A stretch of 64,000 nt of DNA. Origin: Clostridiales bacterium. Its GTDB lineage: Bacteria > Bacillota > Clostridia > UBA1381. The stretch's first letter is position 1. The number at the start of each line of letters is the position of its first letter. Shown piece after piece: positions 1-64,000 of the stretch. The stretch covers positions 1-64,000 of the forward strand of contig JAQXZB010000041.1 of assembly GCA_029226975.1 (NCBI GenBank), read 5' to 3'. The notes beneath the pieces were generated by a model. It searched no databases. It was not told where the DNA came from and saw only the letters and a list, made by a program, of their open reading frames with translations. A program made the translations under genes and the position numbers.

Positions 1-22
1 TTATATATTAATTTTTGATATG

Positions 23-132
23 TGTCAATGTACAGCTATCGCGGGATGGGTGTACAACTTCAGCGGAACTGCTGTTCAACTTGAGCGGAATGGGTGTACA
101 ACTTCGACGGTAGAGGTGTTCAGTTGAAACGG
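23..132. repeat. Five 22-bp imperfect tandem repeats, probable IS21-type element end
   Basis: Five contiguous 22-bp units run at 23-44, 45-66, 67-88, 89-110 and 111-132, each ending in CGG, with a TGTACAACTT or TGTTCAACTT core. There are no spacers, so this is not CRISPR. Multiple short repeats at an element end are typical of IS21-family transposase-binding ends. The array stops where macro-domain coding sequence begins (about 134), so the element or its scar interrupts that gene. The rest of the element would lie outside the window. The family assignment is inference. Confidence 0.6.
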
Positions 133-133
133 C

Positions 134-897
134 ATATTCACCGTCGGACCGATTTACGGTCAAGACCCCGTAAACGAGGAAAAGCAATTGTATTCATGCT
201 ATAAAAATTCGCTTGAGCTTGCCAAGAGAAAACAGCTGAAGTCCATTGCTTTCCCGGTGATTTCATCGGGAATTTACGGTTATCCGAAAAAAGAGGCGAT
301 TAAGATTGCAACAGGCGCGATAAGGGATTTTCTTGATGAAAATGAAATGAATGTTTATCTGGTTATCTATGACACAAAAGCCTTTGAGATAAGCGAAAAG
401 CTGTTTTCGGATGTGAAAAGCTACATTGACGAAAGATTTGTCGAGGAGGATTTTTATGACTATGCGCCTGCGGCGGATTTTAGTACACCGTTTTCACCGG
501 CGGTTAAAAAATCGGAAACAATAGTACCCAAGAAATCCCTTGAGGATTTAATGAATATGGAGTTTAAAACCTTTTCCGAAATGCTGCTGCGGCTGATTGA
601 TGAAAAGGGAATGAGCGATGTTGAGGTATATAAGAGGGCAAATATTGACAGAAAGCTGTTCTCTAAAATTCGGAAAAAGATTACACACCAAAGAAAATTA
701 CTGTTGTTGCGCTTGTGATTGCATTGAAGCTTAATATGAACGAAGCACGACAGCTTTTGGGCAGAGCGGGGTATGCCTTTACCGAAAGCAGCAAATTTGA
801 CCTGATTATTGAGTATTTTATTGAAAATGAGAAGTATGATATATTTGAGATAAATGAAACTTTGTTTGCATTTGACCAAAAGCTGTTGGGCGAATAG
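134..897 (+). pseudogene. Macro-domain protein with XRE-like C-terminal domain, 5'-truncated and frameshifted
   Basis: The frame from about 134 reads IFTVGPIYG, then SCYKNSLELA and SIAFPVISSGIYGYP, which are hallmarks of the C-terminal half of a macro domain (ADP-ribose binding or hydrolysis). The N-terminal half is missing because the 22-bp repeat array abuts it, and an in-frame TGA lies at 125-127. A helical tail (LLRLIDEKGMSDVEVYKRAN) leads into an A-run at 674-678, where the frame shifts. The downstream frame resumes with [19 protein letters not shown] and runs to 897, matching the expected continuation ([23 protein letters not shown]). One missing A would explain the shift. The gene is very probably dead, although a sequencing indel could account for the second lesion. 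Confidence 0.8.
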
Positions 898-985
898 AAT
901 CTTTAATTGTCGCTTCTTAGGCGACCAAACCTCCGTATGCTAATGTTAAAATTAAGACAACAAAATCAAACGGAGGTAATTTATT

Positions 986-1630
986 ATGAACAATAATTTA
1001 ACAGAGCTGGTATTTATTCTGGATCGGAGCGGTTCCATGAGTGGGCTGGAGACTGACACAATCGGCGGATACAACGGACTTTTGGAAAAGCAAAGGAAGG
1101 AAGAAGGCGAAGCGGTAGTAACAACCGTACTGTTTGATGATAGGTACGATATGGTTCATGACCATGCTTCAATCCATAAGGTCAAGCCTCTAACCGACAG
1201 GGAATATTACGCAAGAGGCATGACGGGACTTTTGGACGCTGTCGGGAAAACAATTAACCATGTCGGCAACAGGCACAAATATGCTCCGGATAATGAAATC
1301 CCGTCAAAGACAATGGTTGTAATTATAACGGACGGACACGAAAATGCAAGCCGTGAGTTTGGTCTGCCTAAGGTAAAGGCTATGATTGAGCATCAAAAGG
1401 AAAGATACGGCTGGGAGTTTCTGTTTCTGGGAGCCAATATTGATGCGGTAAGCACTGCTGCCGGAATGGGGATTACTGCGGACAGAGCGGTTACATATGA
1501 GCCGAATATTCAGGGAACGCGTACGAATTTTGAGGCGGTATCAAAGGCAGCAAGCTGCGTAAGGCAAAATACGGCTATCGATCCTTATTGGAAAAAGGAT
1601 ATTGAAAAACTCCGAAAGAAAAGCAGATAA
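986..1630 (+). CDS. VWA (von Willebrand A) domain protein
   Basis: This 214-residue protein is a single VWA domain. The MIDAS metal site is complete: DxSxS as D13-S15-S17 in LDRSGSMSG, T80, and D116 in VIITDGHEN. There is no signal peptide or membrane segment, so it should be cytosolic. ACGGAGG ends ten bases before the ATG. Its C-terminal 19 codons and downstream terminator are duplicated at 3957-4147. The neighbours (macro-domain remnant, AAA proteins) suggest a stress or defence role, and the partner protein is unknown. VWA-AAA pairing is a common theme, so the FtsH-like ATPase at 4161 is a plausible partner by inference. Confidence 0.85.
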   Translation: MNNNLTELVFILDRSGSMSGLETDTIGGYNGLLEKQRKEEGEAVVTTVLFDDRYDMVHDHASIHKVKPLTDREYYARGMTGLLDAVGKTINHVGNRHKYAPDNEIPSKTMVVIITDGHENASREFGLPKVKAMIEHQKERYGWEFLFLGANIDAVSTAAGMGITADRAVTYEPNIQGTRTNFEAVSKAASCVRQNTAIDPYWKKDIEKLRKKSR

Positions 1631-1764
1631 CACACAAAAACTCTTGTGCGGTCTGCATGAGAGTTTTTGTGTGCAAAAATTTGTTTAGTGTTTGATGAAT
1701 ACTTATGGTACAGTACATGTTTTTGTATAGTGGTGCAGGTATAATAAAAGCAACACTAAAACAT
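1574..1764. repeat. 191-bp direct repeat, copy A
   Basis: This 191-bp segment starts inside the end of the VWA gene and recurs at 3957-4147 with six substitutions and no indels (about 97% identical). It contains the last VWA codons, a strong hairpin terminator and the leader of the downstream gene up to CTAAAACAT. The two copies bracket the ATPase-Fic module. Confidence 0.97.
1631..1673 (+). terminator. Hairpin terminator of the VWA gene (copy A)
   Basis: A perfect 14-bp inverted repeat, CACACAAAAACTCT with AGAGTTTTTGTGTG, begins at the VWA stop codon. The A/T tracts sit within the stem, as in many bidirectional terminators. It is duplicated at 4014-4056. Confidence 0.75.
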
Positions 1765-1781
1765 ATGAATGCGGCGGTCGA

Positions 1782-1895
1782 ATGGAACACTCTGGCGGAG
1801 CTTTTACGGATATAGATATTTTAAGATGCCCGGAGCTTTCTCAAATATTAGGTGGAGCTTTTTTGACTATGGGTAGAGCCATGAGCGTGGAATAA
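1782..1895 (+). other. Small unrecognised reading frame, 37 residues
   Basis: Just inside the insert that follows direct-repeat copy A, an ATG frame encodes 37 residues starting MEHSGGAFTDIDILRCPEL and ending MGRAMSVE. I see no clear ribosome site, and I do not recognise the protein. It may be the tail of a gene lost when the ATPase-Fic module arrived, or it may be non-coding. Apart from this frame and the palindrome at 1947-1974, the 1765-2040 stretch shows nothing. Confidence 0.25.
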
Positions 1896-1946
1896 TCAAT
1901 TCAGAAATATTAAAGAGCGGAAAAGGTTTTTAAAGAATTAATTGAA

Positions 1947-1974
1947 AGGCAGACGTTTGCGCAAATGTTTGCCT
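1947..1974. other. 28-nt palindrome (hairpin)
   Basis: The arms AGGCAGACGTTTGC and GCAAATGTTTGCCT pair along their full length, allowing two G-T pairs around a TTTGCGCAAA centre. Only a weak T-rich tail follows. It could be a terminator for a vanished upstream gene, a protein-binding site or an element end. Confidence 0.5.
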
Positions 1975-2040
1975 AATATTTTAATCTTTTAAAATCTAAC
2001 ACAATCTATCGTATATTTTGCGATAATACGCATAACTTTA

Positions 2041-2079
2041 TTGACAAACGCTAAAAACTATGATATACTATTGATAGTA
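2041..2079 (+). promoter_or_regulatory. Promoter and operator-like palindrome for the ATPase-Fic module
   Basis: TTGACA (2041-2046), a 17-bp spacer and TATACT (2064-2069) form a near-consensus sigma-A promoter. The inverted repeat TACTAT-TG-ATAGTA (2066-2079) overlaps the -10 and probable start site, where a repressor could act. The ribosome site AAGGAGG follows directly before the gene. Confidence 0.75.
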
Positions 2080-2092
2080 AGGAGGGTGCTGT

Positions 2093-3271
2093 ATGTTTAA
2101 GATCAATCCATATAGACCTGGAGCAGGGTTAATGCCCATGTTTTTGGCAGGTAGAGAAAATGATATTGAGGAAATAAAAAACATATTTGAAGCATTAAAA
2201 TATAATATTCCCACTCAATCAGTTATATATAGTGGATTAAGAGGCGTTGGGAAAACTGTTTTAATGAATAAGTTTTATACAATGGCAAAGGAAATGGATT
2301 TATTTTGTGAGTATGTAGAAATTGATGAAAAAAAAGATTTTACTTCTATAATTTCGGATACGGCGCAAGAGTTTTTAAAGAAAGCAGGGAGAAAGGAGCG
2401 AGGAAAGCCATTTATGCAAAAGGCTCTTGATGCTTTAAAATCTTTAGTATTGTCATTTAATCCTGAGGATACTACATTTTCGTTATCTATCCAGGAAAGG
2501 GAACTCTATGTTACAAGGAGCTACGAAAGAAGTTTAATTCAGGTTTTTACTTCAATAGGAGAGATAGCTTATGAAACGGGAATTCCGATTTGTTTTATTA
2601 TTGATGAAATTCAATATATAAAAAAAGATGAGTTGGGAGCGTTGATTTCGGCTATACACAGAGCAAACCAATTAGGGTACCCTATTGTCGTTATAGGTGC
2701 GGGATTGCCTAAAATTGTAAAAATGTTATCAGATGTTAAATCGTATTCAGAAAGATTGTTTGAATACAAAACAGTCGGAAGTTTAACCGAAGAACAGTCA
2801 GTAAAGGCAATTATAGAACCTGCAAGAAAGTTTAATGTAGAGTATTCTGAAAAAGCAACAGACAGAATATTTGAAATAACAAAAGGATACCCATTCTTTA
2901 TTCAACAATTCTGCAAGATTATTTATGATGTTGTAGATGGTAAATATATTGGCACAGAACTTGTAGAAGAAAATATAAGTAAGTTTTTTGAAGCTCTTGA
3001 TAGCGGATTTTTCAAATCAAGGTATGAAAGGTGCTCAGATATGGAAAAAGCATTTATTTTTTCTATGGTTAAATGCGGAAAATTGCCATGTACTATATCT
3101 AACATCTCGAAGAATTTTGGAAAAAATGGGAAGTCAATTTCTCCAATAAGGGCAAAACTTATAGATAAGGGCATAATTTATTCAACCAAACATGGTGAAT
3201 TGGATTTTACTGTGCCTGAATTTGATGGTTTTATCCGGCGATTGGAAGAATATGAAGAATGGAAAAGATGA
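2093..3271 (+). CDS. AAA-family ATPase (Orc1/Cdc6-like STAND-type) paired with Fic
   Basis: This 392-residue protein has a Walker A GLRGVGKT (residues 48-55) and a Walker B ending in D171-E172 (CFIIDEIQYI). A possible sensor strand (VVIGAGLP, about 205-212) follows, and the C-terminal third reads like a winged helix (about 310-385). No membrane segment is visible. It resembles the archaeal-type or Orc1/Cdc6-like single ATPases often found in mobile accessory loci. The Fic gene starts 28 bp downstream and is presumably co-transcribed. The pair sits between two 191-bp direct repeats. It could regulate Fic or act as a DNA- or ligand-sensing switch, but its activity is unknown. Confidence 0.8.
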   Translation: MFKINPYRPGAGLMPMFLAGRENDIEEIKNIFEALKYNIPTQSVIYSGLRGVGKTVLMNKFYTMAKEMDLFCEYVEIDEKKDFTSIISDTAQEFLKKAGRKERGKPFMQKALDALKSLVLSFNPEDTTFSLSIQERELYVTRSYERSLIQVFTSIGEIAYETGIPICFIIDEIQYIKKDELGALISAIHRANQLGYPIVVIGAGLPKIVKMLSDVKSYSERLFEYKTVGSLTEEQSVKAIIEPARKFNVEYSEKATDRIFEITKGYPFFIQQFCKIIYDVVDGKYIGTELVEENISKFFEALDSGFFKSRYERCSDMEKAFIFSMVKCGKLPCTISNISKNFGKNGKSISPIRAKLIDKGIIYSTKHGELDFTVPEFDGFIRRLEEYEEWKR

Positions 3272-3299
3272 TAGATGATTAATTCATGGGGGGATAAAT

Positions 3300-3905
3300 A
3301 TGACCTTAGAAAATAAATTGGGTATCAGTAATTCAGCGGAACTTGCAAGAGTGGAAGAAAAACTAAGCAAAACAAGAGCAATTGAATTATATGATAGTAA
3401 TATTATTGAAGAATTAGAAGTTGGAAAATTCTCAGGGCTTGCCAAAATCCATAAGTACCTTTTTGAAGAGATATATGACTTTGCCGGTGAAATAAGGACA
3501 GTAAATATAGCAAAGGGGAATTTTAGATTTGCACCTGTGATGTATTTAGAGGCTGCTTTAAAACATATAGATGCTATGCCGCAGTCGACTTATGATGAAA
3601 TTATTGAAAAGTATGTGGAAATGAATATTGCGCATCCGTTTAGAGAAGGAAATGGACGAAGCACTCGCATATGGCTTGATTTGATTTTAAAAAAGGAATT
3701 AAAGTTAGTTGTAGATTGGAATAATGTAGACAAGCAGGATTATTTACTTGCTATGGAAAGAAGCCCAATTAAAGATGTGGAAATTAAAGTTTTGTTGAAG
3801 AACGCACTAACAGACAAAATAAACGACAGAGAAGTATATATGAAAGGCATTGATGCAAGTTATAATTATGAAGGATATAATGCTTTTAATACTGAAATTT
3901 TATAG
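3300..3905 (+). CDS. Fic-domain adenylyltransferase, class III with C-terminal inhibitory helix
   Basis: This 201-residue Fic protein transfers AMP (or a related group) from a nucleotide to a target protein. The catalytic motif [12 protein letters not shown] (H112-R123) is complete, and a flap region precedes it ([12 protein letters not shown]). Near the C-terminus, S187-YNY-E191-G192 fits the (S/T)xxxE(G/N) inhibitory motif. Its position matches class III Fic proteins such as Neisseria meningitidis Fic, in which the protein inhibits itself and no separate antitoxin is needed. GGGGG lies six bases before the ATG. It sits in the bracketed insert after the AAA ATPase. The target and trigger are unknown. 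Confidence 0.88.
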
Positions 3906-3956
3906 AACTGTATAAAATATAGGTTTTATATGAAAAGTTTGAGGAGTGATTATAAT

Positions 3957-4147
3957 GCTATCGATCCTTATTGGAAAAAGGATATTGAAAAACTCCGAAA
4001 GAAAAACAAATAACACACAAAAACTCTTGTGCAGTCTGCATGAGAGTTTTTGTGTGCAAAAATTTGTATAGTGTTTGATGAATACTTATGGTACAGTACA
4101 TGTTTTTGTACAGTGGTGCAGGTATAATAAAGGCAACACTAAAACAT
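3957..4147. repeat. 191-bp direct repeat, copy B
   Basis: This is the second copy of the 1574-1764 segment. It begins with a fragment of the VWA gene's 3' end that has no start codon or gene of its own. It ends one base before the GGAGG ribosome site of the FtsH-like gene, so copy B keeps what looks like the original VWA-to-FtsH-like junction, while copy A now leads into the ATPase-Fic insert. Confidence 0.97.
4014..4056 (+). terminator. Hairpin terminator (copy B)
   Basis: This duplicate of the 1631-1673 hairpin keeps all 14 stem pairs; one of the repeat's six substitutions falls in its loop. It would end transcripts coming from the Fic gene before the FtsH-like gene. Confidence 0.7.
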
Positions 4148-4160
4148 GGAGGAAACAGAC

Positions 4161-5438
4161 ATGAGTAAATTTGACCAAATAATAGGATATGAAACTATTA
4201 AAAATGAGTTGATGCAGATATGCGATATGCTGCATAACAAAGAAATCTACAGTAATCTTGGGGCCAAGCTTCCTAACGGAGTTTTGCTGCACGGTGATCC
4301 GGGGCTTGGAAAAACCTTAATGGCAAGGTGCTTTATTGAAGAATGTAATATGGAAACCTTTACAATCAGAAAAAATAAAAGCGAGGATTTTGTTGGATTT
4401 ATAACAGAAACCTTTAAGAAAGCAAAGGAAAAGTCACCGGCTGTTATTTTTCTTGATGATATGGATAAGTTTGCCAATGAGGATAATAATCACCGTGATG
4501 CGGAGGAATATGTTGCGGTGCAGGCGGGAATAGACGATGTGAAGGATTGCGGGGTGTTCGTGCTGGCAACCGCAAATGATATAAGAAAACTACCATGGTC
4601 ACTTACGAGAGCGGGAAGATTTGACAGAAATATAGAAGTGTGCTGTCCGAGTAATGAGGACTGCGTAAAAATCATAAATCACTATTTGCGAAATAAAAAA
4701 GTATCCGATGATATAAATGTTGAGGATATAGCGAAAATGATTAGCTACAGTTCCTGTGCCGAGCTTGAAACTATACTTAATGAAGCGGCGATTGCAGCCG
4801 GGTATAAACGAAAGGACTGTATTGAAATGTCGGATTTGGTAAATGCAGTTTTGAGAATGGAATACAATTCGCCCGATGATTTTACGCGGGTGCCCGCTGC
4901 GGAGCTTAAAAAGATTGCTTTTCATGAAGCGGGGCATCTTGTTATGAGTGATATATTGCTTCCCGGCAGCGTAGGGCTTGCGTCATTGAGAACAAGGGGA
5001 AGGAATTCGGTGGGTGGGTTTGTAAGAAGATGCAAAAATCTTCCCTCAACTGCTTGTAAAGTATTGGTGGCGCTTGGCGGCAAGGCTGCGGTGGAATTAA
5101 ATTACGGAGTATGCGCAGATGGGTGTGAAAAGGATATAGATAATGCCTTAGACTGCATCAGAAAAGCAATATCGGAAAACGGGACAATGGGATTTGGCAT
5201 GGTGGATGTGGCTAATCATCGTTTCCCCGAAACCTCGGAATCTATGAACGCGCGGAATGAAGCGGTTGTGCAGGCTGAGCTTGAGAGATATATGTACAAG
5301 GCAAAAGAGATTATTATTATGAATAAAGAGTATTTGAATAAAATTGTAAATGCACTTGTGGAAAAAGAAACACTGGTTGCGTCGGATATTAAAAGAATAC
5401 GCGATGAATCAAAGATAATTTATCCTGAGGTACTGTAG
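4161..5438 (+). CDS. Soluble FtsH-like AAA+ metalloprotease
   Basis: This 425-residue protein has an FtsH-type AAA+ module: Walker A GDPGLGKT (45-52), Walker B IFLDDMDKF (D99-D100) and arginine-finger region LTRAGRFDR (149-154). A zinc-protease domain with HEAGH (H255, E256, H259) follows, and D325 is a likely third ligand. Unlike housekeeping FtsH (about 600-650 residues with two N-terminal membrane segments), it has no membrane anchor, so it should be cytosolic. The start at 4161 is preferred over the ATG at 4146, because GGAGG (4148-4152) lies eight bases before 4161. It precedes a WYL regulator. The substrate is unknown. Confidence 0.85.
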   Translation: MSKFDQIIGYETIKNELMQICDMLHNKEIYSNLGAKLPNGVLLHGDPGLGKTLMARCFIEECNMETFTIRKNKSEDFVGFITETFKKAKEKSPAVIFLDDMDKFANEDNNHRDAEEYVAVQAGIDDVKDCGVFVLATANDIRKLPWSLTRAGRFDRNIEVCCPSNEDCVKIINHYLRNKKVSDDINVEDIAKMISYSSCAELETILNEAAIAAGYKRKDCIEMSDLVNAVLRMEYNSPDDFTRVPAAELKKIAFHEAGHLVMSDILLPGSVGLASLRTRGRNSVGGFVRRCKNLPSTACKVLVALGGKAAVELNYGVCADGCEKDIDNALDCIRKAISENGTMGFGMVDVANHRFPETSESMNARNEAVVQAELERYMYKAKEIIIMNKEYLNKIVNALVEKETLVASDIKRIRDESKIIYPEVL

Positions 5439-5516
5439 TTAAGCTTGCGTGGGCAGAATTACACTTTTTCACTGATTTGCTCTAAAATGTGGTGCTGTTT
5501 TTGTTAAATATGAATG

Positions 5517-5545
5517 TTGTAAAATGGCGGCAGTTGTTATATAAT
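5517..5545 (+). promoter_or_regulatory. Sigma-A promoter for the WYL regulator
   Basis: TTGTAA, a 17-bp spacer and TATAAT (5540-5545) sit 35 bp before the gene, and the ribosome site GGAGG lies close to the ATG. Confidence 0.65.
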
Positions 5546-5580
5546 TATTTAGTAAAGGATTTAATTGCGGAGGGATAACC

Positions 5581-6552
5581 ATGCAGCTGACAGCGAAAGC
5601 AAATACGCTTTGTCTGCTTGAAATACTTAAAGATTATACAGACAGCGAGCATATGCTTAAAATGGGCGATATAATAGCTAAGATGAAATCGTGCTACGGA
5701 CTGAAGGTTGACAGGCGGACTATATACAGCTGTGCTGCCGTTTTATCCGAAATGGGGTATGGTATCTCGACTCCATCAGATAACGGTGAGGGATACTGTC
5801 TTGAAGAACATGATTTTGACGCAAGTGAAATACGGATTTTAATGGACAGTGTATACACCAATAAGGCCATTGAAAAGGAATATTCCAAAAATCTGATTGA
5901 AAAACTCAGACGCCTTCTTCCGGAATACAGGCGCAGACGATACGCAAATCTTTTGGTTATGAATACCGGCAGAAAGACGGATAATAAGGAAGTTTTCTTA
6001 AATATAGAAGAAATTGATGAGGCGATAATAGGCAAGAAAAAAATTTCGTTTACTTATTTGAAATATGATTTTGATAAAAAGCTGAAGCCGAGAAAGACCG
6101 AGCCGTATATTGTAAGCCCGTTTTCAATGGTGGCGGCAAACGAACGCTATTATATGATTGGGAAATGCGATTTTCATAAAAATGATATAAGTCATTTTCG
6201 CATTGATAAGATTAAAAATATAAAAATTTTGGATGAAACGGCGGATGCGGCACCAAAGGATTTTTCACTTTCATCATATACCGATTCGGCAGTGTTTATG
6301 TATGGAGGTGAATGCGGCAGAGTGACCTTTAAATGTGATAATGTGCTGCTGCAAAACGCGGTGGATAAATTCGGTCAGGACGCATACATAACAAAAAATG
6401 ATGACGCTACATTCGATATGACCGTATCGGGAAGTCTTGAGGGGCTTTTATACTGGTCGCTGCATTATCCGGACTGCTGCGAAATTATAAAACCGCAGGA
6501 GCTTAGAGAAAAAGCGATAGAAACCTTAAAAAAGAATAAATATGGAATTTAA
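5581..6552 (+). CDS. WYL-domain transcriptional regulator
   Basis: This 323-residue protein of the YafY/DeoR-like type has an N-terminal winged helix (about 1-70) followed by a WYL ligand-binding domain (about 145-235, with FTYLKYDFDKKLKPRKTEPY and the ERYYMIG strand) and a C-terminal WCX extension. WYL proteins often sense nucleic acids or nucleotides and control stress or defence loci. It has its own promoter and is followed, without a terminator, by a deacetylase gene whose ATG lies 20 bp after its stop. The nearby macro, VWA, AAA and Fic genes are possible targets by inference. Confidence 0.88.
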   Translation: MQLTAKANTLCLLEILKDYTDSEHMLKMGDIIAKMKSCYGLKVDRRTIYSCAAVLSEMGYGISTPSDNGEGYCLEEHDFDASEIRILMDSVYTNKAIEKEYSKNLIEKLRRLLPEYRRRRYANLLVMNTGRKTDNKEVFLNIEEIDEAIIGKKKISFTYLKYDFDKKLKPRKTEPYIVSPFSMVAANERYYMIGKCDFHKNDISHFRIDKIKNIKILDETADAAPKDFSLSSYTDSAVFMYGGECGRVTFKCDNVLLQNAVDKFGQDAYITKNDDATFDMTVSGSLEGLLYWSLHYPDCCEIIKPQELREKAIETLKKNKYGI

Positions 6553-6571
6553 AATATGGGAGGAAATTAAA

Positions 6572-7267
6572 ATGTTTGACGGAAAAATGAAAGCGGTAAC
6601 ATTCAGCTACGATGACGGAGTAACTCAGGATATACGTCTTATTGAGCTGCTTAATAAATACGGCTTAAAATGTACATTTAACTTAAATTCGGAGCTGTTG
6701 GGGAAGGGCGGTATCTTAATCCGCAATGATCAAAGAGTTGCACATTATAAGATAACGCCCGAGCAGGTAAAGGAGGTATATGCGGGACATGAGGTGGCGG
6801 TGCATACCCTTACGCATCCTACACTTACGGAGCTTGATGAGGAAGAGATAATACGTCAGGTTGAGGAGGACAGGAAAAATTTAGAGAAGCTTGTGGGATA
6901 TGAGGTTGTGGGTATGGCGTATCCCAACGGCCCCAATGATGACCGTGTGGCAGAGATAATTAAAAATCATACCAAAATCAAATACTGCCGTACGGTTACT
7001 GATACGGACAGCTGGGATATTCAGGATAATCTGTACAGATTTAATCCTAATGTATGTCATATTATGGAGCTTGACCGCCTTTTTGAGATGGGCGAGGCGT
7101 TTATAAAAGCAAAGCCGGACAAGCCGCAGATACTGTATATCTGGGGTCATGCTTATGAAATGGATTTTACCGATACTTGGGGAGAGCTTGAAAGGTTTTT
7201 CAAGCTTATAAGCGGCCGCGAGGATATATTCTACGGAACAAACGCACAGGTACTGTTAAACAGCTGA
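6572..7267 (+). CDS. Polysaccharide deacetylase family protein (NodB-like)
   Basis: This 231-residue carbohydrate-esterase family 4-like protein has motif 1 FSYDDG (D14-D15) and the zinc motif HTLTH (H78, H82). It lacks a signal peptide, so a cytosolic role or an unusual substrate is likely. Distant homologues act on acylated sugars or small amides. The start at 6572 is chosen because GGGAGG lies about six bases upstream. The longer frame from 6542 would overlap the WYL gene. It probably shares the WYL transcript. Confidence 0.8.
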   Translation: MFDGKMKAVTFSYDDGVTQDIRLIELLNKYGLKCTFNLNSELLGKGGILIRNDQRVAHYKITPEQVKEVYAGHEVAVHTLTHPTLTELDEEEIIRQVEEDRKNLEKLVGYEVVGMAYPNGPNDDRVAEIIKNHTKIKYCRTVTDTDSWDIQDNLYRFNPNVCHIMELDRLFEMGEAFIKAKPDKPQILYIWGHAYEMDFTDTWGELERFFKLISGREDIFYGTNAQVLLNS

Positions 7268-7505
7268 AAATTCCGGCTTGGTAAACAGAACTTTGAATAA
7301 AATTGCTTATCTCTCACGCCCGCGCTCATGCCATATACGCGTATGGAACATATTAAAAAGGTTTCGAACAACAAGTCTGAAAATGCGAATTTTAGAGAAG
7401 TTTTGGACTTACAGGTCTGAAAGTCTTGACGTATAGGCAGTTTAAATAAAATAAAGAAGCGAGGACATGGTTTCTCGCTTTTTTTGGAAAAAAAGTTAAA
7501 AACAG
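7268..7505. other. Non-coding stretch with a terminator
   Basis: I see no gene here. The stretch contains a short ATACGCGTAT palindrome near 7336 and a GC-rich hairpin at its end. It looks like a spacer or degenerate repeat and is not repeated elsewhere in this window. Confidence 0.4.
7457..7485 (+). terminator. Intrinsic terminator
   Basis: The stem AAGCGAG/CTCGCTT has a 10-base loop and is followed by a T-run through 7485. It lies about 190 bp after the deacetylase gene, the nearest gene it could serve. Confidence 0.8.
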
Positions 7506-7534
7506 TCGACAAACAGAAAAAAATCTGATATAAT
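7506..7534 (+). promoter_or_regulatory. Sigma-A promoter for the zinc-ribbon membrane protein
   Basis: TCGACA (7506-7511), a 17-bp spacer and a perfect TATAAT (7529-7534) lie 67 bp before the ATG at 7601. Confidence 0.7.
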
Positions 7535-7600
7535 AGGCTTATAGAAATAAAATTTGCCAATTTTAATGAACGGCACTTACTTTGGAAAGGAATGATTTTT

Positions 7601-8377
7601 ATGATATGTAATAAATGCGGTGCAAATTTTGAAGATGACGCGTCCTTTTGCCCGCAGTGCGGAGCACCGGTGGAAAGAAATTACGGCAGTATAAATACGG
7701 GAGGAAATAACAATAACAAAAATAATATAACCGTGCTGATAATCATTATAATATGTCTGCTTGTGTTCATTATTGCCGCCTTGGCTGCGTATATATTTGC
7801 AAGCGGAAATTCTCCCTTTGCTCCGAAACCAACCCCAACTCCGGTGCCGACAGCATCGCCGATACCGTCACCCGCGCCGACACAGCCCCCGGAGCCTACG
7901 GCACAGGTGATATACATAACTCCCGAACCGAGACATGATCCGCCGGCTCCGCCGCAGCAGGCACCGAGAACTTATTCAGGGTATGAAACATATTACAGCA
8001 GCAGATACGGCTTTAGCTGCTATTATCCGGCGTCATTTATCCCCTATGATGATTACGGCACACTTACTCTGTATACCCTAAGATCTCCGGACGGACAGGG
8101 AATAGAGAAAATTGTAGCAAAGCCAAACAGCGGCGAGACAGTCAGTTCGTCAAAAAATGAGTACACGTCGGAGCATCCCGGCAGTATTACATACCAAAGC
8201 AGCGGCAATGATTACTATGCTGTCAATATAAGAAACGGCGGCAGGGAATATTATAAATACTGCAAGTTCAGAAACGGAAATCTGTACTGGTTTGAATTTG
8301 AATATCCTGTGGCTCAGCATGATATATATGATATTTATATAAATGATGTTTATAACAGTATAAGCTATGACCGATAA
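7601..8377 (+). CDS. Zinc-ribbon, single-pass membrane protein with Pro-rich linker
   Basis: This 258-residue protein has a cytosolic N-terminal zinc ribbon (C3, C6, C17, C20), an Asn-rich linker and one hydrophobic segment (about 41-67). A Pro/Thr-rich spacer (about 73-130) and an extracellular C-terminal domain rich in Tyr and Ser follow. ATG 7601 is chosen over 7592 because GGAAAGG (7584-7590) is ten bases upstream of the former and only one from the latter. Zinc-ribbon membrane proteins of this layout are common in Clostridia with no assigned function. The outer domain may sense or bind envelope ligands. Confidence 0.75.
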   Translation: MICNKCGANFEDDASFCPQCGAPVERNYGSINTGGNNNNKNNITVLIIIIICLLVFIIAALAAYIFASGNSPFAPKPTPTPVPTASPIPSPAPTQPPEPTAQVIYITPEPRHDPPAPPQQAPRTYSGYETYYSSRYGFSCYYPASFIPYDDYGTLTLYTLRSPDGQGIEKIVAKPNSGETVSSSKNEYTSEHPGSITYQSSGNDYYAVNIRNGGREYYKYCKFRNGNLYWFEFEYPVAQHDIYDIYINDVYNSISYDR

Positions 8378-8408
8378 GGTATGTTACCATAAAATTTGAT
8401 ATGCAGAT

Positions 8409-8434
8409 TGGGACGGTGAAAATCGTCCCTTTTT
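8409..8434 (+). terminator. Intrinsic terminator
   Basis: The stem GGGACG/CGTCCC with loop GTGAAAAT is followed by a five-T run, about 30 bp after the zinc-ribbon gene. Confidence 0.85.
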
Positions 8435-8476
8435 GTATAAGTATACGTTATTCTAAATTGACGGACAAAGCAAGGT

Positions 8477-8557
8477 TTATTTACCAAACAAATCAGAGTG
8501 TGTCCCTGTTCGTGCAAGAGATAAAACAAGAACATCTTTTTTAATAAAATAAATCAT
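8477..8557 (-). pseudogene. Remnant of a YafQ/RelE-type toxin gene
   Basis: On the minus strand the last residues before the stop read VLVLSLARTGTHSDLFGK, which is the diagnostic C-terminus of YafQ-family mRNA endonucleases, whose final conserved strand ends RTGTHSDLF. The frame opens at an ATG only 26 residues before the stop, and the sequence upstream of it is interrupted, so most of the gene is gone. No matching DinJ-type antitoxin is visible. It lies between a terminator and an intact toxin-antitoxin pair, in a stretch (8435-8640) that otherwise holds nothing. Confidence 0.7.
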
Positions 8558-8640
8558 CTAAATCGGTATAACCTTATTTCGTATAGTTGGGTACTCTACG
8601 AATTTTTTTATGCTCATTAGTGGAAAATTTTTAAATATTG

Positions 8641-8690
8641 TTGACAAATCAAGAAAAAATGAATATAATAAATATAGGATATATCCCATA
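8641..8690 (+). promoter_or_regulatory. Consensus promoter and operator of the HigBA-type pair
   Basis: TTGACA (8641-8646), a 17-bp spacer and TATAAT (8664-8669) match consensus exactly. An 18-bp imperfect palindrome with a GGATATATCC core (8673-8690) covers the likely start site, where the antitoxin could repress. Confidence 0.8.
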
Positions 8691-8705
8691 TTGAGGTGAT
8701 GGACA

Positions 8706-9062
8706 ATGGATAATTTTGATATAGATTTTTTTCGCTTGGATAACGGAGTCTCTCCTGTGGAAGAATATCTCAATGCGTCGGATACAAAAATGCGCGCAAA
8801 GATACTTTGGACAATCGGTTTGCTTGAAAAAAATGGCAACACACTTGCGATGCCGTACTCCGAACATTTACAGGACGGAATATTTGAATTAAGAGCGAAG
8901 CAAGGCAGCGATATTTCGCGAGTGCTGTATTTTTTCTGTATCGGGAGAAATATAATATTAACTCACGGATTTACAAAGAAAACAAAAAAAGTTCCTAAGA
9001 ATGAAATTGAAACCGCAAAAAAATATCGTGAAATATATTTAAGCAGGCAGAAAGGAGAATGA
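8706..9062 (+). CDS. RelE/HigB-type toxin (Gp49-like)
   Basis: This 118-residue protein of the Gp49-like or HigB branch of RelE/ParE toxins is a probable ribosome-dependent mRNA endonuclease. Visible family features are the helix around MRAKILWTIGLLEKNG, the central LQDGIFELRAKQGSDISRVL strand pair and the tail FTKKTKKVPKNEIETAKKYR. The gene precedes its antitoxin, the HigBA order, with two bases between stop and start. A perfect promoter lies upstream. The gene is full length and apparently intact. Confidence 0.9.
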   Translation: MDNFDIDFFRLDNGVSPVEEYLNASDTKMRAKILWTIGLLEKNGNTLAMPYSEHLQDGIFELRAKQGSDISRVLYFFCIGRNIILTHGFTKKTKKVPKNEIETAKKYREIYLSRQKGE

Positions 9063-9064
9063 TT

Positions 9065-9355
9065 ATGTCTGACTTCAGAAATTATTTAAATGAACAGCTT
9101 AAAGATGAAGAATTCAGGGCTGAATACGAAAAGCTTGAACCGGAGTTTTCAATTATTCAAGCTGTGATTGATGCAAGAAAATCCAATAATATGACACAGA
9201 AGGAATTGTCGGAGAGAACGGGTATTGCTCAATCTGATATTTCAAAACTTGAAAACGGAAACAGTAATCCTACCATAAGCATGCTTCAGCGGCTGGCAGA
9301 GGGAATGGGAATGACTGTCAAACTTCAATTTGTACCAAAGCAGACGCGGGGCTGA
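9065..9355 (+). CDS. HTH (XRE) antitoxin of the HigBA-type pair
   Basis: This 96-residue XRE-family helix-turn-helix protein has its recognition region at NMTQKELSERTGIAQSDISK, about residues 42-61. It should bind the toxin and repress the operon at the palindrome 8673-8690. ATG 9065 is chosen over 9059 because AGGAG (9053-9057) is seven bases upstream of the former and one from the latter. Confidence 0.9.
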   Translation: MSDFRNYLNEQLKDEEFRAEYEKLEPEFSIIQAVIDARKSNNMTQKELSERTGIAQSDISKLENGNSNPTISMLQRLAEGMGMTVKLQFVPKQTRG

Positions 9356-9381
9356 GAAAAAATACTCGTATCTATTTTGCG

Positions 9382-9416
9382 GCAATATTGCAAAATGAAT
9401 GAAGGTATGCTATAAT
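9382..9416 (+). promoter_or_regulatory. Promoter of the Gfo/Idh gene with overlapping palindrome
   Basis: TTGCAA (9388-9393), a 17-bp spacer and TATAAT (9411-9416) form the promoter. The perfect 10-bp palindrome GCAATATTGC (9382-9391) overlaps the -35 and may be an operator. Confidence 0.65.
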
Positions 9417-9452
9417 GGACTTGAAGTAATGTGTTAAAGAGAGGAGTTTTTT

Positions 9453-10439
9453 ATGGCAGACAAAAAAACATACCGCTGGGCAACTTTGGGCTGCGGGGTT
9501 ATTGCAAATGAGCTGGCACAGGCGCTTAAAAAGGACGGGCGAAGTCTTTTGGGGGTGGCGAACAGAACCTATGAAAATGCGGTGAATTTTGCAAAGAAAT
9601 ATGACATACCGAGGGTTTATAAAAATATAGATGAGATTTTTGAGGATGATGATGTGGATATTATTTACATTTCCACACCTCATAATACGCATATTAAATA
9701 TTTAAAAGAAGCATTAAGACACAAAAAGCACGTTCTTTGCGAAAAGTCCGTAACCTTAAATTCCGATGAGCTTAATGAAGCCAGGGGGATTGCCGAGGAG
9801 AACGGTGTTATTTTGGCGGAGGCAATGACGATTTATCATATGCCTGTTTATAAAGAACTGCACAGGCTTGTGAAAAGCGGGGCTTTGGGTGAGTTTAGAA
9901 TGATTCAGATGAATTTCGGCAGCTATAAGGAATATGATATGGCAAACCGATTTTTTAATCCCCAACTTGCGGGAGGTGCGCTTTTGGACATCGGCGTATA
10001 TGCTCTGTCCTTTATACGGTGGTTTATGTCCGAAAAGCCCGATAAGGTTATATCCCAGGTAAAGCTTGCGCCGAGCGGTGTTGATGAGCAGGCGGGAATT
10101 TTGCTTATGAATCCGGCAGGAGAAATGGCAACAGCTTCAATTACCCTTCATGCCAAGCAGCCCAAAAGAGGTACGGCTGCCTTTGACAAGGGGTATATTG
10201 AAATATATAATTATCCCAGAGCGGACAGGGCTGTAATAACCTACACGTCAGACGGCAGTCAAAAAACAATTGACTGCGGTGCTTCGGCAGACGCGCTTTT
10301 ATATGAAGTGCTCGATATGGAAAAGGCAGTATCCGGAGGTGAGAACGAGATGTATTTGGATTATACCTCGGATGTTATGGATATTATGACGGGTATAAGA
10401 AAAGATTGGGGATTGTTTTATCTGGAGGAAAATTCCTGA
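9453..10439 (+). CDS. Gfo/Idh/MocA-family NAD(P)-dependent oxidoreductase
   Basis: This 328-residue protein has an N-terminal Rossmann domain (WATLGCGVIANELA, about 9-22) and the conserved STPHNTH strand. Its catalytic-lysine region reads CEKSVTLN, with serine where EKP is usual. The C-terminal beta-sheet domain contains GGALLDIGVYAL. Such enzymes oxidise or reduce sugars, inositols or trans-dihydrodiols, and this fits the dehydrogenase branch acting on small polyols or sugars. The gene is monocistronic with its own promoter and terminator. The substrate is unknown. Confidence 0.85.
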   Translation: MADKKTYRWATLGCGVIANELAQALKKDGRSLLGVANRTYENAVNFAKKYDIPRVYKNIDEIFEDDDVDIIYISTPHNTHIKYLKEALRHKKHVLCEKSVTLNSDELNEARGIAEENGVILAEAMTIYHMPVYKELHRLVKSGALGEFRMIQMNFGSYKEYDMANRFFNPQLAGGALLDIGVYALSFIRWFMSEKPDKVISQVKLAPSGVDEQAGILLMNPAGEMATASITLHAKQPKRGTAAFDKGYIEIYNYPRADRAVITYTSDGSQKTIDCGASADALLYEVLDMEKAVSGGENEMYLDYTSDVMDIMTGIRKDWGLFYLEENS

Positions 10440-10447
10440 CGGATAAC

Positions 10448-10485
10448 AAAAACCGCAGTCCGAAGCAGTACGGGCTGCGGTTTTT
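10448..10485. terminator. Bidirectional intrinsic terminator
   Basis: The stem AAAACCGCAG/CTGCGGTTTT is flanked by an A-run and a T-run. It serves the oxidoreductase on plus and spoVAC on minus. Confidence 0.9.
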
Positions 10486-10494
10486 AAGAAGAAA

Positions 10495-10944
10495 TTAAAA
10501 CATTCCCATGATGAAATACACTATCCCGGCAAATACCGAAGCGAGAACGCCGTAGAGAATTACGGGGCCGGCAATGGTGAAGATTTTTGCGCCTACGCCG
10601 AGGACATAGCCCTCGGTTTTTGCCTCCAGTGCGGGCGCAACCACCGAATTGGCAAAGCCGGTGATGGGGACTATGGTACCCGCTCCGGCGTGTTTGGCAA
10701 TCTTGGGATAAATGTCAAGACCGGTTAAAAGCGCGCCGAGAAACACCAGCGTCATAGAGGTAATAGTGGAGGCGTCCTCTGTAGAAAGTCCCATGCGCTT
10801 TAGGCAATTATTTATCGCCTGACCTATGACGCATATAAGACCTCCGATTAAAAATGCCTTAAGGCAGTCGATGCCGATGGTGGAATTGGGGGTTTCCTGC
10901 TTGACAAACTCGCCGTATTCCTCCTTTGTCATCTTATTTTTCAT
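10495..10944 (-). CDS. spoVAC: Stage V sporulation protein AC
   Basis: This 149-residue inner spore-membrane protein is part of the SpoVA channel that moves dipicolinic acid during sporulation and germination. It has four to five hydrophobic segments and the family signature AGAGTIVPITGFANSVV followed by EGYVLGVGAKIF. The start at 10944 is chosen because GGAGTGA precedes it, whereas the longer frame to 10980 lacks a site. It stands alone here without the usual spoVAD and spoVAE neighbours. Transcription is expected under the forespore sigma-G factor, but I found no convincing sigma-G match. Confidence 0.92.
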   Translation of the reverse strand: MKNKMTKEEYGEFVKQETPNSTIGIDCLKAFLIGGLICVIGQAINNCLKRMGLSTEDASTITSMTLVFLGALLTGLDIYPKIAKHAGAGTIVPITGFANSVVAPALEAKTEGYVLGVGAKIFTIAGPVILYGVLASVFAGIVYFIMGMF

Positions 10945-11025
10945 AAAAATCACTCCAATCAATACAATTATTCTGTCCAAATTATGAACAAAATATAAAC
11001 TTAAATAAAAAATACAAAATAAATG

Positions 11026-11054
11026 TTGAAATTTTCGCGGATTAGTTATATACT
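11026..11054 (+). promoter_or_regulatory. Promoter of the DUF5685 gene
   Basis: TTGAAA (11026-11031), a 17-bp spacer and TATACT (11049-11054) sit 30 bp upstream of the ATG. Confidence 0.7.
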
Positions 11055-11084
11055 AAGAATATATACTATGAGAGGATTTTGGAT

Positions 11085-11984
11085 ATGTTCGGATATGTGA
11101 CGGCATCGCAGGAGCAGCTGGGCGAGGAAAACTTTGAGATTTTTTGCGCATATTACTGCGGTTTGTGCAGAGCAATGGGCAAATGCTGCTCGCAGGCGTC
11201 AAGGCTTTCTTTGAGCTATGACATTAACTTCCTTGCGATAATGCTTTCCTCTGTGACGGACTCTAAGCTTAAAACCCGGGAAAAACGCTGCGTTGTTCAT
11301 CCGATTAAAAAGAGAAAAAGCGCAGTCGGGGATACTGTTCTTGATTACAGTGCCTGTATGGGAGTGCTGCTGTCATATTTGAAGATGGCTGACGACTGGC
11401 ATGACGACAAAAGCCCAAAGGCACTTTTGGCTATGCTTGTTCTTCGGGGCGGAGTGCGCCGGGCAAGGCGGCAGTATCCTCGGGAGTATCTGTATATACG
11501 GCAGATGCTTTGCGATCTGAGCGCTTTGGAAAAAGAGGGCTGTACGGAGCTTGACCGGGTGTGCGACTGCTTCGCTAAAATTCTCGAAAAGCTGTTCGCG
11601 CCGGAATTTATCACAGAGGACAATGTACGGCGGCCGCTGGCGTGGTTTGGCTATAATTTAGGACGCTGGATATATGTTATTGACGCGATAAACGATTTGG
11701 ACGAGGATTACAAATCGGGAGCCTACAATCCGTTTCTTGCCGGGTTTTCGGGGGATTTGGAGATGTATAAACGGGAGCTTTTAAAAAATCAGAGCATGAC
11801 GCTTACCATGGCTTTAAACAACGCGTCCGGGGCGTTTGACTTGCTTGAGCCAAATAAAAACCGCGACCTGCTGCATAAAATAATATACGGAAGCTTATAT
11901 ATAAAGCAAAATACAATACTGAACAAACTAAATGCGTCAAAGACGCAAATACCTAAAACAGGAGAAGACGATGGATCCCTATGA
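11085..11984 (+). CDS. DUF5685 family protein
   Basis: This 299-residue, mainly alpha-helical protein has paired cysteines near the N-terminus (CAYYCGLC, then CC) that could bind metal or heme-like cofactors. The central DWHDDKSPK and late [18 protein letters not shown] motifs resemble the acidic helices of the DUF5685 family. ATG 11085 has AGAGG nine bases upstream. Its last 14 bases overlap the J-domain gene, so the two are translationally coupled, as is common for this family in Clostridia. No function is established. Confidence 0.8.
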
Positions 11985-12579
11985 AGTGCTCGGAGTACCG
12001 CGTGATGCGGACGATGAAACAATAAAAAAAGCTTACAGGAGCCTTATAAAGAAATATCATCCGGATAAATATATCAATACACCTATGGCTGATATGGCAA
12101 GCGAGAAAACAAAGGAAATCAACAAGGCGTATGACATGATTACCGGCAAAAACCAAAATACCGGCAGCGGCCAAAGCGGAGGATATTATAATCCTTTCGG
12201 CGGATATGCAAGAAGCAGTGCGAATATGCCGCCGAGCTTCAGGTCGGTTCGGATACTGCTGTCAACGGGGCAGACGGCAGCGGCGGAAAGAATGCTTTCG
12301 GGGCTTGACAAGAACAGCGCGGAGTGGTATTATCTTTATGGAATTGTTTGCCTGAGAAAGGGCTGGTATGACCAGGCGATAAGCAATTTAAACCGCGCCT
12401 GCGAAATGGAGCCGGGAAATACGGAGTACCGCGATGCTCTAAACAATATTCAAAACGGAAACAGACGTTATACGGATACCGTTCACACCAATATGGGGAC
12501 GGATATGTGCTGCGACTGCCCAATGCCATGCATATGCTGGATACCATGTTTAGGCTGCAGTCCGTGCACCTGCTGTTAA
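11971..12579 (+). CDS. J-domain protein with TPR-like region and Cys-rich tail
   Basis: This 202-residue protein has an N-terminal J domain ([23 protein letters not shown] in KKYHPDKY, about residues 2-65), which stimulates a DnaK-type chaperone. A Gly/Asn linker, a TPR-like pair (about 100-150, with [17 protein letters not shown]) and a C-terminal 24 residues with eleven cysteines ([17 protein letters not shown], then CTCC) follow. It lacks the DnaJ zinc-finger region, so it is not DnaJ itself. The Cys tail may bind metal or be lipid-modified. It is coupled to DUF5685 by a 14-base overlap. Confidence 0.85.
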
Positions 12580-12602
12580 AATTTAAAGAAGAGGTCAAAG
12601 AA

Positions 12603-13580
12603 ATGAATAATAAAGAACAACATATGACATCCATAGGCGGACAGGCGGTAATGGAGGGCGTTATGATGCGCGGTCCGTACAAAACCGCCGTATCGGTAAG
12701 AAAGCCGGACGGAGAGATAGAAACAAAGCTTGACGACAACGGAGTAAAAACGAGAGCGAAATTTTTCGGACTGCCCATTGTACGGGGCTGTGTGAATTTT
12801 ATAGACTCGCTTGTAATCGGAATGAAAGCACTTATGTGGAGTGCGGAGTTTATCGACCTTGAGGAGGAAGAGGAAAGCGAGAGCAAGTTTGACAAATGGC
12901 TTGAGGATAAGCTTGGTGACAAGATAAAGGACGTGGTTATTTATGCGGCGGTCTTTTTTGCGGTTATAATGAGCGTGGGGCTGTTTATGGTTTTGCCGAC
13001 GCTTTTGACGTCGCTTGTGGAAATGATTCCGGGAATAGGTGCGTTTACCTCAACACAGGCATTTACAAGTGTTTTTGAGGGAATTGTCAGAATGTTGATT
13101 TTCCTGGGGTATATGGCGCTTGTATCAAACATGAAGGAGATAAAGCGGGTTTATGAGTATCACGGTGCGGAGCATAAAACCATTGCCTGCTATGAGGCGG
13201 GGGAGGAGCTTACCCCGGAGAATGTGAAAAAATATCCGCGCTTTCATCCCAGATGCGGAACAAGCTTTTTGCTGTTTGTTATGATTATTAGTATAATTCT
13301 GTTTGCATTTTTACCGAGATTTGACGGTATGGTAAAGATATTGAGCGTGCTTTGCCGTATAGGCACAAGGCTTTTGCTGCTGCCGGTTGTTGCCGGGCTT
13401 TCCTATGAGGTTATAAAGCTGGCGGGAAGAAGCAAAAACAAGTGCGTGGGTATTCTGTCAAAGCCGGGACTGTGGCTTCAGCATCTTACCACAAGGGAGC
13501 CGGATGAAAGTCAGATAGAGGTTGCCATAGCTTCAATGCAGCCTTGTATTCCCGAAAACCGGGAGGATGACAAATGGTAA
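12603..13580 (+). CDS. DUF1385 membrane protein (YqhQ-like)
   Basis: This 325-residue protein has the family signature SIGGQAVMEGVMMRGP near its N-terminus, several membrane segments (about residues 115-145, 175-195, 225-250 and 260-290) and the conserved motif EYHGAEHKTIACYEAGE with FHPRCGTSFLL. The conserved His, Glu and Cys residues suggest a metal site. ATG 12603 has AGAGG ten bases upstream. It overlaps prmC by 7 bp, the usual DUF1385-prmC arrangement of Firmicutes, but prfA, which often follows, is not here. The biochemical function is not established. Confidence 0.88.
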   Translation: MNNKEQHMTSIGGQAVMEGVMMRGPYKTAVSVRKPDGEIETKLDDNGVKTRAKFFGLPIVRGCVNFIDSLVIGMKALMWSAEFIDLEEEEESESKFDKWLEDKLGDKIKDVVIYAAVFFAVIMSVGLFMVLPTLLTSLVEMIPGIGAFTSTQAFTSVFEGIVRMLIFLGYMALVSNMKEIKRVYEYHGAEHKTIACYEAGEELTPENVKKYPRFHPRCGTSFLLFVMIISIILFAFLPRFDGMVKILSVLCRIGTRLLLLPVVAGLSYEVIKLAGRSKNKCVGILSKPGLWLQHLTTREPDESQIEVAIASMQPCIPENREDDKW

Positions 13581-14407
13581 TCAGGCAGGCTCTGAATATG
13601 GTGAGGGAGTACCTTACCGCAAGTGATAATCCTATGTTTGAGGCAAAGCAGCTTGTAATGCTTGCGGGCGGTATCGGACAAATGGATTTTATACTGCACC
13701 CGGATATGGAAATAGATGAAGATGAACTGATGGAGCTGGCTCGCCGCAGACAAAGCGGGGAGCCTTTGCAGTATATTATGGGTGAGGCGGAATTTATGTC
13801 GCTTGGCTTTAAGGTAAACGAAAATGTTTTAATTCCCAGGAGCGATACGGAAACCCTTGCGGAATATCTGATAGAGCAAATAGGGGACAGGGAATGCTCT
13901 GTGCTTGATATAGGTGCCGGAAGCGGATGTATAGGCATAAGCGTGGCGCATTACTGCAAAAATGTGCGCTTGCATATGGCGGACATAAGCGAGGGTGCGT
14001 TGGAGGTGGCCAAGGCAAATGCAAAAAAACATGGCATAAACGCCGTATTTTATCATATGGATATAATGAAAGGCTTTCCTGAGGGAAAATTCGATGTAAT
14101 AGTATCAAATCCTCCTTATATAAGAACAGATGTTATAGAAACGCTTCAGACAGAGGTTAAAGACTATGAGCCGCACACGGCACTTGACGGAGGAGCGGAC
14201 GGGCTGAGGTTTTATCGCCGAATTGCCCAAATTGCTCCGATGAAGCTTAACAATGGAGGATTGCTTGCCCTTGAGATAGGCTATGATCAGGGCAGCGAGG
14301 TTTTGGGACTTGTATCGGAGCATTTTTCGGACTGCGGACTGATTCGGGACCTTGCCGGAGCGGACAGAGTGGTGTTTGCAAGGAGGCCGATACAGCTTTG
14401 TGTGTAA
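13574..14407 (+). CDS. prmC: Release factor glutamine methyltransferase PrmC
   Basis: This 277-residue enzyme N5-methylates the glutamine of the GGQ motif in RF1 and RF2, using S-adenosylmethionine. It has the N-terminal helical domain, the SAM loop VLDIGAGSGCIGI, and the catalytic motif SNPPYIRTD preceded by FDVIV. Length is typical for the family. The start overlaps DUF1385, indicating coupling. Confidence 0.93.
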   Translation: MVIRQALNMVREYLTASDNPMFEAKQLVMLAGGIGQMDFILHPDMEIDEDELMELARRRQSGEPLQYIMGEAEFMSLGFKVNENVLIPRSDTETLAEYLIEQIGDRECSVLDIGAGSGCIGISVAHYCKNVRLHMADISEGALEVAKANAKKHGINAVFYHMDIMKGFPEGKFDVIVSNPPYIRTDVIETLQTEVKDYEPHTALDGGADGLRFYRRIAQIAPMKLNNGGLLALEIGYDQGSEVLGLVSEHFSDCGLIRDLAGADRVVFARRPIQLCV

Positions 14408-14454
14408 AAAACAGTACAAAAATTGATTTTTTAGAAGTTTTTTTGTAATAGCAC

Positions 14455-14483
14455 TTGAAAAACCCCGAAAAAAGGTATATAAT
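14455..14483 (+). promoter_or_regulatory. Promoter of pta-ackA
   Basis: TTGAAA (14455-14460), a 17-bp spacer and TATAAT (14478-14483) lie about 72 bp before pta. Confidence 0.8.
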
Positions 14484-14554
14484 GACATATGGAAAAAACA
14501 GGGGTGCGTATACCTATGGTATATTTGCCTGTAACAGAAAAGGAGAAATAGTAT

Positions 14555-15556
14555 ATGTCAAAATTTACAGATGAGCTTAAGGCGAGAGCAAAGCAGTCGA
14601 TAAAGACAATCGTTCTTGCCGAGGGCGAAGAGCTAAGAACGCTGAAGGCTGCCGAAATTGCGGTTTCGGAGGACTATGCAAAGGTTATACTGCTGGGTAA
14701 TCCCGAAAAGATTGCCGCTCTTGCAAAGGCAGAGAGTGTTAATATTGACGGCATACCTGTAATCGATCCCGAAACAAGCGATAAAAACGGCGAATATGCC
14801 GATACCTTCTATGAGCTTCGAAAGGCAAAGGGCGTTACTCCCGAGCAGGCAAAGGAAACCGTTAAAAATCCGCTTTATTACGGCGTTATGATGGTTAAAA
14901 ACGGCGATGCGGACGGAATGGTTGCCGGAGCGGTTAATTCCTCGGCAAACGTGCTTCGTCCATCGCTTCAGATATTAAAGACCGCTCCGGGTACAAAGCT
15001 CGTTTCGGCATTTTTCATCATGAACGTTCCCGACTGCGACATGGGCAGTGACGGAACCTTCCTGTTTGCAGACTGTGCTTTAAATCAGGACCCGAACGCG
15101 GACGAGGTTTCGGAAATTGCGCTTTCCTCGGCTAAATCCTTTGAGCAGCTGGTAGGAAAAGAGCCGCAGGTGGCAATGCTTTCATATTCAACCTACGGAA
15201 GCGCAAAGAGCCATTTGGTTGAGAAGATGCAGGAGGCTACAAGACTTGCCAAGGAAAAGGCTCCGGATCTAAAGATTGACGGTGAGCTTCAGCTTGATGC
15301 GGCGATAGTTTCAAGCGTGGGCGAGCAAAAGGCTCCCGGCTCAACGGTTGCGGGAAAAGCAAACGTTCTTGTATTCCCGGATATAAATGCGGGAAATATA
15401 GGCTATAAGCTTGTTCAAAGACTTGCAAAGGCAGAGGCGTACGGACCCGTACTTCAGGGTATCGCAAAGCCGGTAAATGACCTTTCAAGAGGCTGCAGCG
15501 CCGAGGATATTGCCGGAGTTATCGCAATTACGGCTGTACAGGCGCAGAATAACTGA
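14555..15556 (+). CDS. pta: Phosphate acetyltransferase
   Basis: This 333-residue short-form Pta interconverts acetyl-CoA and acetyl-phosphate. Family features include [14 protein letters not shown] near the N-terminus, [19 protein letters not shown], the [13 protein letters not shown] region and [20 protein letters not shown]. The N-terminal regulatory domains of long enterobacterial Pta are absent, as expected in Firmicutes. ackA follows after 32 bp, giving an ATP-yielding acetate pathway. Confidence 0.96.
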
Positions 15557-15588
15557 TTACATACAATTATTTGAAAGGAATGGTACAG

Positions 15589-16785
15589 ATGAACATTTTG
15601 GTTATAAACGCCGGCTCATCCTCACTTAAGTATCAGCTTATCGATATGACAAAGGAGGAAGTTCTGGCAAAGGGACTTTGTGAAAGAATAGGTATTGACG
15701 GCTCAAATATTCAGCATACCAAGGTAAGCGAGGGCAAAAAGGTTAAAATCGAAAAGGAAATGAAGGATCACGGCGACGCTATACAGATGGTTATAGATGC
15801 GCTGACTGACCCGGAGCATGGAGTTATAAGCTCCATGGACGAGATTGACGCCGTAGGTCACAGAGTTGTGCACGGTGCGGAGTATTTTGCCGCTTCGACC
15901 ATTATTACCGACGAGGTTAAAAAGGCACTTGAAATGTGCACACCGCTTGCACCGTTGCATAATCCCCCGAATATTATCGGTATAGAGGCGTGTGAAAAGA
16001 TTATGCCGGGTGTTGCGCAGGTTGCGGTATTTGATACGGCGTTCCACCAGACAATGCCGGCAAAGGCGTATATGTACGCACTGCCCTATGAGCTTTATGA
16101 GTCGGACAAGATAAGAAAATACGGCTTCCATGGTACAAGCCATAAATTCGTTTCCCAAAAGGCTGCGGAATTTTTGGGCAAGCCCGCAGAGGATTTAAAG
16201 ATTATCACCTGTCACCTCGGAAACGGCTCGTCCGTTTCGGCTGTGGACGGCGGGAAATGCGTGGATACCACAATGGGCTTTACGCCCCTTGACGGTGTTG
16301 TTATGGGTACAAGAACGGGTGCAATGGATCCGGCGGTTGTAACATACCTGCTTAACAAGGGTATGAGCGCAAAAGAGGTTGACACTCTGATGAACAAGAA
16401 GTCCGGAGTATTCGGCGTAAGCGGAGTTTCCTCGGATTTTAGGGATCTTTCCGCAGCTGCAAATGACGGAAACGAAAGAGCAAGACTTGCTCTTGATATG
16501 TTTACCTACAGCGTAAAGAAGTATATAGGCTCATATGCGGCAGCTATGGGCGGCGTTGACGCGGTAGTATTCACTGCCGGAGTAGGCGAAAACGATGCGG
16601 CAACAAGAGCGGAAATTGTTTCGGGTCTTGAGTTCATGGGAATAAAGATTGACCCCGAAAAGAATGCCGCAAGAGGTACGGTTGACATAAGCGCGGCGGA
16701 CGCGGCGGTAAAGACGCTTGTTATTCCCACAAACGAGGAGCTTATGATAGCCATAGACACAAAGCAGCTTGTTGAGGGAAAATAA
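15589..16785 (+). CDS. ackA: Acetate kinase
   Basis: This 398-residue acetate kinase of the ASKHA fold converts acetyl-phosphate and ADP to acetate and ATP. Signature motifs are [13 protein letters not shown] at the start, [21 protein letters not shown] and FTAGVGEND. The start at 15589 has GAAAGGA nine bases upstream, and the alternative frame from 15571 begins with TTG. It is co-transcribed with pta and ends at a strong terminator. Confidence 0.97.
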
Positions 16786-16797
16786 TCCTGATTTATA

Positions 16798-16890
16798 AAT
16801 AATATATAAAAATCAGCAGTCAATTTCTTGCAGATTGACGGCTGATTTTTTGTTTCTTTCCTATGATTTGGTGGTATATATAAAATACGG
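16798..16890. repeat. Duplicated terminator-leader unit, copy 1
   Basis: This 93-bp unit holds a hairpin terminator and the downstream leader GTTTCTTTCC to GGTATATATA. It recurs at 17785-17879 with clear end-to-end similarity, and the stem changes preserve pairing. Confidence 0.85.
16808..16851 (+). terminator. ackA terminator
   Basis: The stem AAAAATCAGC-A-GTCAAT pairs with ATTGAC-G-GCTGATTTTT and is followed by a T-run. Confidence 0.9.
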
Positions 16891-16926
16891 ATTATTGGAT
16901 TTTTGAGGAAAGGACGGTAACTTAAA

Positions 16927-17748
16927 ATGAAAAAAAGTAATATTGCAAGCTTTGTTGCGGGAGCTGTGTTGTTCGGAACAGCCGGTGCGTTGGCGGGGCA
17001 GTATATTGCCTATCAAAACTCGTTTCCGGTTAAGCTCAACGGAGAAAATATTTCAATGGAGGGCTATAATATTGACGGAAGTACATATTTTAAGCTAAGG
17101 GACATAGCTGATGCTGTGGGTGGCTTCAGCGTGGATTTTCATAATGATACAATAGAGCTTGCAAAGGACGGATATGTTTATGATACAACCTCAGCAAAAA
17201 CGGAAAATCAGGGGGAAGCGGAGCTGACTTACGATGAGGCGGTGGCAATAGCCGAGGCATATTACAGACAAATGGAGAAAGAACAAGACCCCGATAATGA
17301 ATGTGATGATTACGACAGCTTTATAGTCGAAGAATGCGGAACAGGCAAGTATTACAGGGTGTTGGCAATGTATGGGAAAAACTTTATGGCGGATTACAGC
17401 GCATTTTTCGTTTCAAAAGCAGACAGAGCGGTAGTAGAGATGAACGGTGATGTAGTACGGGATGTAATCATAGGAGAATGGCAATGCTATGACGATATGG
17501 AAGAACATTCTGTTACCGTTCGCTTTGAGCCTGACGGGAAATTTTACTGTGAGACATGGCGTGTAAAGGGACAAGGTACTTATACGGTGACCGATAAAGG
17601 CGATATTGAAGTAAAGTATGATGTTTACTTCCAGGGTGCGGGCAGCAGTGAGTATGAATTTTATTATTCAACAAATGAAACATATCAGATGAGCAGAGAT
17701 GAGCTTATAAGGAATGACGGAAAGATTTTCGGTCAGCCTAAAGGATAA
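16927..17748 (+). CDS. Secreted or anchored protein with copper-amine-oxidase-like stalk domain
   Basis: This 273-residue protein has an N-terminal signal or anchor segment (about 6-28, SFVAGAVLFGTAGALAG), then a stalk-type domain of the copper amine oxidase N-terminal family (VKLNGENISMEGY and YFKLRDIADAVGGF). A central acidic region and a lipocalin-like C-terminal sheet (GEWQCYD, FEPDGKFYCETW) follow. It presumably works outside the membrane. It is flanked on both sides by copies of a terminator-leader repeat, which suggests it was inserted between ackA and the EF-G-like gene. The function is unknown. Confidence 0.7.
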   Translation: MKKSNIASFVAGAVLFGTAGALAGQYIAYQNSFPVKLNGENISMEGYNIDGSTYFKLRDIADAVGGFSVDFHNDTIELAKDGYVYDTTSAKTENQGEAELTYDEAVAIAEAYYRQMEKEQDPDNECDDYDSFIVEECGTGKYYRVLAMYGKNFMADYSAFFVSKADRAVVEMNGDVVRDVIIGEWQCYDDMEEHSVTVRFEPDGKFYCETWRVKGQGTYTVTDKGDIEVKYDVYFQGAGSSEYEFYYSTNETYQMSRDELIRNDGKIFGQPKG

Positions 17749-17784
17749 GCCTAATATATTTTACTATATAATATATTTTTTGTG

Positions 17785-17879
17785 AATAATGCATAAAAAT
17801 CGGCTGTTAATTTTTTGCGGTTTAACAGCTGATTTTTTTGTTTCTTCCCTAAGAATTGGGGGTATATATATAGTATCAG
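17785..17879. repeat. Duplicated terminator-leader unit, copy 2, with terminator
   Basis: This is the second copy of the 16798-16890 unit. Its terminator is at 17795-17839 (GGCTGTTAA with TTAACAGCT, then a T-run). Stem bases differ from copy 1 but stay paired, with one G-T pair. Confidence 0.85.
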
Positions 17880-17907
17880 AATATTTGTCCGAAAGGGAGG
17901 AAATAAA

Positions 17908-19968
17908 ATGGGCTATACAATGGAAGATATAAGGAATATTGCCGTAATGGGGCACGGTAAATGCGGTAAAACCACACTGACGGAGGTAATGCTCTATAAT
18001 GCCGGTGCGATAGACCGTATAGGAAACGTGAAGGACGGCAATACCGTATCCGATTATGATCAGGAGGAAATTAAAAGAGGTTTTTCGGTATCCACATCAG
18101 TTGAAACGGTGGAGTGGAAAAACATGAAATATAATATAATAGACACTCCGGGATTTTTCGATTTTGTGGGCGGAGTAAAGGAAGGAATAAGAGCGGCGGA
18201 TTCGGCGCTTATTGTGCTGAGCGGAAGAAGCGGCGTATCGGTAGGTACGGAGCAGGTGTTTAAGTACGCAAAGTCAAAGGGAATACCCACAATGTTCTTT
18301 GTAAATAAAATTGATGATGAAAGGGCTGATTACCAAAAAACTCTTGAAGAAATGAAGGTGGCTTTCGGTAAGTCGGTAACGCCGTTTGTTTATCCGATAA
18401 AGGAGGGCGATGGCTTTGGCGGCTTTGTGGATATTATAGATATGACCGCAAGACGCTATAACGGTCAGTACAGAGAGGAAATTCCGGTGCCGGAGGGTAT
18501 GGCGGAAACGGTTGCGCCGCTTCGTGAGATGATTATGGAGGCGGTTGCCGAAACCGACGAGGAGCTTATGATAAAGTACTTTAACGGTGAGGACTTTACC
18601 TTTGACGAGATTAAACAGGCTATAAGAAAGGGTATTAAGGAGGGCAGCATATATCCCGTATACTGCGGAAGCGGACAGGATAATATCGGTGTAAGAAGCC
18701 TTATGGACGGTATAGGCAAATATCTGCCCGCACCCTCGGAGATAGAGGAAATTGCAAGAAACGCAAAAACCGCAGAACCGGTGGAAATAGTTCAGCAGGA
18801 GGGTGAAACCACAGCTGCCATAGTGTTTAAAACCATAGCAGACCCGTATGTGGGAAAGCTGTCGCTGTTTAGAGTTTATTCCGGCGAAATAAAGGCGGAT
18901 TCACAGCTTTGCAACCCCAATAAGGGCATAATGGAAAAGATAGGCAAGGTATATACTCTTTGCGGCAAGAAGCAGAATGAGGCAAAGAGCATAAAAGCCG
19001 GAGATATAGGCTGTGTTGCCAAGCTTGAGGGAACAAAAACAGGTGATACCCTCTGTGAAAAGGGAAAGGATATAATACTTACGGGAATAGAATTTCCTGC
19101 GCCGGTGCTTTCAATGGCGGTGCGTCCTCAGGCAAAGGGTGACGAGGAAAAGATTGTTGCCGGTCTTTCAAAGCTTATGGATGAGGATCCGACCTTTAAT
19201 ATAAGCAATGACCCCGAAACCAAGCAGACGCTTATTAACGGTCAGGGCGAACAACATATTGATGTAATTATCAGCAAATTAAAGAGCAAATACGGTATAA
19301 ACGTTATTTTGGAGGAGCCTATAGTGCCCTACAGAGAAACCATACTGGGAAGTGCCACCGTTGAGGGAAAGCACAAGAAGCAGTCCGGCGGACACGGACA
19401 GTACGGTCATGTAAAAATTAAGTTCGAGCCGGGCATGACGGAGGAGCTTATTTTCGAGGAAGAGGTATTCGGAGGAAGTGTGCCTAAAAACTACTTCCCG
19501 GCAGTTGAAAAGGGCTTGCAGGAATCGTGCCGCAAGGGCGTTTTGGCAGGCTATCCCATGGTTAATGTAAAGGCAACGCTGTTAGACGGCTCATATCACC
19601 CGGTGGATTCCTCGGAAATGGCGTTTAAAACCGCAGCGTCAATTGCATATAAGGAAGGTATAACCAAGGCAAATCCGGTGCTTCTGGAGCCTATAGGCTA
19701 CCTTAAGGTTTATGTGCCTGAAAAGATAATGGGCGACGTAATAGGCGATATAAATAAACGGCGCGGTCAGATTATGGGAATGGGAGAAAGCGGCGAAGAG
19801 GGACTTAACCTTGTCGAAGCAGAGGTTCCCATGTCGGAAATGTTCAAGTATGCTACGGATCTGCGTTCCATGAGTCAGGGCAGGGGTAAGTTCGTGTTTG
19901 AATTTGTAAGATATTCCCAGGCACCTGCCAACATTGCGCAGAAAATAATTGATGCCGCAAAAGCGTGA
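17908..19968 (+). CDS. Elongation factor G-like GTPase (EF-G2 group)
   Basis: This 686-residue translation-factor GTPase has G1 GHGKCGKTTL (about 13-22), G3 DTPGFFDF and G4 NKID. EF-G domains II to V follow, including the domain IV motif GGHGQYGHVKIKFEPG. The G1 loop differs from canonical EF-G (AHIDAGKTT), which places it in the EF-G-like paralogue group rather than the main translocase. Such paralogues may act in recycling or stress translation. The start at 17908 has AAAGGGAGG upstream. Confidence 0.88.
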   Translation: MGYTMEDIRNIAVMGHGKCGKTTLTEVMLYNAGAIDRIGNVKDGNTVSDYDQEEIKRGFSVSTSVETVEWKNMKYNIIDTPGFFDFVGGVKEGIRAADSALIVLSGRSGVSVGTEQVFKYAKSKGIPTMFFVNKIDDERADYQKTLEEMKVAFGKSVTPFVYPIKEGDGFGGFVDIIDMTARRYNGQYREEIPVPEGMAETVAPLREMIMEAVAETDEELMIKYFNGEDFTFDEIKQAIRKGIKEGSIYPVYCGSGQDNIGVRSLMDGIGKYLPAPSEIEEIARNAKTAEPVEIVQQEGETTAAIVFKTIADPYVGKLSLFRVYSGEIKADSQLCNPNKGIMEKIGKVYTLCGKKQNEAKSIKAGDIGCVAKLEGTKTGDTLCEKGKDIILTGIEFPAPVLSMAVRPQAKGDEEKIVAGLSKLMDEDPTFNISNDPETKQTLINGQGEQHIDVIISKLKSKYGINVILEEPIVPYRETILGSATVEGKHKKQSGGHGQYGHVKIKFEPGMTEELIFEEEVFGGSVPKNYFPAVEKGLQESCRKGVLAGYPMVNVKATLLDGSYHPVDSSEMAFKTAASIAYKEGITKANPVLLEPIGYLKVYVPEKIMGDVIGDINKRRGQIMGMGESGEEGLNLVEAEVPMSEMFKYATDLRSMSQGRGKFVFEFVRYSQAPANIAQKIIDAAKA

Positions 19969-20103
19969 AAATGGCTTATATCCTTGCTTTATGGACGAAG
20001 TTTGGGCAAAATAGCTAAAGAATAAGTTATTTTTTGTGTATTATACTTCTAACAATTTTGGGAAAAATGTGTTATTATATTATCGTAGAAAGTTGTAATG
20101 CCG

Positions 20104-20150
20104 AATGTGAAAATTCTTCACATTTTAGGAAATGACGGGACAAAATCCCG
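20104..20150 (+). other. Leader with two short hairpins before the ABC ATPase
   Basis: AATGTGAA/TTCACATT (20104-20124) and CGGGA/TCCCG (20136-20150) form consecutive stem-loops in the untranslated leader. The first has a short T tail. They may stabilise or attenuate the message. Confidence 0.4.
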
Positions 20151-20190
20151 CAAAGAATTAAAAATTAACCATGAGAGGGGAAATAAAAAA

Positions 20191-21300
20191 ATGGCAGATT
20201 TACAATTAAAACACGTTTATAAGAGGTATCCGAACGGTTTCGTCGGAGCAAGTGATATTTGTTTGGACATTGCGGATAAGGAATTTATCATTCTGGTAGG
20301 TCCTTCCGGATGCGGTAAGTCCACCACCTTGAGAATGATTGCAGGTCTTGAGGAAATCTCAGAGGGTGAGCTTTACATAGGCGGAAAGCTCATGAACGAC
20401 GTTGCTCCCAAGGACAGAGATATCGCAATGGTATTCCAGAACTACGCGCTGTATCCTCATATGACCGTGTATGATAACATGGCATTTGCCTTAAAGCTCA
20501 GAAAGACTCCCAAGGATGAGATTAAGAAGAGAGTAACCGAAGCGGCTAAGATTCTTGAGATTGAGCACCTGCTTGACAGAAAGCCGAAGGCTTTGTCGGG
20601 CGGTCAGAGACAGAGAGTTGCTATGGGTCGTGCTATCGTTCGTAGTCCTAAGGTATTCCTGATGGATGAGCCTCTTTCAAACCTGGATGCGAAGCTGAGA
20701 GTTGCCATGAGAACAGAGATTAAGAAGCTGCATAACAGGCTGCAGACAACATTTATCTATGTAACACATGACCAGACAGAGGCTATGACAATGGGTACGC
20801 GTATCGTTGTTATGAAGGACGGTATCATTCAGCAGGTAGACACACCGACTAATCTGTACTCCAATCCTTGTAACGTATTCGTTGCCGGATTTATTGGTTC
20901 ACCGCAGATGAACTTTGTTGACGCAAAGCTCACAGGCACACCGGACGAGGTATATGCAGAGTTTGGCGATAACAGAATCAGAATCCCCGAGGGCAAGGTA
21001 ACTCCGGAGCTTAAGAATTACATTGGCAAGGAAGTTATTCTCGGTATCAGACCTGAGGATGTTCACGATGACGAAGCATTTATTGCAGCTAAGCCGGAAG
21101 CAGTCTGCAGCGCATATGTAGACGTAACGGAAATGCTCGGTGCTGAAACCTATCTGTATCTGACAATTGCCGGAACAAACTTCACGGCAAGAGTTAATCA
21201 GAGATCAACCGCAAAGATTAACGATACAATCAAGGTTGCATTCGAGACAAACAAGCTTCACATCTTTGATAAGGAAACAGAGCTTGCAATCGTAAACTGA
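20191..21300 (+). CDS. Sugar ABC transporter ATP-binding protein (MsmX/UgpC type)
   Basis: This 369-residue ATPase of the CUT1 family has Walker [10 protein letters not shown], the signature [14 protein letters not shown], Walker [13 protein letters not shown], the switch His in THDQTEA, and a C-terminal TOBE-type regulatory domain. No permease or binding-protein genes are nearby, so it is probably a shared energiser for several sugar uptake systems, as MsmX is in Bacillus. ATG 20191 follows GAGAGGGG. The longer frame to 20098 runs through leader hairpins and is not favoured. Confidence 0.92.
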
Positions 21301-21316
21301 TTATGCAAAATAATAT

Positions 21317-21345
21317 CCCCGGAGCTTGCTCCGGGGAGTTTTTTT
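21317..21345 (+). terminator. Intrinsic terminator of the ABC ATPase gene
   Basis: The 9-bp stem CCCCGGAGC/GCTCCGGGG with a TT loop is followed by a T-run. Confidence 0.93.
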
Positions 21346-21517
21346 GCATAAAGGTCAAAAAATTTTTAAGAGTTTGACTGTTAAATGACTGCCACAACTA
21401 CCTATAAGCACCGATAAATTATAAGAAAATTTTGAAAAATAACGGTCATTTCTTCACAAAAACAGCTCATAAACAGCAAAAAACATAGGTTTTAAGCCAT
21501 TTATGAGCCTTGTGTGC

Positions 21518-21607
21518 TGGAAGAAGGGATGGGATTCGAACCCACGAATGACTTTCGCCATTACAGCATTTCCAATGCTGCGCCTTCAGCCTCTCGGCCA
21601 CCCCTCC
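21518..21607 (-). tRNA. tRNA-Ser (GGA)
   Basis: On minus, the sequence begins GGAGGGGTGGCCGAGAGGC and folds as a class II tRNA. The anticodon loop TTGGAAA (anticodon GGA) closes on a CAGCA/TGCTG stem, with a long variable arm and the T-loop TTCGAAT. CCA is encoded. The acceptor stem pairs fully, with G1-T72 and G4-T69 wobbles, and the base before CCA is T rather than the usual G73 of serine tRNAs. From the terminator at 21345 to the lipoprotein end at 21756 nothing else is seen. Confidence 0.93.
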
Positions 21608-21755
21608 GTATTCGTTGTGTCAACTTTTATAATTATACCACATATAATAGAATTTGTCAATATTTTTTTATAAATTACTGTAAAAATTTATTTATTTATT
21701 CAATACATTATAAACCCCCGGATAAGTGCCGGGGGTAGGGAGTAATTGTTCGATT

Positions 21756-22469
21756 TTAATTGCTGCTTTCCGTAGACTGCGGGGATTGGGAAGCATTGGT
21801 TATTCCTGCCGAAATATTATCCGGGTCAAGACCCAAATCCTTCAATTTCGCTTCCGTTTCCTTTATTTCCTTGGATAATGAAGATCCGTAGGTTTCTTTT
21901 ATATTTTCCCATTTAAGCTGAGCTGAGTTATACTTCTCATCTTCAATATCATATCCAAAGGAATATAAATCACTTTCAAATTGATCTCGCATACGGGCAA
22001 TTGCTCCGTCCTCTATATTCATGTCGACTACCTTGACGGTATACGTTTCTTCCTCTGAGCTGGTGTCTATGTAGCCTAAATATTCATCAAAAACGTAGGT
22101 TTCACCTTGACTTAGAGCTCTGTCACATTCAATGCTGCCGGAGGAAACCACCTTGCCCGATGAATTAAGAATTTCCAGTTCTAAGGTTACGTTGCTTTCT
22201 TCAAAATCGTCATTGTTGTTTGTTATTTTCCCCGAAACATAAGATGATGAACCTTGCGCACGAGCCGACAGCTCGGAAACACCGATAGGCTTTGAGGTTT
22301 CCGACAAATTCTTGGTGTTGATTTTTGAGGTCTTTTTCGCCGGTTCGGTTGCTGCCGATGTGGCGGCGGGCTCGGCTGTATCGCTGTTTAGAACAGGTTG
22401 ATTGCAGCTTGCGAGGGTACTTATCAGCATGGCTGATAAAACGGCGATTGCTAAAATTTTCTTTTTCAT
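21756..22469 (-). CDS. Lipoprotein with FxLYD-like beta domain
   Basis: This 237-residue lipoprotein has signal peptide MKKKILAIAVLSAMLIST and lipobox LASC, with lipidation at C22. A Thr/Ala linker and a beta domain (SKPIGVSELSARA, LELEILNSSGKVVSSG) follow. The same layout appears in the extracellular end of the kinase encoded just upstream on the same strand. The C-terminal region is helical and charged. The start at 22469 has AAGGAG upstream. A terminator separates it from the kinase gene, so it is likely transcribed on its own. Confidence 0.82.
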   Translation of the reverse strand: MKKKILAIAVLSAMLISTLASCNQPVLNSDTAEPAATSAATEPAKKTSKINTKNLSETSKPIGVSELSARAQGSSSYVSGKITNNNDDFEESNVTLELEILNSSGKVVSSGSIECDRALSQGETYVFDEYLGYIDTSSEEETYTVKVVDMNIEDGAIARMRDQFESDLYSFGYDIEDEKYNSAQLKWENIKETYGSSLSKEIKETEAKLKDLGLDPDNISAGITNASQSPQSTESSN

Positions 22470-22548
22470 GTTTTTTTGCTCCTTTTCTTTTTTCGTTATT
22501 TTTTGTAAACATTCCTTATGACGCAGAAAAATGCTTATCACAGCGTAT

Positions 22549-22585
22549 AAAAAAATCTACGCTTTTATTATAGCGCAGATTTTTG
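22549..22585 (-). terminator. Intrinsic terminator downstream of the kinase
   Basis: On minus, AAAATCTGCGCT pairs with AGCGTAGATTTT around a short A/T loop and is followed by T residues. It ends the kinase message before the lipoprotein gene. Confidence 0.75.
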
Positions 22586-22612
22586 ATTATGTACTGTGCC
22601 GGGAGCACGATT

Positions 22613-23794
22613 TTATCTCAGTTTTACTTCGGACAGACGTATGGTGCTCAAAGTTCCGCTTGCATATGAATAGCTTCCGTCCTTTTGGATATGCGCGTAA
22701 ATTGTTCCGTCGCTTACGTTTGAACTGCCTGCGGAAAAGCTGCCGTAAACATCCGCATATCCCAGAGTTATTCCGCTGCTGTCCAAAAGCTCGAATGTCA
22801 AGGTTACATATGTATATTCCGAAAAGCCTTGATTATCCGTAAGCTTTACATATACACGCAAGAACGGATCATCTTCCTCAAGTCTGAGAGAGGATATGCC
22901 TACCGGTGTGGAAGTATCGTTAAACTCGCCGTATGATATGCTTACGGGAGTTGGTGGGGAAGCGTTGCCTGTGTCAGTGCTTTTCCCCAATAAAAATCCC
23001 AAGGCCGCCGCGGCTGATATAATTAAAACTGCGACTGCGAAAATCAGACCGAGAACTTTTTTGGGGAAATAACTGCTTTGGGCAGCGGCTGAGTGCGGAG
23101 CTTGTACATTTGCAGTCTCGGAATTTCCGTCAAGTGCTCGATACAACTCGGCAACGGAGCCATAACGTTCATCGGGGGAAAGCTTTGTACATTTTTCAAT
23201 AATCGGCTTAAGCAAGCCGTTATAGCCTGCAAGCTCCTTTAGAGGTCTGCCGTTTGTGAGCAGTTCAAACATCATTGCACCTACCGAATATATATCCGAG
23301 CGTTCGTCTGTCTGGGCAAAGCCGTACTGCTCCGGGGGAGCGTAGCCCTCCGTTCCGATACAATGGGTATCCTTTCGTCTGTACTCCTTATGAGTTCGGG
23401 CTATGTCGAAATCAATAAGCTTAATTATCCCGTCATCGGTAAGCATCACGTTTGACGGCTTTATATCCCTGTGAATTATACCGTTTTTGTGAAGCTCGGC
23501 AAGCCCCTCGCAAAGCTGAAGCGTCCATTCCTTAACCTCATATTCCGCGGCGCATCTGTTAAGTGCGGAGAGCGAAATTCCCGAAACATACTCCAGTATA
23601 ACCGTATCACTGTATACTTCATGGATTTTTACAATGTGCGGATTTTGTATGCCCTTGGCATTTTCGTATGCGTCGGCTTGTCCCTGCTTTAGTTTTTTCA
23701 TAATGTAAATGCGTCTGTCTTCTGTGTTTGTTACCAAAAACACATCGGAGTTTACTGTTGACGCAATAGTTTCCAATATTCTGTATTTTTCCAT
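22613..23794 (-). CDS. Receptor-type Ser/Thr protein kinase with FxLYD-like outer domain
   Basis: This 393-residue protein has a Hanks-type kinase domain (about 1-222): catalytic loop HRDIKPSN (H109-N116), metal site DFD (128-130, where DFG is usual) and GTEGYAPPEQYG in the activation segment. The usual glycine-rich loop is weak (ETIASTVNSD), and the ATP lysine is K33 or K34 (YIMKKL). One membrane helix (about 247-270) leads to an outer beta domain (STPVGISSLRL, LTFELLDSSG). It resembles the nearby lipoprotein, so the two may recognise related signals. A divergent HTH protein lies upstream. Confidence 0.85.
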   Translation of the reverse strand: MEKYRILETIASTVNSDVFLVTNTEDRRIYIMKKLKQGQADAYENAKGIQNPHIVKIHEVYSDTVILEYVSGISLSALNRCAAEYEVKEWTLQLCEGLAELHKNGIIHRDIKPSNVMLTDDGIIKLIDFDIARTHKEYRRKDTHCIGTEGYAPPEQYGFAQTDERSDIYSVGAMMFELLTNGRPLKELAGYNGLLKPIIEKCTKLSPDERYGSVAELYRALDGNSETANVQAPHSAAAQSSYFPKKVLGLIFAVAVLIISAAAALGFLLGKSTDTGNASPPTPVSISYGEFNDTSTPVGISSLRLEEDDPFLRVYVKLTDNQGFSEYTYVTLTFELLDSSGITLGYADVYGSFSAGSSNVSDGTIYAHIQKDGSYSYASGTLSTIRLSEVKLR

Positions 23795-23862
23795 TTTTCC
23801 CCAAACCCTTTCTTTTAAAGATTATACCATATAAATGTCATTTATGCAAGAATGATTTTTTG

Positions 23863-23891
23863 TTGATTTTATTTTGCATATATGCTATAAT
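23863..23891 (+). promoter_or_regulatory. Promoter of the HTH protein gene
   Basis: TTGATT (23863-23868), a 17-bp spacer and TATAAT (23886-23891) face right in the divergent region. Confidence 0.75.
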
Positions 23892-23924
23892 ATTAGCATT
23901 AAAAGGAAATGAGAGGATATAGCA

Positions 23925-24344
23925 ATGAAAACTACCGCAGAGCTTGTAAATGAAATAAAAACAGTGCCGAGTCTTAAGGATTTTTTTGAGGATAATTCAC
24001 AGGAAATGACAGACCCGAAGCTTAAAGCTTGTCTTGACGAGCTGCTCAAAGAAAAGTCAATGACGCGGGCGGAAGCAATACGCGGCGGGGATTTGAGCGC
24101 GGATTATGCCTATCAGATTTTTTCTGGACGAAAAAATCCCACAAGGGACAAGCTGATAAGGCTTGCAGTGGGAATGAAGTTAAATCTTGAGGAAACGTCA
24201 AGGCTTTTTAAAATTGCCGGCGTGGGAGAGCTGTACCCGCGTTCACGCCGGGATGCGGTTATCATGTTTTGTATAGAACGTCAAGTGCCGGTGATGAATA
24301 TCGATGAGCTTTTGTATGAGCTTGGAATGTATACGCTTGCATAA
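23925..24344 (+). CDS. HTH (XRE-like) protein next to the Ser/Thr kinase
   Basis: This 139-residue protein has an XRE-like helix-turn-helix core (LKEKSMTRAEAIRGGDLSAD, then YQIFSGRKNPTRDKLIRLA, about 40-85). A helical tail follows (SRLFKIAGVGELYPRSRRD, then IMFCIERQVPVMNIDELLYELG). The tail matches the C-terminal part of the macro-domain pseudogene at 134-897. It is divergently transcribed from the kinase, so it may be a kinase substrate or a regulator of it. No catalytic motif is visible. Confidence 0.72.
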   Translation: MKTTAELVNEIKTVPSLKDFFEDNSQEMTDPKLKACLDELLKEKSMTRAEAIRGGDLSADYAYQIFSGRKNPTRDKLIRLAVGMKLNLEETSRLFKIAGVGELYPRSRRDAVIMFCIERQVPVMNIDELLYELGMYTLA

Positions 24345-24378
24345 AAAGCGGGACGTGTTTTACACGCCCCTGCGTTTT
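24345..24378. terminator. Bidirectional terminator
   Basis: GGGACGTGT pairs with ACACGCCCC (one mismatch) between the converging HTH and phosphotransferase genes, with T and A runs on the two sides. Confidence 0.7.
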
Positions 24379-25426
24379 AATCTGTGGTATGCAGATTGAA
24401 AATCTGTTCCATTTCGCTCACAAGCTTAAGCTGTGTTCTGCACCGAACGAGATTGTGTTCGGGATATTTTGTTTTAAAATATGTATCGCCTGACAGAAAA
24501 TCGGTAAGAAATCTCATGCCGCATTCAATGGTCATTAAATATGCGCTGTAGGGCATAAGCTCCTCTTCCGCGGGCGTAACCGCACTGCCCATGGCGCGGA
24601 TAAATCCGTTTTTGTAGGCATTATAGAGCGAAATATCGAAATGCACCTTTTCGGTGTCCGGCTCGTCCTCCTCGGCGGTGGACGCACCGAAGCGAATGGA
24701 ATCGCCGAAATCATAGAGCATCGAGCCGGGCATTACCGTATCAAGGTCGATAATTGCCCGCGCCTTGCCGGTGTCCGGGTTCATGAGTATGTTATTTAGC
24801 TTGGTATCGTTATGGGTTACGCGCAGAGGTATGCTTCCGTCCTTTATCCCGTCGGTTATCAGTGAAAGGCTGTTCTTCCTCTGTATGATAAATTCGGCTT
24901 CCTTTTTACAGTCCTTTAATCTGCCGCATTTATCCTCGTTATACGCCGCCATAAAGTCATTGAAACGCTTGGGCGTGTTATGGAAGTCGGGTATGGTTTC
25001 ATATAATGATGAAGCGTCAAAGTCTGACAGATGCTTTTGAAAGCAGCCGAACGCATAGCCGGACTCCTCAAAAATCTCGGCACTTTCCGATTGCTGATAG
25101 GTTACGGAATTTTCGATAAATGTGTACATTCTGAAATATTTGCCGTTCGCTTCCGTAAAAGCTCTGCCGTCTTGGGTCTTTATTACCTCAAGGGTAGTAA
25201 CGTTTTTGCTTACAAGAAAGTTCGTTACATGAATGATATTTTCCATAAGCTTTTCAACATCGGGAAAAACCTTTGTATTTATTTGCTGAAGAATGTATTT
25301 TTTATTCTTTGTTTCCACAAGAAAGGTGCCGTTTATATGCCCCTCGCCGTAGGGGGATACGGACATAATTGCTTCGCGGTCAAGAAATTCATCAAGAATA
25401 TTTTCAAATTCAATCGTACAATCCAT
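24377..25426 (-). CDS. Phosphotransferase, NahK-like sugar 1-kinase
   Basis: This 349-residue aminoglycoside-phosphotransferase-fold kinase has a nucleotide loop region GEGHINGTFLV and the lysine strand YILQQIN. The catalytic loop is VTHNDTKLNNILMN, and the metal motif is AIIDLDTVMPGSMLYDFGD. The features match N-acetylhexosamine 1-kinases, which make GlcNAc- or GalNAc-1-phosphate. The nucleotidyltransferase gene lies immediately upstream and overlaps it by 17 bp, which supports a sugar-salvage role. Aminoglycoside resistance is unlikely. The substrate identity is inference. Confidence 0.82.
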   Translation of the reverse strand: MDCTIEFENILDEFLDREAIMSVSPYGEGHINGTFLVETKNKKYILQQINTKVFPDVEKLMENIIHVTNFLVSKNVTTLEVIKTQDGRAFTEANGKYFRMYTFIENSVTYQQSESAEIFEESGYAFGCFQKHLSDFDASSLYETIPDFHNTPKRFNDFMAAYNEDKCGRLKDCKKEAEFIIQRKNSLSLITDGIKDGSIPLRVTHNDTKLNNILMNPDTGKARAIIDLDTVMPGSMLYDFGDSIRFGASTAEEDEPDTEKVHFDISLYNAYKNGFIRAMGSAVTPAEEELMPYSAYLMTIECGMRFLTDFLSGDTYFKTKYPEHNLVRCRTQLKLVSEMEQIFNLHTTD

Positions 25427-26258
25427 TTTTTATGTATTCTCCTATCTTATTTTTAATAACCGCCATATCCTCGCGGTAGGTTATGCCGTACCATTTGCTG
25501 CCGCTTTCAAAGACCTTTACGGAAGCAATGCCCTTTGTTATCATGTTCTGAACAACGGAGGGTATGAAAAATTCATCCTTCATTAAATCCGCACTGCTCA
25601 TAAACGTTTCAAATTCCCTTGCAAGCTCATCGAAAATATCGGGAGTAAAGCCCCATAAATTCATGGATACCGGCGTATCGGGAGCAAGAGGAATAACCTG
25701 TCCGTTAAAAGCGGAGTTCATATCTCTACTGATTTTTGTGTGCTCGGTGATTTTTTTGAGGAAGCCGTTTTCTACCTCGCAAATTCCCCGCGAAACGGTA
25801 CCGTTTTCGCTTAAGGTATTTTCAAGTCTGTATGCGGTCATTGCATATTCGCCTGCGCCGGCGTTGTTTAAATGGCGGCATATATCAAAAAATGCGTCCT
25901 TTCCGTAATAATCATCGGCATTGATTACCGCAAACGGGGTTTTTACCGCTTCGCGGCAGCATAAAATTGCGTGTGCCGTTCCAAAGGGCTTTTTCCTGCC
26001 CTCGGGCAGAGCGGAGGTGTCCTGGATGACATATTCGGTATCGATTTGCTTTTCAATTCTGTTTCCGACCAGTCTTATGAAATCCTCCTTCATATCCTCC
26101 CTTAAAATAAATACAACCTTATCAAAGCCGGCTTTTTTTGCATCGTATACGGAAAAATCGGGTATGCTTCTTCCGTCTGCGCTCACCGGCTCAGCCTGCT
26201 TCAATCCTCCGAATCTGCTGCCCATTCCGGCGGCCATTACAACAAGTGCAGCACTCAT
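25410..26258 (-). CDS. Sugar nucleotidyltransferase
   Basis: This 282-residue NTP-transferase has the nucleotide-binding loop VMAAGMGSRFGGLKQ at its N-terminus, the metal-binding INADDYYG, and a PVSMNLWGF strand. It should convert a sugar 1-phosphate and NTP to a nucleotide sugar. With the NahK-like kinase next to it (17-bp overlap, same strand), the pair would activate N-acetylhexosamines. A UDP or other nucleotide preference cannot be read from the sequence. Confidence 0.85.
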   Translation of the reverse strand: MSAALVVMAAGMGSRFGGLKQAEPVSADGRSIPDFSVYDAKKAGFDKVVFILREDMKEDFIRLVGNRIEKQIDTEYVIQDTSALPEGRKKPFGTAHAILCCREAVKTPFAVINADDYYGKDAFFDICRHLNNAGAGEYAMTAYRLENTLSENGTVSRGICEVENGFLKKITEHTKISRDMNSAFNGQVIPLAPDTPVSMNLWGFTPDIFDELAREFETFMSSADLMKDEFFIPSVVQNMITKGIASVKVFESGSKWYGITYREDMAVIKNKIGEYIKNGLYD

Positions 26259-26376
26259 GTTACACCTTCTCCTTTCGTAATTTGTATATATTTTGATTAT
26301 ACCTCTAAAAATGCGATATGTATTTATCCAAAAGTTACATTAACTTGCCGAAAAAGTTCTTATTTGCTGAAATTGC

Positions 26377-26405
26377 TTGTAAAACCGGGAAAAGTAGTGT
26401 ATAAT
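26377..26405 (+). promoter_or_regulatory. Promoter of the epimerase gene
   Basis: TTGTAA (26377-26382), a 17-bp spacer and TATAAT (26400-26405) lie 35 bp before the ATG. Confidence 0.75.
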
Positions 26406-26439
26406 CAGAATATGGAAATTTTTATACGGGAGGATTATT

Positions 26440-27291
26440 ATGGGGAATGTGTGTATTTCAAGCGGTATTGTAAAAGCCGTTATATCCGATATGGGCGCAC
26501 AGATGACGAGCCTTAAAAAAGACGGACGCGAGATAATCTGGGAGGGCGACCCTGCCGTATGGGGAGAACAGGCTCCGTTTTTGTTTCCCATATGCGGAAG
26601 ACTCAGGGACAACAAATATATGCTTGACAATAAGGAATATCATTTAGGACTGCATGGCTTTGCAAGGACCATGCCCTTTGAAATCGAAACTCAAAGCGAA
26701 AATGAAGTAACCTTTTTGCTTAAAAGTACGGAAGAAACCATGAAATGCTTTCCCCGCACATTTGAATGTCGGATTACATACAGGCTTATTAAAAACTGCA
26801 TGGAAGTAACCTATGACGTAAAGAATACGGATGCCGAAACAATGTATTTTTCAATGGGAGCCCATGAGGGCTATGCCTGTCCGGAGGGGATAGAGGAGTA
26901 CAGTGTTGTGTTTGAGCATGAAGAAAACCTTGAAACAGTAGTTCTCGACGGCGGTTATCTAAGCCGCGAAAACTCTGTTATAGCCCAAAATACCCGGGAA
27001 CTGCCCCTTAAATATGAATATTTTGATGATAATTCACTGGTATTTAAAAAGCTGCGGTCAAGAAGAGTTTCCTTAAGGCGCAAAAACGGAATGGAATGTG
27101 TTTCGGTGGATTTTTGCGGCTTTGATAACCTGCTTCTTTGGACGGAGCCGGGAGCGGGATATATTTGTATAGAGCCTTGGTGCGGGCTGCCGGATTATTC
27201 GGACGGAGATTATGATATTACCCGTAAGGAGGGTATAATTACTTTGGCACCGGGCGGACACTGTGTGCGCCGCCACACAATAATATTATAG
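26440..27291 (+). CDS. Aldose 1-epimerase family protein (LacX-like)
   Basis: This 283-residue galactose-mutarotase-fold protein has GEQAPFLFPICGRLRDN, the catalytic-histidine region LGLHGFARTMPFE, FSMGAHEGYACPEG and WTEPGAGYICIEPW. These match LacX/YeaD-like epimerases. It interconverts alpha and beta aldoses, possibly those released by the neighbouring GH88 and sugar enzymes. The gene is followed by an AraC regulator whose -35 overlaps its tail. Confidence 0.85.
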   Translation: MGNVCISSGIVKAVISDMGAQMTSLKKDGREIIWEGDPAVWGEQAPFLFPICGRLRDNKYMLDNKEYHLGLHGFARTMPFEIETQSENEVTFLLKSTEETMKCFPRTFECRITYRLIKNCMEVTYDVKNTDAETMYFSMGAHEGYACPEGIEEYSVVFEHEENLETVVLDGGYLSRENSVIAQNTRELPLKYEYFDDNSLVFKKLRSRRVSLRRKNGMECVSVDFCGFDNLLLWTEPGAGYICIEPWCGLPDYSDGDYDITRKEGIITLAPGGHCVRRHTIIL

Positions 27292-27292
27292 C

Positions 27293-27321
27293 TTGAAAAA
27301 AGAATATATTTATGATATAAT
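27293..27321 (+). promoter_or_regulatory. Promoter of the AraC regulator
   Basis: TTGAAA (27293-27298), a 17-bp spacer and TATAAT (27316-27321) start two bases after the epimerase stop codon. Confidence 0.75.
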
Positions 27322-27353
27322 TACCGTAGAGTCTATTAAAAGGAGTGTTTACG

Positions 27354-28247
27354 GTGGATGCTTATGAAAGAACGGTGCTTAATAAAGCCTTTGATGTGTC
27401 ATCGGTGATAACCGTTCATTATTTTGAACATGGCAGGGATTATATCTTTGAGGGCGAAAGCCATGATTTCTGGGAAATGGTTTATGCCGACAGGGGAGAT
27501 GTTCTGGCTTATTTTAATGACGAGTGGCATACATTAAAGCCGGGCTATGCCGTTTTTCATAAGCCGATGCAGTTCCATAATCTCAAAGCGGACGGGCATA
27601 CCGCCCCGAATGTGATGATTATATCCTTTGACTGCAGAAGCGAGCTTATGGACTTTTTTGAGGATAAAGTATTGTATATACCGCAGAGGGTAAAGGATAA
27701 AATTGCGGAGATTATACGCTTTGCCGGGAAGGCGTTTACCACGCGGCTTGATGACCCGTATACAAAAAAGCTTATAAAAAGCGGGGATACTGCTGCGGAG
27801 CAGTATATACAGTTGTATATCGAGGAGATGCTGCTTTCGCTGTATATGCACTACAGCACAACGGAGGAAACCGAAAAGAACAAGCTAAACAGTACCGTAT
27901 CGATTATGAACGGCGTATTTGACAGGGCAACCGATTATATGCGTAAGAATTTGAACAAAAGCCTGACAATAGAGAATATAAGCAATGCCCTGCATGTGAG
28001 CCAGTCCGAGCTTAAGAGAGTGTTTAGGGAATATACGGGTATGGGCGTGATTACATATTTTAGAAATATGCGTATAGAACACGCCAAAACACTTATACGC
28101 GACGGCGGTCAGAATATAACGGAAATATCCGAGCGTATGGGTTATGAGTCAATACACTGCTTTTCAAAGCAGTTTAAGAGTGTGGCGGGAATGTCTCCGA
28201 GAGAATACTCGCTGTCGATAAAAATGTGGCTTGATGCCGATATATAA
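27354..28247 (+). CDS. AraC-family transcriptional regulator
   Basis: This protein of about 297 residues has an N-terminal cupin-type sensor domain (HDFWEMVYADRGDVLAYF) and two C-terminal AraC helix-turn-helix motifs (TIENISNALHVSQSELKRVF and ITEISERMGYESIHCFSKQF). The start is GTG 27354, with AGGAG eight bases upstream. The GTG at 27345 overlaps the ribosome site. The GH88 gene follows after 19 bp, so it probably activates that operon in response to a sugar. Confidence 0.9.
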   Translation: MDAYERTVLNKAFDVSSVITVHYFEHGRDYIFEGESHDFWEMVYADRGDVLAYFNDEWHTLKPGYAVFHKPMQFHNLKADGHTAPNVMIISFDCRSELMDFFEDKVLYIPQRVKDKIAEIIRFAGKAFTTRLDDPYTKKLIKSGDTAAEQYIQLYIEEMLLSLYMHYSTTEETEKNKLNSTVSIMNGVFDRATDYMRKNLNKSLTIENISNALHVSQSELKRVFREYTGMGVITYFRNMRIEHAKTLIRDGGQNITEISERMGYESIHCFSKQFKSVAGMSPREYSLSIKMWLDADI

Positions 28248-28266
28248 CAGAAAGGAGAGAAAGACA

Positions 28267-29373
28267 ATGGATTACACAAAGCACATGGATTTTGCGGTAG
28301 AGAAAACGCGCGAGAATATAAAAATATTCAAATATGGATTTCCGATGCCCCAAAGCCGTGATTACAACTATGCGCCGGAAGCGTGTGTTGATTGGACAAG
28401 CGGATTTTTCCCGGGTATGGAAATGATAGCCTATGAATACACAAAGGATGAGGAGTTTTTAAAAAGCGCAAGATTTCATGCGGAGATTTTCAGACACAGA
28501 ATAGATAATAAAATTGCGGTAAATCACCATGATATGGGATTTTTATATTCGCTTGCCTGTGTATCGATATATAAGGTCAAGGGTGACGAGTTTGCCAAGG
28601 AAACGGCACTGCTCGGAGCCGATCAGCTTATGGAGCGTTACAATCCTGTGGGAAGATTTATTCAGGCATGGGGCAATATGCATGACGATACGAATAACAG
28701 GCTTATAATAGACTGTCTGCTGAATATACCGCTGTTGTATTGGGCATCGGAGGTGACCGGGGACGAAAAGTACAAGAACGCGGCAAACGCGCATCTTGAC
28801 ACGACCTTAAAGGTTATTATACGAGATAACAACACAACCTATCATACATACTTCTTTGACAAGAAAACGGGCGAGCCGGTAAGAGGTCAGACGGCACAGG
28901 GCTATTCGGACGATTCATGCTGGGCAAGAGGTCAGGCATGGGGAGTTTACGGAGCGGCGCTGGCTTATCATTATACCAAAAACGAGGCTTTGTTTGACTT
29001 CTTTAATCGTGTGACGAGTGAATTTATAAAGCGCCTGCCCTCGGATTATGTTCCGTACTGGGATATGGTTTTCTCGGACGGCAGTGATGAGCCGAGAGAT
29101 ACCTCGGCGGCGGCGGTTGCCTGCTGCGGTATTTTGGAAATGAGCAAGTATATGGATTGTTCAAAATATCTGCCCTATGTGGATAAAATGATGGAATCCT
29201 TAGGGGAAAACTACACATCAAAAAGACTTTCATATCCGTCAAACGTAATCTTGACCGACGGTATGTATTCCCGCCCGGACGGGCATAAGCCGGAGGGTAC
29301 GATTTTCGGGGATTACTTCTATATGGAAGCGCTGATGCGTCTTATAAACCCCGACTGGCATATGTACTGGTAA
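28267..29373 (+). CDS. Glycoside hydrolase family 88 (unsaturated glucuronyl hydrolase)
   Basis: This 368-residue alpha/alpha-barrel enzyme removes unsaturated uronic acid from oligosaccharides made by polysaccharide lyases, through hydration of the double bond. The two key aspartates are in place: D89 (NHHDMGF) and D149 (LIIDCLLN), as in Bacillus UGL. There is no signal peptide, so it acts on imported oligosaccharides. ATG 28267 has AAAGGAGAG upstream. It is co-transcribed with the AraC gene and ends at a strong terminator. Confidence 0.92.
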   Translation: MDYTKHMDFAVEKTRENIKIFKYGFPMPQSRDYNYAPEACVDWTSGFFPGMEMIAYEYTKDEEFLKSARFHAEIFRHRIDNKIAVNHHDMGFLYSLACVSIYKVKGDEFAKETALLGADQLMERYNPVGRFIQAWGNMHDDTNNRLIIDCLLNIPLLYWASEVTGDEKYKNAANAHLDTTLKVIIRDNNTTYHTYFFDKKTGEPVRGQTAQGYSDDSCWARGQAWGVYGAALAYHYTKNEALFDFFNRVTSEFIKRLPSDYVPYWDMVFSDGSDEPRDTSAAAVACCGILEMSKYMDCSKYLPYVDKMMESLGENYTSKRLSYPSNVILTDGMYSRPDGHKPEGTIFGDYFYMEALMRLINPDWHMYW

Positions 29374-29380
29374 AATATTT

Positions 29381-29413
29381 AAAGGCTCCCATGCGGTTTT
29401 GGGAGCTTTTTTT
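29381..29413 (+). terminator. GH88 operon terminator
   Basis: The stem GGCTCCC/GGGAGCT with loop ATGCGGTTTT is followed by seven T residues. Confidence 0.9.
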
Positions 29414-29477
29414 GCTTGAAAATATCAAATTTTGAGCTGATTTTTATAAAATAGCGGCTTAAATCTCATAAATGGTC

Positions 29478-29543
29478 TTGCACAGAACGTTTTTTTGTGA
29501 TATAATGGTAGGGTATGATATAAATACCGATGTTGTCGGTATT
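29478..29543 (+). promoter_or_regulatory. Promoter and leader hairpin of the yicC operon
   Basis: TTGCAC (29478-29483), a 17-bp spacer and TATAAT (29501-29506) form the promoter. The leader hairpin AATACCGA/TCGGTATT (29523-29543) follows. This is the only clear promoter before the 24-kb gene run. Confidence 0.75.
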
Positions 29544-29580
29544 AAGATACCGGAAACGGAATAAATTAGGAAGTGAAGCA

Positions 29581-30459
29581 ATGCTTAAAAGTATGACGGG
29601 CTATGGCAGACAGGAGACCATGACCGAGGGAAGGAAAATTCTGGTTGAAATAAGATCCGTAAATCAGCGGTTTTCCGATTACAACATAAAAGTACCCAGA
29701 TATATGGGATTTTTGGAGGATAAAATAAGAAGCTTTGTATCCGAGGGGATAACCCGCGGCAAGGTGGATATTTTCGTTAATGTAGAGAATTTTTCGGAGG
29801 CGGATAAGGAGATTTCCCTAAACGAGCCGTTGGCGAAAAATTATATCGAGGTGCTTCGGGAACTTCGGGATAAATTCGATTTGAAGGATGATATATCCGT
29901 TTCTCTGGCGGCGGGCTTTAACGATATTTTCAGAACACAGCGCGTTGAGGAGGATCAGGATGAGATATGGAGCTTGGTAAAGCCGGTGCTGTCGGATGCG
30001 ATGGACTCGTTCATTGCCATGAGAGAGCGCGAGGGCGAGCGGATTGAAAAGGATTTGACGGCAAGAATTGAGTATATGCGTACTCTGGCAAGAAAAATTG
30101 ACGAGCGTTCTCCGCAGACGGTCAGCGAATATCGCGAGCGGCTTTACAATAAAATACGCGAACTGCTTGAAAACAGGGAGCCGGACGAGGGACGTCTGCT
30201 TACCGAGGTTGCGATTTTTGCCGACAAGGTGGCGGTCAATGAGGAAACGGTGCGGCTTGAAAGCCATTTTGAGGAATTTAACAATATCATAAACGCTCCC
30301 GAGCCGGCGGGCAGAAAGCTGGATTTCATAATCCAGGAAATAAACCGAGAGGTTAACACCATAGGCTCAAAGGCGCAGGATATTGAGATTGCAAAGCTGG
30401 TGGTTACGTTAAAGGGCGAAATTGAAAAGCTCAGAGAACAGGTACAGAATATTGAATAA
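29581..30459 (+). CDS. yicC: YicC-family endoribonuclease
   Basis: This 292-residue protein has the family start MLKSMTGYGR, EIRSVNQRFSD, and the C-terminal acidic metal-site motif TEVAIFADKVAVNEE. The last segment reads LDFIIQEINREVNTIGSKA. YicC proteins are reported endoribonucleases. ATG 29581 follows AAGTGAAG. It opens the conserved Firmicutes cluster yicC-remA-gmk-rpoZ. Confidence 0.92.
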   Translation: MLKSMTGYGRQETMTEGRKILVEIRSVNQRFSDYNIKVPRYMGFLEDKIRSFVSEGITRGKVDIFVNVENFSEADKEISLNEPLAKNYIEVLRELRDKFDLKDDISVSLAAGFNDIFRTQRVEEDQDEIWSLVKPVLSDAMDSFIAMREREGERIEKDLTARIEYMRTLARKIDERSPQTVSEYRERLYNKIRELLENREPDEGRLLTEVAIFADKVAVNEETVRLESHFEEFNNIINAPEPAGRKLDFIIQEINREVNTIGSKAQDIEIAKLVVTLKGEIEKLREQVQNIE

Positions 30460-30471
30460 GAGGGGTTTTAT

Positions 30472-30729
30472 ATGCGTTTGATAAACATTGGCTTCGGCAA
30501 TATGATTTCTGCCGGGAGAGTGGTTGCCGTTGTAAGCCCGGAATCCGCGCCGATAAAGAGAGTGATAAGAGAAGCGGAGGATCGGGGCAGACTGGTAAAT
30601 GCCACCTATGGCAGACGCACAAGAGCGGTAATAGTATCCGACAGCGACCATATTATATTATCGGCAATACAGCCCGAAACAATAGCCGCAAGGCTGGAGG
30701 GCGAGGACACTAAGGAAAGAAAGGAATAA
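30472..30729 (+). CDS. remA: RemA-like extracellular matrix regulator (DUF370)
   Basis: This 85-residue protein begins [20 protein letters not shown] and contains [20 protein letters not shown], the diagnostic DUF370 sequence. RemA binds DNA and activates matrix genes in Bacillus. The position between yicC and gmk is conserved in Firmicutes. Confidence 0.93.
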
Positions 30730-30733
30730 AGTT

Positions 30734-31330
30734 ATGAAGCAGGGAGTGTTATTCATTATATCCGGTCCGTCAGGAACAGGAAAAGGCACAATATGCAATG
30801 AGCTTCTCAAACAGGAAAAGATGTTCTTGTCGGTTTCTAATACCACAAGGGAGAGAAGAGTCGGTGAAATTGACGGAGTTACCTATAATTATGTGTCGGT
30901 TGAGGAATTTGAACGGCAGATTGACAAGGGCGGATTTTTGGAATATGCAAAATACGGCAGTAATTATTACGGAACGCCCAGGGAGCCGGTCGAAAGCCGA
31001 CTGCAAAGGGGCGAGAACGTGCTTTTGGAGATAGAGCCCCAGGGTGCGCTTAAGGTTAAGCAGCAGATAAGCGATGCCGTTATGATTTTTATAATCCCTC
31101 CGTCCATGAAGGAGCTTAAAAAGCGCCTTGAGGAGAGGGGAAGAGAAACAAAGGAGCAGATAGATGAGCGTATGGAAGCCTCCAAATGGGAATTTTCCAA
31201 GGCGGCGCAATACAATTTTATCTGTGTAAACGATAAGCTTGACGAATGTGTGGAAAGAGTAAGAGCAATTATTCATGACACCGTAAAAGAGCGCGGGCTT
31301 ATAGAAAATCTGTTAAAAGAAAATTATTGA
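30734..31330 (+). CDS. gmk: Guanylate kinase
   Basis: This 198-residue enzyme phosphorylates GMP to GDP. It has P-loop SGPSGTGKGT (residues 10-19), the GMP-binding strand SNTTRERRVGEIDG and the lid region KRLEERGRETKEQ. Length is standard. It lies just after remA and before rpoZ. Confidence 0.96.
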   Translation: MKQGVLFIISGPSGTGKGTICNELLKQEKMFLSVSNTTRERRVGEIDGVTYNYVSVEEFERQIDKGGFLEYAKYGSNYYGTPREPVESRLQRGENVLLEIEPQGALKVKQQISDAVMIFIIPPSMKELKKRLEERGRETKEQIDERMEASKWEFSKAAQYNFICVNDKLDECVERVRAIIHDTVKERGLIENLLKENY

Positions 31331-31347
31331 AGCGGAGGAATTTTACC

Positions 31348-31686
31348 ATGATGATCAAACCCGGAATTACAGAGCTTTCAAGATATGTAGACAGCCGTTA
31401 CACGCTGGTTACAATGGTTGCAAAGAGAGCGAGAATGATAAGCGACGAGCAAAACCGTGCCGAGGTGTACGATGCCAAGGCTGAAAAGTCCGTAACCATT
31501 GCAGTCAATGAGATTGCAAAGGGCAAGGTGGGCTATGTAAGAAGCGAAACCATAAGACGAGTAAAGGAGCTGGAGGAGGAAAAAGCGGCTGCCATTATCT
31601 CACTTAACGAAAGTGATGTAAAATCCCTTGACGAATTGGTAAGGGAAGCCCACTCGGAACAGCCCAAGGAGGAGCAGGCGGAGTAA
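31348..31686 (+). CDS. rpoZ: RNA polymerase omega subunit
   Basis: This 112-residue protein has the omega signature SRYTLVTMVAKRARMISDE and a charged C-terminal tail. ATG 31348 follows GGAGG at nine bases, and the longer frame from 31327 is not favoured. It stabilises RNA polymerase. coaBC, often found between rpoZ and priA in Firmicutes, is absent here. Confidence 0.92.
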   Translation: MMIKPGITELSRYVDSRYTLVTMVAKRARMISDEQNRAEVYDAKAEKSVTIAVNEIAKGKVGYVRSETIRRVKELEEEKAAAIISLNESDVKSLDELVREAHSEQPKEEQAE

Positions 31687-34116
31687 TTGGTTGCCGAAAT
31701 TATAGTTGACTACCGTGCAAAGCAGGTGGATAAGCCCTTTGATTATCTGATACCCGAAGAATTTGAGGACAGAGTAAAAATAGGCAGCAGAGTGCTTGTG
31801 CCGTTTATGCGCCAAAACCGCGAGATAGAGGGCTTCTGCGTGGGATTAAAGCCCGTCTCGAAAGCTAAAAAGCTAAAGAGCATAATAAGGCCGGCGGACG
31901 ATACGGAGGCATTTGACGAAAAAATGCTTGAGGTAATAAAGTATATGCATGAGCGTTATCTTGCCTCGTATCAGGATATTATCCGCGCCGTTGTCCCGGC
32001 GGGAACGAGCCTTAAAAGCACGGAATGGATTGTTCTTTGCGAACCCGCAGAGCAGAGGTCGCAAAAGCGACAGAGAATTGTCGAGCTTTTGCTTGAAGCC
32101 GGAGGCGAAATGGAAGCGGCGGTTTTGGGCTCCATGTTTGAAAACGACGCGCGGACGCAGATTTCGGATATGATTTCCAAAGGCGAGCTTAGGCGTGAAT
32201 ACCGGCAGAGCCGGGAGATTAAGGATAAAACCGTCAAGGCTGTAAGGCTTGCCGTTAAAGCAGACGAGGCAAGGCGCGAAGCGCGACGGCTTGAAAAGAA
32301 AGCGCCGGTGCAGGCAAGAATGCTTGATATTATTTCGGCGGCGGAAGAAATGACGGTATCGGAACTTGCCGCGGAGGCTGAGGGATCTGCAAATGCGATA
32401 ACCGCGCTTTATCAAAAGGGACTTATCGGACTTTTTGATATGCGCATTGCAAGAGATGAATTTTTAAACAAGGATATACAAAAATCCTCTCCGCTAACGC
32501 CCACCGATGAACAGCAAAGAGCGATAGAGCGCATAAACGAGGCGGTTTGTAAGGGCAGTTATGTGCCGTATCTGCTGCATGGAGTTACCGGCAGCGGCAA
32601 AACCGAGGTTTTCATGCAGGCAATCGCAAACGCTGCCGAAAGAGGAAAAAGTGCGCTTGTGCTTGTGCCTGAAATTTCGCTTACGCCCCAGATGGTGTCG
32701 AGATTTTTGGCAAGATTCGGCAGGAGAGTAGCGGTTTTGCACAGCGGTCTTTCCATGGGCGAAAGATATGACCAGTGGAAAAGAATAAAAAATAAAGAAG
32801 CGGATATAGTAATCGGTGCGAGGAGTGCCGTATTTGCACCGCTTGACAATATAGGTATAATAATCGTTGATGAGGAACATTCCGATACCTATAAATCGGA
32901 AATGACGCCCAGATACCACGCTGTGGAAATAGCTAAGTTTCGGGCAAGACAGTACAAAGCGGCGCTTGTGCTTGCTTCCGCAACTCCCTCAATTGAGGAT
33001 TTTTACAAAAGCGAGTGCGGCGAGTACAACCTTATCAAAATGACGAAGCGTCCCAACAGCGCGCCCATGCCGGATATTTCCATAGTGGATATGCGCTCGG
33101 AGCTGGCAAGGGGAAACAGGAGTATGTTTTCGTCGGCATTAAGAAAAGAGATACAAAAAAATATAGATAACGGTGAGCAGACCATTCTGCTTTTAAACCG
33201 TCGCGGTTTTTCTACCTTTGTATCCTGCCGAAGCTGCGGATATGCGGCAGAGTGCCCGAACTGCAATATATCGCTTACCTATCATAAATATGAAAATAAT
33301 CTGCAATGCCATTACTGCGGCTATACAATTCCAAATTATACGGTTTGTCCGGTATGCGGAAGCAAGTACATACGCTATTTCGGCGGCGGAACTCAAAGGG
33401 TTGAGGAGGAGCTGGAAAGGCTGTTTCCGCTGGCAACGATAATTCGTATGGATATTGACACGACCGGAAAAAAGCAGGGGCATGAGAAAATTCTCGAACG
33501 CTTTGCAAATGAGAGGATTGATATTCTTGTGGGTACGCAGATGGTTTCAAAGGGACTGGATTTTGAGAATGTGACGCTTGTGGGCGTGATTACCGCTGAT
33601 ACAATGCTTCATATAAACGATTTCAGAAGCGCGGAACGCACCTTTGATATGTTGGAACAGGTCTGCGGCAGAGCCGGCAGAGGAAAAAAGACGGGCAGAG
33701 CGCTTATACAGACATATAATCCCGACAATACGGCGATAACTCTTGCAAGCGCCCACGATTATGAGGGATTTTACAAATATGAAATAAACGAGAGAAAGCG
33801 GATGTGGTATCCTCCGTTTTCCAAGATAATAGGAATAATGTTTCAGGGTGCGTCGGATACCTTGGTATCCGGGGCGGCAAGGTTTTTTGTAAGGGCAATG
33901 AAGGATTTTAACGGAGAAAAGGTACAGCTCCTCGGCCCCATACCGGCAGCCCTGAGCAAGATAAAGAATAAATACCGCTGGCAGGTGCTGATTAAATGCA
34001 ATGACGATGATAAGCTTAACGGCTGCCTGAGAAATGCGGAGGAAATGTGCCGCAGCCACGACCTTTACAAGTCGGTTTCGGTTATTATAGACAAAAATCC
34101 GAATTCGGTGTATTAA
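31687..34116 (+). CDS. priA: Primosomal protein N' (PriA helicase)
   Basis: This 809-residue 3'-5' helicase restarts stalled replication forks. Visible features are the N-terminal DNA-binding domain, Walker A GVTGSGKTEV, the DEEH box, paired zinc motifs (CRSCGYAAECPNC, then CHYCGY and CPVCGS) and helicase motifs through EQVCGRAGRG. The start is TTG at 31687, directly after the rpoZ stop. Confidence 0.95.
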   Translation: MVAEIIVDYRAKQVDKPFDYLIPEEFEDRVKIGSRVLVPFMRQNREIEGFCVGLKPVSKAKKLKSIIRPADDTEAFDEKMLEVIKYMHERYLASYQDIIRAVVPAGTSLKSTEWIVLCEPAEQRSQKRQRIVELLLEAGGEMEAAVLGSMFENDARTQISDMISKGELRREYRQSREIKDKTVKAVRLAVKADEARREARRLEKKAPVQARMLDIISAAEEMTVSELAAEAEGSANAITALYQKGLIGLFDMRIARDEFLNKDIQKSSPLTPTDEQQRAIERINEAVCKGSYVPYLLHGVTGSGKTEVFMQAIANAAERGKSALVLVPEISLTPQMVSRFLARFGRRVAVLHSGLSMGERYDQWKRIKNKEADIVIGARSAVFAPLDNIGIIIVDEEHSDTYKSEMTPRYHAVEIAKFRARQYKAALVLASATPSIEDFYKSECGEYNLIKMTKRPNSAPMPDISIVDMRSELARGNRSMFSSALRKEIQKNIDNGEQTILLLNRRGFSTFVSCRSCGYAAECPNCNISLTYHKYENNLQCHYCGYTIPNYTVCPVCGSKYIRYFGGGTQRVEEELERLFPLATIIRMDIDTTGKKQGHEKILERFANERIDILVGTQMVSKGLDFENVTLVGVITADTMLHINDFRSAERTFDMLEQVCGRAGRGKKTGRALIQTYNPDNTAITLASAHDYEGFYKYEINERKRMWYPPFSKIIGIMFQGASDTLVSGAARFFVRAMKDFNGEKVQLLGPIPAALSKIKNKYRWQVLIKCNDDDKLNGCLRNAEEMCRSHDLYKSVSVIIDKNPNSVY

Positions 34117-34139
34117 AGCGGAAAAAGGGGGATTTATAA

Positions 34140-34592
34140 ATGGCTTTGAGAGAAATAAGAACAAAGGGCGATGAGATTTTGTATAAGCCCTGCAAGGTGG
34201 TTAAGAAGTTTGACGAAAAGCTTCATATCTTGCTTGACGATATGTATGATACAATGAAGGAGGCAAACGGGGTAGGACTTGCGGCGCCCCAGGTGGGAAT
34301 ATTAAAGCGCGCTGTGGTAATAGACGACGGTAACGGAAAGCTTGAACTGATAAACCCCGTTATTGAAGAAACAAGCGGAACTCAGACCGGCTCCGAGGGA
34401 TGTTTAAGCGTACCCGGAGTATGGGGCGAGGTGGAAAGACCCAATTATGTAAAGGTCAAAGCCCAGGACAGAAATGGTAATTGGTTTTATGCCGAGGGTG
34501 AGGAGCTTCTGGCAAGAGCAATCTGCCATGAGTGCGAACACCTGGAGGGAAAGCTGTTTTTGGATAAGGTAATAAGATTTATAGATGAATGA
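34140..34592 (+). CDS. def: Peptide deformylase
   Basis: This 150-residue metalloenzyme removes the formyl group from new proteins. It has motif 1 [10 protein letters not shown], motif 2 EGCLSVPG (metal-binding Cys) and motif 3 HECEHLEG (HExxH). It overlaps the untranslated lead of fmt and is adjacent to it, the standard def-fmt pairing. Confidence 0.97.
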
Positions 34593-34600
34593 GGTGGCAG

Positions 34601-35521
34601 ATGAGAATACTGTTTATGGGAACGCCGGATTTTGCCGCCGCTTCACTGGAGGCAATGGCAAAGGCGGGCTTTAACATAGTGGGGGCGGTGTCGCAGCCCG
34701 ATAAACCCAAGGGCAGGGGACATAAGCTTATGCCGACAGAGGTCAAAAAAACCGCCCAAAGCTTGGGAATACCCGTATATCAGCCCGAAAGGCTAAAGGA
34801 TAATCAGCTTATGCCGGTTTTGGAGGAGTTAAAGCCGGACTTAATTGTCGTTACGGCATACGGAAAAATTCTTCCGCCCTATATTATAAATTATCCCAAA
34901 TACGGCTGTATCAATGTTCATGCGTCGCTTCTCCCGAAATACCGGGGCGCGGCGCCCATCCAATGGGCTGTAATAAACGGCGAGAAAATCACCGGAGTTA
35001 CAACCATGAAGATGGATGAGGGGCTTGATACGGGGGATATGCTTATGACGCGGCAAACGCCGATCGGCGAGTATGAAACAGCCGAGGAGCTGTTTTTAAG
35101 ACTTGCAAAGCTCGGCGGTGAGCTGCTTGTGGAAACTATAAACAATATAGAAAGCATAACGCCTGTTCCCCAAAAGCATGAGGAGCATACCTATGCGCCG
35201 ATGATTTCAAAGGAAATGGGGCATATAGACTGGACAAAATCCGCATCGGACATAATACATCTTATATGCGGAATGAATTCATGGCCCATGGCATACGCGG
35301 ATTATAAGGGGCAGCCTGTGAAAATATCCTCGGCAAGAAAAGCCGAGGGCAGGGGAAAGCCCGGAGAGATACTGTCTTTGGATAAGGGCAGGGGACTGAA
35401 GGTTGCCTGCGGAGAGGACTGCATTTATATAAGCGAGGCGCAGTTCTTTGGAGCAAAGCGCATGAATGTTGAGGACTATGCAAGAGGTCACAGCATAGAA
35501 ATCGGCGAAATCTTGAAATAG
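34601..35521 (+). CDS. fmt: Methionyl-tRNA formyltransferase
   Basis: This 306-residue enzyme formylates initiator Met-tRNA using 10-formyl-tetrahydrofolate. It has the start MRILFMGTPDFAA, the catalytic region NVHASLLPKYRGAAPIQWA and the C-terminal OB-fold. ATG 34601 follows GAGGTGG. The frame from 34589 overlaps def. Confidence 0.97.
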   Translation: MRILFMGTPDFAAASLEAMAKAGFNIVGAVSQPDKPKGRGHKLMPTEVKKTAQSLGIPVYQPERLKDNQLMPVLEELKPDLIVVTAYGKILPPYIINYPKYGCINVHASLLPKYRGAAPIQWAVINGEKITGVTTMKMDEGLDTGDMLMTRQTPIGEYETAEELFLRLAKLGGELLVETINNIESITPVPQKHEEHTYAPMISKEMGHIDWTKSASDIIHLICGMNSWPMAYADYKGQPVKISSARKAEGRGKPGEILSLDKGRGLKVACGEDCIYISEAQFFGAKRMNVEDYARGHSIEIGEILK

Positions 35522-35533
35522 GAGTGGGTTTTT

Positions 35534-36259
35534 ATGTATTACGGATATTACGGAGGCTCATATATTCTGGTTATAATAGGCTTTATTTTAACCATGTTTG
35601 CCTCATTCGGAGTTCAGGCGACATTTAAGCGTTACAGCTCAAAATCCGCCTCCAACGGAATAACTGCCGCTATGGCTGCAAGGCGCATACTTGACGCAAA
35701 CGGTCTGGGGCATATCAGAATTGAGAGGGTTGGCGGAAATCTGACCGACCATTACAGCCCCAATGAAAATGTCATAAGGCTTTCGGATTCGACCTATGAC
35801 TCGTCCTCGGTGGCGGCGATAGGCGTTGCCGCCCATGAATGCGGTCATGCGGTTCAGCATAAGGACGGCTATGTGCCGATAAAAATCAGGAACGGAATTG
35901 TTCCGATAGTAAATATATCAAACAGGCTGGCAATGCCGATATTTGTACTGGGGCTGATACTCCAGGGTACGGCAAGACACGCCCAGAGCGGAGTGGGTCT
36001 TACGCTTGCGTATATAGGAGCACTGCTTTTTGCAATGGTGCTGCTGTTTCAGGTTGTAACCCTACCCTGTGAGCTTAACGCTTCGTCAAGGGCAATGAAA
36101 ACCATACGCGATATGGATTTGCTTTACGGCGATGAGCTTGTGGGAGCAAGAAAGGTGCTTACCGCGGCAGCCATGACCTATGTGGCGGCGGTGGCTTCAA
36201 CGGCACTGCAGTTTTTAAGACTGCTTATAATACTGAATAATAACCGAAGAAGAGATTAA
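35534..36259 (+). CDS. YugP-like membrane zinc metallopeptidase
   Basis: This 241-residue membrane protease of the Zn_peptidase_2 family has an N-terminal membrane segment, the zinc motif HECGH (in GVAAHECGHAVQHK), two further hydrophobic segments (about 135-155 and 160-180) and the C-terminal CELNASSRA motif. It sits between fmt and rsmB, a conserved Firmicutes position. The substrate is unknown. Confidence 0.9.
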   Translation: MYYGYYGGSYILVIIGFILTMFASFGVQATFKRYSSKSASNGITAAMAARRILDANGLGHIRIERVGGNLTDHYSPNENVIRLSDSTYDSSSVAAIGVAAHECGHAVQHKDGYVPIKIRNGIVPIVNISNRLAMPIFVLGLILQGTARHAQSGVGLTLAYIGALLFAMVLLFQVVTLPCELNASSRAMKTIRDMDLLYGDELVGARKVLTAAAMTYVAAVASTALQFLRLLIILNNNRRRD

Positions 36260-37504
36260 ATGGAAAATTCGAGAAAAACAGCATTAAAAATTTTATACGA
36301 AGTGGAATATAACGGCGCGTATCCGAATATGGCTGTAAAAAACGCGCTCCACGGAGATTTGACAAGACAGGAGAGAGCGTTTGTGTCCGCATTGGTTTAC
36401 GGCTGTGTGGATAAGAAGCTTACTCTTGATTATATGATTTCTCAGCTGAGCCATGTAAAACTCAAAAAACTGTCAAAATATATTCTGCTTATCCTTAGAA
36501 TGGGAATATATCAGATAATGTTCATGGAGTCGGTTCCCGACAGCGCCGCGGTAAACGAGAGCGTCAAGCTTGCCAAGCGTTACGGTCACGGCGCATCGGC
36601 AGGGTATGTAAACGGTGTATTAAGGAGCCTTATCCGCTCCGCTCCGTCTTATCCCTCCGACCCGGTTTTAAGAATGGCGGTGGAATATTCCTGTCCGGAA
36701 TGGCTTTTAAGAAAATGGCTTGATGAATTCGGCGAGGAGTTTACCCGCGCTCTGCTTGAGGGCTTTTTAAAGAAGCCGGAGCTTATTTTAAGACCCAACA
36801 CATTAAAAATTACCGCTTCACAGCTTGTAGAAAAGCTTAAGGAGCGGGGCATGGAAGCAAGGGAATGTGACGGAGCCGTTATATGCGGCGGCTTTGACAT
36901 AGCCTATGACGCGCTGTACGCCGAAGGACTTTATACAGTACAGGACCTTGCGGCAATGCAGGCTGCCCGGGTGCTTGACCCCCGGCCCGGAGAGTGCGTT
37001 ATCGATATGTGCGCAGCGCCGGGCGGAAAAACAACACATATTGCGGAGCTTATGGAAAACCGGGGAAAAATTCTGGCCTTTGATATATTCGAGCATAAAA
37101 CCGAGCTTATAAGAAAGAACGCGGCAAGACTGGGTATAGATATTATACAAACCCGGGTGGCGGATACTTCAAAATACGCTCCCGCACTGGCGAAAACGGC
37201 AGATAAAATTCTTTGCGACGTACCCTGTTCGGGAACGGGAATTTTGAGAAGAAAGCCGGACATAAAATGGAATCGTGACAGGGATTTTGATTTCCCCGCA
37301 CTGCAAAGGCGTATTCTTGCCAATGCGCTCAGATACTTAAAGGACGGCGGAGTGCTTGTATACTCCACCTGTTCGGTGGAAAGAGAGGAAAACGAGGGTG
37401 TTACCTCGCAGGCGGAGGGCTTTGAAAAGCTGTATGAAAAAACCTTCTACCCGCATATTGATGATACCGACGGATTTTACATCTGCAAATTAAGGAAGAT
37501 ATGA
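36260..37504 (+). CDS. rsmB: 16S rRNA m5C967 methyltransferase
   Basis: This 414-residue enzyme has an N-terminal NusB-like RNA-binding domain (about 1-140) and a SAM-dependent methyltransferase domain with DMCAAPGGKTTH. The two catalytic cysteines are in CDVPCSGTG and YSTCSVEREENE. The ATG directly follows the previous stop. It overlaps rlmN by four bases. Confidence 0.95.
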   Translation: MENSRKTALKILYEVEYNGAYPNMAVKNALHGDLTRQERAFVSALVYGCVDKKLTLDYMISQLSHVKLKKLSKYILLILRMGIYQIMFMESVPDSAAVNESVKLAKRYGHGASAGYVNGVLRSLIRSAPSYPSDPVLRMAVEYSCPEWLLRKWLDEFGEEFTRALLEGFLKKPELILRPNTLKITASQLVEKLKERGMEARECDGAVICGGFDIAYDALYAEGLYTVQDLAAMQAARVLDPRPGECVIDMCAAPGGKTTHIAELMENRGKILAFDIFEHKTELIRKNAARLGIDIIQTRVADTSKYAPALAKTADKILCDVPCSGTGILRRKPDIKWNRDRDFDFPALQRRILANALRYLKDGGVLVYSTCSVEREENEGVTSQAEGFEKLYEKTFYPHIDDTDGFYICKLRKI

Positions 37505-38520
37505 TTGATTTAAAAGACTTGGAATACAATGAGCTTTCCGACCTCCTGGCAGGTCTGGGCGAAAAGAAATTCAGAACGGAGCAGATTTTTTCATGGCTGC
37601 ACAAGGGGGTTACCTCCTTTGAGGAAATGACCAATCTGTCTGCACTGACAAGGGAGAAGCTTAGCAAAATAAGCTTTGTTTCATCACTTGGTATTCGTGA
37701 AAAGTATGTTTCAAAAATTGACGGGACGGTTAAATATCTTTTTGAGCTGCCCGACAAAAACTGTATAGAAAGTGTTGTCATGCGTTATCATCATGGGCTT
37801 ACCATCTGCATATCGAGCCAGATAGGCTGCAGAATGGGCTGCCGTTTCTGCGCCTCGACCATAGGCGGCTTATACAGAAATCTTACGCCGGGAGAGATAT
37901 TAAATCAGGTTATATTTGCCCAAAAGGATATGGGTGAGAGAATAAGCAATATCGTGCTTATGGGAATAGGTGAGCCGCTGGATAATTACGATAATGTAAT
38001 AAAATTTCTGCATAATGTAAATCATGAAAAGGGGCTTAATATCGGATACAGGCATATATCCCTTTCAAGCTGCGGCGTAGTGCCCAAGATTTATGAGCTG
38101 GCGCAGGAAAATCTGCCCATAACGCTTACCATTTCACTGCACGCGCCCAATGACGAAATACGAAACCAAATCATGCCCGTAAATCACAGCTATTCCATAG
38201 CAGAGCTTATGCGGGCGTGCAGAGCATATACGGAAAAGACCGCAAGGCGGATAAGCTTTGAATATTCACTTATAAACGGCGTAAACGACAGCTCAAAAGA
38301 AGCCCGGGAGCTTGCCGCCCTCATTAAGGGGATGCATGCTCATGTTAATCTGATACCGGTAAACGAGGTTAAGGAGCGGGGCTTTAAAAAGGGCAGTCAA
38401 AGGGAAATTCAGGCATTTTTAAATGAGCTTAAAGCCCTTGGCGTAAACGCCACAATACGCCGTGAGCTGGGCGCGGATATAAACGCCTCCTGCGGTCAGC
38501 TGAGAAAAAAGACGCTATGA
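37501..38520 (+). CDS. rlmN: 23S rRNA m2A2503 methyltransferase (radical SAM)
   Basis: This 339-residue radical SAM enzyme has CxxxCxxC as CRMGCRFC (4Fe-4S), the GEPLDNYDNVI motif, and a catalytic Cys in the C-terminal INASCGQLR motif. It methylates A2503 in 23S rRNA and A37 in some tRNAs. A Cfr resistance enzyme is less likely given the core operon setting. The ATGA overlap couples it to rsmB. Confidence 0.95.
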   Translation: MIDLKDLEYNELSDLLAGLGEKKFRTEQIFSWLHKGVTSFEEMTNLSALTREKLSKISFVSSLGIREKYVSKIDGTVKYLFELPDKNCIESVVMRYHHGLTICISSQIGCRMGCRFCASTIGGLYRNLTPGEILNQVIFAQKDMGERISNIVLMGIGEPLDNYDNVIKFLHNVNHEKGLNIGYRHISLSSCGVVPKIYELAQENLPITLTISLHAPNDEIRNQIMPVNHSYSIAELMRACRAYTEKTARRISFEYSLINGVNDSSKEARELAALIKGMHAHVNLIPVNEVKERGFKKGSQREIQAFLNELKALGVNATIRRELGADINASCGQLRKKTL

Positions 38521-38538
38521 GGTAAAGGGGTGATATAA

Positions 38539-39267
38539 ATGCAGTTTGGAGCTGTTAGCGACATAGGAAGAGTAAGAAAGATAAATGAGGACAGCTTCTT
38601 TGTATCAAAAAACGAGCTGTTCCCGTACATTATTGTCGCGGACGGAATGGGCGGTCATGAAGCGGGCGAGGTTGCCAGCCGAATGATGACCGATATTGTC
38701 GAAAACCATTTAAGGCGAAATCTTGACGGCGAAATGGATTATGTCGAAGCGGGAGAGGCAATAAGGCAGGCATTTGTCGCGGCTAACAGTATAATCTATA
38801 CATATGCGAAAAACCATTATAAGGTAATGGGCATGGGAACTACCGCAACGCTTGCCATGATTTTTAAAGGCAAGCTGATAGCTGCCCACGTTGGGGATTC
38901 GCGGGGCTACAAGCTTTATAGCGGGCATATTGAACAAATAACAAAGGATCACTCGTATGTAATGGAGCTTGTGGCAAGAGGCGATATTACCATGGAGGAG
39001 GCAAAGCACCACCCGAAGAAAAATTTCATAACACGCGCAATCGGCGCCGAGGATATTGTAAGAGTTGATATTTCAATATTCCCGTATGAGGGTGAAACAG
39101 TGCTTTTGTGCAGCGACGGATTGACAAATTTTGTAGAGGACAATGAAATTTTGGAGTATATGCTCAATGCGGACAATTTGCAATGCGGTGTTGAGCGGCT
39201 TGTGCGCCTTGCGAATGAAAGAGGCGGAAGGGATAATATTACCGCTGCGGCGATGAAGAAGGAGTAA
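38539..39267 (+). CDS. prpC: PP2C-type Ser/Thr protein phosphatase
   Basis: This 242-residue phosphatase has metal-site motifs IVADGMGGHEAGE, AHVGDSRGYKL, and the C-terminal CSDGLTNF and RGGRDNIT. It dephosphorylates proteins modified by PrkC, which follows directly. Start GGGTGATATAAATG is standard. Confidence 0.96.
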   Translation: MQFGAVSDIGRVRKINEDSFFVSKNELFPYIIVADGMGGHEAGEVASRMMTDIVENHLRRNLDGEMDYVEAGEAIRQAFVAANSIIYTYAKNHYKVMGMGTTATLAMIFKGKLIAAHVGDSRGYKLYSGHIEQITKDHSYVMELVARGDITMEEAKHHPKKNFITRAIGAEDIVRVDISIFPYEGETVLLCSDGLTNFVEDNEILEYMLNADNLQCGVERLVRLANERGGRDNITAAAMKKE

Positions 39268-39272
39268 AATGC

Positions 39273-41387
39273 ATGAAAACTGAGAATTTGGTGGGAACAA
39301 CACTCGGCGGCAGATACGAGGTGCTTGAAAATATAGGAACCGGGGGTATGGCAACTGTTTTTAAGGCAAAGGACAGTCTTTTAAACAGGTTTGTGGCAAT
39401 AAAGGTTTTAAGGGATAATCTTGAGGGCGAGGAGCAGGTTGTAACAAACTTTATAAAAGAGGCGCAGTCCTCTGCTTCGCTTGTGCACAATAATATTGTT
39501 TCGGTTTATGACGTGGGCGAGGAAAACGGAATAAACTACATGGTAATGGAGCTTGTGGACGGAATTACCCTAAAAAAATACATAAGGGAAAACGGCGCTC
39601 TGCCATGGCAGGAGGCGTGCGACTATGCCATTCAGATAGGTCAGGGCATTAACGAGGCTCATGCAAATAATATTATTCACCGGGACATCAAGCCGCAGAA
39701 TATTATAATGACCCAGGATAAAACCTTAAAGGTTACGGATTTCGGAATAGCAAGAGCCGCGGCGGCGGATACGACCATAGTGGGCGGTACCGCTTTAGGC
39801 TCGGTGCATTACATTTCCCCGGAGCAGGCAAGGGGCGGCTTTACGGACGCCAGAAGCGATATTTATTCTCTCGGTATAGTTCTTTATGAAATGCTTACCG
39901 GAAAGGTTCCCTTTGACGGGGATACGCCCGTATCGGTGGCACTGATGCATTTAGAGAAAGAGCCGGTTGATGTAAAATGCGTTAATATGGACATTCCTAC
40001 GGATTTGGCGTATGTTACAATGAAGGCGATTGCAAAGGAGCAGAAGAACCGCTATCAGAACGTGCAGGAAATGCTAAATGATCTCCACGCCGTTTTGGCA
40101 GAGGAGCCTCTTCCGTCAAAAGAGGTTATATCGGATGGCGGTATGCTTGATGACGAAACAGACGATTTCGGGTATGACGGCGATGAGGAAATAATTGATG
40201 ATGAGCCCATAAGAGAAAATACAAAGAGCAGAAGCAAAAAGCGTAAAAAGGCGCGGAAAAAGAAAACCGCCGCTCAAAAGAAAGAGGACAGGCTTGCGGT
40301 TATTCTTGCAATAGGTACCGTTGCGGCGCTTTTGCTCATAGTTTTCGGTGCTTATAAGTTTATAAACAATATGAAGGGTACGTCAGTGCCAAATCTTGTG
40401 AATATGACGGTTGAGGAAGCAACGCAGAAGCTTTTGGAGATTGATTTAAAGGCGGCGGACGAGATAGAATATTCGCTCTCGGACGATATTGAGGAGGGGC
40501 GTGTTGTTACTCAGGACCCGGCTGCAAACACATTTCTTGCCAAAGGCTCTGCCGTTAAGCTGATTGTGTCAATCGGTCCTTCGGGCGGTAATATACAGGC
40601 ACCGCAGACGGTCGGAAAGACCTTTGAAGAAGCAATAGAGGATATTCTTGCACTTGGTCTTACCTATACGGTTAAGGAAGAGCCATCCGACTCGGTTGAG
40701 GCAAACAGAGTTATAAGACAGCTGCCCATAGCAGGAACAATGCTTAACCAAAACGATATTATTACACTGCATATAAGTATGGGCAAGGGCAATTCAACCA
40801 CAGAAGCTCCCGCCATGGTACAAAAGGTCAAGGTGCCGGATGTTGTCGGCTTGGGACGCGAGCAGGCAGAGGAAATACTTGCCAAGTACGGGCTTTCCAT
40901 AAGCTCCGTTACCAGAAGTCCATCATCAGTGGGTGAAAATCTGATAATTTCACAAAGCCCGGACAGCTCAAAAACCGTTGTAAAGGGCAGCTCGGTAAGC
41001 ATAGTTCTTTCAAGCGGAAATGAGCAGAGCACTCAGTCAAGCTCAGCACAGGAGGGACAGCATAATTTCTACGGTCAGGAGGTAGATGAAAACGGTGCAA
41101 CCGCAGCCCCCGAACCGGAGGAAAACAGATCCGAACAGCCCGAGGAGGAGCCGCCTCGTGAAGAACCCCAGCCGGAAAAGCAGACCAAGACCTTTACCAT
41201 GAAAATTCCCGACAGCGCGGGAGATACCGTTGAGGTGGAAATTGTGGCAGACGGAGTAACTGTTCATTCCGGTACACATCAAAAAAGCGAGGGTTATGTT
41301 TCGGCACAGATTTCGGGCGAGGGAACCGTTACGGTGCAGGCATATGTTGACGGAGCGTTGGCGGCGCAGAAGCAGATAACATTTTGA
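39273..41387 (+). CDS. prkC: Ser/Thr kinase with three PASTA domains
   Basis: This 704-residue receptor kinase has the Gly loop NIGTGGMATVFKA, the ATP lysine in VAIKVL, the catalytic loop HRDIKPQN and DFGIARA. A Lys-rich linker and membrane helix (about 345-365, LAVILAIGTVAALLLIVFGA) follow. Three extracellular PASTA repeats (about 370-435, 440-505 and 510-580) sense cell-wall fragments. After them come a Glu/Pro-rich linker and a short beta tail. The ribosome site GGAG lies in the end of prpC. Confidence 0.95.
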   Translation: MKTENLVGTTLGGRYEVLENIGTGGMATVFKAKDSLLNRFVAIKVLRDNLEGEEQVVTNFIKEAQSSASLVHNNIVSVYDVGEENGINYMVMELVDGITLKKYIRENGALPWQEACDYAIQIGQGINEAHANNIIHRDIKPQNIIMTQDKTLKVTDFGIARAAAADTTIVGGTALGSVHYISPEQARGGFTDARSDIYSLGIVLYEMLTGKVPFDGDTPVSVALMHLEKEPVDVKCVNMDIPTDLAYVTMKAIAKEQKNRYQNVQEMLNDLHAVLAEEPLPSKEVISDGGMLDDETDDFGYDGDEEIIDDEPIRENTKSRSKKRKKARKKKTAAQKKEDRLAVILAIGTVAALLLIVFGAYKFINNMKGTSVPNLVNMTVEEATQKLLEIDLKAADEIEYSLSDDIEEGRVVTQDPAANTFLAKGSAVKLIVSIGPSGGNIQAPQTVGKTFEEAIEDILALGLTYTVKEEPSDSVEANRVIRQLPIAGTMLNQNDIITLHISMGKGNSTTEAPAMVQKVKVPDVVGLGREQAEEILAKYGLSISSVTRSPSSVGENLIISQSPDSSKTVVKGSSVSIVLSSGNEQSTQSSSAQEGQHNFYGQEVDENGATAAPEPEENRSEQPEEEPPREEPQPEKQTKTFTMKIPDSAGDTVEVEIVADGVTVHSGTHQKSEGYVSAQISGEGTVTVQAYVDGALAAQKQITF

Positions 41388-42247
41388 TGAATATGACAGG
41401 AATTATAATTAAGGGAATCGGCGGTTTTTACTATGTAAAAGCCGCCGATAACAACGTATATGAATGCAGAGCGCGGGGGCTTTTCAGACGTGACGGGATA
41501 ACTCCCATGATAGGCGACCGCGTGGATATATCGGATAACACAATAGTAAAAATCCATGAGCGCACTACAATGCTTACGCGTCCGCCGGTGGCAAATGTGG
41601 ACACACTGCTGCTTGTGGCGGCGGCTGCCGAGCCGGAGCCTAACACGCTTTTATTGGATAAAATGAGTATAAACGCGCGGCAATGCGGCATTGAAACAAT
41701 GCTGTGTATAAACAAATCGGAGCTTGCCGACAGGCATGACCTTGCCGAAATATATGAAAGTGCGCTTAGCTGTGTGATTTTTACAAGTGCAAAAGAGGGC
41801 AGGGGCATTGATGAGCTTCGCGAGCTGTTAAAAGGGCGCGTGACGGCTTTTGCGGGTCTTAGCGGAGTGGGGAAATCAACGCTTTTGAGCCTTATAACAA
41901 ACCGCAGTCTTGAAACGGGAAGCGTAAGCGAAAAGATAATGCGCGGAAGGCACACCACAAGGCATGTGGAACTTTTTGCCCTTGATGAGGGCGGCTTTGT
42001 ACTGGACACACCGGGTTTTTCGTCCCTTGAAACGGAAAATATCGATGCGGACAAGCTGTGGGAATATTTCCCCGAAATGGCGCAGGCCCAGGGCAGATGC
42101 CGTTTTCGGGGCTGCTCGCATATAAACGAGCCGGACTGCTATGTAAAAAAGCTTTTGGAGGAGGGCAAAATAAAGCCCTCGCGCTACGAAAGCTATAAGG
42201 AAATTTACGGCAGACTTAAGCTTGTAAAAAAGTGGGAGAAAAAATAG
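41387..42247 (+). CDS. rsgA: Ribosome small-subunit GTPase A
   Basis: This 286-residue circularly permuted GTPase has G4 NKSE before the P-loop GLSGVGKSTLL and G3 DTPGFSS. A C-terminal zinc module reads CRFRGCSHINEPDC. An OB-fold starts the protein. It assists 30S maturation. TGATG overlaps the prkC stop, giving tight coupling. Confidence 0.95.
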   Translation: MNMTGIIIKGIGGFYYVKAADNNVYECRARGLFRRDGITPMIGDRVDISDNTIVKIHERTTMLTRPPVANVDTLLLVAAAAEPEPNTLLLDKMSINARQCGIETMLCINKSELADRHDLAEIYESALSCVIFTSAKEGRGIDELRELLKGRVTAFAGLSGVGKSTLLSLITNRSLETGSVSEKIMRGRHTTRHVELFALDEGGFVLDTPGFSSLETENIDADKLWEYFPEMAQAQGRCRFRGCSHINEPDCYVKKLLEEGKIKPSRYESYKEIYGRLKLVKKWEKK

Positions 42248-42279
42248 CGGGCATTTTATTGAAAGGAAGGTTTATTTAC

Positions 42280-42918
42280 ATGATTTTATCACCATCAATT
42301 CTATCGGCGGATTTTAATGAGCTGGGCAGACAGATAAGCGAGGTAAAGGCGGCAGGGGCTAAATGGCTGCATTTTGACGTAATGGACGGCTGTTTTGTAA
42401 AGAATATCAGCTTTGGTATTCCAGTGCTTGCTTCAATAAGGAAAAAGACGGATTTGTTTTTGGATGTGCATCTGATGATACAGCATCCTAAGCAATATAT
42501 TGACAAATTCGCGGATGCCGGGGCGGATTTGATTACGGTGCATTACGAAGCCTCGGATGATATAGACGAATGTATTGAATTGATAAAAAGACGCGGCATA
42601 AAGGCAGCACTGGCAATAAATCCCGACACGCCCATAGAGCGGGTTAAGGAATATCTGCCAAAGCTTGATATGCTTTTGTGTATGACTGTTTTTCCGGGAC
42701 TGGGAGGACAGAAATACATATCCGAGGTAGACGAAAAAATACGAGAAGCAAGAAAGCTTATGGGCAGTGACTTTAAGATACAGGTGGACGGAGGAATAAA
42801 TACCGATACCATACATGAAGCCCTTGAAGCGGGAGCCGATGTAATCGTTGCGGGAACTGCGGTTTTTAATGACGATATAGAAGGCTCGGTAAAGAAGCTT
42901 TTGGCGGTGGGCGAATAA
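42280..42918 (+). CDS. rpe: Ribulose-phosphate 3-epimerase
   Basis: This 212-residue TIM-barrel enzyme has start SPSILSADFNELG, WLHFDVMDGCFVKN, HLMIQHP and the C-terminal VDGGINTDTI with GADVIVAGTAVF. It interconverts ribulose- and xylulose-5-phosphate. ATG 42280 follows GAAAGGAAGG. Its position after rsgA is conserved in Firmicutes. Confidence 0.96.
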   Translation: MILSPSILSADFNELGRQISEVKAAGAKWLHFDVMDGCFVKNISFGIPVLASIRKKTDLFLDVHLMIQHPKQYIDKFADAGADLITVHYEASDDIDECIELIKRRGIKAALAINPDTPIERVKEYLPKLDMLLCMTVFPGLGGQKYISEVDEKIREARKLMGSDFKIQVDGGINTDTIHEALEAGADVIVAGTAVFNDDIEGSVKKLLAVGE

Positions 42919-43523
42919 TGCGGGCGGTTATATTCGGAAACGGCGATATACAAAGCTATGAACGCGCGGCAGGGTATTTAAAAGCGGATGATTTTATAAT
43001 CTGTGCCGACGGCGGCTTAAGGCACGCAAAGAAAATGGGTCTAAGGTGCGATGTGCTTATCGGGGATTTTGACAGCCTTGATGTTGATGCCGACGCGGGC
43101 GAGATTATACAATATCCCGCCAAAAAGGATTTTACCGACGGCGAGCTGTGCGTTAAATACGCAAGGGAGCATGGTTTTTCGGACATAATACTTTTGGGAA
43201 TGACCGGGAAGCGCCTTGACCATACTATAAACAATATTATGATGCTCTCATGCTGCGGCGGAACGGTTATTGACGATGATAATGAAATTTATATATTAAA
43301 GGACAGTCTTGAATTTTACAAAAAAAAGGGCAGGACTCTTTCGATAATTCCCGTCGGTGGCAATATAGAGGGCATAGACGGCGAGGGAGTGGAATATCCG
43401 CTGTGCAATGACACTCTGCACTTTGGCAGCTGCCGGGGGAGCAGTAATGTAATTGTTGAGGAATACTGCAAAATCACAATAAAAAGCGGAGTGGGACTGG
43501 TCGTTATAACAGACGGAAAATAA
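42918..43523 (+). CDS. thiN: Thiamine pyrophosphokinase
   Basis: This 201-residue enzyme transfers pyrophosphate from ATP to thiamine. It has ICADGGLRHAK, VLIGDFDSLD, the helical FTDGELCVKYA region and the C-terminal VGLVVITDGK. It directly follows rpe with a one-base overlap (TAATG). Three genes later thiI completes a thiamine and sulfur theme. Confidence 0.92.
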   Translation: MRAVIFGNGDIQSYERAAGYLKADDFIICADGGLRHAKKMGLRCDVLIGDFDSLDVDADAGEIIQYPAKKDFTDGELCVKYAREHGFSDIILLGMTGKRLDHTINNIMMLSCCGGTVIDDDNEIYILKDSLEFYKKKGRTLSIIPVGGNIEGIDGEGVEYPLCNDTLHFGSCRGSSNVIVEEYCKITIKSGVGLVVITDGK

Positions 43524-43535
43524 GGGGATTTTTAT

Positions 43536-44666
43536 ATGATATATCTTGATAATGCGGCAACAACAAAGCCCTCCGAGGCGGCGTTTAAAGCCGCGGCGCA
43601 GGCGGTTGAATGTTTCGCAAATCCGTCATCGCTGTACGGGCCGGGACTGGAGGCGCAGAAGCTTATTGAAAAAAGCAAAGGCATAATCGCTTCAAAGCTG
43701 GGCATTGACAGGAAAAATATATTTTTTACCTCCGGCGGAACCGAGGCAAACAATACCGCGATATTCGGCGCGGCATACGCAAAACGCAGACTGGGAAATC
43801 GGGTCATAACCACAAAAGTTGAGCATCCGTCGGTTTTGGAGGCGTTTAAAAAGCTGGGCGAGGAAGGCTTTGAGGTTGTTTATGTCGGGGTTGACGAAAA
43901 CGGCATTGTCAATATGGACGAGCTTGAAGCTGCTCTTAATGAGGACACAATTTTGGTAAGTGTAATGCACGTCAACAACGAAACCGGAATGATAATGCCG
44001 GTGGAGAGGATAAAGCCTATGCAAGAAAAGCTTGCGCCAAAGGCAATGCTGCACTGCGATTGCGTACAGTCCTTCGGAAAGCTGCCGGTGCTGCCGAAAA
44101 AATGGGGTGCGGATATGGTGAGCATATCAGCCCATAAAATACGCGGCTTTAAGGGCTGCGGTGCACTTTATGTGAGGGACGCAAAAATCCGTCCGCTGAT
44201 TTTCGGGGGCGAACAGCAGCAGGGGCTTCGTCCGGGAACGGAAAATGTTGCGGGAATACTTGCTTTCGGTGCGGCGGCACAGGAGTGTGACTGCGATAAT
44301 TCAAGGCTTTTGAAATTCAGAGCCGAATTTGAGGACGAGATAAAGAAAAACATTGATAATGTAATAATAAACGGTACTGCAAAAAACAATTCGGGCAGTG
44401 TTATAAATATTTCATTTTTGGGGATTAAGGCGGAAATTCTTCTTCATGCCCTTGAAAAGCATGAAATATATGTTTCAACAGGCTCCGCCTGCTCATCGCA
44501 CAAGCCGCAGCCGAGCCATGTGCTTACGGCAATGGGCAAAAGCCGGGAGGAAATTGCCGGCGCGGTGCGCATGAGCTTTATTGAGCCTCTTGAAAGAGAA
44601 GAACTTATATATACGGTCGAAGCAATAAAAAAGGAAGTAAATACTATCAGGAGATATATGCGATGA
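43536..44666 (+). CDS. Cysteine desulfurase (NifS/IscS family)
   Basis: This 376-residue PLP enzyme releases sulfur from cysteine as a persulfide. It has the start MIYLDNAATTKPSEAA, the PLP lysine in SISAHKIRGFKGCG and the active cysteine loop STGSACSSHK. It overlaps thiI by four bases and should supply sulfur for 4-thiouridine in tRNA and the thiamine thiazole, as NifZ-ThiI does in Bacillus. Confidence 0.94.
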   Translation: MIYLDNAATTKPSEAAFKAAAQAVECFANPSSLYGPGLEAQKLIEKSKGIIASKLGIDRKNIFFTSGGTEANNTAIFGAAYAKRRLGNRVITTKVEHPSVLEAFKKLGEEGFEVVYVGVDENGIVNMDELEAALNEDTILVSVMHVNNETGMIMPVERIKPMQEKLAPKAMLHCDCVQSFGKLPVLPKKWGADMVSISAHKIRGFKGCGALYVRDAKIRPLIFGGEQQQGLRPGTENVAGILAFGAAAQECDCDNSRLLKFRAEFEDEIKKNIDNVIINGTAKNNSGSVINISFLGIKAEILLHALEKHEIYVSTGSACSSHKPQPSHVLTAMGKSREEIAGAVRMSFIEPLEREELIYTVEAIKKEVNTIRRYMR

Positions 44667-45841
44667 AAGAAATTCTTTTGGCAAAATACGGAGAAATAAT
44701 TTTAAAGGGCGGCAACCGTCCGAGATTTGAGAGTATGCTTATGAATAATATAGCAAACTCAATAAAAAAGGTTGCCGATGTTAAGGCGCGGCTTATGCAG
44801 GCGACAATTTATGTTGACGTTTTGGAGGAGGAGAAAACGGATCTGGTAATGGAGCGTCTGGCAAAGGTGTTCGGAATAGTATCCGTAACCCGTGCGGCAG
44901 TGTGTGAAAAGGACATTGAGGATATAAAGAGGGTTGCAAAGGAATACCTTGCGCCGGACTTAGAAGCCGCTTCGAGCTTTAAGGTGGAAGCAAAGCGTTC
45001 GGACAAGCTGTTTCCTATGAATTCCATGGAAATAAGCAAGGAGGTCGGCGGCTTTTTAGACGATGAGTTTCCCCATATCAAGGCGGATATGCATCATCCC
45101 GAAAGGACCGTAAGGGTTGAGGTGCGCGACTTTGCGGCGTATGTGTACTGCATGGAAAACAAGATAAAGGGTCAGGGCGGAATGCCCATCGGCAGCGGCT
45201 CAAAGGCAACGCTGCTGCTTTCCGGAGGAATAGACAGCCCGGTTGCCGGTCACATGATTGCAAAACGCGGTGTGGAGATTGACGCGGTGAACTTTTTCTC
45301 GTTCCCCTATACCTCGGAGCGGGCAAAGGAAAAGGTTATAGAGCTTGCATCGATAATCGCGCAGTATACCTCGAAAATAAATCTGTATGTTGTACCCTTT
45401 ACCGAAATACAGCTTGCCATAAGGGATAACTGTCCCGAGGAGCATATGACGCTTATTATGCGCCGGTTTATGATGCGCATATCGGAGCGGTTGGCAAGGA
45501 AGCACAAGTCAAAGGCGCTTATAACCGGCGAGAGCGTCGGACAGGTGGCAAGTCAGACTCTTGCGGCTTTGGATGTTACCAACGCGGTTGTGGATATGCC
45601 GATTTTGCAGCCGCTTATCGGAATGGACAAAATAGAGGTGGTTGATAGGGCAAGGGAACTGGGCACTTTTGAAACCTCAATTCTTCCTTATGAGGACTGC
45701 TGTACGGTGTTCACGCCCAAGCACCCGACTGTAAATCCGAAGCGTGAAAATATAGAAAAATCCGAGAGCCGTCTTGATGTCGAGAAGCTTATAGAGGAGG
45801 CGCTTGCGGGCGTGGAGCTTATCGAGGTATATCCGCAGTAA
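44663..45841 (+). CDS. thiI: tRNA 4-thiouridine synthetase
   Basis: This 392-residue enzyme has an N-terminal ferredoxin-like and THUMP RNA-binding region, then the PP-loop LLSGGIDSPVAG (about 175-190). It lacks the C-terminal rhodanese domain of E. coli ThiI, as in many Firmicutes, so the cysteine desulfurase must deliver sulfur directly. It makes s4U8 in tRNA. Confidence 0.95.
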   Translation: MKEILLAKYGEIILKGGNRPRFESMLMNNIANSIKKVADVKARLMQATIYVDVLEEEKTDLVMERLAKVFGIVSVTRAAVCEKDIEDIKRVAKEYLAPDLEAASSFKVEAKRSDKLFPMNSMEISKEVGGFLDDEFPHIKADMHHPERTVRVEVRDFAAYVYCMENKIKGQGGMPIGSGSKATLLLSGGIDSPVAGHMIAKRGVEIDAVNFFSFPYTSERAKEKVIELASIIAQYTSKINLYVVPFTEIQLAIRDNCPEEHMTLIMRRFMMRISERLARKHKSKALITGESVGQVASQTLAALDVTNAVVDMPILQPLIGMDKIEVVDRARELGTFETSILPYEDCCTVFTPKHPTVNPKRENIEKSESRLDVEKLIEEALAGVELIEVYPQ

Positions 45842-45858
45842 TACAAGGAGTGCAAAAA

Positions 45859-48800
45859 ATGTCGGAGCTTAGAATTATAACCGGCGGAATAGGTGCCGGA
45901 AAGGAACGGGAATGTATAAGGCAGATTTGTGAGGTCCACGAAAAAAATCCCGAAGCCAAGTGTATAATGCTTGTGAACGAGCATTATTCCTATGAAATGG
46001 AAAAAAGCTTTATAGACGCTTTTTCGGGTACGGGACTTAATAATATCGAGGTAAAAACCTTCAGAAAGCTGGCGGTGGACACCTTAAGCGAGAAAAAGTA
46101 CATGACCCCGGCGGGCAAGCATACGCTTCTTAGCCGTGCGGTGGGAGAGTTTTCGAAAATGGTCAGACCCGACACCGAAAAGACCGGGGAGGACGGCATA
46201 ATATATATAAACGAAGGGCTCTGCTCCTCCCTTGGGAAGCAGGGCTTTCTTGACGTTCTCGCGTCAATGATAAGCGAGATGAAACGATATGAGATTACGC
46301 CGGAGGAGCTTTACGGTATGGCGTGTCATACAGGCGAAAATGAAGCGCTTTCGCAAAAGCTTACGGTAATATCAAACATCTATGCGATTTATACGCGGCT
46401 GTTTCTTGCCACCGGCTATGTGGATGCGGATGACACCTATGACGAGCTTGCTTTAGCAATAGAGAACGGCAACGACTTTGACGGAGTGTATCTTTGGATA
46501 GATAAATTTGACGAGCTGCTTCCTCAGCAGATGCGGGTTATAAGAGCACTTTACAATAAGGTAAAGAGAATGACGGTAAGCGTATGCTATCCCGCAATCG
46601 AGAGCGAGCAGGCTTTATATACCCAGACAAAGCATACCCTTGATAAAATTTCAGAGCTTGACCAAAATGCCCGGGTATACGACTGCGGCAGACATTTAAA
46701 GAATATAAAAAACGCGGATTTGCTGTTTTTTACCGATAAATTTTTAAGTTATGAAAAGTATACGGATAGCCCCCAAAATATAACTCTTTTTAAGAGCGGC
46801 AGCGCATACGGAGAGGTTAAGTTTGCCGCAAACGAAATTCTTAAGCTGGTTTTTGACGAGGGCTATCGTTTCAGGGATATATGTGTTGTATGCGGAGATG
46901 AGGCGGCATATTCGCATCTTATAGAAACAGTGTTTGACGAATATAAAATCCCGTACTTTACAGACAGCAGTATGCTTTTTTCAGAGCATCCGGCGGCGGG
47001 ACAGGTGCTGTCGCTGTTTAAAATGTTTGAAAACCGATTTGATTTTGAATCGGTGCTTGAATATCTGCGTTCGGGCTATATTTACGTTAAAAATGAAAAT
47101 GGTACGGTTAATCTGCAAAAGCTGTGCATAAAGGGCGCGGACATTGACGAACTTGAAAATTATGCCTTAAAATACGGTATACGGGGCGAGAAAAAATGGC
47201 TTGATACAAAATGGGAGGGCGAGAAAAGCTTTGTTGACTCAGCCCTCGGCGGCGAGGCACAGGAAACCAATATCGAGGGCATAGAGGAGCTTCGCGCCCT
47301 GATTGCCGCGCCGATAAAGCGTTACCGCAGAAAAACAAGGGCAAAAAAGAGTGCAAAACAGCACGCAAAGGCGCTTTTTGAGCTGCTTGAGGATATTCAT
47401 ATGTATGAGGGAATAAATGCGGATATTTCCGCACTTTGCAAAAATCCCGACAATGAGAAAAATATAACCGAAGCAAGAACTTTAGAAAAGCTGTGGAATT
47501 TGCTTATGCAGATGCTTGAACAACTGGTGGGCGCACTGGACGGAGAAGAAATTTCAAGGAACGAATTTCATAAATATTTAAAAATCGCCCTTGAACAGTG
47601 CGAAATACGCATGATACCGTCGGGAATAGACAGAGTTTATGTGGGAAGCGCAGAGCGCATATCCGCGGTTTCCATACGCGCAATGTTTATGCTGGGCGCA
47701 AATGACGGCTGTTACCCCTCGCAGATTAAAACAGAGGGCTTTTTGTCAGATGCGGACAGGCGGGAGATAAATTCGGCATTTACCAAGTCAGTGGCTCCCG
47801 ATACAAGCGTTAATATGGAAAAACGCCGTTACAGCGTTTGGAGCGTCATTGCCTCCGTCCGGGAAAAGCTGTGGATTACTTACAGTCGTGTCGACAGCGG
47901 CGGGAATGAGCAGACCCCGGCAAGGCTGTTTTCAAATACGGCTGTGCGCTTTCCCAAGCTTAAGGTGCTTTGCGAGAACGATATAGGTACGGTAATATCC
48001 ACGCCAAAGTCTGCCCTGCATGAGATGCTTATAAACAAATCATCGGCAAATCCCAAAAACGATAAGATATGGGATGTGGTATATGACTGTCTTAAAGAGG
48101 AAAAATACGGATTGGGAGAGATAAGCGATTTGTGGAAAAGCGCAAAAAGCTATACCCAAACAGCCGAGCATATATCGCCCAAGCTTGCAAGACTTCTCTA
48201 CGGTGATAACGTAAAATACAGCGCCAGCCGTCTTAACGTGTATGCGGGCTGTCCCTTTAAATACTTTATGAACTACGGACTGGGGCTTCGCAAAAGAGAT
48301 GAATTTGAAATTGCCGCAAGCGACATAGGTACTTATGCACACAGTGTAATAGAACAATTTTGCCGAGCGGTTGAAAAGGACGCAAAAACCCCGGCAGAGA
48401 AGCTTGAAATGTGGAAAAGCCTGAGTGAAGACGGTGCAAGGGATAAAATTATTGATGAAATTATTGATAAAACAATAGAAAATATAGACGCTGACGATAT
48501 TTATAAGCGGGAGCATATAAAAAGCATTATGAACAGAACGGGCAGCGTTATAAAAAAAGCGGCAAAAACCGTTCATAACAGCTTAAAAAACGGGAAATAC
48601 ACCATTGCCGCGGAGGAAAATGAACTGGCGGCAAAAATAAGCGATGAAATAACCGTCATGGGTCGAGTGGACAGAATAGACGAATACACCGATGACGGGG
48701 ACACTAAACATATACGAATAATAGATTATAAAACGGGAAACACCGCCTTTGATATAGAGCATATTTATTACGGTCTGGATATGCAGCTTGTAATATATGC

Positions 48801-49344
48801 AATTTTGGCAAGGGATTATTTTAAGGAAAAAAGAAATGAGGAATGCAGTGTTTCGGGAATGTATTATAATTTTGTAAAATCCTCAAAAACGATACGAACG
48901 GCAAACCAAAGCGAAAGCTCCGTACGGGAGGACATAAGAAAAGAGGGGCTTTTGGACGGTGTTACCTTTGTCGACAGTGCGCGGGAGTTTGACTCGCTTG
49001 CTGATGTTGATGAAAATTACAAAACACAAAGCCAGGTTATAAAAATATGCTATACTCAAACCGGCAACATATCCCCGAAGCAAAATCCCCTTATACGGGA
49101 TTTAAAGGATGCCGAGGCTCTTATGAGCTTTGCCGAGAATAGAATTAAGAGCATGGACGACAGAATAAGAAACGAGGGGGACATAAAAATAAATCCGGCG
49201 AGGGACACAAAATATAACGCCTGTGATTACTGTGAATACAGCGGAATATGTGCCATGGACGGAGAAATTCAATGCAGGGAAATGCCAAGAACCAAGAAGA
49301 AGGAAGAAGTGTGGGATAAAATCCGCAAAAATGAGGAGGAATAA
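45859..49344 (+). CDS. addB: ATP-dependent helicase/nuclease subunit AddB
   Basis: This 1161-residue protein is the Chi-recognition and nuclease partner of AddA in double-strand break repair. It has a degenerate Walker A near the start (GGIGAGKE), a C-terminal nuclease with IIDYKTGN, and a Fe-S cluster formed by C-terminal cysteines (CDYCEYSGIC) with an upstream Cys (YAGCPFKYF). ATG 45859 follows CAAGGAG. Confidence 0.93.
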   Translation: MSELRIITGGIGAGKERECIRQICEVHEKNPEAKCIMLVNEHYSYEMEKSFIDAFSGTGLNNIEVKTFRKLAVDTLSEKKYMTPAGKHTLLSRAVGEFSKMVRPDTEKTGEDGIIYINEGLCSSLGKQGFLDVLASMISEMKRYEITPEELYGMACHTGENEALSQKLTVISNIYAIYTRLFLATGYVDADDTYDELALAIENGNDFDGVYLWIDKFDELLPQQMRVIRALYNKVKRMTVSVCYPAIESEQALYTQTKHTLDKISELDQNARVYDCGRHLKNIKNADLLFFTDKFLSYEKYTDSPQNITLFKSGSAYGEVKFAANEILKLVFDEGYRFRDICVVCGDEAAYSHLIETVFDEYKIPYFTDSSMLFSEHPAAGQVLSLFKMFENRFDFESVLEYLRSGYIYVKNENGTVNLQKLCIKGADIDELENYALKYGIRGEKKWLDTKWEGEKSFVDSALGGEAQETNIEGIEELRALIAAPIKRYRRKTRAKKSAKQHAKALFELLEDIHMYEGINADISALCKNPDNEKNITEARTLEKLWNLLMQMLEQLVGALDGEEISRNEFHKYLKIALEQCEIRMIPSGIDRVYVGSAERISAVSIRAMFMLGANDGCYPSQIKTEGFLSDADRREINSAFTKSVAPDTSVNMEKRRYSVWSVIASVREKLWITYSRVDSGGNEQTPARLFSNTAVRFPKLKVLCENDIGTVISTPKSALHEMLINKSSANPKNDKIWDVVYDCLKEEKYGLGEISDLWKSAKSYTQTAEHISPKLARLLYGDNVKYSASRLNVYAGCPFKYFMNYGLGLRKRDEFEIAASDIGTYAHSVIEQFCRAVEKDAKTPAEKLEMWKSLSEDGARDKIIDEIIDKTIENIDADDIYKREHIKSIMNRTGSVIKKAAKTVHNSLKNGKYTIAAEENELAAKISDEITVMGRVDRIDEYTDDGDTKHIRIIDYKTGNTAFDIEHIYYGLDMQLVIYAILARDYFKEKRNEECSVSGMYYNFVKSSKTIRTANQSESSVREDIRKEGLLDGVTFVDSAREFDSLADVDENYKTQSQVIKICYTQTGNISPKQNPLIRDLKDAEALMSFAENRIKSMDDRIRNEGDIKINPARDTKYNACDYCEYSGICAMDGEIQCREMPRTKKKEEVWDKIRKNEEE

Positions 49345-52300
49345 TGGCTGTTGAGTGGACAAGAGAGCAAAAACGCGCTATAGATTGCCCCATAGGAAAG
49401 GGAAATATTCTTGTCAGCGCGGCGGCAGGCAGCGGAAAAACCGCGGTGCTTGTGGAGAGAATACTTAAAAATGTTGTGGCAGAAGGAACTGACATAGATA
49501 AATTTCTGGTTGTGACCTTTACAAAGGCTGCCGCTGCGGGAATGAAGCAGAAAATCAGAAACGAGCTGGCAGGGCGGTTCGACGCGGCATATGCCGAGGG
49601 GGACACAAAAACCGCGGATTTTATGGCAAGGCAGTTGGAGCTGACCTCGTCGGCGGACATAACCACAATAGACGCGTTCTGCCTAAAAGTGGTGAAAAAC
49701 AATTTTCACTATTTGGGAATAGACCCGAATTTCAAAAACATTGACGGCGAGGAGAATGATATAATATGCGACAGCGTTATGGACGCTTTGTTTGAGCGGC
49801 TTTATGACGAGCATGACGAAAGCTTTTTAAGGCTTGTGGACAGATTTGCCTCCTACAGAAACGATTATATGCTCATAGAAATGGTAAAGGGAATATACAA
49901 ATTTACCGAGAATTTTGCCGAGCCGGATAAATGGCTTGACGAAAAATGCGCCATGTATGACGAGGATATGAGCAAAAGCGTATGGGTACAAGAAATTCTG
50001 CTTGACTCTGTAAAGGAGAAAGGACGTGAATTTGCGTATACGGCAGAGACAATATTAAACGATATTGCGTATTTTTGTGCCGGGGAAATGAGTTATTTTG
50101 AAAACAGGGAATATATATCGGATGAGGTGAGAGAGCTTTGCGACAGCGAGATACATTGTGTGGACGCATTGGAGGAGATATATAATGTATGCGCGGATAT
50201 TTCCAAAAATGAAAGCCCGTTTATATCTGCCGCGATTATATCGGATATTCCCGAAAAAAAGAATGCAAAGTGGAAGCCGGAAAACAAGGTTTTTTTTGAC
50301 AGGACAAGAGAGCTTTTAAAGGAATTTGACGCCTTTTTACAAAGCATGGCAGTATCCGGTGCGGATGAGCTTAACCGCCGCTGGCATTCGCGGGAAACAA
50401 AGGCCGCGCTTGATGATATTTGCCGACTGGTAAAAAGCTTCAGAAGCGCGCTTTGGGAGGAAAAGTCGAAAAGAAATGCCTGGTCCTTTTCGGATATAGA
50501 GCATATGACCTTTGAGCTTTTTGACAAAAACGAAGCGGTGCAGAAAAACAGCATGAGAAAATACCGTGAAATACTCATAGACGAGTATCAGGATACAAAC
50601 GAATTGCAGGACGGGATTTTTACCCGCATTTCGGGAAATAAAAAGAACATCTTCATGGTAGGGGATTTAAAGCAGAGCATATACGGCTTCAGAGGCGGAG
50701 ATCCGTATATATTTAAGAAGAAAAATGCGGATTACAGCATTTATAAAGAGGACGAAAAAGGGGATAAAAAGATAATTCTTTCGAGAAATTTCCGAAGCCG
50801 TCCCGAGGTCCTCGACAGCGTAAACGAGCTGTTTGGACATATAATGAGCGATGCTGTGGGGGACGTGGTATACAATGACGACGAGAGTCTGCACTACAGC
50901 GCAGACCTGCCCAAGACCGTTGAAAATGAGATAAGCTATAAAAGCGAGTTTCATATGGTGATAAACGGTGATAAAAAAAATATGTCAAACGGATTGTGCG
51001 AGGCAAGATACATAGCCTCAAAAATTAAGGAGCTTATCGGAAAAATATATTTTGACGGGCAAAAGTATGTCACCATAAGCTACAAGGACATAACCGTTTT
51101 AACCCGTTCGGTAACGGGCGCGGCGGCAGATTTTACACAGGCGTTTGAGGAGGCGGGAATACCGCTGTTTATCGAAACGGACGATTATTTCAAAAGGCGG
51201 GAAATAAGCGCAGTTTTGGCGCTTTTGTCGGTTATTGCAAATCATAAGCAGGATATTCCTTTAATTGAGGTTATGCGCTCGCCCATGTTTGGATTTTCCT
51301 ATGATGAGCTTGCAAAAATACGCATTGAATTCGGCGTATATAAAAGCGGCAAAGAAACGTATAAGCGCAGATATTTTTATGACTGTGTAAGGGCTTGTGC
51401 AAAAGATGAGGGCGATGTGGGCAGAAAATGCGCCGCGTTGGTATCCTCCCTTGAACGGTGGCGTGATTTTGTGCGCAAGCGAAAGGTAAGCGAGCTGATA
51501 TGGACAATATATGAAGAAACCGCATTTTATGATTTTTTGGGTGCACTGGAGGGCGGCGAGCAGGCACAGGCAAATTTAAGGCTGCTTTATGAGCGGGCAA
51601 GAGCCTTTGAAGCCGAGCAGAGCGGAGGACTGTTTGCATTTATAAATTATATTGAGCGAATAAGAGAAAGCGGAGCGGAGCAAAGCCCGGAGGGCAAGAG
51701 CGGTGCGGACTGCGTTACCATGACAACCTCCCACAAAAGCAAGGGACTGGAATATCCCATTGTATTTCTTGCGGGAGCAGGGAAAGGCATACGCTCTGTG
51801 CAGAGATTTACGCCGGTGCAGATGCATAAGGATTTGGGAATAGGGCTTGCCTACCACAGTAAGGACCCGGACTGCTTTGAGCAGACTTTTTGCTGGAATT
51901 ATATCCGCGAAACAAAGAAAAATGAGGGTATTTCCGAAATAATGCGGCTTTTGTATGTGGCTTTGACCCGTCCTAAGTATAAGCTTTATGTTACCGCCGC
52001 GGTGGATGAGAGCAAAGAGTGTAAAAGCGATGTTTTTGTGGATGAAAGATATATAAGGGAGTCAAACGGTATATATTTATGGATGAAGCCGGCTGTGGAA
52101 AGGTCAAAATACTGGAAATATACGGAATATGAATATATTGACGAGAAAACGGAAGCCGAGCAGGAGGAAGAAAAAGCCCAAGGGGAGTATACCTTGGAGG
52201 AATACGAAAAGCTCCGCACCGAGGTGGACGTGCTTTTGAGCCGCCGCTATAAATATGAAAGCATAAGCATGATACCATCAAGGACTACTGCTACGGAATT

Positions 52301-52964
52301 AAAAAAGCTGCGGCAGGAGGAGGACGCGGACAATCTTTTGAGCAGAAGTCGGTCGGGAAAGGGTATGAAGCGGCGCGAATTTAATCTGACCGAAGCGCCG
52401 GAATTTGCAGATACCAAAATCAGCGCCGCAAGAGTAGGTACGGTGTATCATCAGATTATGGCAAATATAGACCTTGACAAAATGAAAAATTCTGCTACAA
52501 TAGAAAGTGTGGCAAGGGAAACGGAAAGGATTTTGTCCGAGGGCGGCGCAGACGCACAAGCAGCCGACAAGGCGGGCGCAAAAATGGCGGAGGATATATG
52601 CAATTTCTTCAATTCGGATATAGGAAAGCAGCTTACCGCATCGGGCGAGGTAAACCGAGAAAAAAGCTTCCAGACCTATATCGACGCCGGAATATACAAC
52701 AGCTCCTTAGGCAGTGAGGAAGCGTCGGAGAAAATAATGCTGCAGGGAATTATTGACTGTATGTTTACCGACAGTGAGGGCAGATGTATTCTGCTTGATT
52801 ATAAGACCGACAAATGCAGTATGCGAAATTACATGGACGTGGTGGAACGCTACAGAATTCAGCTTGAGCTTTACAGCCTTGCGATAGAAAAAATTATGGG
52901 AATAAAAGTATATAAAAAATACCTCTATCTGTTTGATATATCAAAATGTGTGGAGGTGGAGTAG
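49344..52964 (+). CDS. addA: ATP-dependent helicase/nuclease subunit AddA
   Basis: This 1206-residue UvrD-type helicase has Walker A AAAGSGKT (about 26-33), Walker B LIDEYQDTNELQ, motif VALTRPKYKLYV and a C-terminal nuclease centred on LLDYKTDKC. With AddB it processes DNA ends for RecA loading. Its start overlaps the addB stop. Confidence 0.95.
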   Translation: MAVEWTREQKRAIDCPIGKGNILVSAAAGSGKTAVLVERILKNVVAEGTDIDKFLVVTFTKAAAAGMKQKIRNELAGRFDAAYAEGDTKTADFMARQLELTSSADITTIDAFCLKVVKNNFHYLGIDPNFKNIDGEENDIICDSVMDALFERLYDEHDESFLRLVDRFASYRNDYMLIEMVKGIYKFTENFAEPDKWLDEKCAMYDEDMSKSVWVQEILLDSVKEKGREFAYTAETILNDIAYFCAGEMSYFENREYISDEVRELCDSEIHCVDALEEIYNVCADISKNESPFISAAIISDIPEKKNAKWKPENKVFFDRTRELLKEFDAFLQSMAVSGADELNRRWHSRETKAALDDICRLVKSFRSALWEEKSKRNAWSFSDIEHMTFELFDKNEAVQKNSMRKYREILIDEYQDTNELQDGIFTRISGNKKNIFMVGDLKQSIYGFRGGDPYIFKKKNADYSIYKEDEKGDKKIILSRNFRSRPEVLDSVNELFGHIMSDAVGDVVYNDDESLHYSADLPKTVENEISYKSEFHMVINGDKKNMSNGLCEARYIASKIKELIGKIYFDGQKYVTISYKDITVLTRSVTGAAADFTQAFEEAGIPLFIETDDYFKRREISAVLALLSVIANHKQDIPLIEVMRSPMFGFSYDELAKIRIEFGVYKSGKETYKRRYFYDCVRACAKDEGDVGRKCAALVSSLERWRDFVRKRKVSELIWTIYEETAFYDFLGALEGGEQAQANLRLLYERARAFEAEQSGGLFAFINYIERIRESGAEQSPEGKSGADCVTMTTSHKSKGLEYPIVFLAGAGKGIRSVQRFTPVQMHKDLGIGLAYHSKDPDCFEQTFCWNYIRETKKNEGISEIMRLLYVALTRPKYKLYVTAAVDESKECKSDVFVDERYIRESNGIYLWMKPAVERSKYWKYTEYEYIDEKTEAEQEEEKAQGEYTLEEYEKLRTEVDVLLSRRYKYESISMIPSRTTATELKKLRQEEDADNLLSRSRSGKGMKRREFNLTEAPEFADTKISAARVGTVYHQIMANIDLDKMKNSATIESVARETERILSEGGADAQAADKAGAKMAEDICNFFNSDIGKQLTASGEVNREKSFQTYIDAGIYNSSLGSEEASEKIMLQGIIDCMFTDSEGRCILLDYKTDKCSMRNYMDVVERYRIQLELYSLAIEKIMGIKVYKKYLYLFDISKCVEVE

Positions 52965-52973
52965 GGGGATATT

Positions 52974-53312
52974 ATGCCGGAGACAATATATAAAAGCTAC
53001 GGAAAGCCGAAAAAGAGCAGATTAAAGAAAATTCTTACGGTGGTATTGGTGATATGTGTGGTTTTTTTACTCGCCGTAGGTGTGTTGGGGATAATAAAAG
53101 GCTCGGACAGTGAGCAGAGAAGAAATGTTTCGGACGCGATTGCCGAAAATACTCAGCTAAAGAGCCGTATAAGCGAGCTTGAAGAACAGGTTGCACAACT
53201 GGAGGAGCAGGTGAACGCCCTTTCGGGCGAGCTGGCGGCAATTCCCACCCAAGTTCCCGAGGAGCCTGTGCCGCAAGAGCCGCAGGAGCAGTCACCGAGA
53301 CAGCAATTTTAA
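52974..53312 (+). CDS. Small membrane protein with coiled coil
   Basis: This 112-residue protein has a basic N-terminus, one membrane helix (about 23-44) and a leucine-rich coiled coil (about 58-88, LEEQVAQLEEQVNAL). It ends in a Pro/Glu/Gln-rich tail. The layout resembles DivIC/FtsL-like septum proteins, but similarity is too weak to claim. It is the last gene of the long operon, ending at a strong terminator. Confidence 0.65.
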   Translation: MPETIYKSYGKPKKSRLKKILTVVLVICVVFLLAVGVLGIIKGSDSEQRRNVSDAIAENTQLKSRISELEEQVAQLEEQVNALSGELAAIPTQVPEEPVPQEPQEQSPRQQF

Positions 53313-53314
53313 TA

Positions 53315-53341
53315 ACCGGGTCATTGACCCGGTAATTTTTT
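53315..53341 (+). terminator. Terminator of the core operon
   Basis: The stem ACCGGGTC/GACCCGGT with a tight ATT loop is followed by TAATTTTTT. Confidence 0.92.
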
Positions 53342-53386
53342 GTCGAAATAAAAAAACAACATTTTTTATAAGTCTGTTGGAATTTA

Positions 53387-53415
53387 TTGACATCAAATCT
53401 CAGATGTGATATAGT
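53387..53415 (+). promoter_or_regulatory. Promoter of the alpha/beta hydrolase gene
   Basis: TTGACA (53387-53392), a 17-bp spacer and TATAGT (53410-53415) form the promoter. The leader of about 80 bases holds a short AGCC/GGCT hairpin with T-run (53444-53460), which is a weak attenuator candidate. Confidence 0.75.
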
Positions 53416-53504
53416 AAGAATATAGAAATACGTCGGACGGCAGCCTTATACGGCTTTTTGGCGTTTTAATGGACGGGAAATTAAGTTAAGCGGAGGAATG
53501 ATGT

Positions 53505-54215
53505 ATGGAAAAAGTTATAGGAGGGAAAGCCGAATATGCGCGCGGCAACACTTATTTCAAGCGACGCGGCGGAGGTATGATGTGCCCGACCAAGCTGCAT
53601 TACCGCATGGCTGCGCGTCTGGTTAAAAATACGGGAGCAAGGCTGTATTTTCCGTTTTATCCTCTGGGACCGGAGGCGTCTATAGAAGAAACGCTTGCGT
53701 GGGTATATGATTTTTATGAACTGCTTTTAAAAAAGCACAGCTCCAAAAGCATTACGATTATAGGTGACAGCGCAGGTGCGGCATTGGCGGCGGCACTGTG
53801 CGCTCATACGGACGCGCAGCCCGCGGGACTGGTGCTGATTTCTCCGCCGGTAGGGATTGAAAAATGCAGCGACAAAATGCGCAGTCTTGAAAAGATAGAC
53901 CTTATGCTTTCCGTAAAAGCAACGGAGATAATAAAAAAGCATTGGCTTAAGAATGCTTCCTTTGACGGTGCTGATTTTAATACCCTTGAAACTGATTACA
54001 GCCGCTTTGCGCCGATTTTGATGTATTACGGAACCAATGAGATTTTTTATGCCCATATAGATGAGCTTATAGATAAAATCAAAGCCGGCGGCGCGGCTTT
54101 TGAGGTGCATGAGGGCAGAGGGCTTTGTCATGACTGGGTGCTTATAGGAATAATTCCCGAAAGTCGTGAAGCAACGGAAAGAATATGCAGATTTATTAAA
54201 AATGCCGATATATAA
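53505..54215 (+). CDS. Alpha/beta hydrolase (HSL-like esterase), short form
   Basis: This 236-residue protein has a nucleophile elbow GDSAGAAL and a C-terminal histidine (GLCHDWVL). The usual HGGG oxyanion motif reads RRGGG, and the strand that normally precedes it is cut short. The acid position reads YGTNEIF, where Asp is usual. It is shorter than typical HSL-family esterases (about 300 residues), so activity may be altered. The gene has its own promoter and terminator. Confidence 0.75.
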   Translation: MEKVIGGKAEYARGNTYFKRRGGGMMCPTKLHYRMAARLVKNTGARLYFPFYPLGPEASIEETLAWVYDFYELLLKKHSSKSITIIGDSAGAALAAALCAHTDAQPAGLVLISPPVGIEKCSDKMRSLEKIDLMLSVKATEIIKKHWLKNASFDGADFNTLETDYSRFAPILMYYGTNEIFYAHIDELIDKIKAGGAAFEVHEGRGLCHDWVLIGIIPESREATERICRFIKNADI

Positions 54216-54225
54216 ATGCAATAAA

Positions 54226-54254
54226 AGAGCCGTCCGAAAACGAACGGCTTTTTT
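54226..54254 (+). terminator. Terminator of the esterase gene
   Basis: AGCCGT pairs with ACGGCT and is followed by a run of six T. The T-run touches the CCA end of the tRNA-Asp gene on the opposite strand. Confidence 0.85.
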
Positions 54255-54330
54255 GGCGACCCGGATGAGGCTCGAACTCACGACCTCCAGCGTGACAGGC
54301 TGGCGTTCTAACCAACTGAACTACCGGGCC
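54254..54330 (-). tRNA. tRNA-Asp (GTC)
   Basis: On minus, the sequence begins GGCCCGGTAGTTCAGTTGGTT and has the anticodon loop CTGTCAC (anticodon GTC) on a CCAGC/GCTGG stem. The T-loop TTCGAGC and a complete acceptor stem follow, and CCA is encoded. The 77-nt length is standard. 54331-54414 holds nothing visible. Confidence 0.97.
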
Positions 54331-54414
54331 AAATGACAAGAACTATTATAGCATAAATATTTGGTATTGTCAATAGCAAAATCGAAAAAAATCGAAAAAA
54401 TTTATTAAAATTTA

Positions 54415-55230
54415 TTACTTATGAAACCGCCGCCATTGCATGGGCGAACAGCCGAGCTGACGCTTAAACGCCTTGCTGAAAACCGGCATATCCGTGTATC
54501 CGACGCTTTGGGCAGCTTCGGTGATTGAAATGCCGGTGTTTTTCAGATAATGGGCGGCGGTATTGATTTTAAGCGAAATAATATACTGCTGCGGCGAGGT
54601 ATTTTTATACAGCTTAAAAAGCCTGGTGAGATAGCTGCGGTTTATGCCTATGTATTCGGCAACGTCTGTTACCGTAAGCTTTTCATGAACATTTATTTTA
54701 ATGAAGCTTTCAGCCTTGCTGACGTATTCCTGCCCCGGGTCGGAGCTGTCTGTGCCGTTAGCGTTTGCCGTAAGCGCGGCAATGAGAGCCCACAGCTTTT
54801 GCATAAGCTCCTCAAAACGCATATCGCCGCCCTGCAATATATCAAGCAGAGCCGTACCGGCAGGAAAGTTATCCCTGTCATTATAAATGGGCGATGCTGA
54901 GGAGAGCCCTGCCGCTTTAAGTATTCCCGGAGCCATGCTTCCGTTAAATTCAAGCCAGCGGTACAGCCACGGATTGTTATCGTCCGCCTTATAATAGGTA
55001 AGCTGATTTGGCTCTATTAAAAACATCTGCCCTTTATGCAGTTTATATTCCCGGTCATTGCACTTAAAGTAGCCCTCGCCGCTGTAAATATAGTGCAGCA
55101 GATAATTCCTGCGTACATACGGACCGAAAGCATGACCGCTTTGACATTGTTCCTCGCCGTATTCAACGGGATAAATATCCGTAGGAACAAGCCGCGTGTA
55201 CGGGAAATAACAGCTTTTTTGATTTGACAT
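54415..55230 (-). CDS. AraC-family regulator divergent from alpha-galactosidase
   Basis: This 271-residue regulator has an N-terminal cupin-like sensor domain (about 20-140, YSGEGYFKCNDREYKLHKGQ) and a C-terminal AraC DNA-binding domain with TVTDVAEYIGINRSYLTRLF and ITEAAQSVGYTDMPVFSKAF. It is transcribed away from the GH36 gene and probably controls it in response to alpha-galactosides. Confidence 0.92.
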   Translation of the reverse strand: MSNQKSCYFPYTRLVPTDIYPVEYGEEQCQSGHAFGPYVRRNYLLHYIYSGEGYFKCNDREYKLHKGQMFLIEPNQLTYYKADDNNPWLYRWLEFNGSMAPGILKAAGLSSASPIYNDRDNFPAGTALLDILQGGDMRFEELMQKLWALIAALTANANGTDSSDPGQEYVSKAESFIKINVHEKLTVTDVAEYIGINRSYLTRLFKLYKNTSPQQYIISLKINTAAHYLKNTGISITEAAQSVGYTDMPVFSKAFKRQLGCSPMQWRRFHK

Positions 55231-55261
55231 ATTTATTCACCCCCATATATAATATCACATT

Positions 55262-55278
55262 TTGACCACTATTGTCAA
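55262..55278. promoter_or_regulatory. Operator-like inverted repeat between AraC and GH36 genes
   Basis: TTGAC-CACTATT-GTCAA is a 17-bp inverted repeat in the divergent region, 31 bp before the AraC start codon. It is a candidate site for the AraC protein. Confidence 0.5.
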
Positions 55279-55350
55279 CATTATGATATTTATTTTAAGT
55301 ATTAAATATGCTATTATATCTGTGTAGAAAATAAAAAAGGAGAGCCTGAA

Positions 55351-57486
55351 ATGATTATACAAAACGGCAAAACAATTCATCTTCAAGGCAGGGATATAAG
55401 CTATGTCATGTTTGAGCATGAGCATGGAGACCTGCTGCATTTTTACTTCGGAAAAAAGCTCGGTGACAGTGATTTTTCAACATTTATGAGCGAATGGAGC
55501 GATTACGACAGTGATATGTACCTGGACAATCTGCCCCAGGAATATCCTTCCTGCGGTCACAGTGACCTGAGAATGCCCGCATATGAGGTCGAAAATCAAT
55601 ACGGCAACTGCATCTCTCAGCTAAAGGTTGAGGAATTTATTGTTCATAAGGGCGAAACCGCACAGGTTGACGGTATGCCGTATCTTATGAAAGGGGACAA
55701 AAACGCCGATACTTTGGAAGCGGTGCTTTCGGATAAAACAATAGGTCTTGAGGTACGGCTGTTTTATACGGTTTTTGATGAGTATAACATAATAGCAAGG
55801 AATGCGGTTATAATCAATCGTTCCGACAAGCCCATGAAGCTTACAAGAGCATATTCGGCAAGCTTCGATGTGTATAAGGACGATTATGAGCTGATAACCC
55901 TTCCCGGTTTGTGGGCAAACGAGCGTAATCTCGTAAAAACACCGTTGATGTGGGGGAACATAGTTGAGGCTGAAAACGGGCGTGAGTCGTCACATCAGCT
56001 AAATCCCTTTGCAATGCTTGCAAAGAAGGGCTGCAACGAGGAATACGGTGAGGTTTACGGTCTGTCGCTTATATACAGCGGCAATCACTCCACAGCCGCC
56101 AAATGCGAGCAGCGCGAGGAAATAAGAATTATGCAGGGAATAAATCCCCACGGCTTTGAAAAGGTTCTTTCACCCGGAGAATCCTTCTGCACACCCCAGT
56201 GTGTTTTGTGCTATTCGGACGAGGGCTTTGGGAAGCTTTCTCATGAATATCATAATTTGTACATGAACAATCTTATGCGCAGTAAATTCGTGCATGAGGA
56301 CAGACCCATACTTATAAATAACTGGGAAGGTACATATTTTGACTTCAATGAAGACAGACTTCTTGCCATTGCGAAAAAAGCAAAGGAGGCGGGAGCGGAG
56401 CTGTTTGTGCTTGATGACGGTTGGTTCGGAAAGCGCGATAATGACGATTGCAGTCTCGGTGACTGGGTTGTAAACGAAAAAAAGCTTCCCTCCGGAATAA
56501 AGGGCCTTGCAGAGAAAATAAACGAGCTTGGAATGAAATTCGGTTTGTGGTTTGAGCCGGAGATGATAAGCCCCGACTCGGATTTGTACCGCGCTCATCC
56601 CGACTGGGCGATTCAGGTGCCTCAAAGAAAGCCTGTGCTTGGCAGAAATCAGCTTATTTTAGACTTGACAAGGGATGAGGTGTGCGAGTATGTAATAGAG
56701 GCGGTATGCTCCGTACTTCGCGACGCGAATATAGAATATGTAAAGTGGGACTTTAACAGACCTATGGCGGATATGCCCCGTCCCGGCTTTAACCATGATT
56801 ATGTCCTGGGCTTTTATAAGGTAATGGGCGCAATAACCGAAGCATTCCCGAATGTTCTGTTCGAGGGCTGCTGCGGCGGAGGAGGAAGATTTGATCCGGG
56901 TGTGCTTGCATATATGCCCCAAATTTGGACAAGTGATAATTCCGACGCTGTGGCAAGAATGAAAATCCAGTACGGCACATCAATGTGCTATCCGGTGTCC
57001 TCGATGGGCTGTCATGTAACTGCGGTGCCCAACCACCAGAACGGCAGAGTAACCTCCCTTAAAACAAGGGCCGAAACCGCCTATATGGGTACATTCGGTT
57101 ATGAACTTGATATTACAAAATCAAGCGATGAGGAGTTTGAGCAGATTAAGAGCCAGATTGAATTTGACAAAAAAATCCGCGCTCTGGTGCGCGAGGGCGA
57201 TTTCTACAGACTGCAAAATCCCTTTGAAGGCAATTTCTGCAGTTGGGAGGTGGCCGCAAAGGATAAGAGCAGGGCGATACTGTACGCCGCAAAAATTCTT
57301 GCGGTTGCGGGCAGCTCAAGAAACGTTGAAACCGTAAAGCTTAAAGGCTTGGATCCCGAAAAACAATACAGAGAAGTCCAAAGCGGCGAGGTGTTTGACG
57401 GTGCGTATCTTATGAACAGAGGAAAGCGTATCAATTACGATATGCACGACTTTGCGACGGTAATTATGGAGTTTGAGGAAATATAA
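55351..57486 (+). CDS. Alpha-galactosidase, GH36
   Basis: This 711-residue enzyme removes terminal alpha-galactose from raffinose-type sugars. It has the N-terminal beta-sandwich, the (beta/alpha)8 core with VLDDGWFGKR, the nucleophile D467 in YVKWDFNRPM, and the acid/base D529 in WTSDNSDA. There is no signal peptide, so it works on imported sugar. AGGAG lies eight bases upstream. The divergent AraC gene is the likely regulator. Confidence 0.95.
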   Translation: MIIQNGKTIHLQGRDISYVMFEHEHGDLLHFYFGKKLGDSDFSTFMSEWSDYDSDMYLDNLPQEYPSCGHSDLRMPAYEVENQYGNCISQLKVEEFIVHKGETAQVDGMPYLMKGDKNADTLEAVLSDKTIGLEVRLFYTVFDEYNIIARNAVIINRSDKPMKLTRAYSASFDVYKDDYELITLPGLWANERNLVKTPLMWGNIVEAENGRESSHQLNPFAMLAKKGCNEEYGEVYGLSLIYSGNHSTAAKCEQREEIRIMQGINPHGFEKVLSPGESFCTPQCVLCYSDEGFGKLSHEYHNLYMNNLMRSKFVHEDRPILINNWEGTYFDFNEDRLLAIAKKAKEAGAELFVLDDGWFGKRDNDDCSLGDWVVNEKKLPSGIKGLAEKINELGMKFGLWFEPEMISPDSDLYRAHPDWAIQVPQRKPVLGRNQLILDLTRDEVCEYVIEAVCSVLRDANIEYVKWDFNRPMADMPRPGFNHDYVLGFYKVMGAITEAFPNVLFEGCCGGGGRFDPGVLAYMPQIWTSDNSDAVARMKIQYGTSMCYPVSSMGCHVTAVPNHQNGRVTSLKTRAETAYMGTFGYELDITKSSDEEFEQIKSQIEFDKKIRALVREGDFYRLQNPFEGNFCSWEVAAKDKSRAILYAAKILAVAGSSRNVETVKLKGLDPEKQYREVQSGEVFDGAYLMNRGKRINYDMHDFATVIMEFEEI

Positions 57487-57503
57487 CCCATAAAATATAG
57501 ACA

Positions 57504-57550
57504 AAAACAGCTTTCTGTGATAGTATCAAATCATAGAAGGCTGTTTTATT
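57504..57550 (+). terminator. Terminator of the alpha-galactosidase gene
   Basis: AAAACAG pairs with CTGTTTT at the base, and inner CTGTGAT/ATCATAG pairs extend the stem. T residues follow. Confidence 0.8.
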
Positions 57551-57617
57551 GTGTCAGAATATATAATAAATTCTATATATATGGTGCAATATATTCTTGA
57601 AAGGAAGTTGATGCATT

Positions 57618-58463
57618 ATGGAAACAAGAATTATAACAAAGGAAACCGAGAGATTATTTGAAAGGCATCTTTTTGAAGCGGAACGAAGCAGCAGCACCAT
57701 AGAAAAATATATGCGTGATATTCGCTTTTTTAAAGATTGGCTCGGAGAGCGCGGTATAGATAAGGCGGCAGTGTTGGAATATAAGCACAGGCTTTGCGAA
57801 AAATACGCACCCAAAAGTGTAAATTCGATATTGTCATCATTAAATGCATTATTTGTATTTATGGATTGGCACGAGTTGAAGGTCAAAACCTTAAAAATCC
57901 AAAGACAGATATTTGCAGACACAGACAAAGAACTTACAAAGTCTGAATATGAAAGACTGCTCACAGCGGCAAAAAACAAGAAGAACGAACGTTTATATTA
58001 TTTAATGCAGACCATAGCAAGTACGGGTATACGAATTTCCGAACTAAAATATGTAACCTGTGAAGCGGTAAAAATCGGGCAGGCAGTTATAAGCTGCAAA
58101 GGCAAAATGCGGGTAGTTTTTCTGCCCAAACAGCTGTGTAAGCTGCTTAAAGGCTATATTAAACGCCAAAACATAGAACGCGGCGCTGTCTTTGTTTCCC
58201 GGAATAAAAGACCCCTTGACCGTTCGCATATATGGCGAATGATGAAATCCCTGTGCGAAGCGGCGGGAGTTTCGGCAAAAAAGGTATTTCCCCATAATTT
58301 AAGACATCTTTTTGCCAGAGCCTTTTATTCCGCGTCAAAGGACATTGTGCGTCTTGCGGATATTTTGGGACATTCGAGTATTAACACCACGCGCATATAT
58401 ACAATGGAAACGGGAGAGGTGCATCGCAGGCAAATTCAAAGACTGGGTCTGCTGAGATGTTGA
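57618..58463 (+). CDS. Tyrosine recombinase (XerC/D-like), candidate DNA invertase
   Basis: This 281-residue recombinase has an N-terminal SAM-like core-binding domain (about 8-95) and a complete catalytic set: R139 (STGIRISEL), K163 (CKGKMR), H226 and R229 (HNLR), H252 (LGHSS) and nucleophile Y261. The protein should be active. It is not xerC or xerD by context, since it stands alone beside a pair of 17-bp inverted repeats flanking a promoter. Phase-variation recombinases such as RecV share this organisation. It could also be a leftover of a mobile element. Confidence 0.85.
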   Translation: METRIITKETERLFERHLFEAERSSSTIEKYMRDIRFFKDWLGERGIDKAAVLEYKHRLCEKYAPKSVNSILSSLNALFVFMDWHELKVKTLKIQRQIFADTDKELTKSEYERLLTAAKNKKNERLYYLMQTIASTGIRISELKYVTCEAVKIGQAVISCKGKMRVVFLPKQLCKLLKGYIKRQNIERGAVFVSRNKRPLDRSHIWRMMKSLCEAAGVSAKKVFPHNLRHLFARAFYSASKDIVRLADILGHSSINTTRIYTMETGEVHRRQIQRLGLLRC

Positions 58464-58471
58464 AAATAAAA

Positions 58472-58497
58472 AATCACATAATTCAAATTATGTGATT
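58472..58497. repeat. Left inverted repeat of the candidate invertible segment
   Basis: AATCACATAATT-CA-AATTATGTGATT is a perfect 12-bp palindrome around a CA centre. The 17 bases 58477-58493 recur inverted at 58738-58754. It lies nine bases after the recombinase stop codon. A terminator role is possible, though the following T-run is poor. Confidence 0.75.
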
Positions 58498-58530
58498 AAA
58501 AATTTATAAATACATATGTTTTATGTCTGT

Positions 58531-58559
58531 ATTATAGCATTAAAAACATTATTTGTCAA
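58531..58559 (-). promoter_or_regulatory. Perfect sigma-A promoter, leftward, inside the invertible segment
   Basis: Read on minus: TTGACA (58559-58554), 17-bp spacer, TATAAT (58536-58531). As placed it would transcribe into the 3' end of the recombinase gene, antisense. Confidence 0.85.
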
Positions 58560-58609
58560 TATGTTTTTTCGAAAAATTGTTGTTTTGTCATAATTAAGGC
58601 ATGGTTATA

Positions 58610-58641
58610 AGACCGATGAATGTATTTTTTTGCATCGGTCT
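58610..58641. other. Hairpin inside the invertible segment
   Basis: AGACCGATG pairs with CATCGGTCT around a 14-base loop that contains a T-run. The T-run is in the loop and not after the stem, so this is not a standard terminator. It may bind an accessory factor. Confidence 0.5.
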
Positions 58642-58737
58642 GATTTGTTGTACTGTTTTTTGCTGTTTTTTCTTAATATTATGATATTTGCCATCATGGC
58701 AATCGATACGGCGTGTAAGAAACAAGCCTAAAATACA

Positions 58738-58754
58738 ACATAATTTGAATTATG
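58738..58754. repeat. Right inverted repeat of the candidate invertible segment
   Basis: This 17-bp sequence (ACATAATTTGAATTATG) is the exact reverse complement of 58477-58493. Confidence 0.75.
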
Positions 58755-58851
58755 AGGAATATTGCTTGCTATTTGACAAAGTAAGAACGAAAAAACAGAA
58801 AGTCTGAATACTTAACCAAAATGTACCGGGCTTTCGGAGAGGGTGAAGTTA

Positions 58852-59088
58852 ATGGAGGAACTTGAAACGATAATACTTGTCGCGGCGGTGATTTTGCTGT
58901 TGTTTATATTTGCCGCGGCGTTGTATATAAGAATAATACGTCCATTTATCGAAACAAGGGCATACATAAAAATGGAGATGTCCCGTGCACCGCGAAGCGA
59001 ATATAAATATTGGCGGCATGAACTTGTAAGACTCTATGTTTACCATATACCGATATTCGGGTGGCTGATTGTGAGATTGATAAAATAA
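58852..59088 (+). CDS. Small membrane protein, candidate target of the invertible promoter
   Basis: This 78-residue protein has a strong N-terminal membrane helix (about 5-28, IILVAAVILLLFIFAAALYI). A charged middle (RAPRSEYKYWRHELVRLY) and a hydrophobic C-terminus (HIPIFGWLIVRLIK) follow. I do not recognise the family. GGAGAGGG is about eight bases before ATG 58852. The GTG at 58843 overlaps that site and is not favoured. No promoter is visible between 58755 and the gene. Confidence 0.65.
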   Translation: MEELETIILVAAVILLLFIFAAALYIRIIRPFIETRAYIKMEMSRAPRSEYKYWRHELVRLYVYHIPIFGWLIVRLIK

Positions 59089-59143
59089 TGAACAAATGCG
59101 ATACCAAAAAAACTCAGGAAAAATAAATGCAAAGTCGAAAAAT

Positions 59144-59208
59144 GGCGGCGGAAAGGGGCAGCCTGTGACGGAAATACTTATGCTTATACTTGCCCCTCGT
59201 TCGCCGCC
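59144..59208. terminator. Long GC-rich hairpin between converging genes
   Basis: GGCGGCG pairs with CGCCGCC, and an inner GGGGCA/TGCCCC adds to the stem. It lies between the small membrane protein (plus) and the DUF4405 gene (minus) and may end both transcripts. A T-run is nearly absent. Confidence 0.6.
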
Positions 59209-59261
59209 TTTGTCTAAAGTTATTATCTTATAAATTGCCGTATGTTCATATAACAAATAAC

Positions 59262-60056
59262 CTAATGCGGTTTATGATTGCTTGCTCTCGGCCGTTTTTT
59301 CTTTTTCGGAACTGCCGCCCAGTAGGTGATTGCGGTGCATGAGAGCAGCATTCCCGAAAACATTATGATGTTCTGTGCCTTTTGTGCGGGTGAAAACGGC
59401 TGCCTGTTTTTACCGCCGCCGCGGGATTGCTCGGCATTGCCGTTGCTGTCCTGATCGCTGCCGCGGAATTGCTTGACGTTGCTGCCTTGACCCTCACTAT
59501 GATAATTACCGCCTTTTTCCGCGCTGTCCGAAACTGCGGGACGGGCAGAGCCGGTAAAGGGCATGGACAGCCAGCGCACCTCGCTTGAATTTAATACGCC
59601 GTATATGCCTGCACACAACACTATAACCGATGCTGCCGCTGCGGCAACACAGGGGAGCGGTCTGCGGCATATGTGCAGACCCAGGTGAACACCTAAAAGA
59701 ATAACCGACAATCCTCCCACAAACATATGAATTTGCTTGAACAGGACATTATCCGAGGATATTGAGGTCAATATCGTGTGGGATATAAGAATACCACTTA
59801 CACCGATGGCAATAAAGCAAAGAATAAGCAAAATATCTGCAATAAAGCCGATTTTTACGGCGGCAGGAAGCCGGGCAAAGCTTTTGCCCATGGCTGATGC
59901 AATCTTTAAATTGATGGCAATATGTACAATCATAAGCACAAGCAGTATAATTCCTGCGATTTCATGGTACTGCATACCGAACAGCTGCTTGGAAAACAGC
60001 GTAAGGACTGTTAAAAGCATTACAATATCCAATATAACCTTAAATCTACGTTTCAT
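59262..60056 (-). CDS. DUF4405-type membrane protein (cytochrome b-like)
   Basis: This 264-residue protein has four to five membrane segments with histidines placed for heme (HEIAGIILLVLMIVHIAIN and FKQIHMFVGG, then LLGVHLGLHICRR). This matches DUF4405 cytochrome-b-like proteins. A Gly/Ser/Asn-rich loop and a last membrane helix follow. The partner in electron transfer is not visible nearby. Confidence 0.8.
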   Translation of the reverse strand: MKRRFKVILDIVMLLTVLTLFSKQLFGMQYHEIAGIILLVLMIVHIAINLKIASAMGKSFARLPAAVKIGFIADILLILCFIAIGVSGILISHTILTSISSDNVLFKQIHMFVGGLSVILLGVHLGLHICRRPLPCVAAAAASVIVLCAGIYGVLNSSEVRWLSMPFTGSARPAVSDSAEKGGNYHSEGQGSNVKQFRGSDQDSNGNAEQSRGGGKNRQPFSPAQKAQNIIMFSGMLLSCTAITYWAAVPKKKKRPRASNHKPH

Positions 60057-60163
60057 GTAAAATCCCTCCGTAATTTGTTTAATAAATATATTTTACCGCT
60101 TCTTCCTTAAAACAATCTTAAAAATAAAAGCTTTTTTCCGAAATAAAATTTTTGTAATATTTC

Positions 60164-60192
60164 TTGTATTATGCACAGATTTGTGATATACT
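60164..60192 (+). promoter_or_regulatory. Promoter of yaaA-bcp
   Basis: TTGTAT (60164-60169), a 17-bp spacer and TATACT (60187-60192) lie 32 bp before the ATG. Confidence 0.7.
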
Positions 60193-60224
60193 TTATATAA
60201 AAAGTATGACGGAAAGGGACGCAA

Positions 60225-60977
60225 ATGAAAATAATAATATCCCCGGCAAAGAAAATGATGTATGAGGATACCTTAGACTGCAAGCAACTGCCCGTATTTT
60301 TGGAAAAAACGGAAATGCTGATGAGGTATTTAAAGGGTCGTAGCTATGAAGAACTTAAAAAGCTGCTTTGCTGCAATGATGAAATTGCAACAACAAATTA
60401 TGAGCGCTATTTGAAAATGGATTTGCGCCGCAATCTAACCCCGGCAATATTATCCTATGACGGAATACAGTATAAATATATGGCTCCGCAGGTGTTTGAG
60501 GACAGCTATTTTGATTATATAGAAAAGAATCTGCGGATTTTATCGGGGTTTTACGGTGTTTTAAAACCCTTTGACGGAATTGTACCATACAGACTTGAGA
60601 TGCAGGCGAAGCTTAAGACGGATTTTTGCAAAAATCTGTATGATTTCTGGGGTGCGGATATTTACGAAGAAGTTAAAGACGGACTGATATTAAATCTTGC
60701 CTCCGAGGAATATGCAAAAACTGTGCGCAGATACCTTGAGCCGGATGTGGAATTTACGGACTGTGTTTTCGGTGAATATGAAAACGGCAGAGTCAGGGAA
60801 AAGGGCGTATATGTTAAAATGGCTCGGGGAGAAATGGTTAGATTTATGGCGGAGAACAATATCTGTGATATTGATGAAATAAAAGCTTTTAACCGACTGG
60901 GCTTTTCATATTGTGACAGCCTGTCGGAAGAAAACAAGCTTGTATTTTTAAAAGAACCAAAACGGAAAGGAGAATAA
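60225..60977 (+). CDS. yaaA: YaaA-family peroxide stress protein
   Basis: This 250-residue DUF328 protein has start MKIIISPAKKMM, the central LSYDGIQYKYMA and the YGVLKPFDGIVPYRLEMQ motif. YaaA lowers free iron and protects DNA under peroxide stress in E. coli. It is followed four bases later by a peroxiredoxin gene, supporting a shared oxidative-stress role. Confidence 0.93.
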   Translation: MKIIISPAKKMMYEDTLDCKQLPVFLEKTEMLMRYLKGRSYEELKKLLCCNDEIATTNYERYLKMDLRRNLTPAILSYDGIQYKYMAPQVFEDSYFDYIEKNLRILSGFYGVLKPFDGIVPYRLEMQAKLKTDFCKNLYDFWGADIYEEVKDGLILNLASEEYAKTVRRYLEPDVEFTDCVFGEYENGRVREKGVYVKMARGEMVRFMAENNICDIDEIKAFNRLGFSYCDSLSEENKLVFLKEPKRKGE

Positions 60978-60980
60978 AAA

Positions 60981-61436
60981 ATGCTTGAAGCGGGAGTGAA
61001 AGCACCGGAAATTGTTTTAAATGACAAGGACGGACAAGAGGTAAGACTGAGTGATTTTAAGGGGAGTAAGGTTGTTGTGTATTTTTATCCCAGGGACAAT
61101 ACGCCGGGATGTACACGTCAGGCGTGTGCGTTTCGGGATTCCTTTGAGGAGTACAAAAAACTCGGCATACCGGTTATCGGAATAAGCAAGGACAGTGAGG
61201 CTTCCCACGGGAGATTTGCTTCAAAGAATGAACTGCCCTTTATACTGCTTGCCGACCCGGAGCTTAGCGCCATTAAGGCGTATGACGTATGGCAGGAAAA
61301 GAAGATGTACGGAAAGGTGTCCATGGGAGTTGTGAGAACAACATATTTAATAGATGAGGACGGAGTAATAGAAAAGGTGTGGAAAAAGGCAAAGCCCGAT
61401 ACCAACGCAGCGGAAATATTGGAGTACCTCGGATAA
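60981..61436 (+). CDS. bcp: Thioredoxin-dependent thiol peroxidase (Bcp/PrxQ)
   Basis: This 151-residue atypical 2-Cys peroxiredoxin has its peroxidatic Cys in YPRDNTPGCTRQACAFRD, with the nearby second Cys typical of PrxQ. It reduces peroxides using thioredoxin. It shares a transcript with yaaA. Confidence 0.94.
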   Translation: MLEAGVKAPEIVLNDKDGQEVRLSDFKGSKVVVYFYPRDNTPGCTRQACAFRDSFEEYKKLGIPVIGISKDSEASHGRFASKNELPFILLADPELSAIKAYDVWQEKKMYGKVSMGVVRTTYLIDEDGVIEKVWKKAKPDTNAAEILEYLG

Positions 61437-61443
61437 AAAAATT

Positions 61444-61478
61444 ACCGCAGTCTGTGCATAGACTGCGGTGATTTTTTT
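61444..61478. terminator. Bidirectional intrinsic terminator
   Basis: The 10-bp stem ACCGCAGTCT/AGACTGCGGT has a GTGCAT loop, a T-run after it and an A-run before it. It serves bcp on plus and the aldolase on minus. Confidence 0.92.
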
Positions 61479-62451
61479 AGTTTTCTCTGTCCCAGGCTTC
61501 CTTGTAAAATTCAACATAATTGCGGTTGTTTTCCTGGATTGCGGCTATTGCCGTTCTCGGATGCCTGTTTAAAAAGCCCGTAATCATGTAGGGTATGTCA
61601 TAACCCCATACAAGACCGTTATCCTTTAAAGGAACCATATAGTCCTGTACAAATTTAAGGGCGTATATGAGGCGGTACTTCGGGTTTTTCAAAAAGCTCA
61701 AAAGCGCTTCAAGCGCACAGTTGCCGGCACCTCTGCCCATACCCATCATTGTCGCGTCAAGATAGCTTACGCCTGCCGCAGTCGCTTCTATGGTATTGGC
61801 GAATGCAAGCTGCTGATTGTTGTGTGCGTGGACTCCTATTGCTTTGCCGTATTTTTCACCGACTGCAAGATATTTCTTTGAAAGAGCACGTATCTGTTCG
61901 GGATAAAGCGAGCCGTAGCTGTCAACCAGGTATATAATATCAACGTTTGTCTGACCGAGCATATCAAGAGCCTGATCCAAATCCTCTGTTCGCACGGTTG
62001 CAACAGCCATTATGTTTACGCTTGTTTCATAGCCCTTGGCATGACATTCCTCAATCATTTCGATTGCTGCGGGAATTTGATGAATGTAGGTTGCAACCCT
62101 TATCAAATCCACAACGCTCTCAGATCTATCGGGAATATCAGACATTTCCGTTCTTCCCACGTCTGCCATGACGGCAATTTTCATGTCGGATTCGTTGTTG
62201 CCGACAATATCTCTTATGGACTGCTCATCGCAGAATTTCCATTTGCCGTATTGAGCGGGGTCGAAAAGCTCCTTGGAGGCTTTATAGCCGAACTCCATGT
62301 AATCGACTCCTGCTTTGATGTTTGCCTGATAAAGCTCCTTTACAAATTCGTCCTCGAAGTAAAAGTTATTTACCAGTCCGCCGTCTCTTAATGTCGCGTC
62401 TACAACCTTTATATCAGGGCGAAACGACATTAAATTTCCTTTTGTTTCCAT
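61477..62451 (-). CDS. DRE-TIM aldolase (HMGL-like) family protein
   Basis: This 324-residue TIM-barrel protein has the DRE-TIM signature DATLRDGGLVNN and the metal motif HAHNNQQLAFANT, as in 4-hydroxy-2-oxovalerate aldolases and related lyases. It also has the MMGMGRGAGNCALEALL segment. Relatives are often misannotated as H-NS. ATG 62451 is chosen because AGGAGG lies nine bases upstream, and the ATG at 62457 is too close. The substrate is unknown. Confidence 0.85.
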   Translation of the reverse strand: METKGNLMSFRPDIKVVDATLRDGGLVNNFYFEDEFVKELYQANIKAGVDYMEFGYKASKELFDPAQYGKWKFCDEQSIRDIVGNNESDMKIAVMADVGRTEMSDIPDRSESVVDLIRVATYIHQIPAAIEMIEECHAKGYETSVNIMAVATVRTEDLDQALDMLGQTNVDIIYLVDSYGSLYPEQIRALSKKYLAVGEKYGKAIGVHAHNNQQLAFANTIEATAAGVSYLDATMMGMGRGAGNCALEALLSFLKNPKYRLIYALKFVQDYMVPLKDNGLVWGYDIPYMITGFLNRHPRTAIAAIQENNRNYVEFYKEAWDREN

Positions 62452-62575
62452 ATTCATGTTCCTCCTCTACCGTATTACTATATTACATTGCCGCATATAA
62501 CATGAAACTATGCAGCGTATATATACTAACATATTTTGCGCAAAATGTCAAATAAAAAGTTGCACAAAATAGGTA

Positions 62576-62605
62576 TTGACAAAATTACCGTAAATGTGGT
62601 ATACT
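62576..62605 (+). promoter_or_regulatory. Promoter of the cupin-GldA-like pair
   Basis: TTGACA (62576-62581), an 18-bp spacer and TATACT (62600-62605) form the promoter. Together with the leader below it precedes the cupin gene. Confidence 0.78.
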
Positions 62606-62611
62606 GTAATA

Positions 62612-62736
62612 AATCCGCAGGGATGGATAAGATGAGCTTGAACAGAACAGATGAGTAAAAGGTTTATATGAAGGGTATTGCACCCTTTTGTTTGTGTCTG
62701 TCAAGCAGACATTTTTTTGTTGTAAGGAGGTGCGGT
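62612..62736 (+). promoter_or_regulatory. Structured leader with attenuator hairpin
   Basis: The leader of about 125 bases contains the hairpin AAGGGT/ACCCTT (62671-62687) and a second hairpin TGTCTG/CAGACA (62695-62711). Seven T residues follow the second, making it a complete intrinsic terminator that ends six bases before the AAGGAGG ribosome site. This is the layout of a transcription attenuator or riboswitch expression platform. I do not recognise the upstream part as a known riboswitch class. Confidence 0.6.
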
Positions 62737-63075
62737 ATGGATATTTCAAGGCTTAAAGCGGAGGGATTTTGCACTCCTCCGGAACATACGGGCTTTTTTG
62801 CAAAGGAGCTGTTTAAGGACGGCGGAAAAATCCGTGACGGAGCGGCAGCGTATATTGAGCCGGGCGGGGGACTGCCCGAAAATCATACCCATGACTATAA
62901 TCATATTTTTATAGTAGTTAAAGGAACAATAAATGTGACGGTCGGAGCGCAGGAAAAGACGGTATCGGAAAATGAGTCCTTGTTTGTAAAGGGAGAAATA
63001 CCTCATTCGATACATAACCGAAGCAATGAAACGGCACAGGTGATAGGGATAACAACGGTGAACGACAATGACTGA
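62737..63075 (+). CDS. Cupin-domain protein
   Basis: This 112-residue small cupin contains GGGLPENHTHDYNHIFIVVKG (metal-binding His cluster) and ENESLFVKGEIPHSIHN. It may bind a metal and a small molecule. ATG 62737 has AAGGAGG six bases upstream. The in-frame extension to 62668 runs through the attenuator hairpins and is rejected. It overlaps the dehydrogenase gene by eight bases. Confidence 0.82.
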   Translation: MDISRLKAEGFCTPPEHTGFFAKELFKDGGKIRDGAAAYIEPGGGLPENHTHDYNHIFIVVKGTINVTVGAQEKTVSENESLFVKGEIPHSIHNRSNETAQVIGITTVNDND

Positions 63076-64000
63076 TTATTCAATGTTTATGCCCGGCTAT
63101 TCGATAGGCGGCAGAGTTTATGAAAAAATACCGCAGATATGCGCACCCTACGGTAAAACCGCGGTGGTGATAGGCGGTAAAAAGGCAATGGCGGCGGCAA
63201 AATCCGCCCTTGAAGCCGGAATTGACGGAACGGATATAAAAATTACCGCATATAAATGGTTTGGCGGAGAATGCAGCTATGAAAATGTGGACAAAAATGC
63301 GGCAGATGAGGATATACGGGCGGCGGATATGATTTTTGCTGTGGGCGGCGGAAAGGCAACGGATACTGCGAAATGCGTTGGCGAAAGGCTTAACAAGCCG
63401 GTATTTTCTTTCCCCACCATAGCGTCAAACTGTGCCTGCTGCACAAGCGTTTCAATAATGTATGATTCCGAGTCGGTATTCTTGGAGCCGCATTTCTTTG
63501 AAAGACCGCCGGTACACGCCTTTGTCAATACACAGATTATTGCCCAAAGCCCGTCAAAGTATCTTTGGGCCGGAATGGGTGATACCTATGCAAAGCATTT
63601 TGAGGCATATGTTTCATCAAGGGGCGAGGAGACGGAGCATTTTATTGCTTTGGGCGTTGAAGCGTCGGGAATGTGTGTAAAGCCGATTTTGCGCTGGGGC
63701 AAAAAGGCTTTGGAGGATAACCGCCAAAAAAGAAACTCCTATGAGCTTGAACAGGTAATTCTCGCGATATGCATAACAACGGGAATTGTTTCAGTGCTGC
63801 TTACAAGAGATCATACTCCCGATTATAACAGCGGTATCGCTCATGCGGTGTTCTATGCTCTTACAAGCTTTGAGGAGATTGAAAAAAATCATCTTCATGG
63901 CGAGGTTGTGGCTTTCGGAGTGCTGATGCTGCTGCTTTGCGATAAGGATTATGAAGCCTTTGAGCGGATTTACAGCTTTAACAAAAGCGTTGGACTGCCG
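63068..64000 (+). CDS. Glycerol dehydrogenase-like iron-type alcohol dehydrogenase (partial)
   Basis: At least 311 residues are present, and the gene runs off the window end. The NAD loop FAVGGGKATDTAKCV, the TIASNCACCTSVSIMY strand and metal ligands in MGDTYAKHF (D), GIAHAVFYA (H) and HLHGEVVA (H) match GldA-type group III dehydrogenases. It is coupled to the cupin gene. The exact polyol or aldehyde substrate is not readable. Confidence 0.85.
   Translation, partial: MTDYSMFMPGYSIGGRVYEKIPQICAPYGKTAVVIGGKKAMAAAKSALEAGIDGTDIKITAYKWFGGECSYENVDKNAADEDIRAADMIFAVGGGKATDTAKCVGERLNKPVFSFPTIASNCACCTSVSIMYDSESVFLEPHFFERPPVHAFVNTQIIAQSPSKYLWAGMGDTYAKHFEAYVSSRGEETEHFIALGVEASGMCVKPILRWGKKALEDNRQKRNSYELEQVILAICITTGIVSVLLTRDHTPDYNSGIAHAVFYALTSFEEIEKNHLHGEVVAFGVLMLLLCDKDYEAFERIYSFNKSVGLP

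Follow-up and report, generated by a model that had tools for sequence, protein, structure and literature searches.

Locus organization

The locus analysed here raises the question of whether a membrane Ser/Thr kinase and a neighbouring lipoprotein carry the same outer domain and, if they do, in what kind of system the two take part. It lies in a 64,000-nucleotide stretch of the genome of a Clostridiales bacterium (GenBank assembly GCA_029226975.1, contig JAQXZB010000041.1, positions 1 to 64,000), referred to below as the window. A preliminary description of this DNA had proposed that the two proteins may compete for, or jointly bind, one ligand in a possible decoy or co-receptor arrangement. 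Its positions for the two genes, both on the minus strand, were correct. The features of the locus are as follows.

22613..23794, minus strand: membrane Ser/Thr kinase (393 aa), with a cytosolic kinase domain, one transmembrane (TM) segment and an outer beta-sandwich
23126..23794, minus strand: kinase domain, about aa 1-223, with K33, HRD 108-110, N115, DFD 128-130 and PPEQ 153-156
22976..23074, minus strand: TM segment of the kinase, hydrophobic stretch at aa 241-273, the single such stretch by hydropathy
22616..22957, minus strand: outer segment of the kinase, aa 280-393, predicted FxLYD-like beta-sandwich (AlphaFold2; profile match to the lipoprotein)
22551..22584, minus strand: intrinsic-terminator-like hairpin between the kinase and lipoprotein genes
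21756..22469, minus strand: exported lipoprotein (237 aa), signal peptide ending in lipobox Cys22
22008..22286, minus strand: predicted FxLYD-like beta-sandwich of the lipoprotein, about aa 62-154 (AlphaFold2; FxLYD score near the cut-off)
21837..22007, minus strand: predicted C-terminal three-helix part of the lipoprotein, about aa 155-211 (AlphaFold2, pLDDT mostly 92-96)
23863..23891, plus strand: promoter-like site (TTGATT, 17 nt, TATAAT) in the divergent intergenic region, a consensus match only
23925..24344, plus strand: divergent helix-turn-helix (HTH; XRE-like) protein (139 aa), called from a weak HTH_3 match and its conserved kinase neighbour

The lipoprotein gene most likely starts at 22469 (MKKKILAIAVLSAMLISTLASC), which supplies the lipobox and fits a signal peptide, and not at the GTG at 22541. 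It is separated from the kinase gene by 143 bp. A strong hairpin lies in this interval (73 nt folded, MFE -22.6 kcal/mol, z = -5.2 compared with shuffles), and the two genes may for this reason not form one operon. On its other side the kinase gene is separated by 130 bp from the HTH gene, which the preliminary description had left out and which belongs to the kinase-lipoprotein unit. The scan for promoter-like sites gave a total of 10, compared with 7.8 (sd 2.4) in shuffled sequences. No operator common to the divergent intergenic regions was found, and a 10-bp palindrome at the HTH promoter of the window was absent from the relatives examined.

Evidence for a common outer beta domain

The suggestion of a shared outer domain was based on paired motifs, and both pairs are present: STPVGISSL followed by LTFELLDSSG in the kinase, and SKPIGVSEL followed by LELEILNSSG in the lipoprotein. 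Local alignment of the two outer segments gave a score of 86, which none of 5000 double shuffles reached (mean 34, maximum 75). Comparison by hhalign of a profile of four kinase ectodomains (A4) with a profile of four lipoproteins (A2) gave a probability of 94% (E = 1.4e-7, 86 columns). When 95 genomes of the order were searched with profile A2, 12 places were listed at E <= 1e-6. One was the ectodomain of the window kinase (E = 9.7e-7), and all the others were lipoproteins or pieces of lipoproteins. When 70 genomes of the family were searched with profile A4, four kinases came first (E < 1e-48) and the next six matches were lipoproteins from the family of the window lipoprotein (5e-8 to 2.9e-4); matches to unrelated large proteins began at 0.0018. 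BLASTP of the two whole proteins gave E = 3e-6. We preferred the shuffles and profiles as evidence because part of this whole-protein match falls in the signal-peptide/TM regions.

Predicted folds led to the same result. In the AlphaFold2 models each of the two beta domains had six main strands, and their order agreed, the comparison being made through strand order and common PDB matches and not by direct superposition. The model of the kinase ectodomain had a pLDDT of 77 and a pTM of 0.73, and the lipoprotein beta domain had a pLDDT mostly of 79-89 and was followed by three confident helices. The best structural (VIA) matches of both models included the sandwich domain of family-2 glycosidases. 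Two entries, 5t98_A and 5t99_A, appeared in both match lists, with Z-scores of 8.4 and 8.3 for the ectodomain (rmsd 3.2-3.3, 95 aligned) and 8.4 and 8.4 for the lipoprotein (rmsd 2.2, 89-90 aligned). Z-scores of about 8 are moderate; they point to a common sandwich arrangement and say nothing on function.

Compared with the FxLYD family (NCBIfam NF038353, cut-off 23 bits), the lipoprotein scored at or near the cut-off (21.8, 22.5 and, in the genome scan, 24.1 bits) and the kinase ectodomain below it (15.1 bits); for the ectodomain, homology to the lipoprotein domain is better supported than FxLYD membership. Neither outer domain had an above-cut-off match in Pfam, and DUF4352 matched the ectodomain weakly (E = 0.046). 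A search of PDB sequences gave no convincing relative of the lipoprotein (best E = 0.51, in the signal-peptide region). Judged by profiles and models, the two outer domains are truly homologous and FxLYD-like, lying near the cut-off of that family, which bears out the domain relationship first proposed from the motifs.

Homology of this kind could also have a trivial source. FxLYD/Ig-like sandwiches may be generic in exported proteins, in which case both domains would descend from the same pool, the adjacency of the two genes would be incidental and the functional unit would consist of the kinase and HTH protein only. Of 14 control genomes, 11 indeed gave an FxLYD match at E <= 1, and 5 gave one above the cut-off. 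Against such a generic origin, the nearest non-kinase relatives of the ectodomain profile in the 70 family genomes were members of the window lipoprotein's own family. The distribution of the lipoprotein, described below, bears further on this point.

Kinase active site and class

The kinase matched Pfam Pkinase with 117.6 bits (cut-off 31.7), and full-length orthologues with 45-48% identity were present in three genomes. DFD (Asp128-Phe-Asp130) replaces DFG, and the loop glycines are missing, as had been noted before; all three glycines are absent, leaving no glycine-rich loop. K33, D110, N115 and D128 were invariant across the four orthologues, and all four likewise carried DFD. Comparison of orthologues and clade revealed an alpha-C region without a conserved Glu, and a degenerate N-lobe was seen throughout the clade. 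The closest named relatives of the kinase are from Bacillota.

The DYD family of bacterial Ser/Thr kinases is reportedly credited to O'Boyle et al. Excerpts of a review describe its members as membrane-associated kinases of firmicutes and actinobacteria that have no alpha-C Glu and whose second Asp, in models, bonds to the beta-3 Arg (PMC12599244). The window kinase is similarly membrane-associated (one TM segment), has Bacillota relatives, has no alpha-C Glu and carries a second Asp in the place of the DFG Gly; it differs in having DFD and beta-3 Lys33, not DYD and Arg. We therefore call it DYD-like and not a member of the family, since the Tyr and the Arg are both wanting. DYD with Arg was found in other HTH-adjacent kinases. 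Because of its resemblance to the published family, the DFD motif is best read as a clade trait and not as decay; together with the poor glycine loop it would mark a DYD-like kinase group and not a dead kinase.

A scaffold that signals through binding, with DFD, the absent glycine loop and the absent alpha-C Glu precluding phosphotransfer, is an unlikely alternative reading of the same features. The degenerate N-lobe throughout the clade is in line with it, as is the annotation of about 60% of DYD kinases as pseudokinases given in the excerpted review (PMC12599244). In the same excerpts, however, the pseudokinase call rests on the beta-3 Lys, the HRD Asp and the DFG Asp, and all three are present in the window kinase and its three orthologues; with Lys33, Asp110 and Asp128 all kept, the window kinase is not a pseudokinase by this three-residue rule.

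Two other kinase types were compared. Like the PASTA kinases PrkC/StkP, the window kinase is a single-pass Hanks-type kinase with a putative outer sensor. Unlike them, it had no match to PASTA repeats, scored only 126 bits with NF033483 (cut-off 450), carries DFD for DFG and has an HTH neighbour in place of PP2C. A conventional PASTA kinase/PP2C pair also lies within the window (38539-41387). CD2148 of Clostridioides difficile is, in the excerpted account of PMC9674922, a membrane Hanks kinase without PASTA and a possible pseudokinase. By that description its D and N residues are Ser (S134 and S139), whereas they are kept in the window kinase. PADLOC matches to MAD6 and PD-T4-6 were read as generic kinase-domain matches; the HTH protein had only a 13.7-bit match to capH and was for this reason not read as a defence protein.

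Pairing of the kinase clade with an HTH gene

The HTH protein matched Pfam HTH families only weakly (HTH_3, 19.1 bits, cut-off 23). A profile of it (A3) nevertheless retrieved relatives in 24 of 70 family genomes at E <= 1e-8 and in 52 of 391 class genomes, themselves drawn from a larger group, at E <= 1e-15. In kinase-anchored searches of the 70 family genomes, 23 kinases matched with E <= 4.6e-33, and 19 of them adjoined the HTH gene; none of the 33 weaker, PASTA-like kinase matches listed did so, adjacency being scored by reading coordinates. Kinases without an adjacent HTH gene were those of G015, G018 (contig 213), G022 and G035. In the genome collection, among the best 80 of 483 kinase relatives, the HTH gene stood beside 11 of the first 12 and beside none of the other 68. 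The twelfth kinase (L052), unpaired and with DFD, sits at the end of its stretch, with the HTH side cut off.

Searches anchored on the HTH gene gave a similar picture. A kinase adjoined 19 of 20 family HTH genes with E < 1e-40, and was 5.6 kb away from the remaining one. The class-wide search added 27 HTH loci, one of which (L157) came from the window's own family; a kinase lay within 1.5 kb in 23 (18 divergent, 5 tandem) and none within that distance in four (L164, L166, L167 and L168). Judged from these gene neighbourhoods, no other gene accompanies the kinase clade as constantly as the HTH gene, which is usually divergently transcribed.

The unusual residue of the active site follows this pairing. 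Among 138 distinct kinases, Asp occupied the third position of the DFG motif in 34 of the 58 that were HTH-adjacent, compared with 1 of the 80 others (L052); this tally, like the tree described next, includes loci from the HTH search, so the pairing rate is overstated in both, and the kinase-anchored counts are free of that. DYD accounted for 13 and DFD for 19 of the HTH-adjacent kinases. Asp is not universal in the clade, since the other 24 carry Gly (18), Asn (4) or His (2). Four motifs in the tally (DLD, DVD, DFG and DFG) were read by eye. On a tree of the 138 kinases the pairing label needed 5 changes, compared with a mean of 44.4 after shuffling, and the starred branches forced at least 3; pairing was strongly clustered, yet not confined to one clean clade. 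The C-terminal part varied among the HTH-adjacent kinases: it was the beta-sandwich in the window, G002, G017 and G018, and elsewhere it consisted of several TM helices or of a long tail of another kind.

Distribution and linkage of the lipoprotein

Among the 95 genomes of the order, 9 encoded lipoprotein homologues, and these 9 belong to one family. Viral contigs contained no lipoprotein relative (0 of 112 pattern matches confirmed). A kinase with the window-type ectodomain was encoded by four family genomes, three of which (G000, G018 and G002) also encoded the lipoprotein, always in the same cluster; no lipoprotein was found in the fourth (G017), where the contig ends about 0.5 kb past the HTH gene. 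In G018 and G002 the lipoprotein gene is located beyond the HTH gene and not behind the kinase gene, and G002 has a tandem 131-aa lipoprotein that keeps the helical part without the beta domain. The G018 locus and locus L051 are the same DNA and were counted once. In five other genomes (G022, G023, G024, G026 and G028), 11.6-16 kb around the lipoprotein gene contained no HTH or kinase gene. The co-occurrence survey that the preliminary description had called for thus gave a mixed outcome: the linkage stood in every genome having both genes, and did not extend to these five. The absence of a kinase or HTH gene nearby in the five indicates that the lipoprotein is not an obligate partner of the kinase.

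These five genomes are what would be expected if the domain were drawn from a generic pool and adjacency were incidental, as are the hairpin between the kinase and lipoprotein genes and the presence of other genes downstream of most HTH-kinase pairs. The clustering in all three genomes with both genes argues the other way, the more so as gene order differs between them, and so does the recurrence of DUF5067 proteins beside sister modules in several lineages (see below). We regard a generic origin as rather improbable, while giving it more weight than any other alternative.

Sister modules with DUF5067 lipoproteins

The window's own genome encodes a second module on contig 67, consisting of an HTH protein, a three-TM kinase and a DUF5067 lipoprotein. 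A DUF5067 lipoprotein gene also follows the kinase gene in G283 and G357 (which share a genus), in Monoglobus sp. (L062) and in Listeria, and in G178 a gene for a DUF5067-type protein follows the HTH gene. The sister-module kinases of contig 67, Monoglobus, G178 and Listeria have no ectodomain, with the DUF5067 protein encoded nearby. Across 57 HTH-bearing genomes, 4 of 30 DUF5067 places were within about 2 kb of an HTH gene, far above our estimated chance expectation of about 0.1. In 54 HTH-kinase stretches, DUF5067/FxLYD-type cases were L051/L220 (one locus), L221, L217, L191, L192, L062, L179 and L180; other downstream proteins were judged by eye, except that of L189, which was checked against Pfam and had no match. 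The majority of HTH-kinase pairs had no recognisable beta-domain lipoprotein. Profile comparison gave a probability of 0.2% for a relationship between DUF5067 and the kinase ectodomain, and the match of DUF5067 to the lipoprotein (90% probability) was largely in the signal peptide and linker, so that the sequences do not show the window's beta domains and DUF5067 to be one family.

The sister modules bear directly on the decoy idea, in which the lipoprotein would titrate the ligand of the kinase ectodomain. Such competition might be imagined because the beta domains are homologous, with one fused to a kinase and the other anchored to the membrane by lipid. In the sister modules, however, a DUF5067 protein is retained even though the kinase lacks an ectodomain for which it could be a competitor, and the conserved helical domain of the lipoprotein would be superfluous in a decoy. 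We consider competition very unlikely. The retention of a DUF5067 protein near ectodomain-less kinases instead favours an accessory sensor, and a co-receptor role of the lipoprotein, the other half of the original proposal, is possible.

A candidate envelope-to-DNA signalling module

The locus probably encodes an envelope-to-DNA signalling module made up of a beta-sandwich protein, a kinase and a cognate HTH regulator. Starting from the gene linkage, domain homology and kinase residues read from the sequence, we infer steps of sensing, catalysis, kinase-to-HTH transfer and contact between the beta domains. The outer beta-sandwiches would sense, or help to sense, a cell-envelope cue, with the lipoprotein acting in trans as an accessory sensor or co-receptor. 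The kinase would be active, with Asp130 replacing the alpha-C Glu in a salt bridge to the beta-3 Lys; excerpts of PMC12599244 propose such a bridge for DYD kinases, there with Arg. Its output would pass to the HTH protein by phosphorylation or binding, and the HTH protein would act on the shared divergent promoter and probably on other genes too. The outer beta domain may be fused to the kinase, as in the window, or its place may be taken in sister modules by a DUF5067 protein of a similar kind that is a neighbour only.

To our knowledge, no dedicated output has been described for many bacterial Ser/Thr kinases. In the present case, a DNA-binding protein is constantly encoded beside the members of a kinase clade whose active site is unusual, and it provides an immediate candidate output; a beta-sandwich-type exported protein in several lineages provides a candidate input. 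More tentatively, and with somewhat less assurance than for the module itself, this arrangement could be widespread in Clostridia and Bacilli and could correspond, on the Ser/Thr kinase side, to the two-component system. It would combine an outer beta-sandwich sensor, either fused to the kinase or in lipoprotein form, with a membrane kinase of the DFD/DYD type whose C-terminal part is exchangeable and with a dedicated, genetically linked HTH output. If this is true, DFD/DYD-like kinases would gain a testable biological context. Each part of the module falls in or near a described family, and the linkage among the parts appears to be the new element. In the open-access literature searched we found no report that links DFD/DYD-like kinases to a dedicated HTH protein and to a lipoprotein with a beta-sandwich, and a word search of the excerpted review (PMC12599244) returned no mention of HTH or helix-turn-helix in the text covered.

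The Listeria counterpart

In L. monocytogenes (L179) an HTH gene diverges from the gene for a DFD kinase of 380 aa, and a DUF5067 lipoprotein of 164 aa is encoded as well; L. innocua (L180) has a similar locus, in which the kinase and DUF5067 protein are annotated as such. According to excerpts of the respective papers, Lmo0618 has 380 aa (PMC4379056) and lmo0617 encodes a putative lipoprotein with a DUF4352 domain (PMC5736727). We took the L179/L180 genes to be lmo0617 and lmo0618 because length, size and description match these excerpts, and not via locus tags. The lmo0617-lmo0618 locus resembles that of the window in its divergent HTH gene, in its DFD kinase, which shares 38% identity with that of the window over 233 aa, and in the DUF5067 lipoprotein gene 80 bp downstream of the kinase gene. 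It differs in that the kinase ends in membrane helices with no ectodomain (sequence read by eye) and in that the lipoprotein is of the DUF5067 type, shorter than that of the window and without the helical domain. The window locus itself has an adjacent homologous HTH gene together with an lmo0618-type kinase. If the signalling-module reading is true, a module found across gut Clostridia would be linked to an uncharacterised kinase of Listeria whose deletion has a reported phenotype. In the excerpted report of that phenotype, ten in-frame deletion mutants, including EGD-delta-lmo0618, were tested in Caco-2 cells, and intracellular replication was reduced five- to tenfold in all mutants except lmo1031-1036 (PMC3091722).

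Related modules and variants

The genome that carries the DFD kinase holds a second HTH-kinase module, in which the kinase has three transmembrane segments and a DUF5067 lipoprotein gene lies downstream.

G000 contig 67, about 36205-38313 (L217:4306-6414): second HTH-kinase module

At another locus, the outer part of an HTH-adjacent kinase looks by eye like an SmpA/BLIP-type domain, which may be a further case in which the sensor part was exchanged.

L011:1387-2562, + strand: HTH-adjacent kinase

Variation was also seen in the lipoprotein. A 131-aa tandem copy in genome G002 retains the C-terminal helical part and lacks the beta domain, and the assembled sequence of the full-length lipoprotein gene adjoining this copy contains an in-frame TAA.

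L010:3233-3628, - strand: short lipoprotein, G002

Small HTH-like frames (81-116 aa) follow several HTH-adjacent kinases on the same strand (L208, L210, L214 and L241) and were judged by eye to be mutually related. An HTH-kinase pair whose kinase has DFD, together with transposase-like and Fic-like frames read by eye, was found in L181 (MT837913.1), a phage-collection record labelled Bacteriophage sp. with human faeces as its source; this record may be a bacterial fragment.

Other features of the window

The window also encodes a PP2C phosphatase and a PASTA kinase, and the genome therefore has a standard PrkC-type pair, located 15 kb from the DFD kinase.

37501-42247, + strand: conventional cluster of RlmN-like radical SAM protein, PP2C phosphatase, PASTA kinase and RsgA

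Directly downstream of the lipoprotein gene is a tRNA gene preceded by a perfect TTGACA/TATAAT site.

21518-21607, - strand: tRNA-Ser (GGA)

Follow-up and report, generated by a model that had tools for sequence, protein, structure and literature searches.

The DNA analyzed here is a stretch of 64,000 nucleotides from a Clostridiales bacterium (contig JAQXZB010000041.1), referred to below at its full length as the window. The region of interest contains a gene for a tyrosine recombinase, a short promoter-bearing segment enclosed by two inverted copies of a symmetric sequence, and a gene for a small membrane protein. Along the forward strand the following features were delineated:

57618..58463, plus strand: Xer-like tyrosine recombinase, 281 aa, ATG start, proposed invertase of the neighbouring segment
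58472-58497: perfect palindrome around site 1
58475..58494: predicted recombination site 1, symmetric and dif-like, with the centre TTCAAA at 58482-58487
58477-58493 and 58738-58754: exact 17-bp inverted repeats
58495..58736: predicted invertible segment, 242 bp between the sites, delimited by family comparison
58531..58559, minus strand: TTGACA-N17-TATAAT promoter of the sigma-70 type, directed at the recombinase (OFF orientation)
58610..58641: dyad AGACCGATG-N14-CATCGGTCT, 50 bp from the -35 element
58737..58756: predicted recombination site 2, inverted, with the 6-bp centre TTTGAA at 58744-58749
58852..59088, plus strand: single-pass membrane protein, 78 aa, proposed target of the ON orientation

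The first-pass annotation of this region had registered an intact tyrosine recombinase, two exact 17-bp inverted repeats and one perfect promoter facing away from the next gene, and all these elements were found again. The open reading frame of the recombinase retains the six active-site residues named there (R139, K163, H226, R229, H252 and Y261), while the promoter lies on the minus strand and coincides with the consensus in 12 of 12 positions, no other match in the region exceeding 10/12. The gene of the membrane protein starts with ATG and has GGAGAGGG upstream. It had been described as lacking a visible promoter, and a scan of the plus strand between the second repeat and 58852-59088 indeed gave no promoter-like site. 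The position 58695-58700, calculated earlier for the -10 element after inversion, is also correct.

The recombinase matches the Phage_integrase family of Pfam (1e-30). Its best curated model is of the XerA type and its relatives in PDB are XerA and XerD. Nevertheless the cut-offs of Xer resolution recombinases were not reached (150 bits vs 220 for XerA, 131.5 vs 329.6 for XerD and 110.5 vs 335 for XerC), nor were those of tyrosine-type DNA invertases similar to FimB/FimE (36 bits vs 221 for NF007370 and 32 vs 222 for NF007371). The enzyme is predicted to catalyze strand exchange.

The inner arms CATAA and TTATG together with a 6-bp centre correspond to the geometry of dif. Since the arms at the window locus are symmetric (12-bp perfect palindrome), at one locus alone only the centre is informative. 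It had been cautioned in this respect that the near-palindromic nature of each repeat makes their inverted match less independent than 17 bases suggest, which is true for a single locus but loses its force across a family of related cassettes, where the centres are decisive. Relatives were sought in the GTDB family, in the genome collection and in the order, and about 95 distinct loci were obtained, with recombinases 44–74% identical and originating from Clostridia, for the most part from herbivore-gut MAGs. One of the loci, L135, belongs to an isolate, Massiliimalia timonensis Marseille-P3753. The family site is symmetric and dif-like, TACCACATAA-TNNNNA-TTATGTGGTA, with the half-site consensus TACCACATAAT. 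In 74 loci it is located 3' of the recombinase stop codon (median distance 9 bp) and has an inverted partner ~240 bp further. The central bases vary from locus to locus, and within a locus the 4-bp centres are exact reverse complements in 74 of the 75 loci with a site pair (71/75 as first paired, 74/75 with three partner choices revised), the valid 4-bp figure being that of the unfiltered pairing because loci of later steps were pre-filtered on a 4-bp match. Direct or palindromic centre pairs were registered in none of these 75 loci, and shuffled pairing produced on average 3.6 mirrored centres and at most 12 (10,000 shuffles). Mirroring reaches 6 bp, as all 12 loci with an edge base other than T/A mirror that base, and this extension was unfiltered. 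Chance likeness of two palindromes is ruled out by these family statistics.

The same data bear on the reading that the palindromes are terminators or protein operators and that the promoter produces antisense RNA against the recombinase, no inversion taking place. It draws on the fact that site 1, read on the minus strand, forms a hairpin followed by a T-rich stretch, and that the promoter is aimed at this site from a distance of ~35 bp. However, neither function needs mirrored, locus-specific centres, which rule out a plain terminator or operator, and homologous segments found in both orientations (see below) would stay unexplained, so that this reading is hardly credible. Antisense transcription may accompany the OFF state of an invertible promoter as a side effect.

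The host genome, assembled into 123 contigs (2.8 Mb), encodes two further close paralogs of the recombinase, 74% and 53% identical to it, and both have a palindromic site just past the stop codon and an inverted partner ~250 bp on. Centres of the three cassettes are all different, being TCAA in the window, TCAT in L008 and CCCG in L009. The window cassette and L008 are assembled in the OFF state, the latter with a TTGACA-N17-TATAAT promoter aimed at its recombinase, and L009 is ON, with a weaker promoter aimed at the gene of a 1087-aa secreted protein. A search of the host genome for the general site pattern without mismatch returned 6 matches, all at these three cassettes and all adjoining a recombinase of the window's family, and the reversed-pattern control gave 0 perfect matches. 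The core CATAATTYRAATTATG is absent from the rest of this genome.

As the host has two close paralogs whose sites have similar arms, cross-action is conceivable, and the segment might be inverted by a recombinase operating in trans in a RecV-like manner, with the adjacent gene being incidental. Such an arrangement, however, is not what one would expect when every perfect site of the host genome adjoins a recombinase of this family and when in most loci the site lies 3' of the recombinase stop codon. Furthermore, divergent recombinases have divergent arms (CCACGGAAT in L128 and L130, CCACATTAT in L088), also organized as mirrored inverted pairs, and this concerted change means that the arms are tied to the adjacent enzyme. 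Finally, the centres differ in 26 of the 30 within-genome cassette pairs. All this leaves the action in trans quite unlikely and speaks for recombination of each site pair by its own neighbour. Differing centres probably prevent crosstalk between cassettes, and each cassette would thereby be insulated from the others.

Extra tandem sites, ~33–46 bp apart and of the same orientation, were observed at one or both ends of some segments (L008:5412-5527, L065, L030, L028, L073, L124 and L024). In L008, for instance, the partner site is present as three tandem copies 45 bp apart. They could allow alternative inversion lengths or small deletions.

Promoters of the segments are close to the sigma-70 consensus, with a median score of 14.0 vs 7.5 in shuffles. 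They are directed to the recombinase in 52 loci and to the next gene in 16, and 6 loci are ambiguous. States read from MAGs are only majority states, and assembly errors are possible in them. The ambiguous class includes L043 and L028, which have longer segments (~400 bp) with a consensus promoter in each direction, so that the target might be transcribed in either orientation, or antisense RNA might be produced in one of them.

Where segments are alignable over most of their length, those in the same state align directly and those in different states align in the reversed orientation, as was observed in four groups: L110/L115 (84% identity inverted vs 62% direct), L098/L099 (83% vs 61%), L111/L112 (80% vs 59%) and L030/L065 (80% vs 65%). 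The recombinase genes of all four groups align directly, at 83% in the case of L110/L115. It follows from these oppositely oriented segments that inversion happened repeatedly in the family. The comparison with related genomes, suggested earlier as a check, was thus productive for these four groups and not for the window's own inner segment, for which no homolog in the opposite orientation was found among the relatives. Traces of inversion were also registered in assemblies. In G024 two contigs have exactly 77 bp in common, comprising the inner end and tandem sites, and then continue into the recombinase in one case and the target gene in the other. In G031, too, the overlap of two contigs measures exactly 77 bp, and it begins at the site. 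Both junction types are therefore present in these two MAG assemblies, and the fixed overlap, most likely a fork of the assembly graph built with k=77, indicates that both orientations probably existed in the G024 and G031 samples. A contig end lies no more than 500 bp from the recombinase on its 3' side in 15 loci, and on its 5' side in 3. Breaks of contigs at the sites (G024 C2/C42, G031 C5/C7 and the 15 loci) could serve as a sign of active inversion that needs no data beyond the assembly. Taken together, homologous cassettes in both orientations, mirrored centres and assembly forks make the initial suggestion of a promoter-inversion switch well supported, and live inversion at 58475-58756 itself is presumed.

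The description of this switch as locked in OFF, on the other hand, was not supported, since the recombinase and the sites are intact and OFF is the assembled orientation, no more. A once invertible and now decayed element, fixed in OFF with the membrane-protein gene being silent or driven otherwise, would agree with the assembled state, with the single orientation known at this locus and with the outer arm of site 2, which is imperfect (ATTATGAGGA) and off consensus and could for this reason have lower activity. But a decayed element would hardly be expected to keep all catalytic residues, exactly mirrored 6-bp centres, a promoter with a 12/12 consensus match and an open target gene belonging to a conserved family. 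OFF is, moreover, the commonest assembled state among the relatives (52/68). Loss of invertibility is therefore improbable, and the region is better regarded as a functional switch captured in one of its two states.

Between the sites there is one more element. A strict form of the dyad, AGACCRATG-N8..22-CATYGGTCT, occurs ten times in 70 genomes, and each of the ten copies lies either within an invertible segment or at one that is broken off (window 58610-58641, G010, G014, G019, G031, G040, G042 and G055). Its looser version, AGACC..GGTCT, was registered in 33 segments out of the 68 with an assigned orientation, in each case upstream of the promoter, and has a length of 31–36 bp with one exception. 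Distances from the dyad to the -35 element cluster near 40, 50, 60, 91 and 124 bp, though the phasing statistic is only suggestive for sequences related by descent. The almost constant length and the helical phasing speak for a protein bound there. The inner stem positions covary, as is expected for a symmetric operator and a hairpin alike, and a hairpin role therefore retains some plausibility. The dyad was also considered as a known RNA, and this was dismissed because Rfam registered two tRNAs over the window and nothing else. An ordinary terminator was rejected as well, since the window copy has no immediate T tract and no terminator-like match in the scan. As the strict pattern is absent elsewhere in the 70 genomes, a switch-specific role is preferred, and the dyad is possibly an accessory or operator site.

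Genes located behind the second site encode predominantly secreted or surface proteins: 30 of 67 products have at least 250 aa and a hydrophobic N-terminal stretch, and SLH, LRR_5, InlB-like repeats, dockerin and cohesin were found among their domains. Other targets include TetR regulators (6/53), SLOG proteins, helicases and others. Some switches (L056, L069, L091, L070, L032 and L121) lie ahead of helicase/ResIII, SLOG-family or TIR-like genes, which look defence-like rather than surface-related. The 78-aa protein of the window matched no Pfam family. In L111 and L117 a homolog is encoded beyond the switch, after a TetR gene, and in L114 one comes directly behind site 2. In G055:C68 the elements follow one another as dyad, promoter (ON), site, TetR gene, gene of a 651-aa protein with C-terminal SLH, membrane-protein gene and gene of a second surface protein. 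There is thus a family of single-pass membrane proteins of 70–95 aa, seen at L137, L138, L111, L117, L114 and in the window (58852-59088), which occur in switch operons together with TetR genes and with surface proteins containing SLH. Since homologs belong to switch-linked operons, the proposed target is of a gene type repeatedly placed under such switches, and the product may have a role at the cell envelope.

Based on these data one can assume with high probability that the region is a self-contained phase-variation cassette, in which the recombinase flips its own adjacent promoter segment. The enzyme encoded at 57618-58463 would bind two symmetric dif-like sites, 58475-58494 and 58737-58756, and strand exchange within their 6-bp centres would flip the 242-bp segment, inversion being enforced by the asymmetry of the centres. 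In the OFF state the promoter would fire back to the 3' end of the recombinase gene via the site-1 hairpin, possibly affecting its expression, and 58852-59088 would be left without a promoter. After inversion the promoter would appear at ~58672-58700 and drive this gene (ON), so that expression of the target should depend on orientation. Conservation is the one ground for ascribing function to the promoter and for linking the recombinase with the sites, and both assignments are therefore presumptive.

A broader proposal, which is tentative and which we would sooner doubt than accept, is that such cassettes are distinct multi-copy orthogonal one-bit memory units of Clostridia. Each would have a private recombinase and symmetric dif-like sites with a 6-bp centre as an anti-crosstalk address, and a factor, either shared or specific to the cassette, would bind the dyad and set the flip direction or couple the flip to promoter activity. 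As to the phase-variation cassette proposed above, if that reading is right, many uncultured gut Clostridia have several independent promoter switches legible from sequence: a switch is recognized by its recombinase, its sites are paired through the centre, and its state follows from the promoter direction. Existing metagenomes could then be scored for whether genes of surface proteins, regulators and defence-like functions are ON or OFF, and cassettes with private centres could supply synthetic biology with orthogonal switches.

Switches of this general kind, with an invertible promoter setting ON and OFF, are already known, and the mode of action of the cassette is very probably that of fimS and other invertible promoters. 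With the invertons of gut bacteria it shares short inverted repeats that enclose a promoter in the vicinity of genes for surface proteins. PhaseFinder surveys of invertons distinguish Firmicutes_A motif groups 139 and 125, and adjacent recombinases, mirrored centres or an internal dyad are not mentioned in the portions of that report available to us (PMC11892184). In the accessible part of the literature on the site sequence and on invertible promoters the window's cassette family was not found, the motifs of groups 139 and 125 being outside this comparison.

As regards Xer/dif, the models and structures most similar to the recombinase are those of XerA/XerD. Its sites, however, are symmetric, paired and inverted, and it is a multi-copy accessory gene scoring well below the XerD/XerA cut-offs. 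Symmetric dif-like sites with private centres suggest a simple route from a Xer recombinase to an invertase. RecV switches of Clostridioides difficile (cwpV, flgB, cmrRST) share with the cassette a Xer-family tyrosine recombinase, the origin from Clostridia and, presumably, the control of surface traits, and the layout had initially been assigned to the RecV type. A further common feature is seen in cmr, where an internal promoter is part of the switch in its ON orientation (PMC8844915). RecV is distant from its targets and works in trans, its substrates being several imperfect repeats unlike one another (PMC2784873, PMC5903667). The promoter of cwpV lies outside the inverted segment and control is exerted by termination (PMC2784873). 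Here, in contrast, the recombinase adjoins its own sites and each of the three host cassettes has a recombinase and sites of its own, so that the initial assignment is not supported as far as the layout is concerned. The invertible site Cdi7 of C. difficile R20291 has the recombinase CDR20291_3416 nearby and is RecV-independent; compared by description only, it is not presented as a multi-copy cassette family in the text available to us (PMC5903667). In E. coli, fimB/fimE-fimS also combines a tyrosine recombinase gene with an adjacent promoter segment of ~300 bp having short inverted repeats, and the direction of the promoter sets ON or OFF. Unlike fimS, the window cassettes have one recombinase each, with the site immediately after it, and the recombinase is Xer-like and the sites are symmetric and dif-like, with a cassette-specific centre. 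In its layout the window cassette is thus closer to fimB/fimE-fimS or Cdi7 than to RecV.
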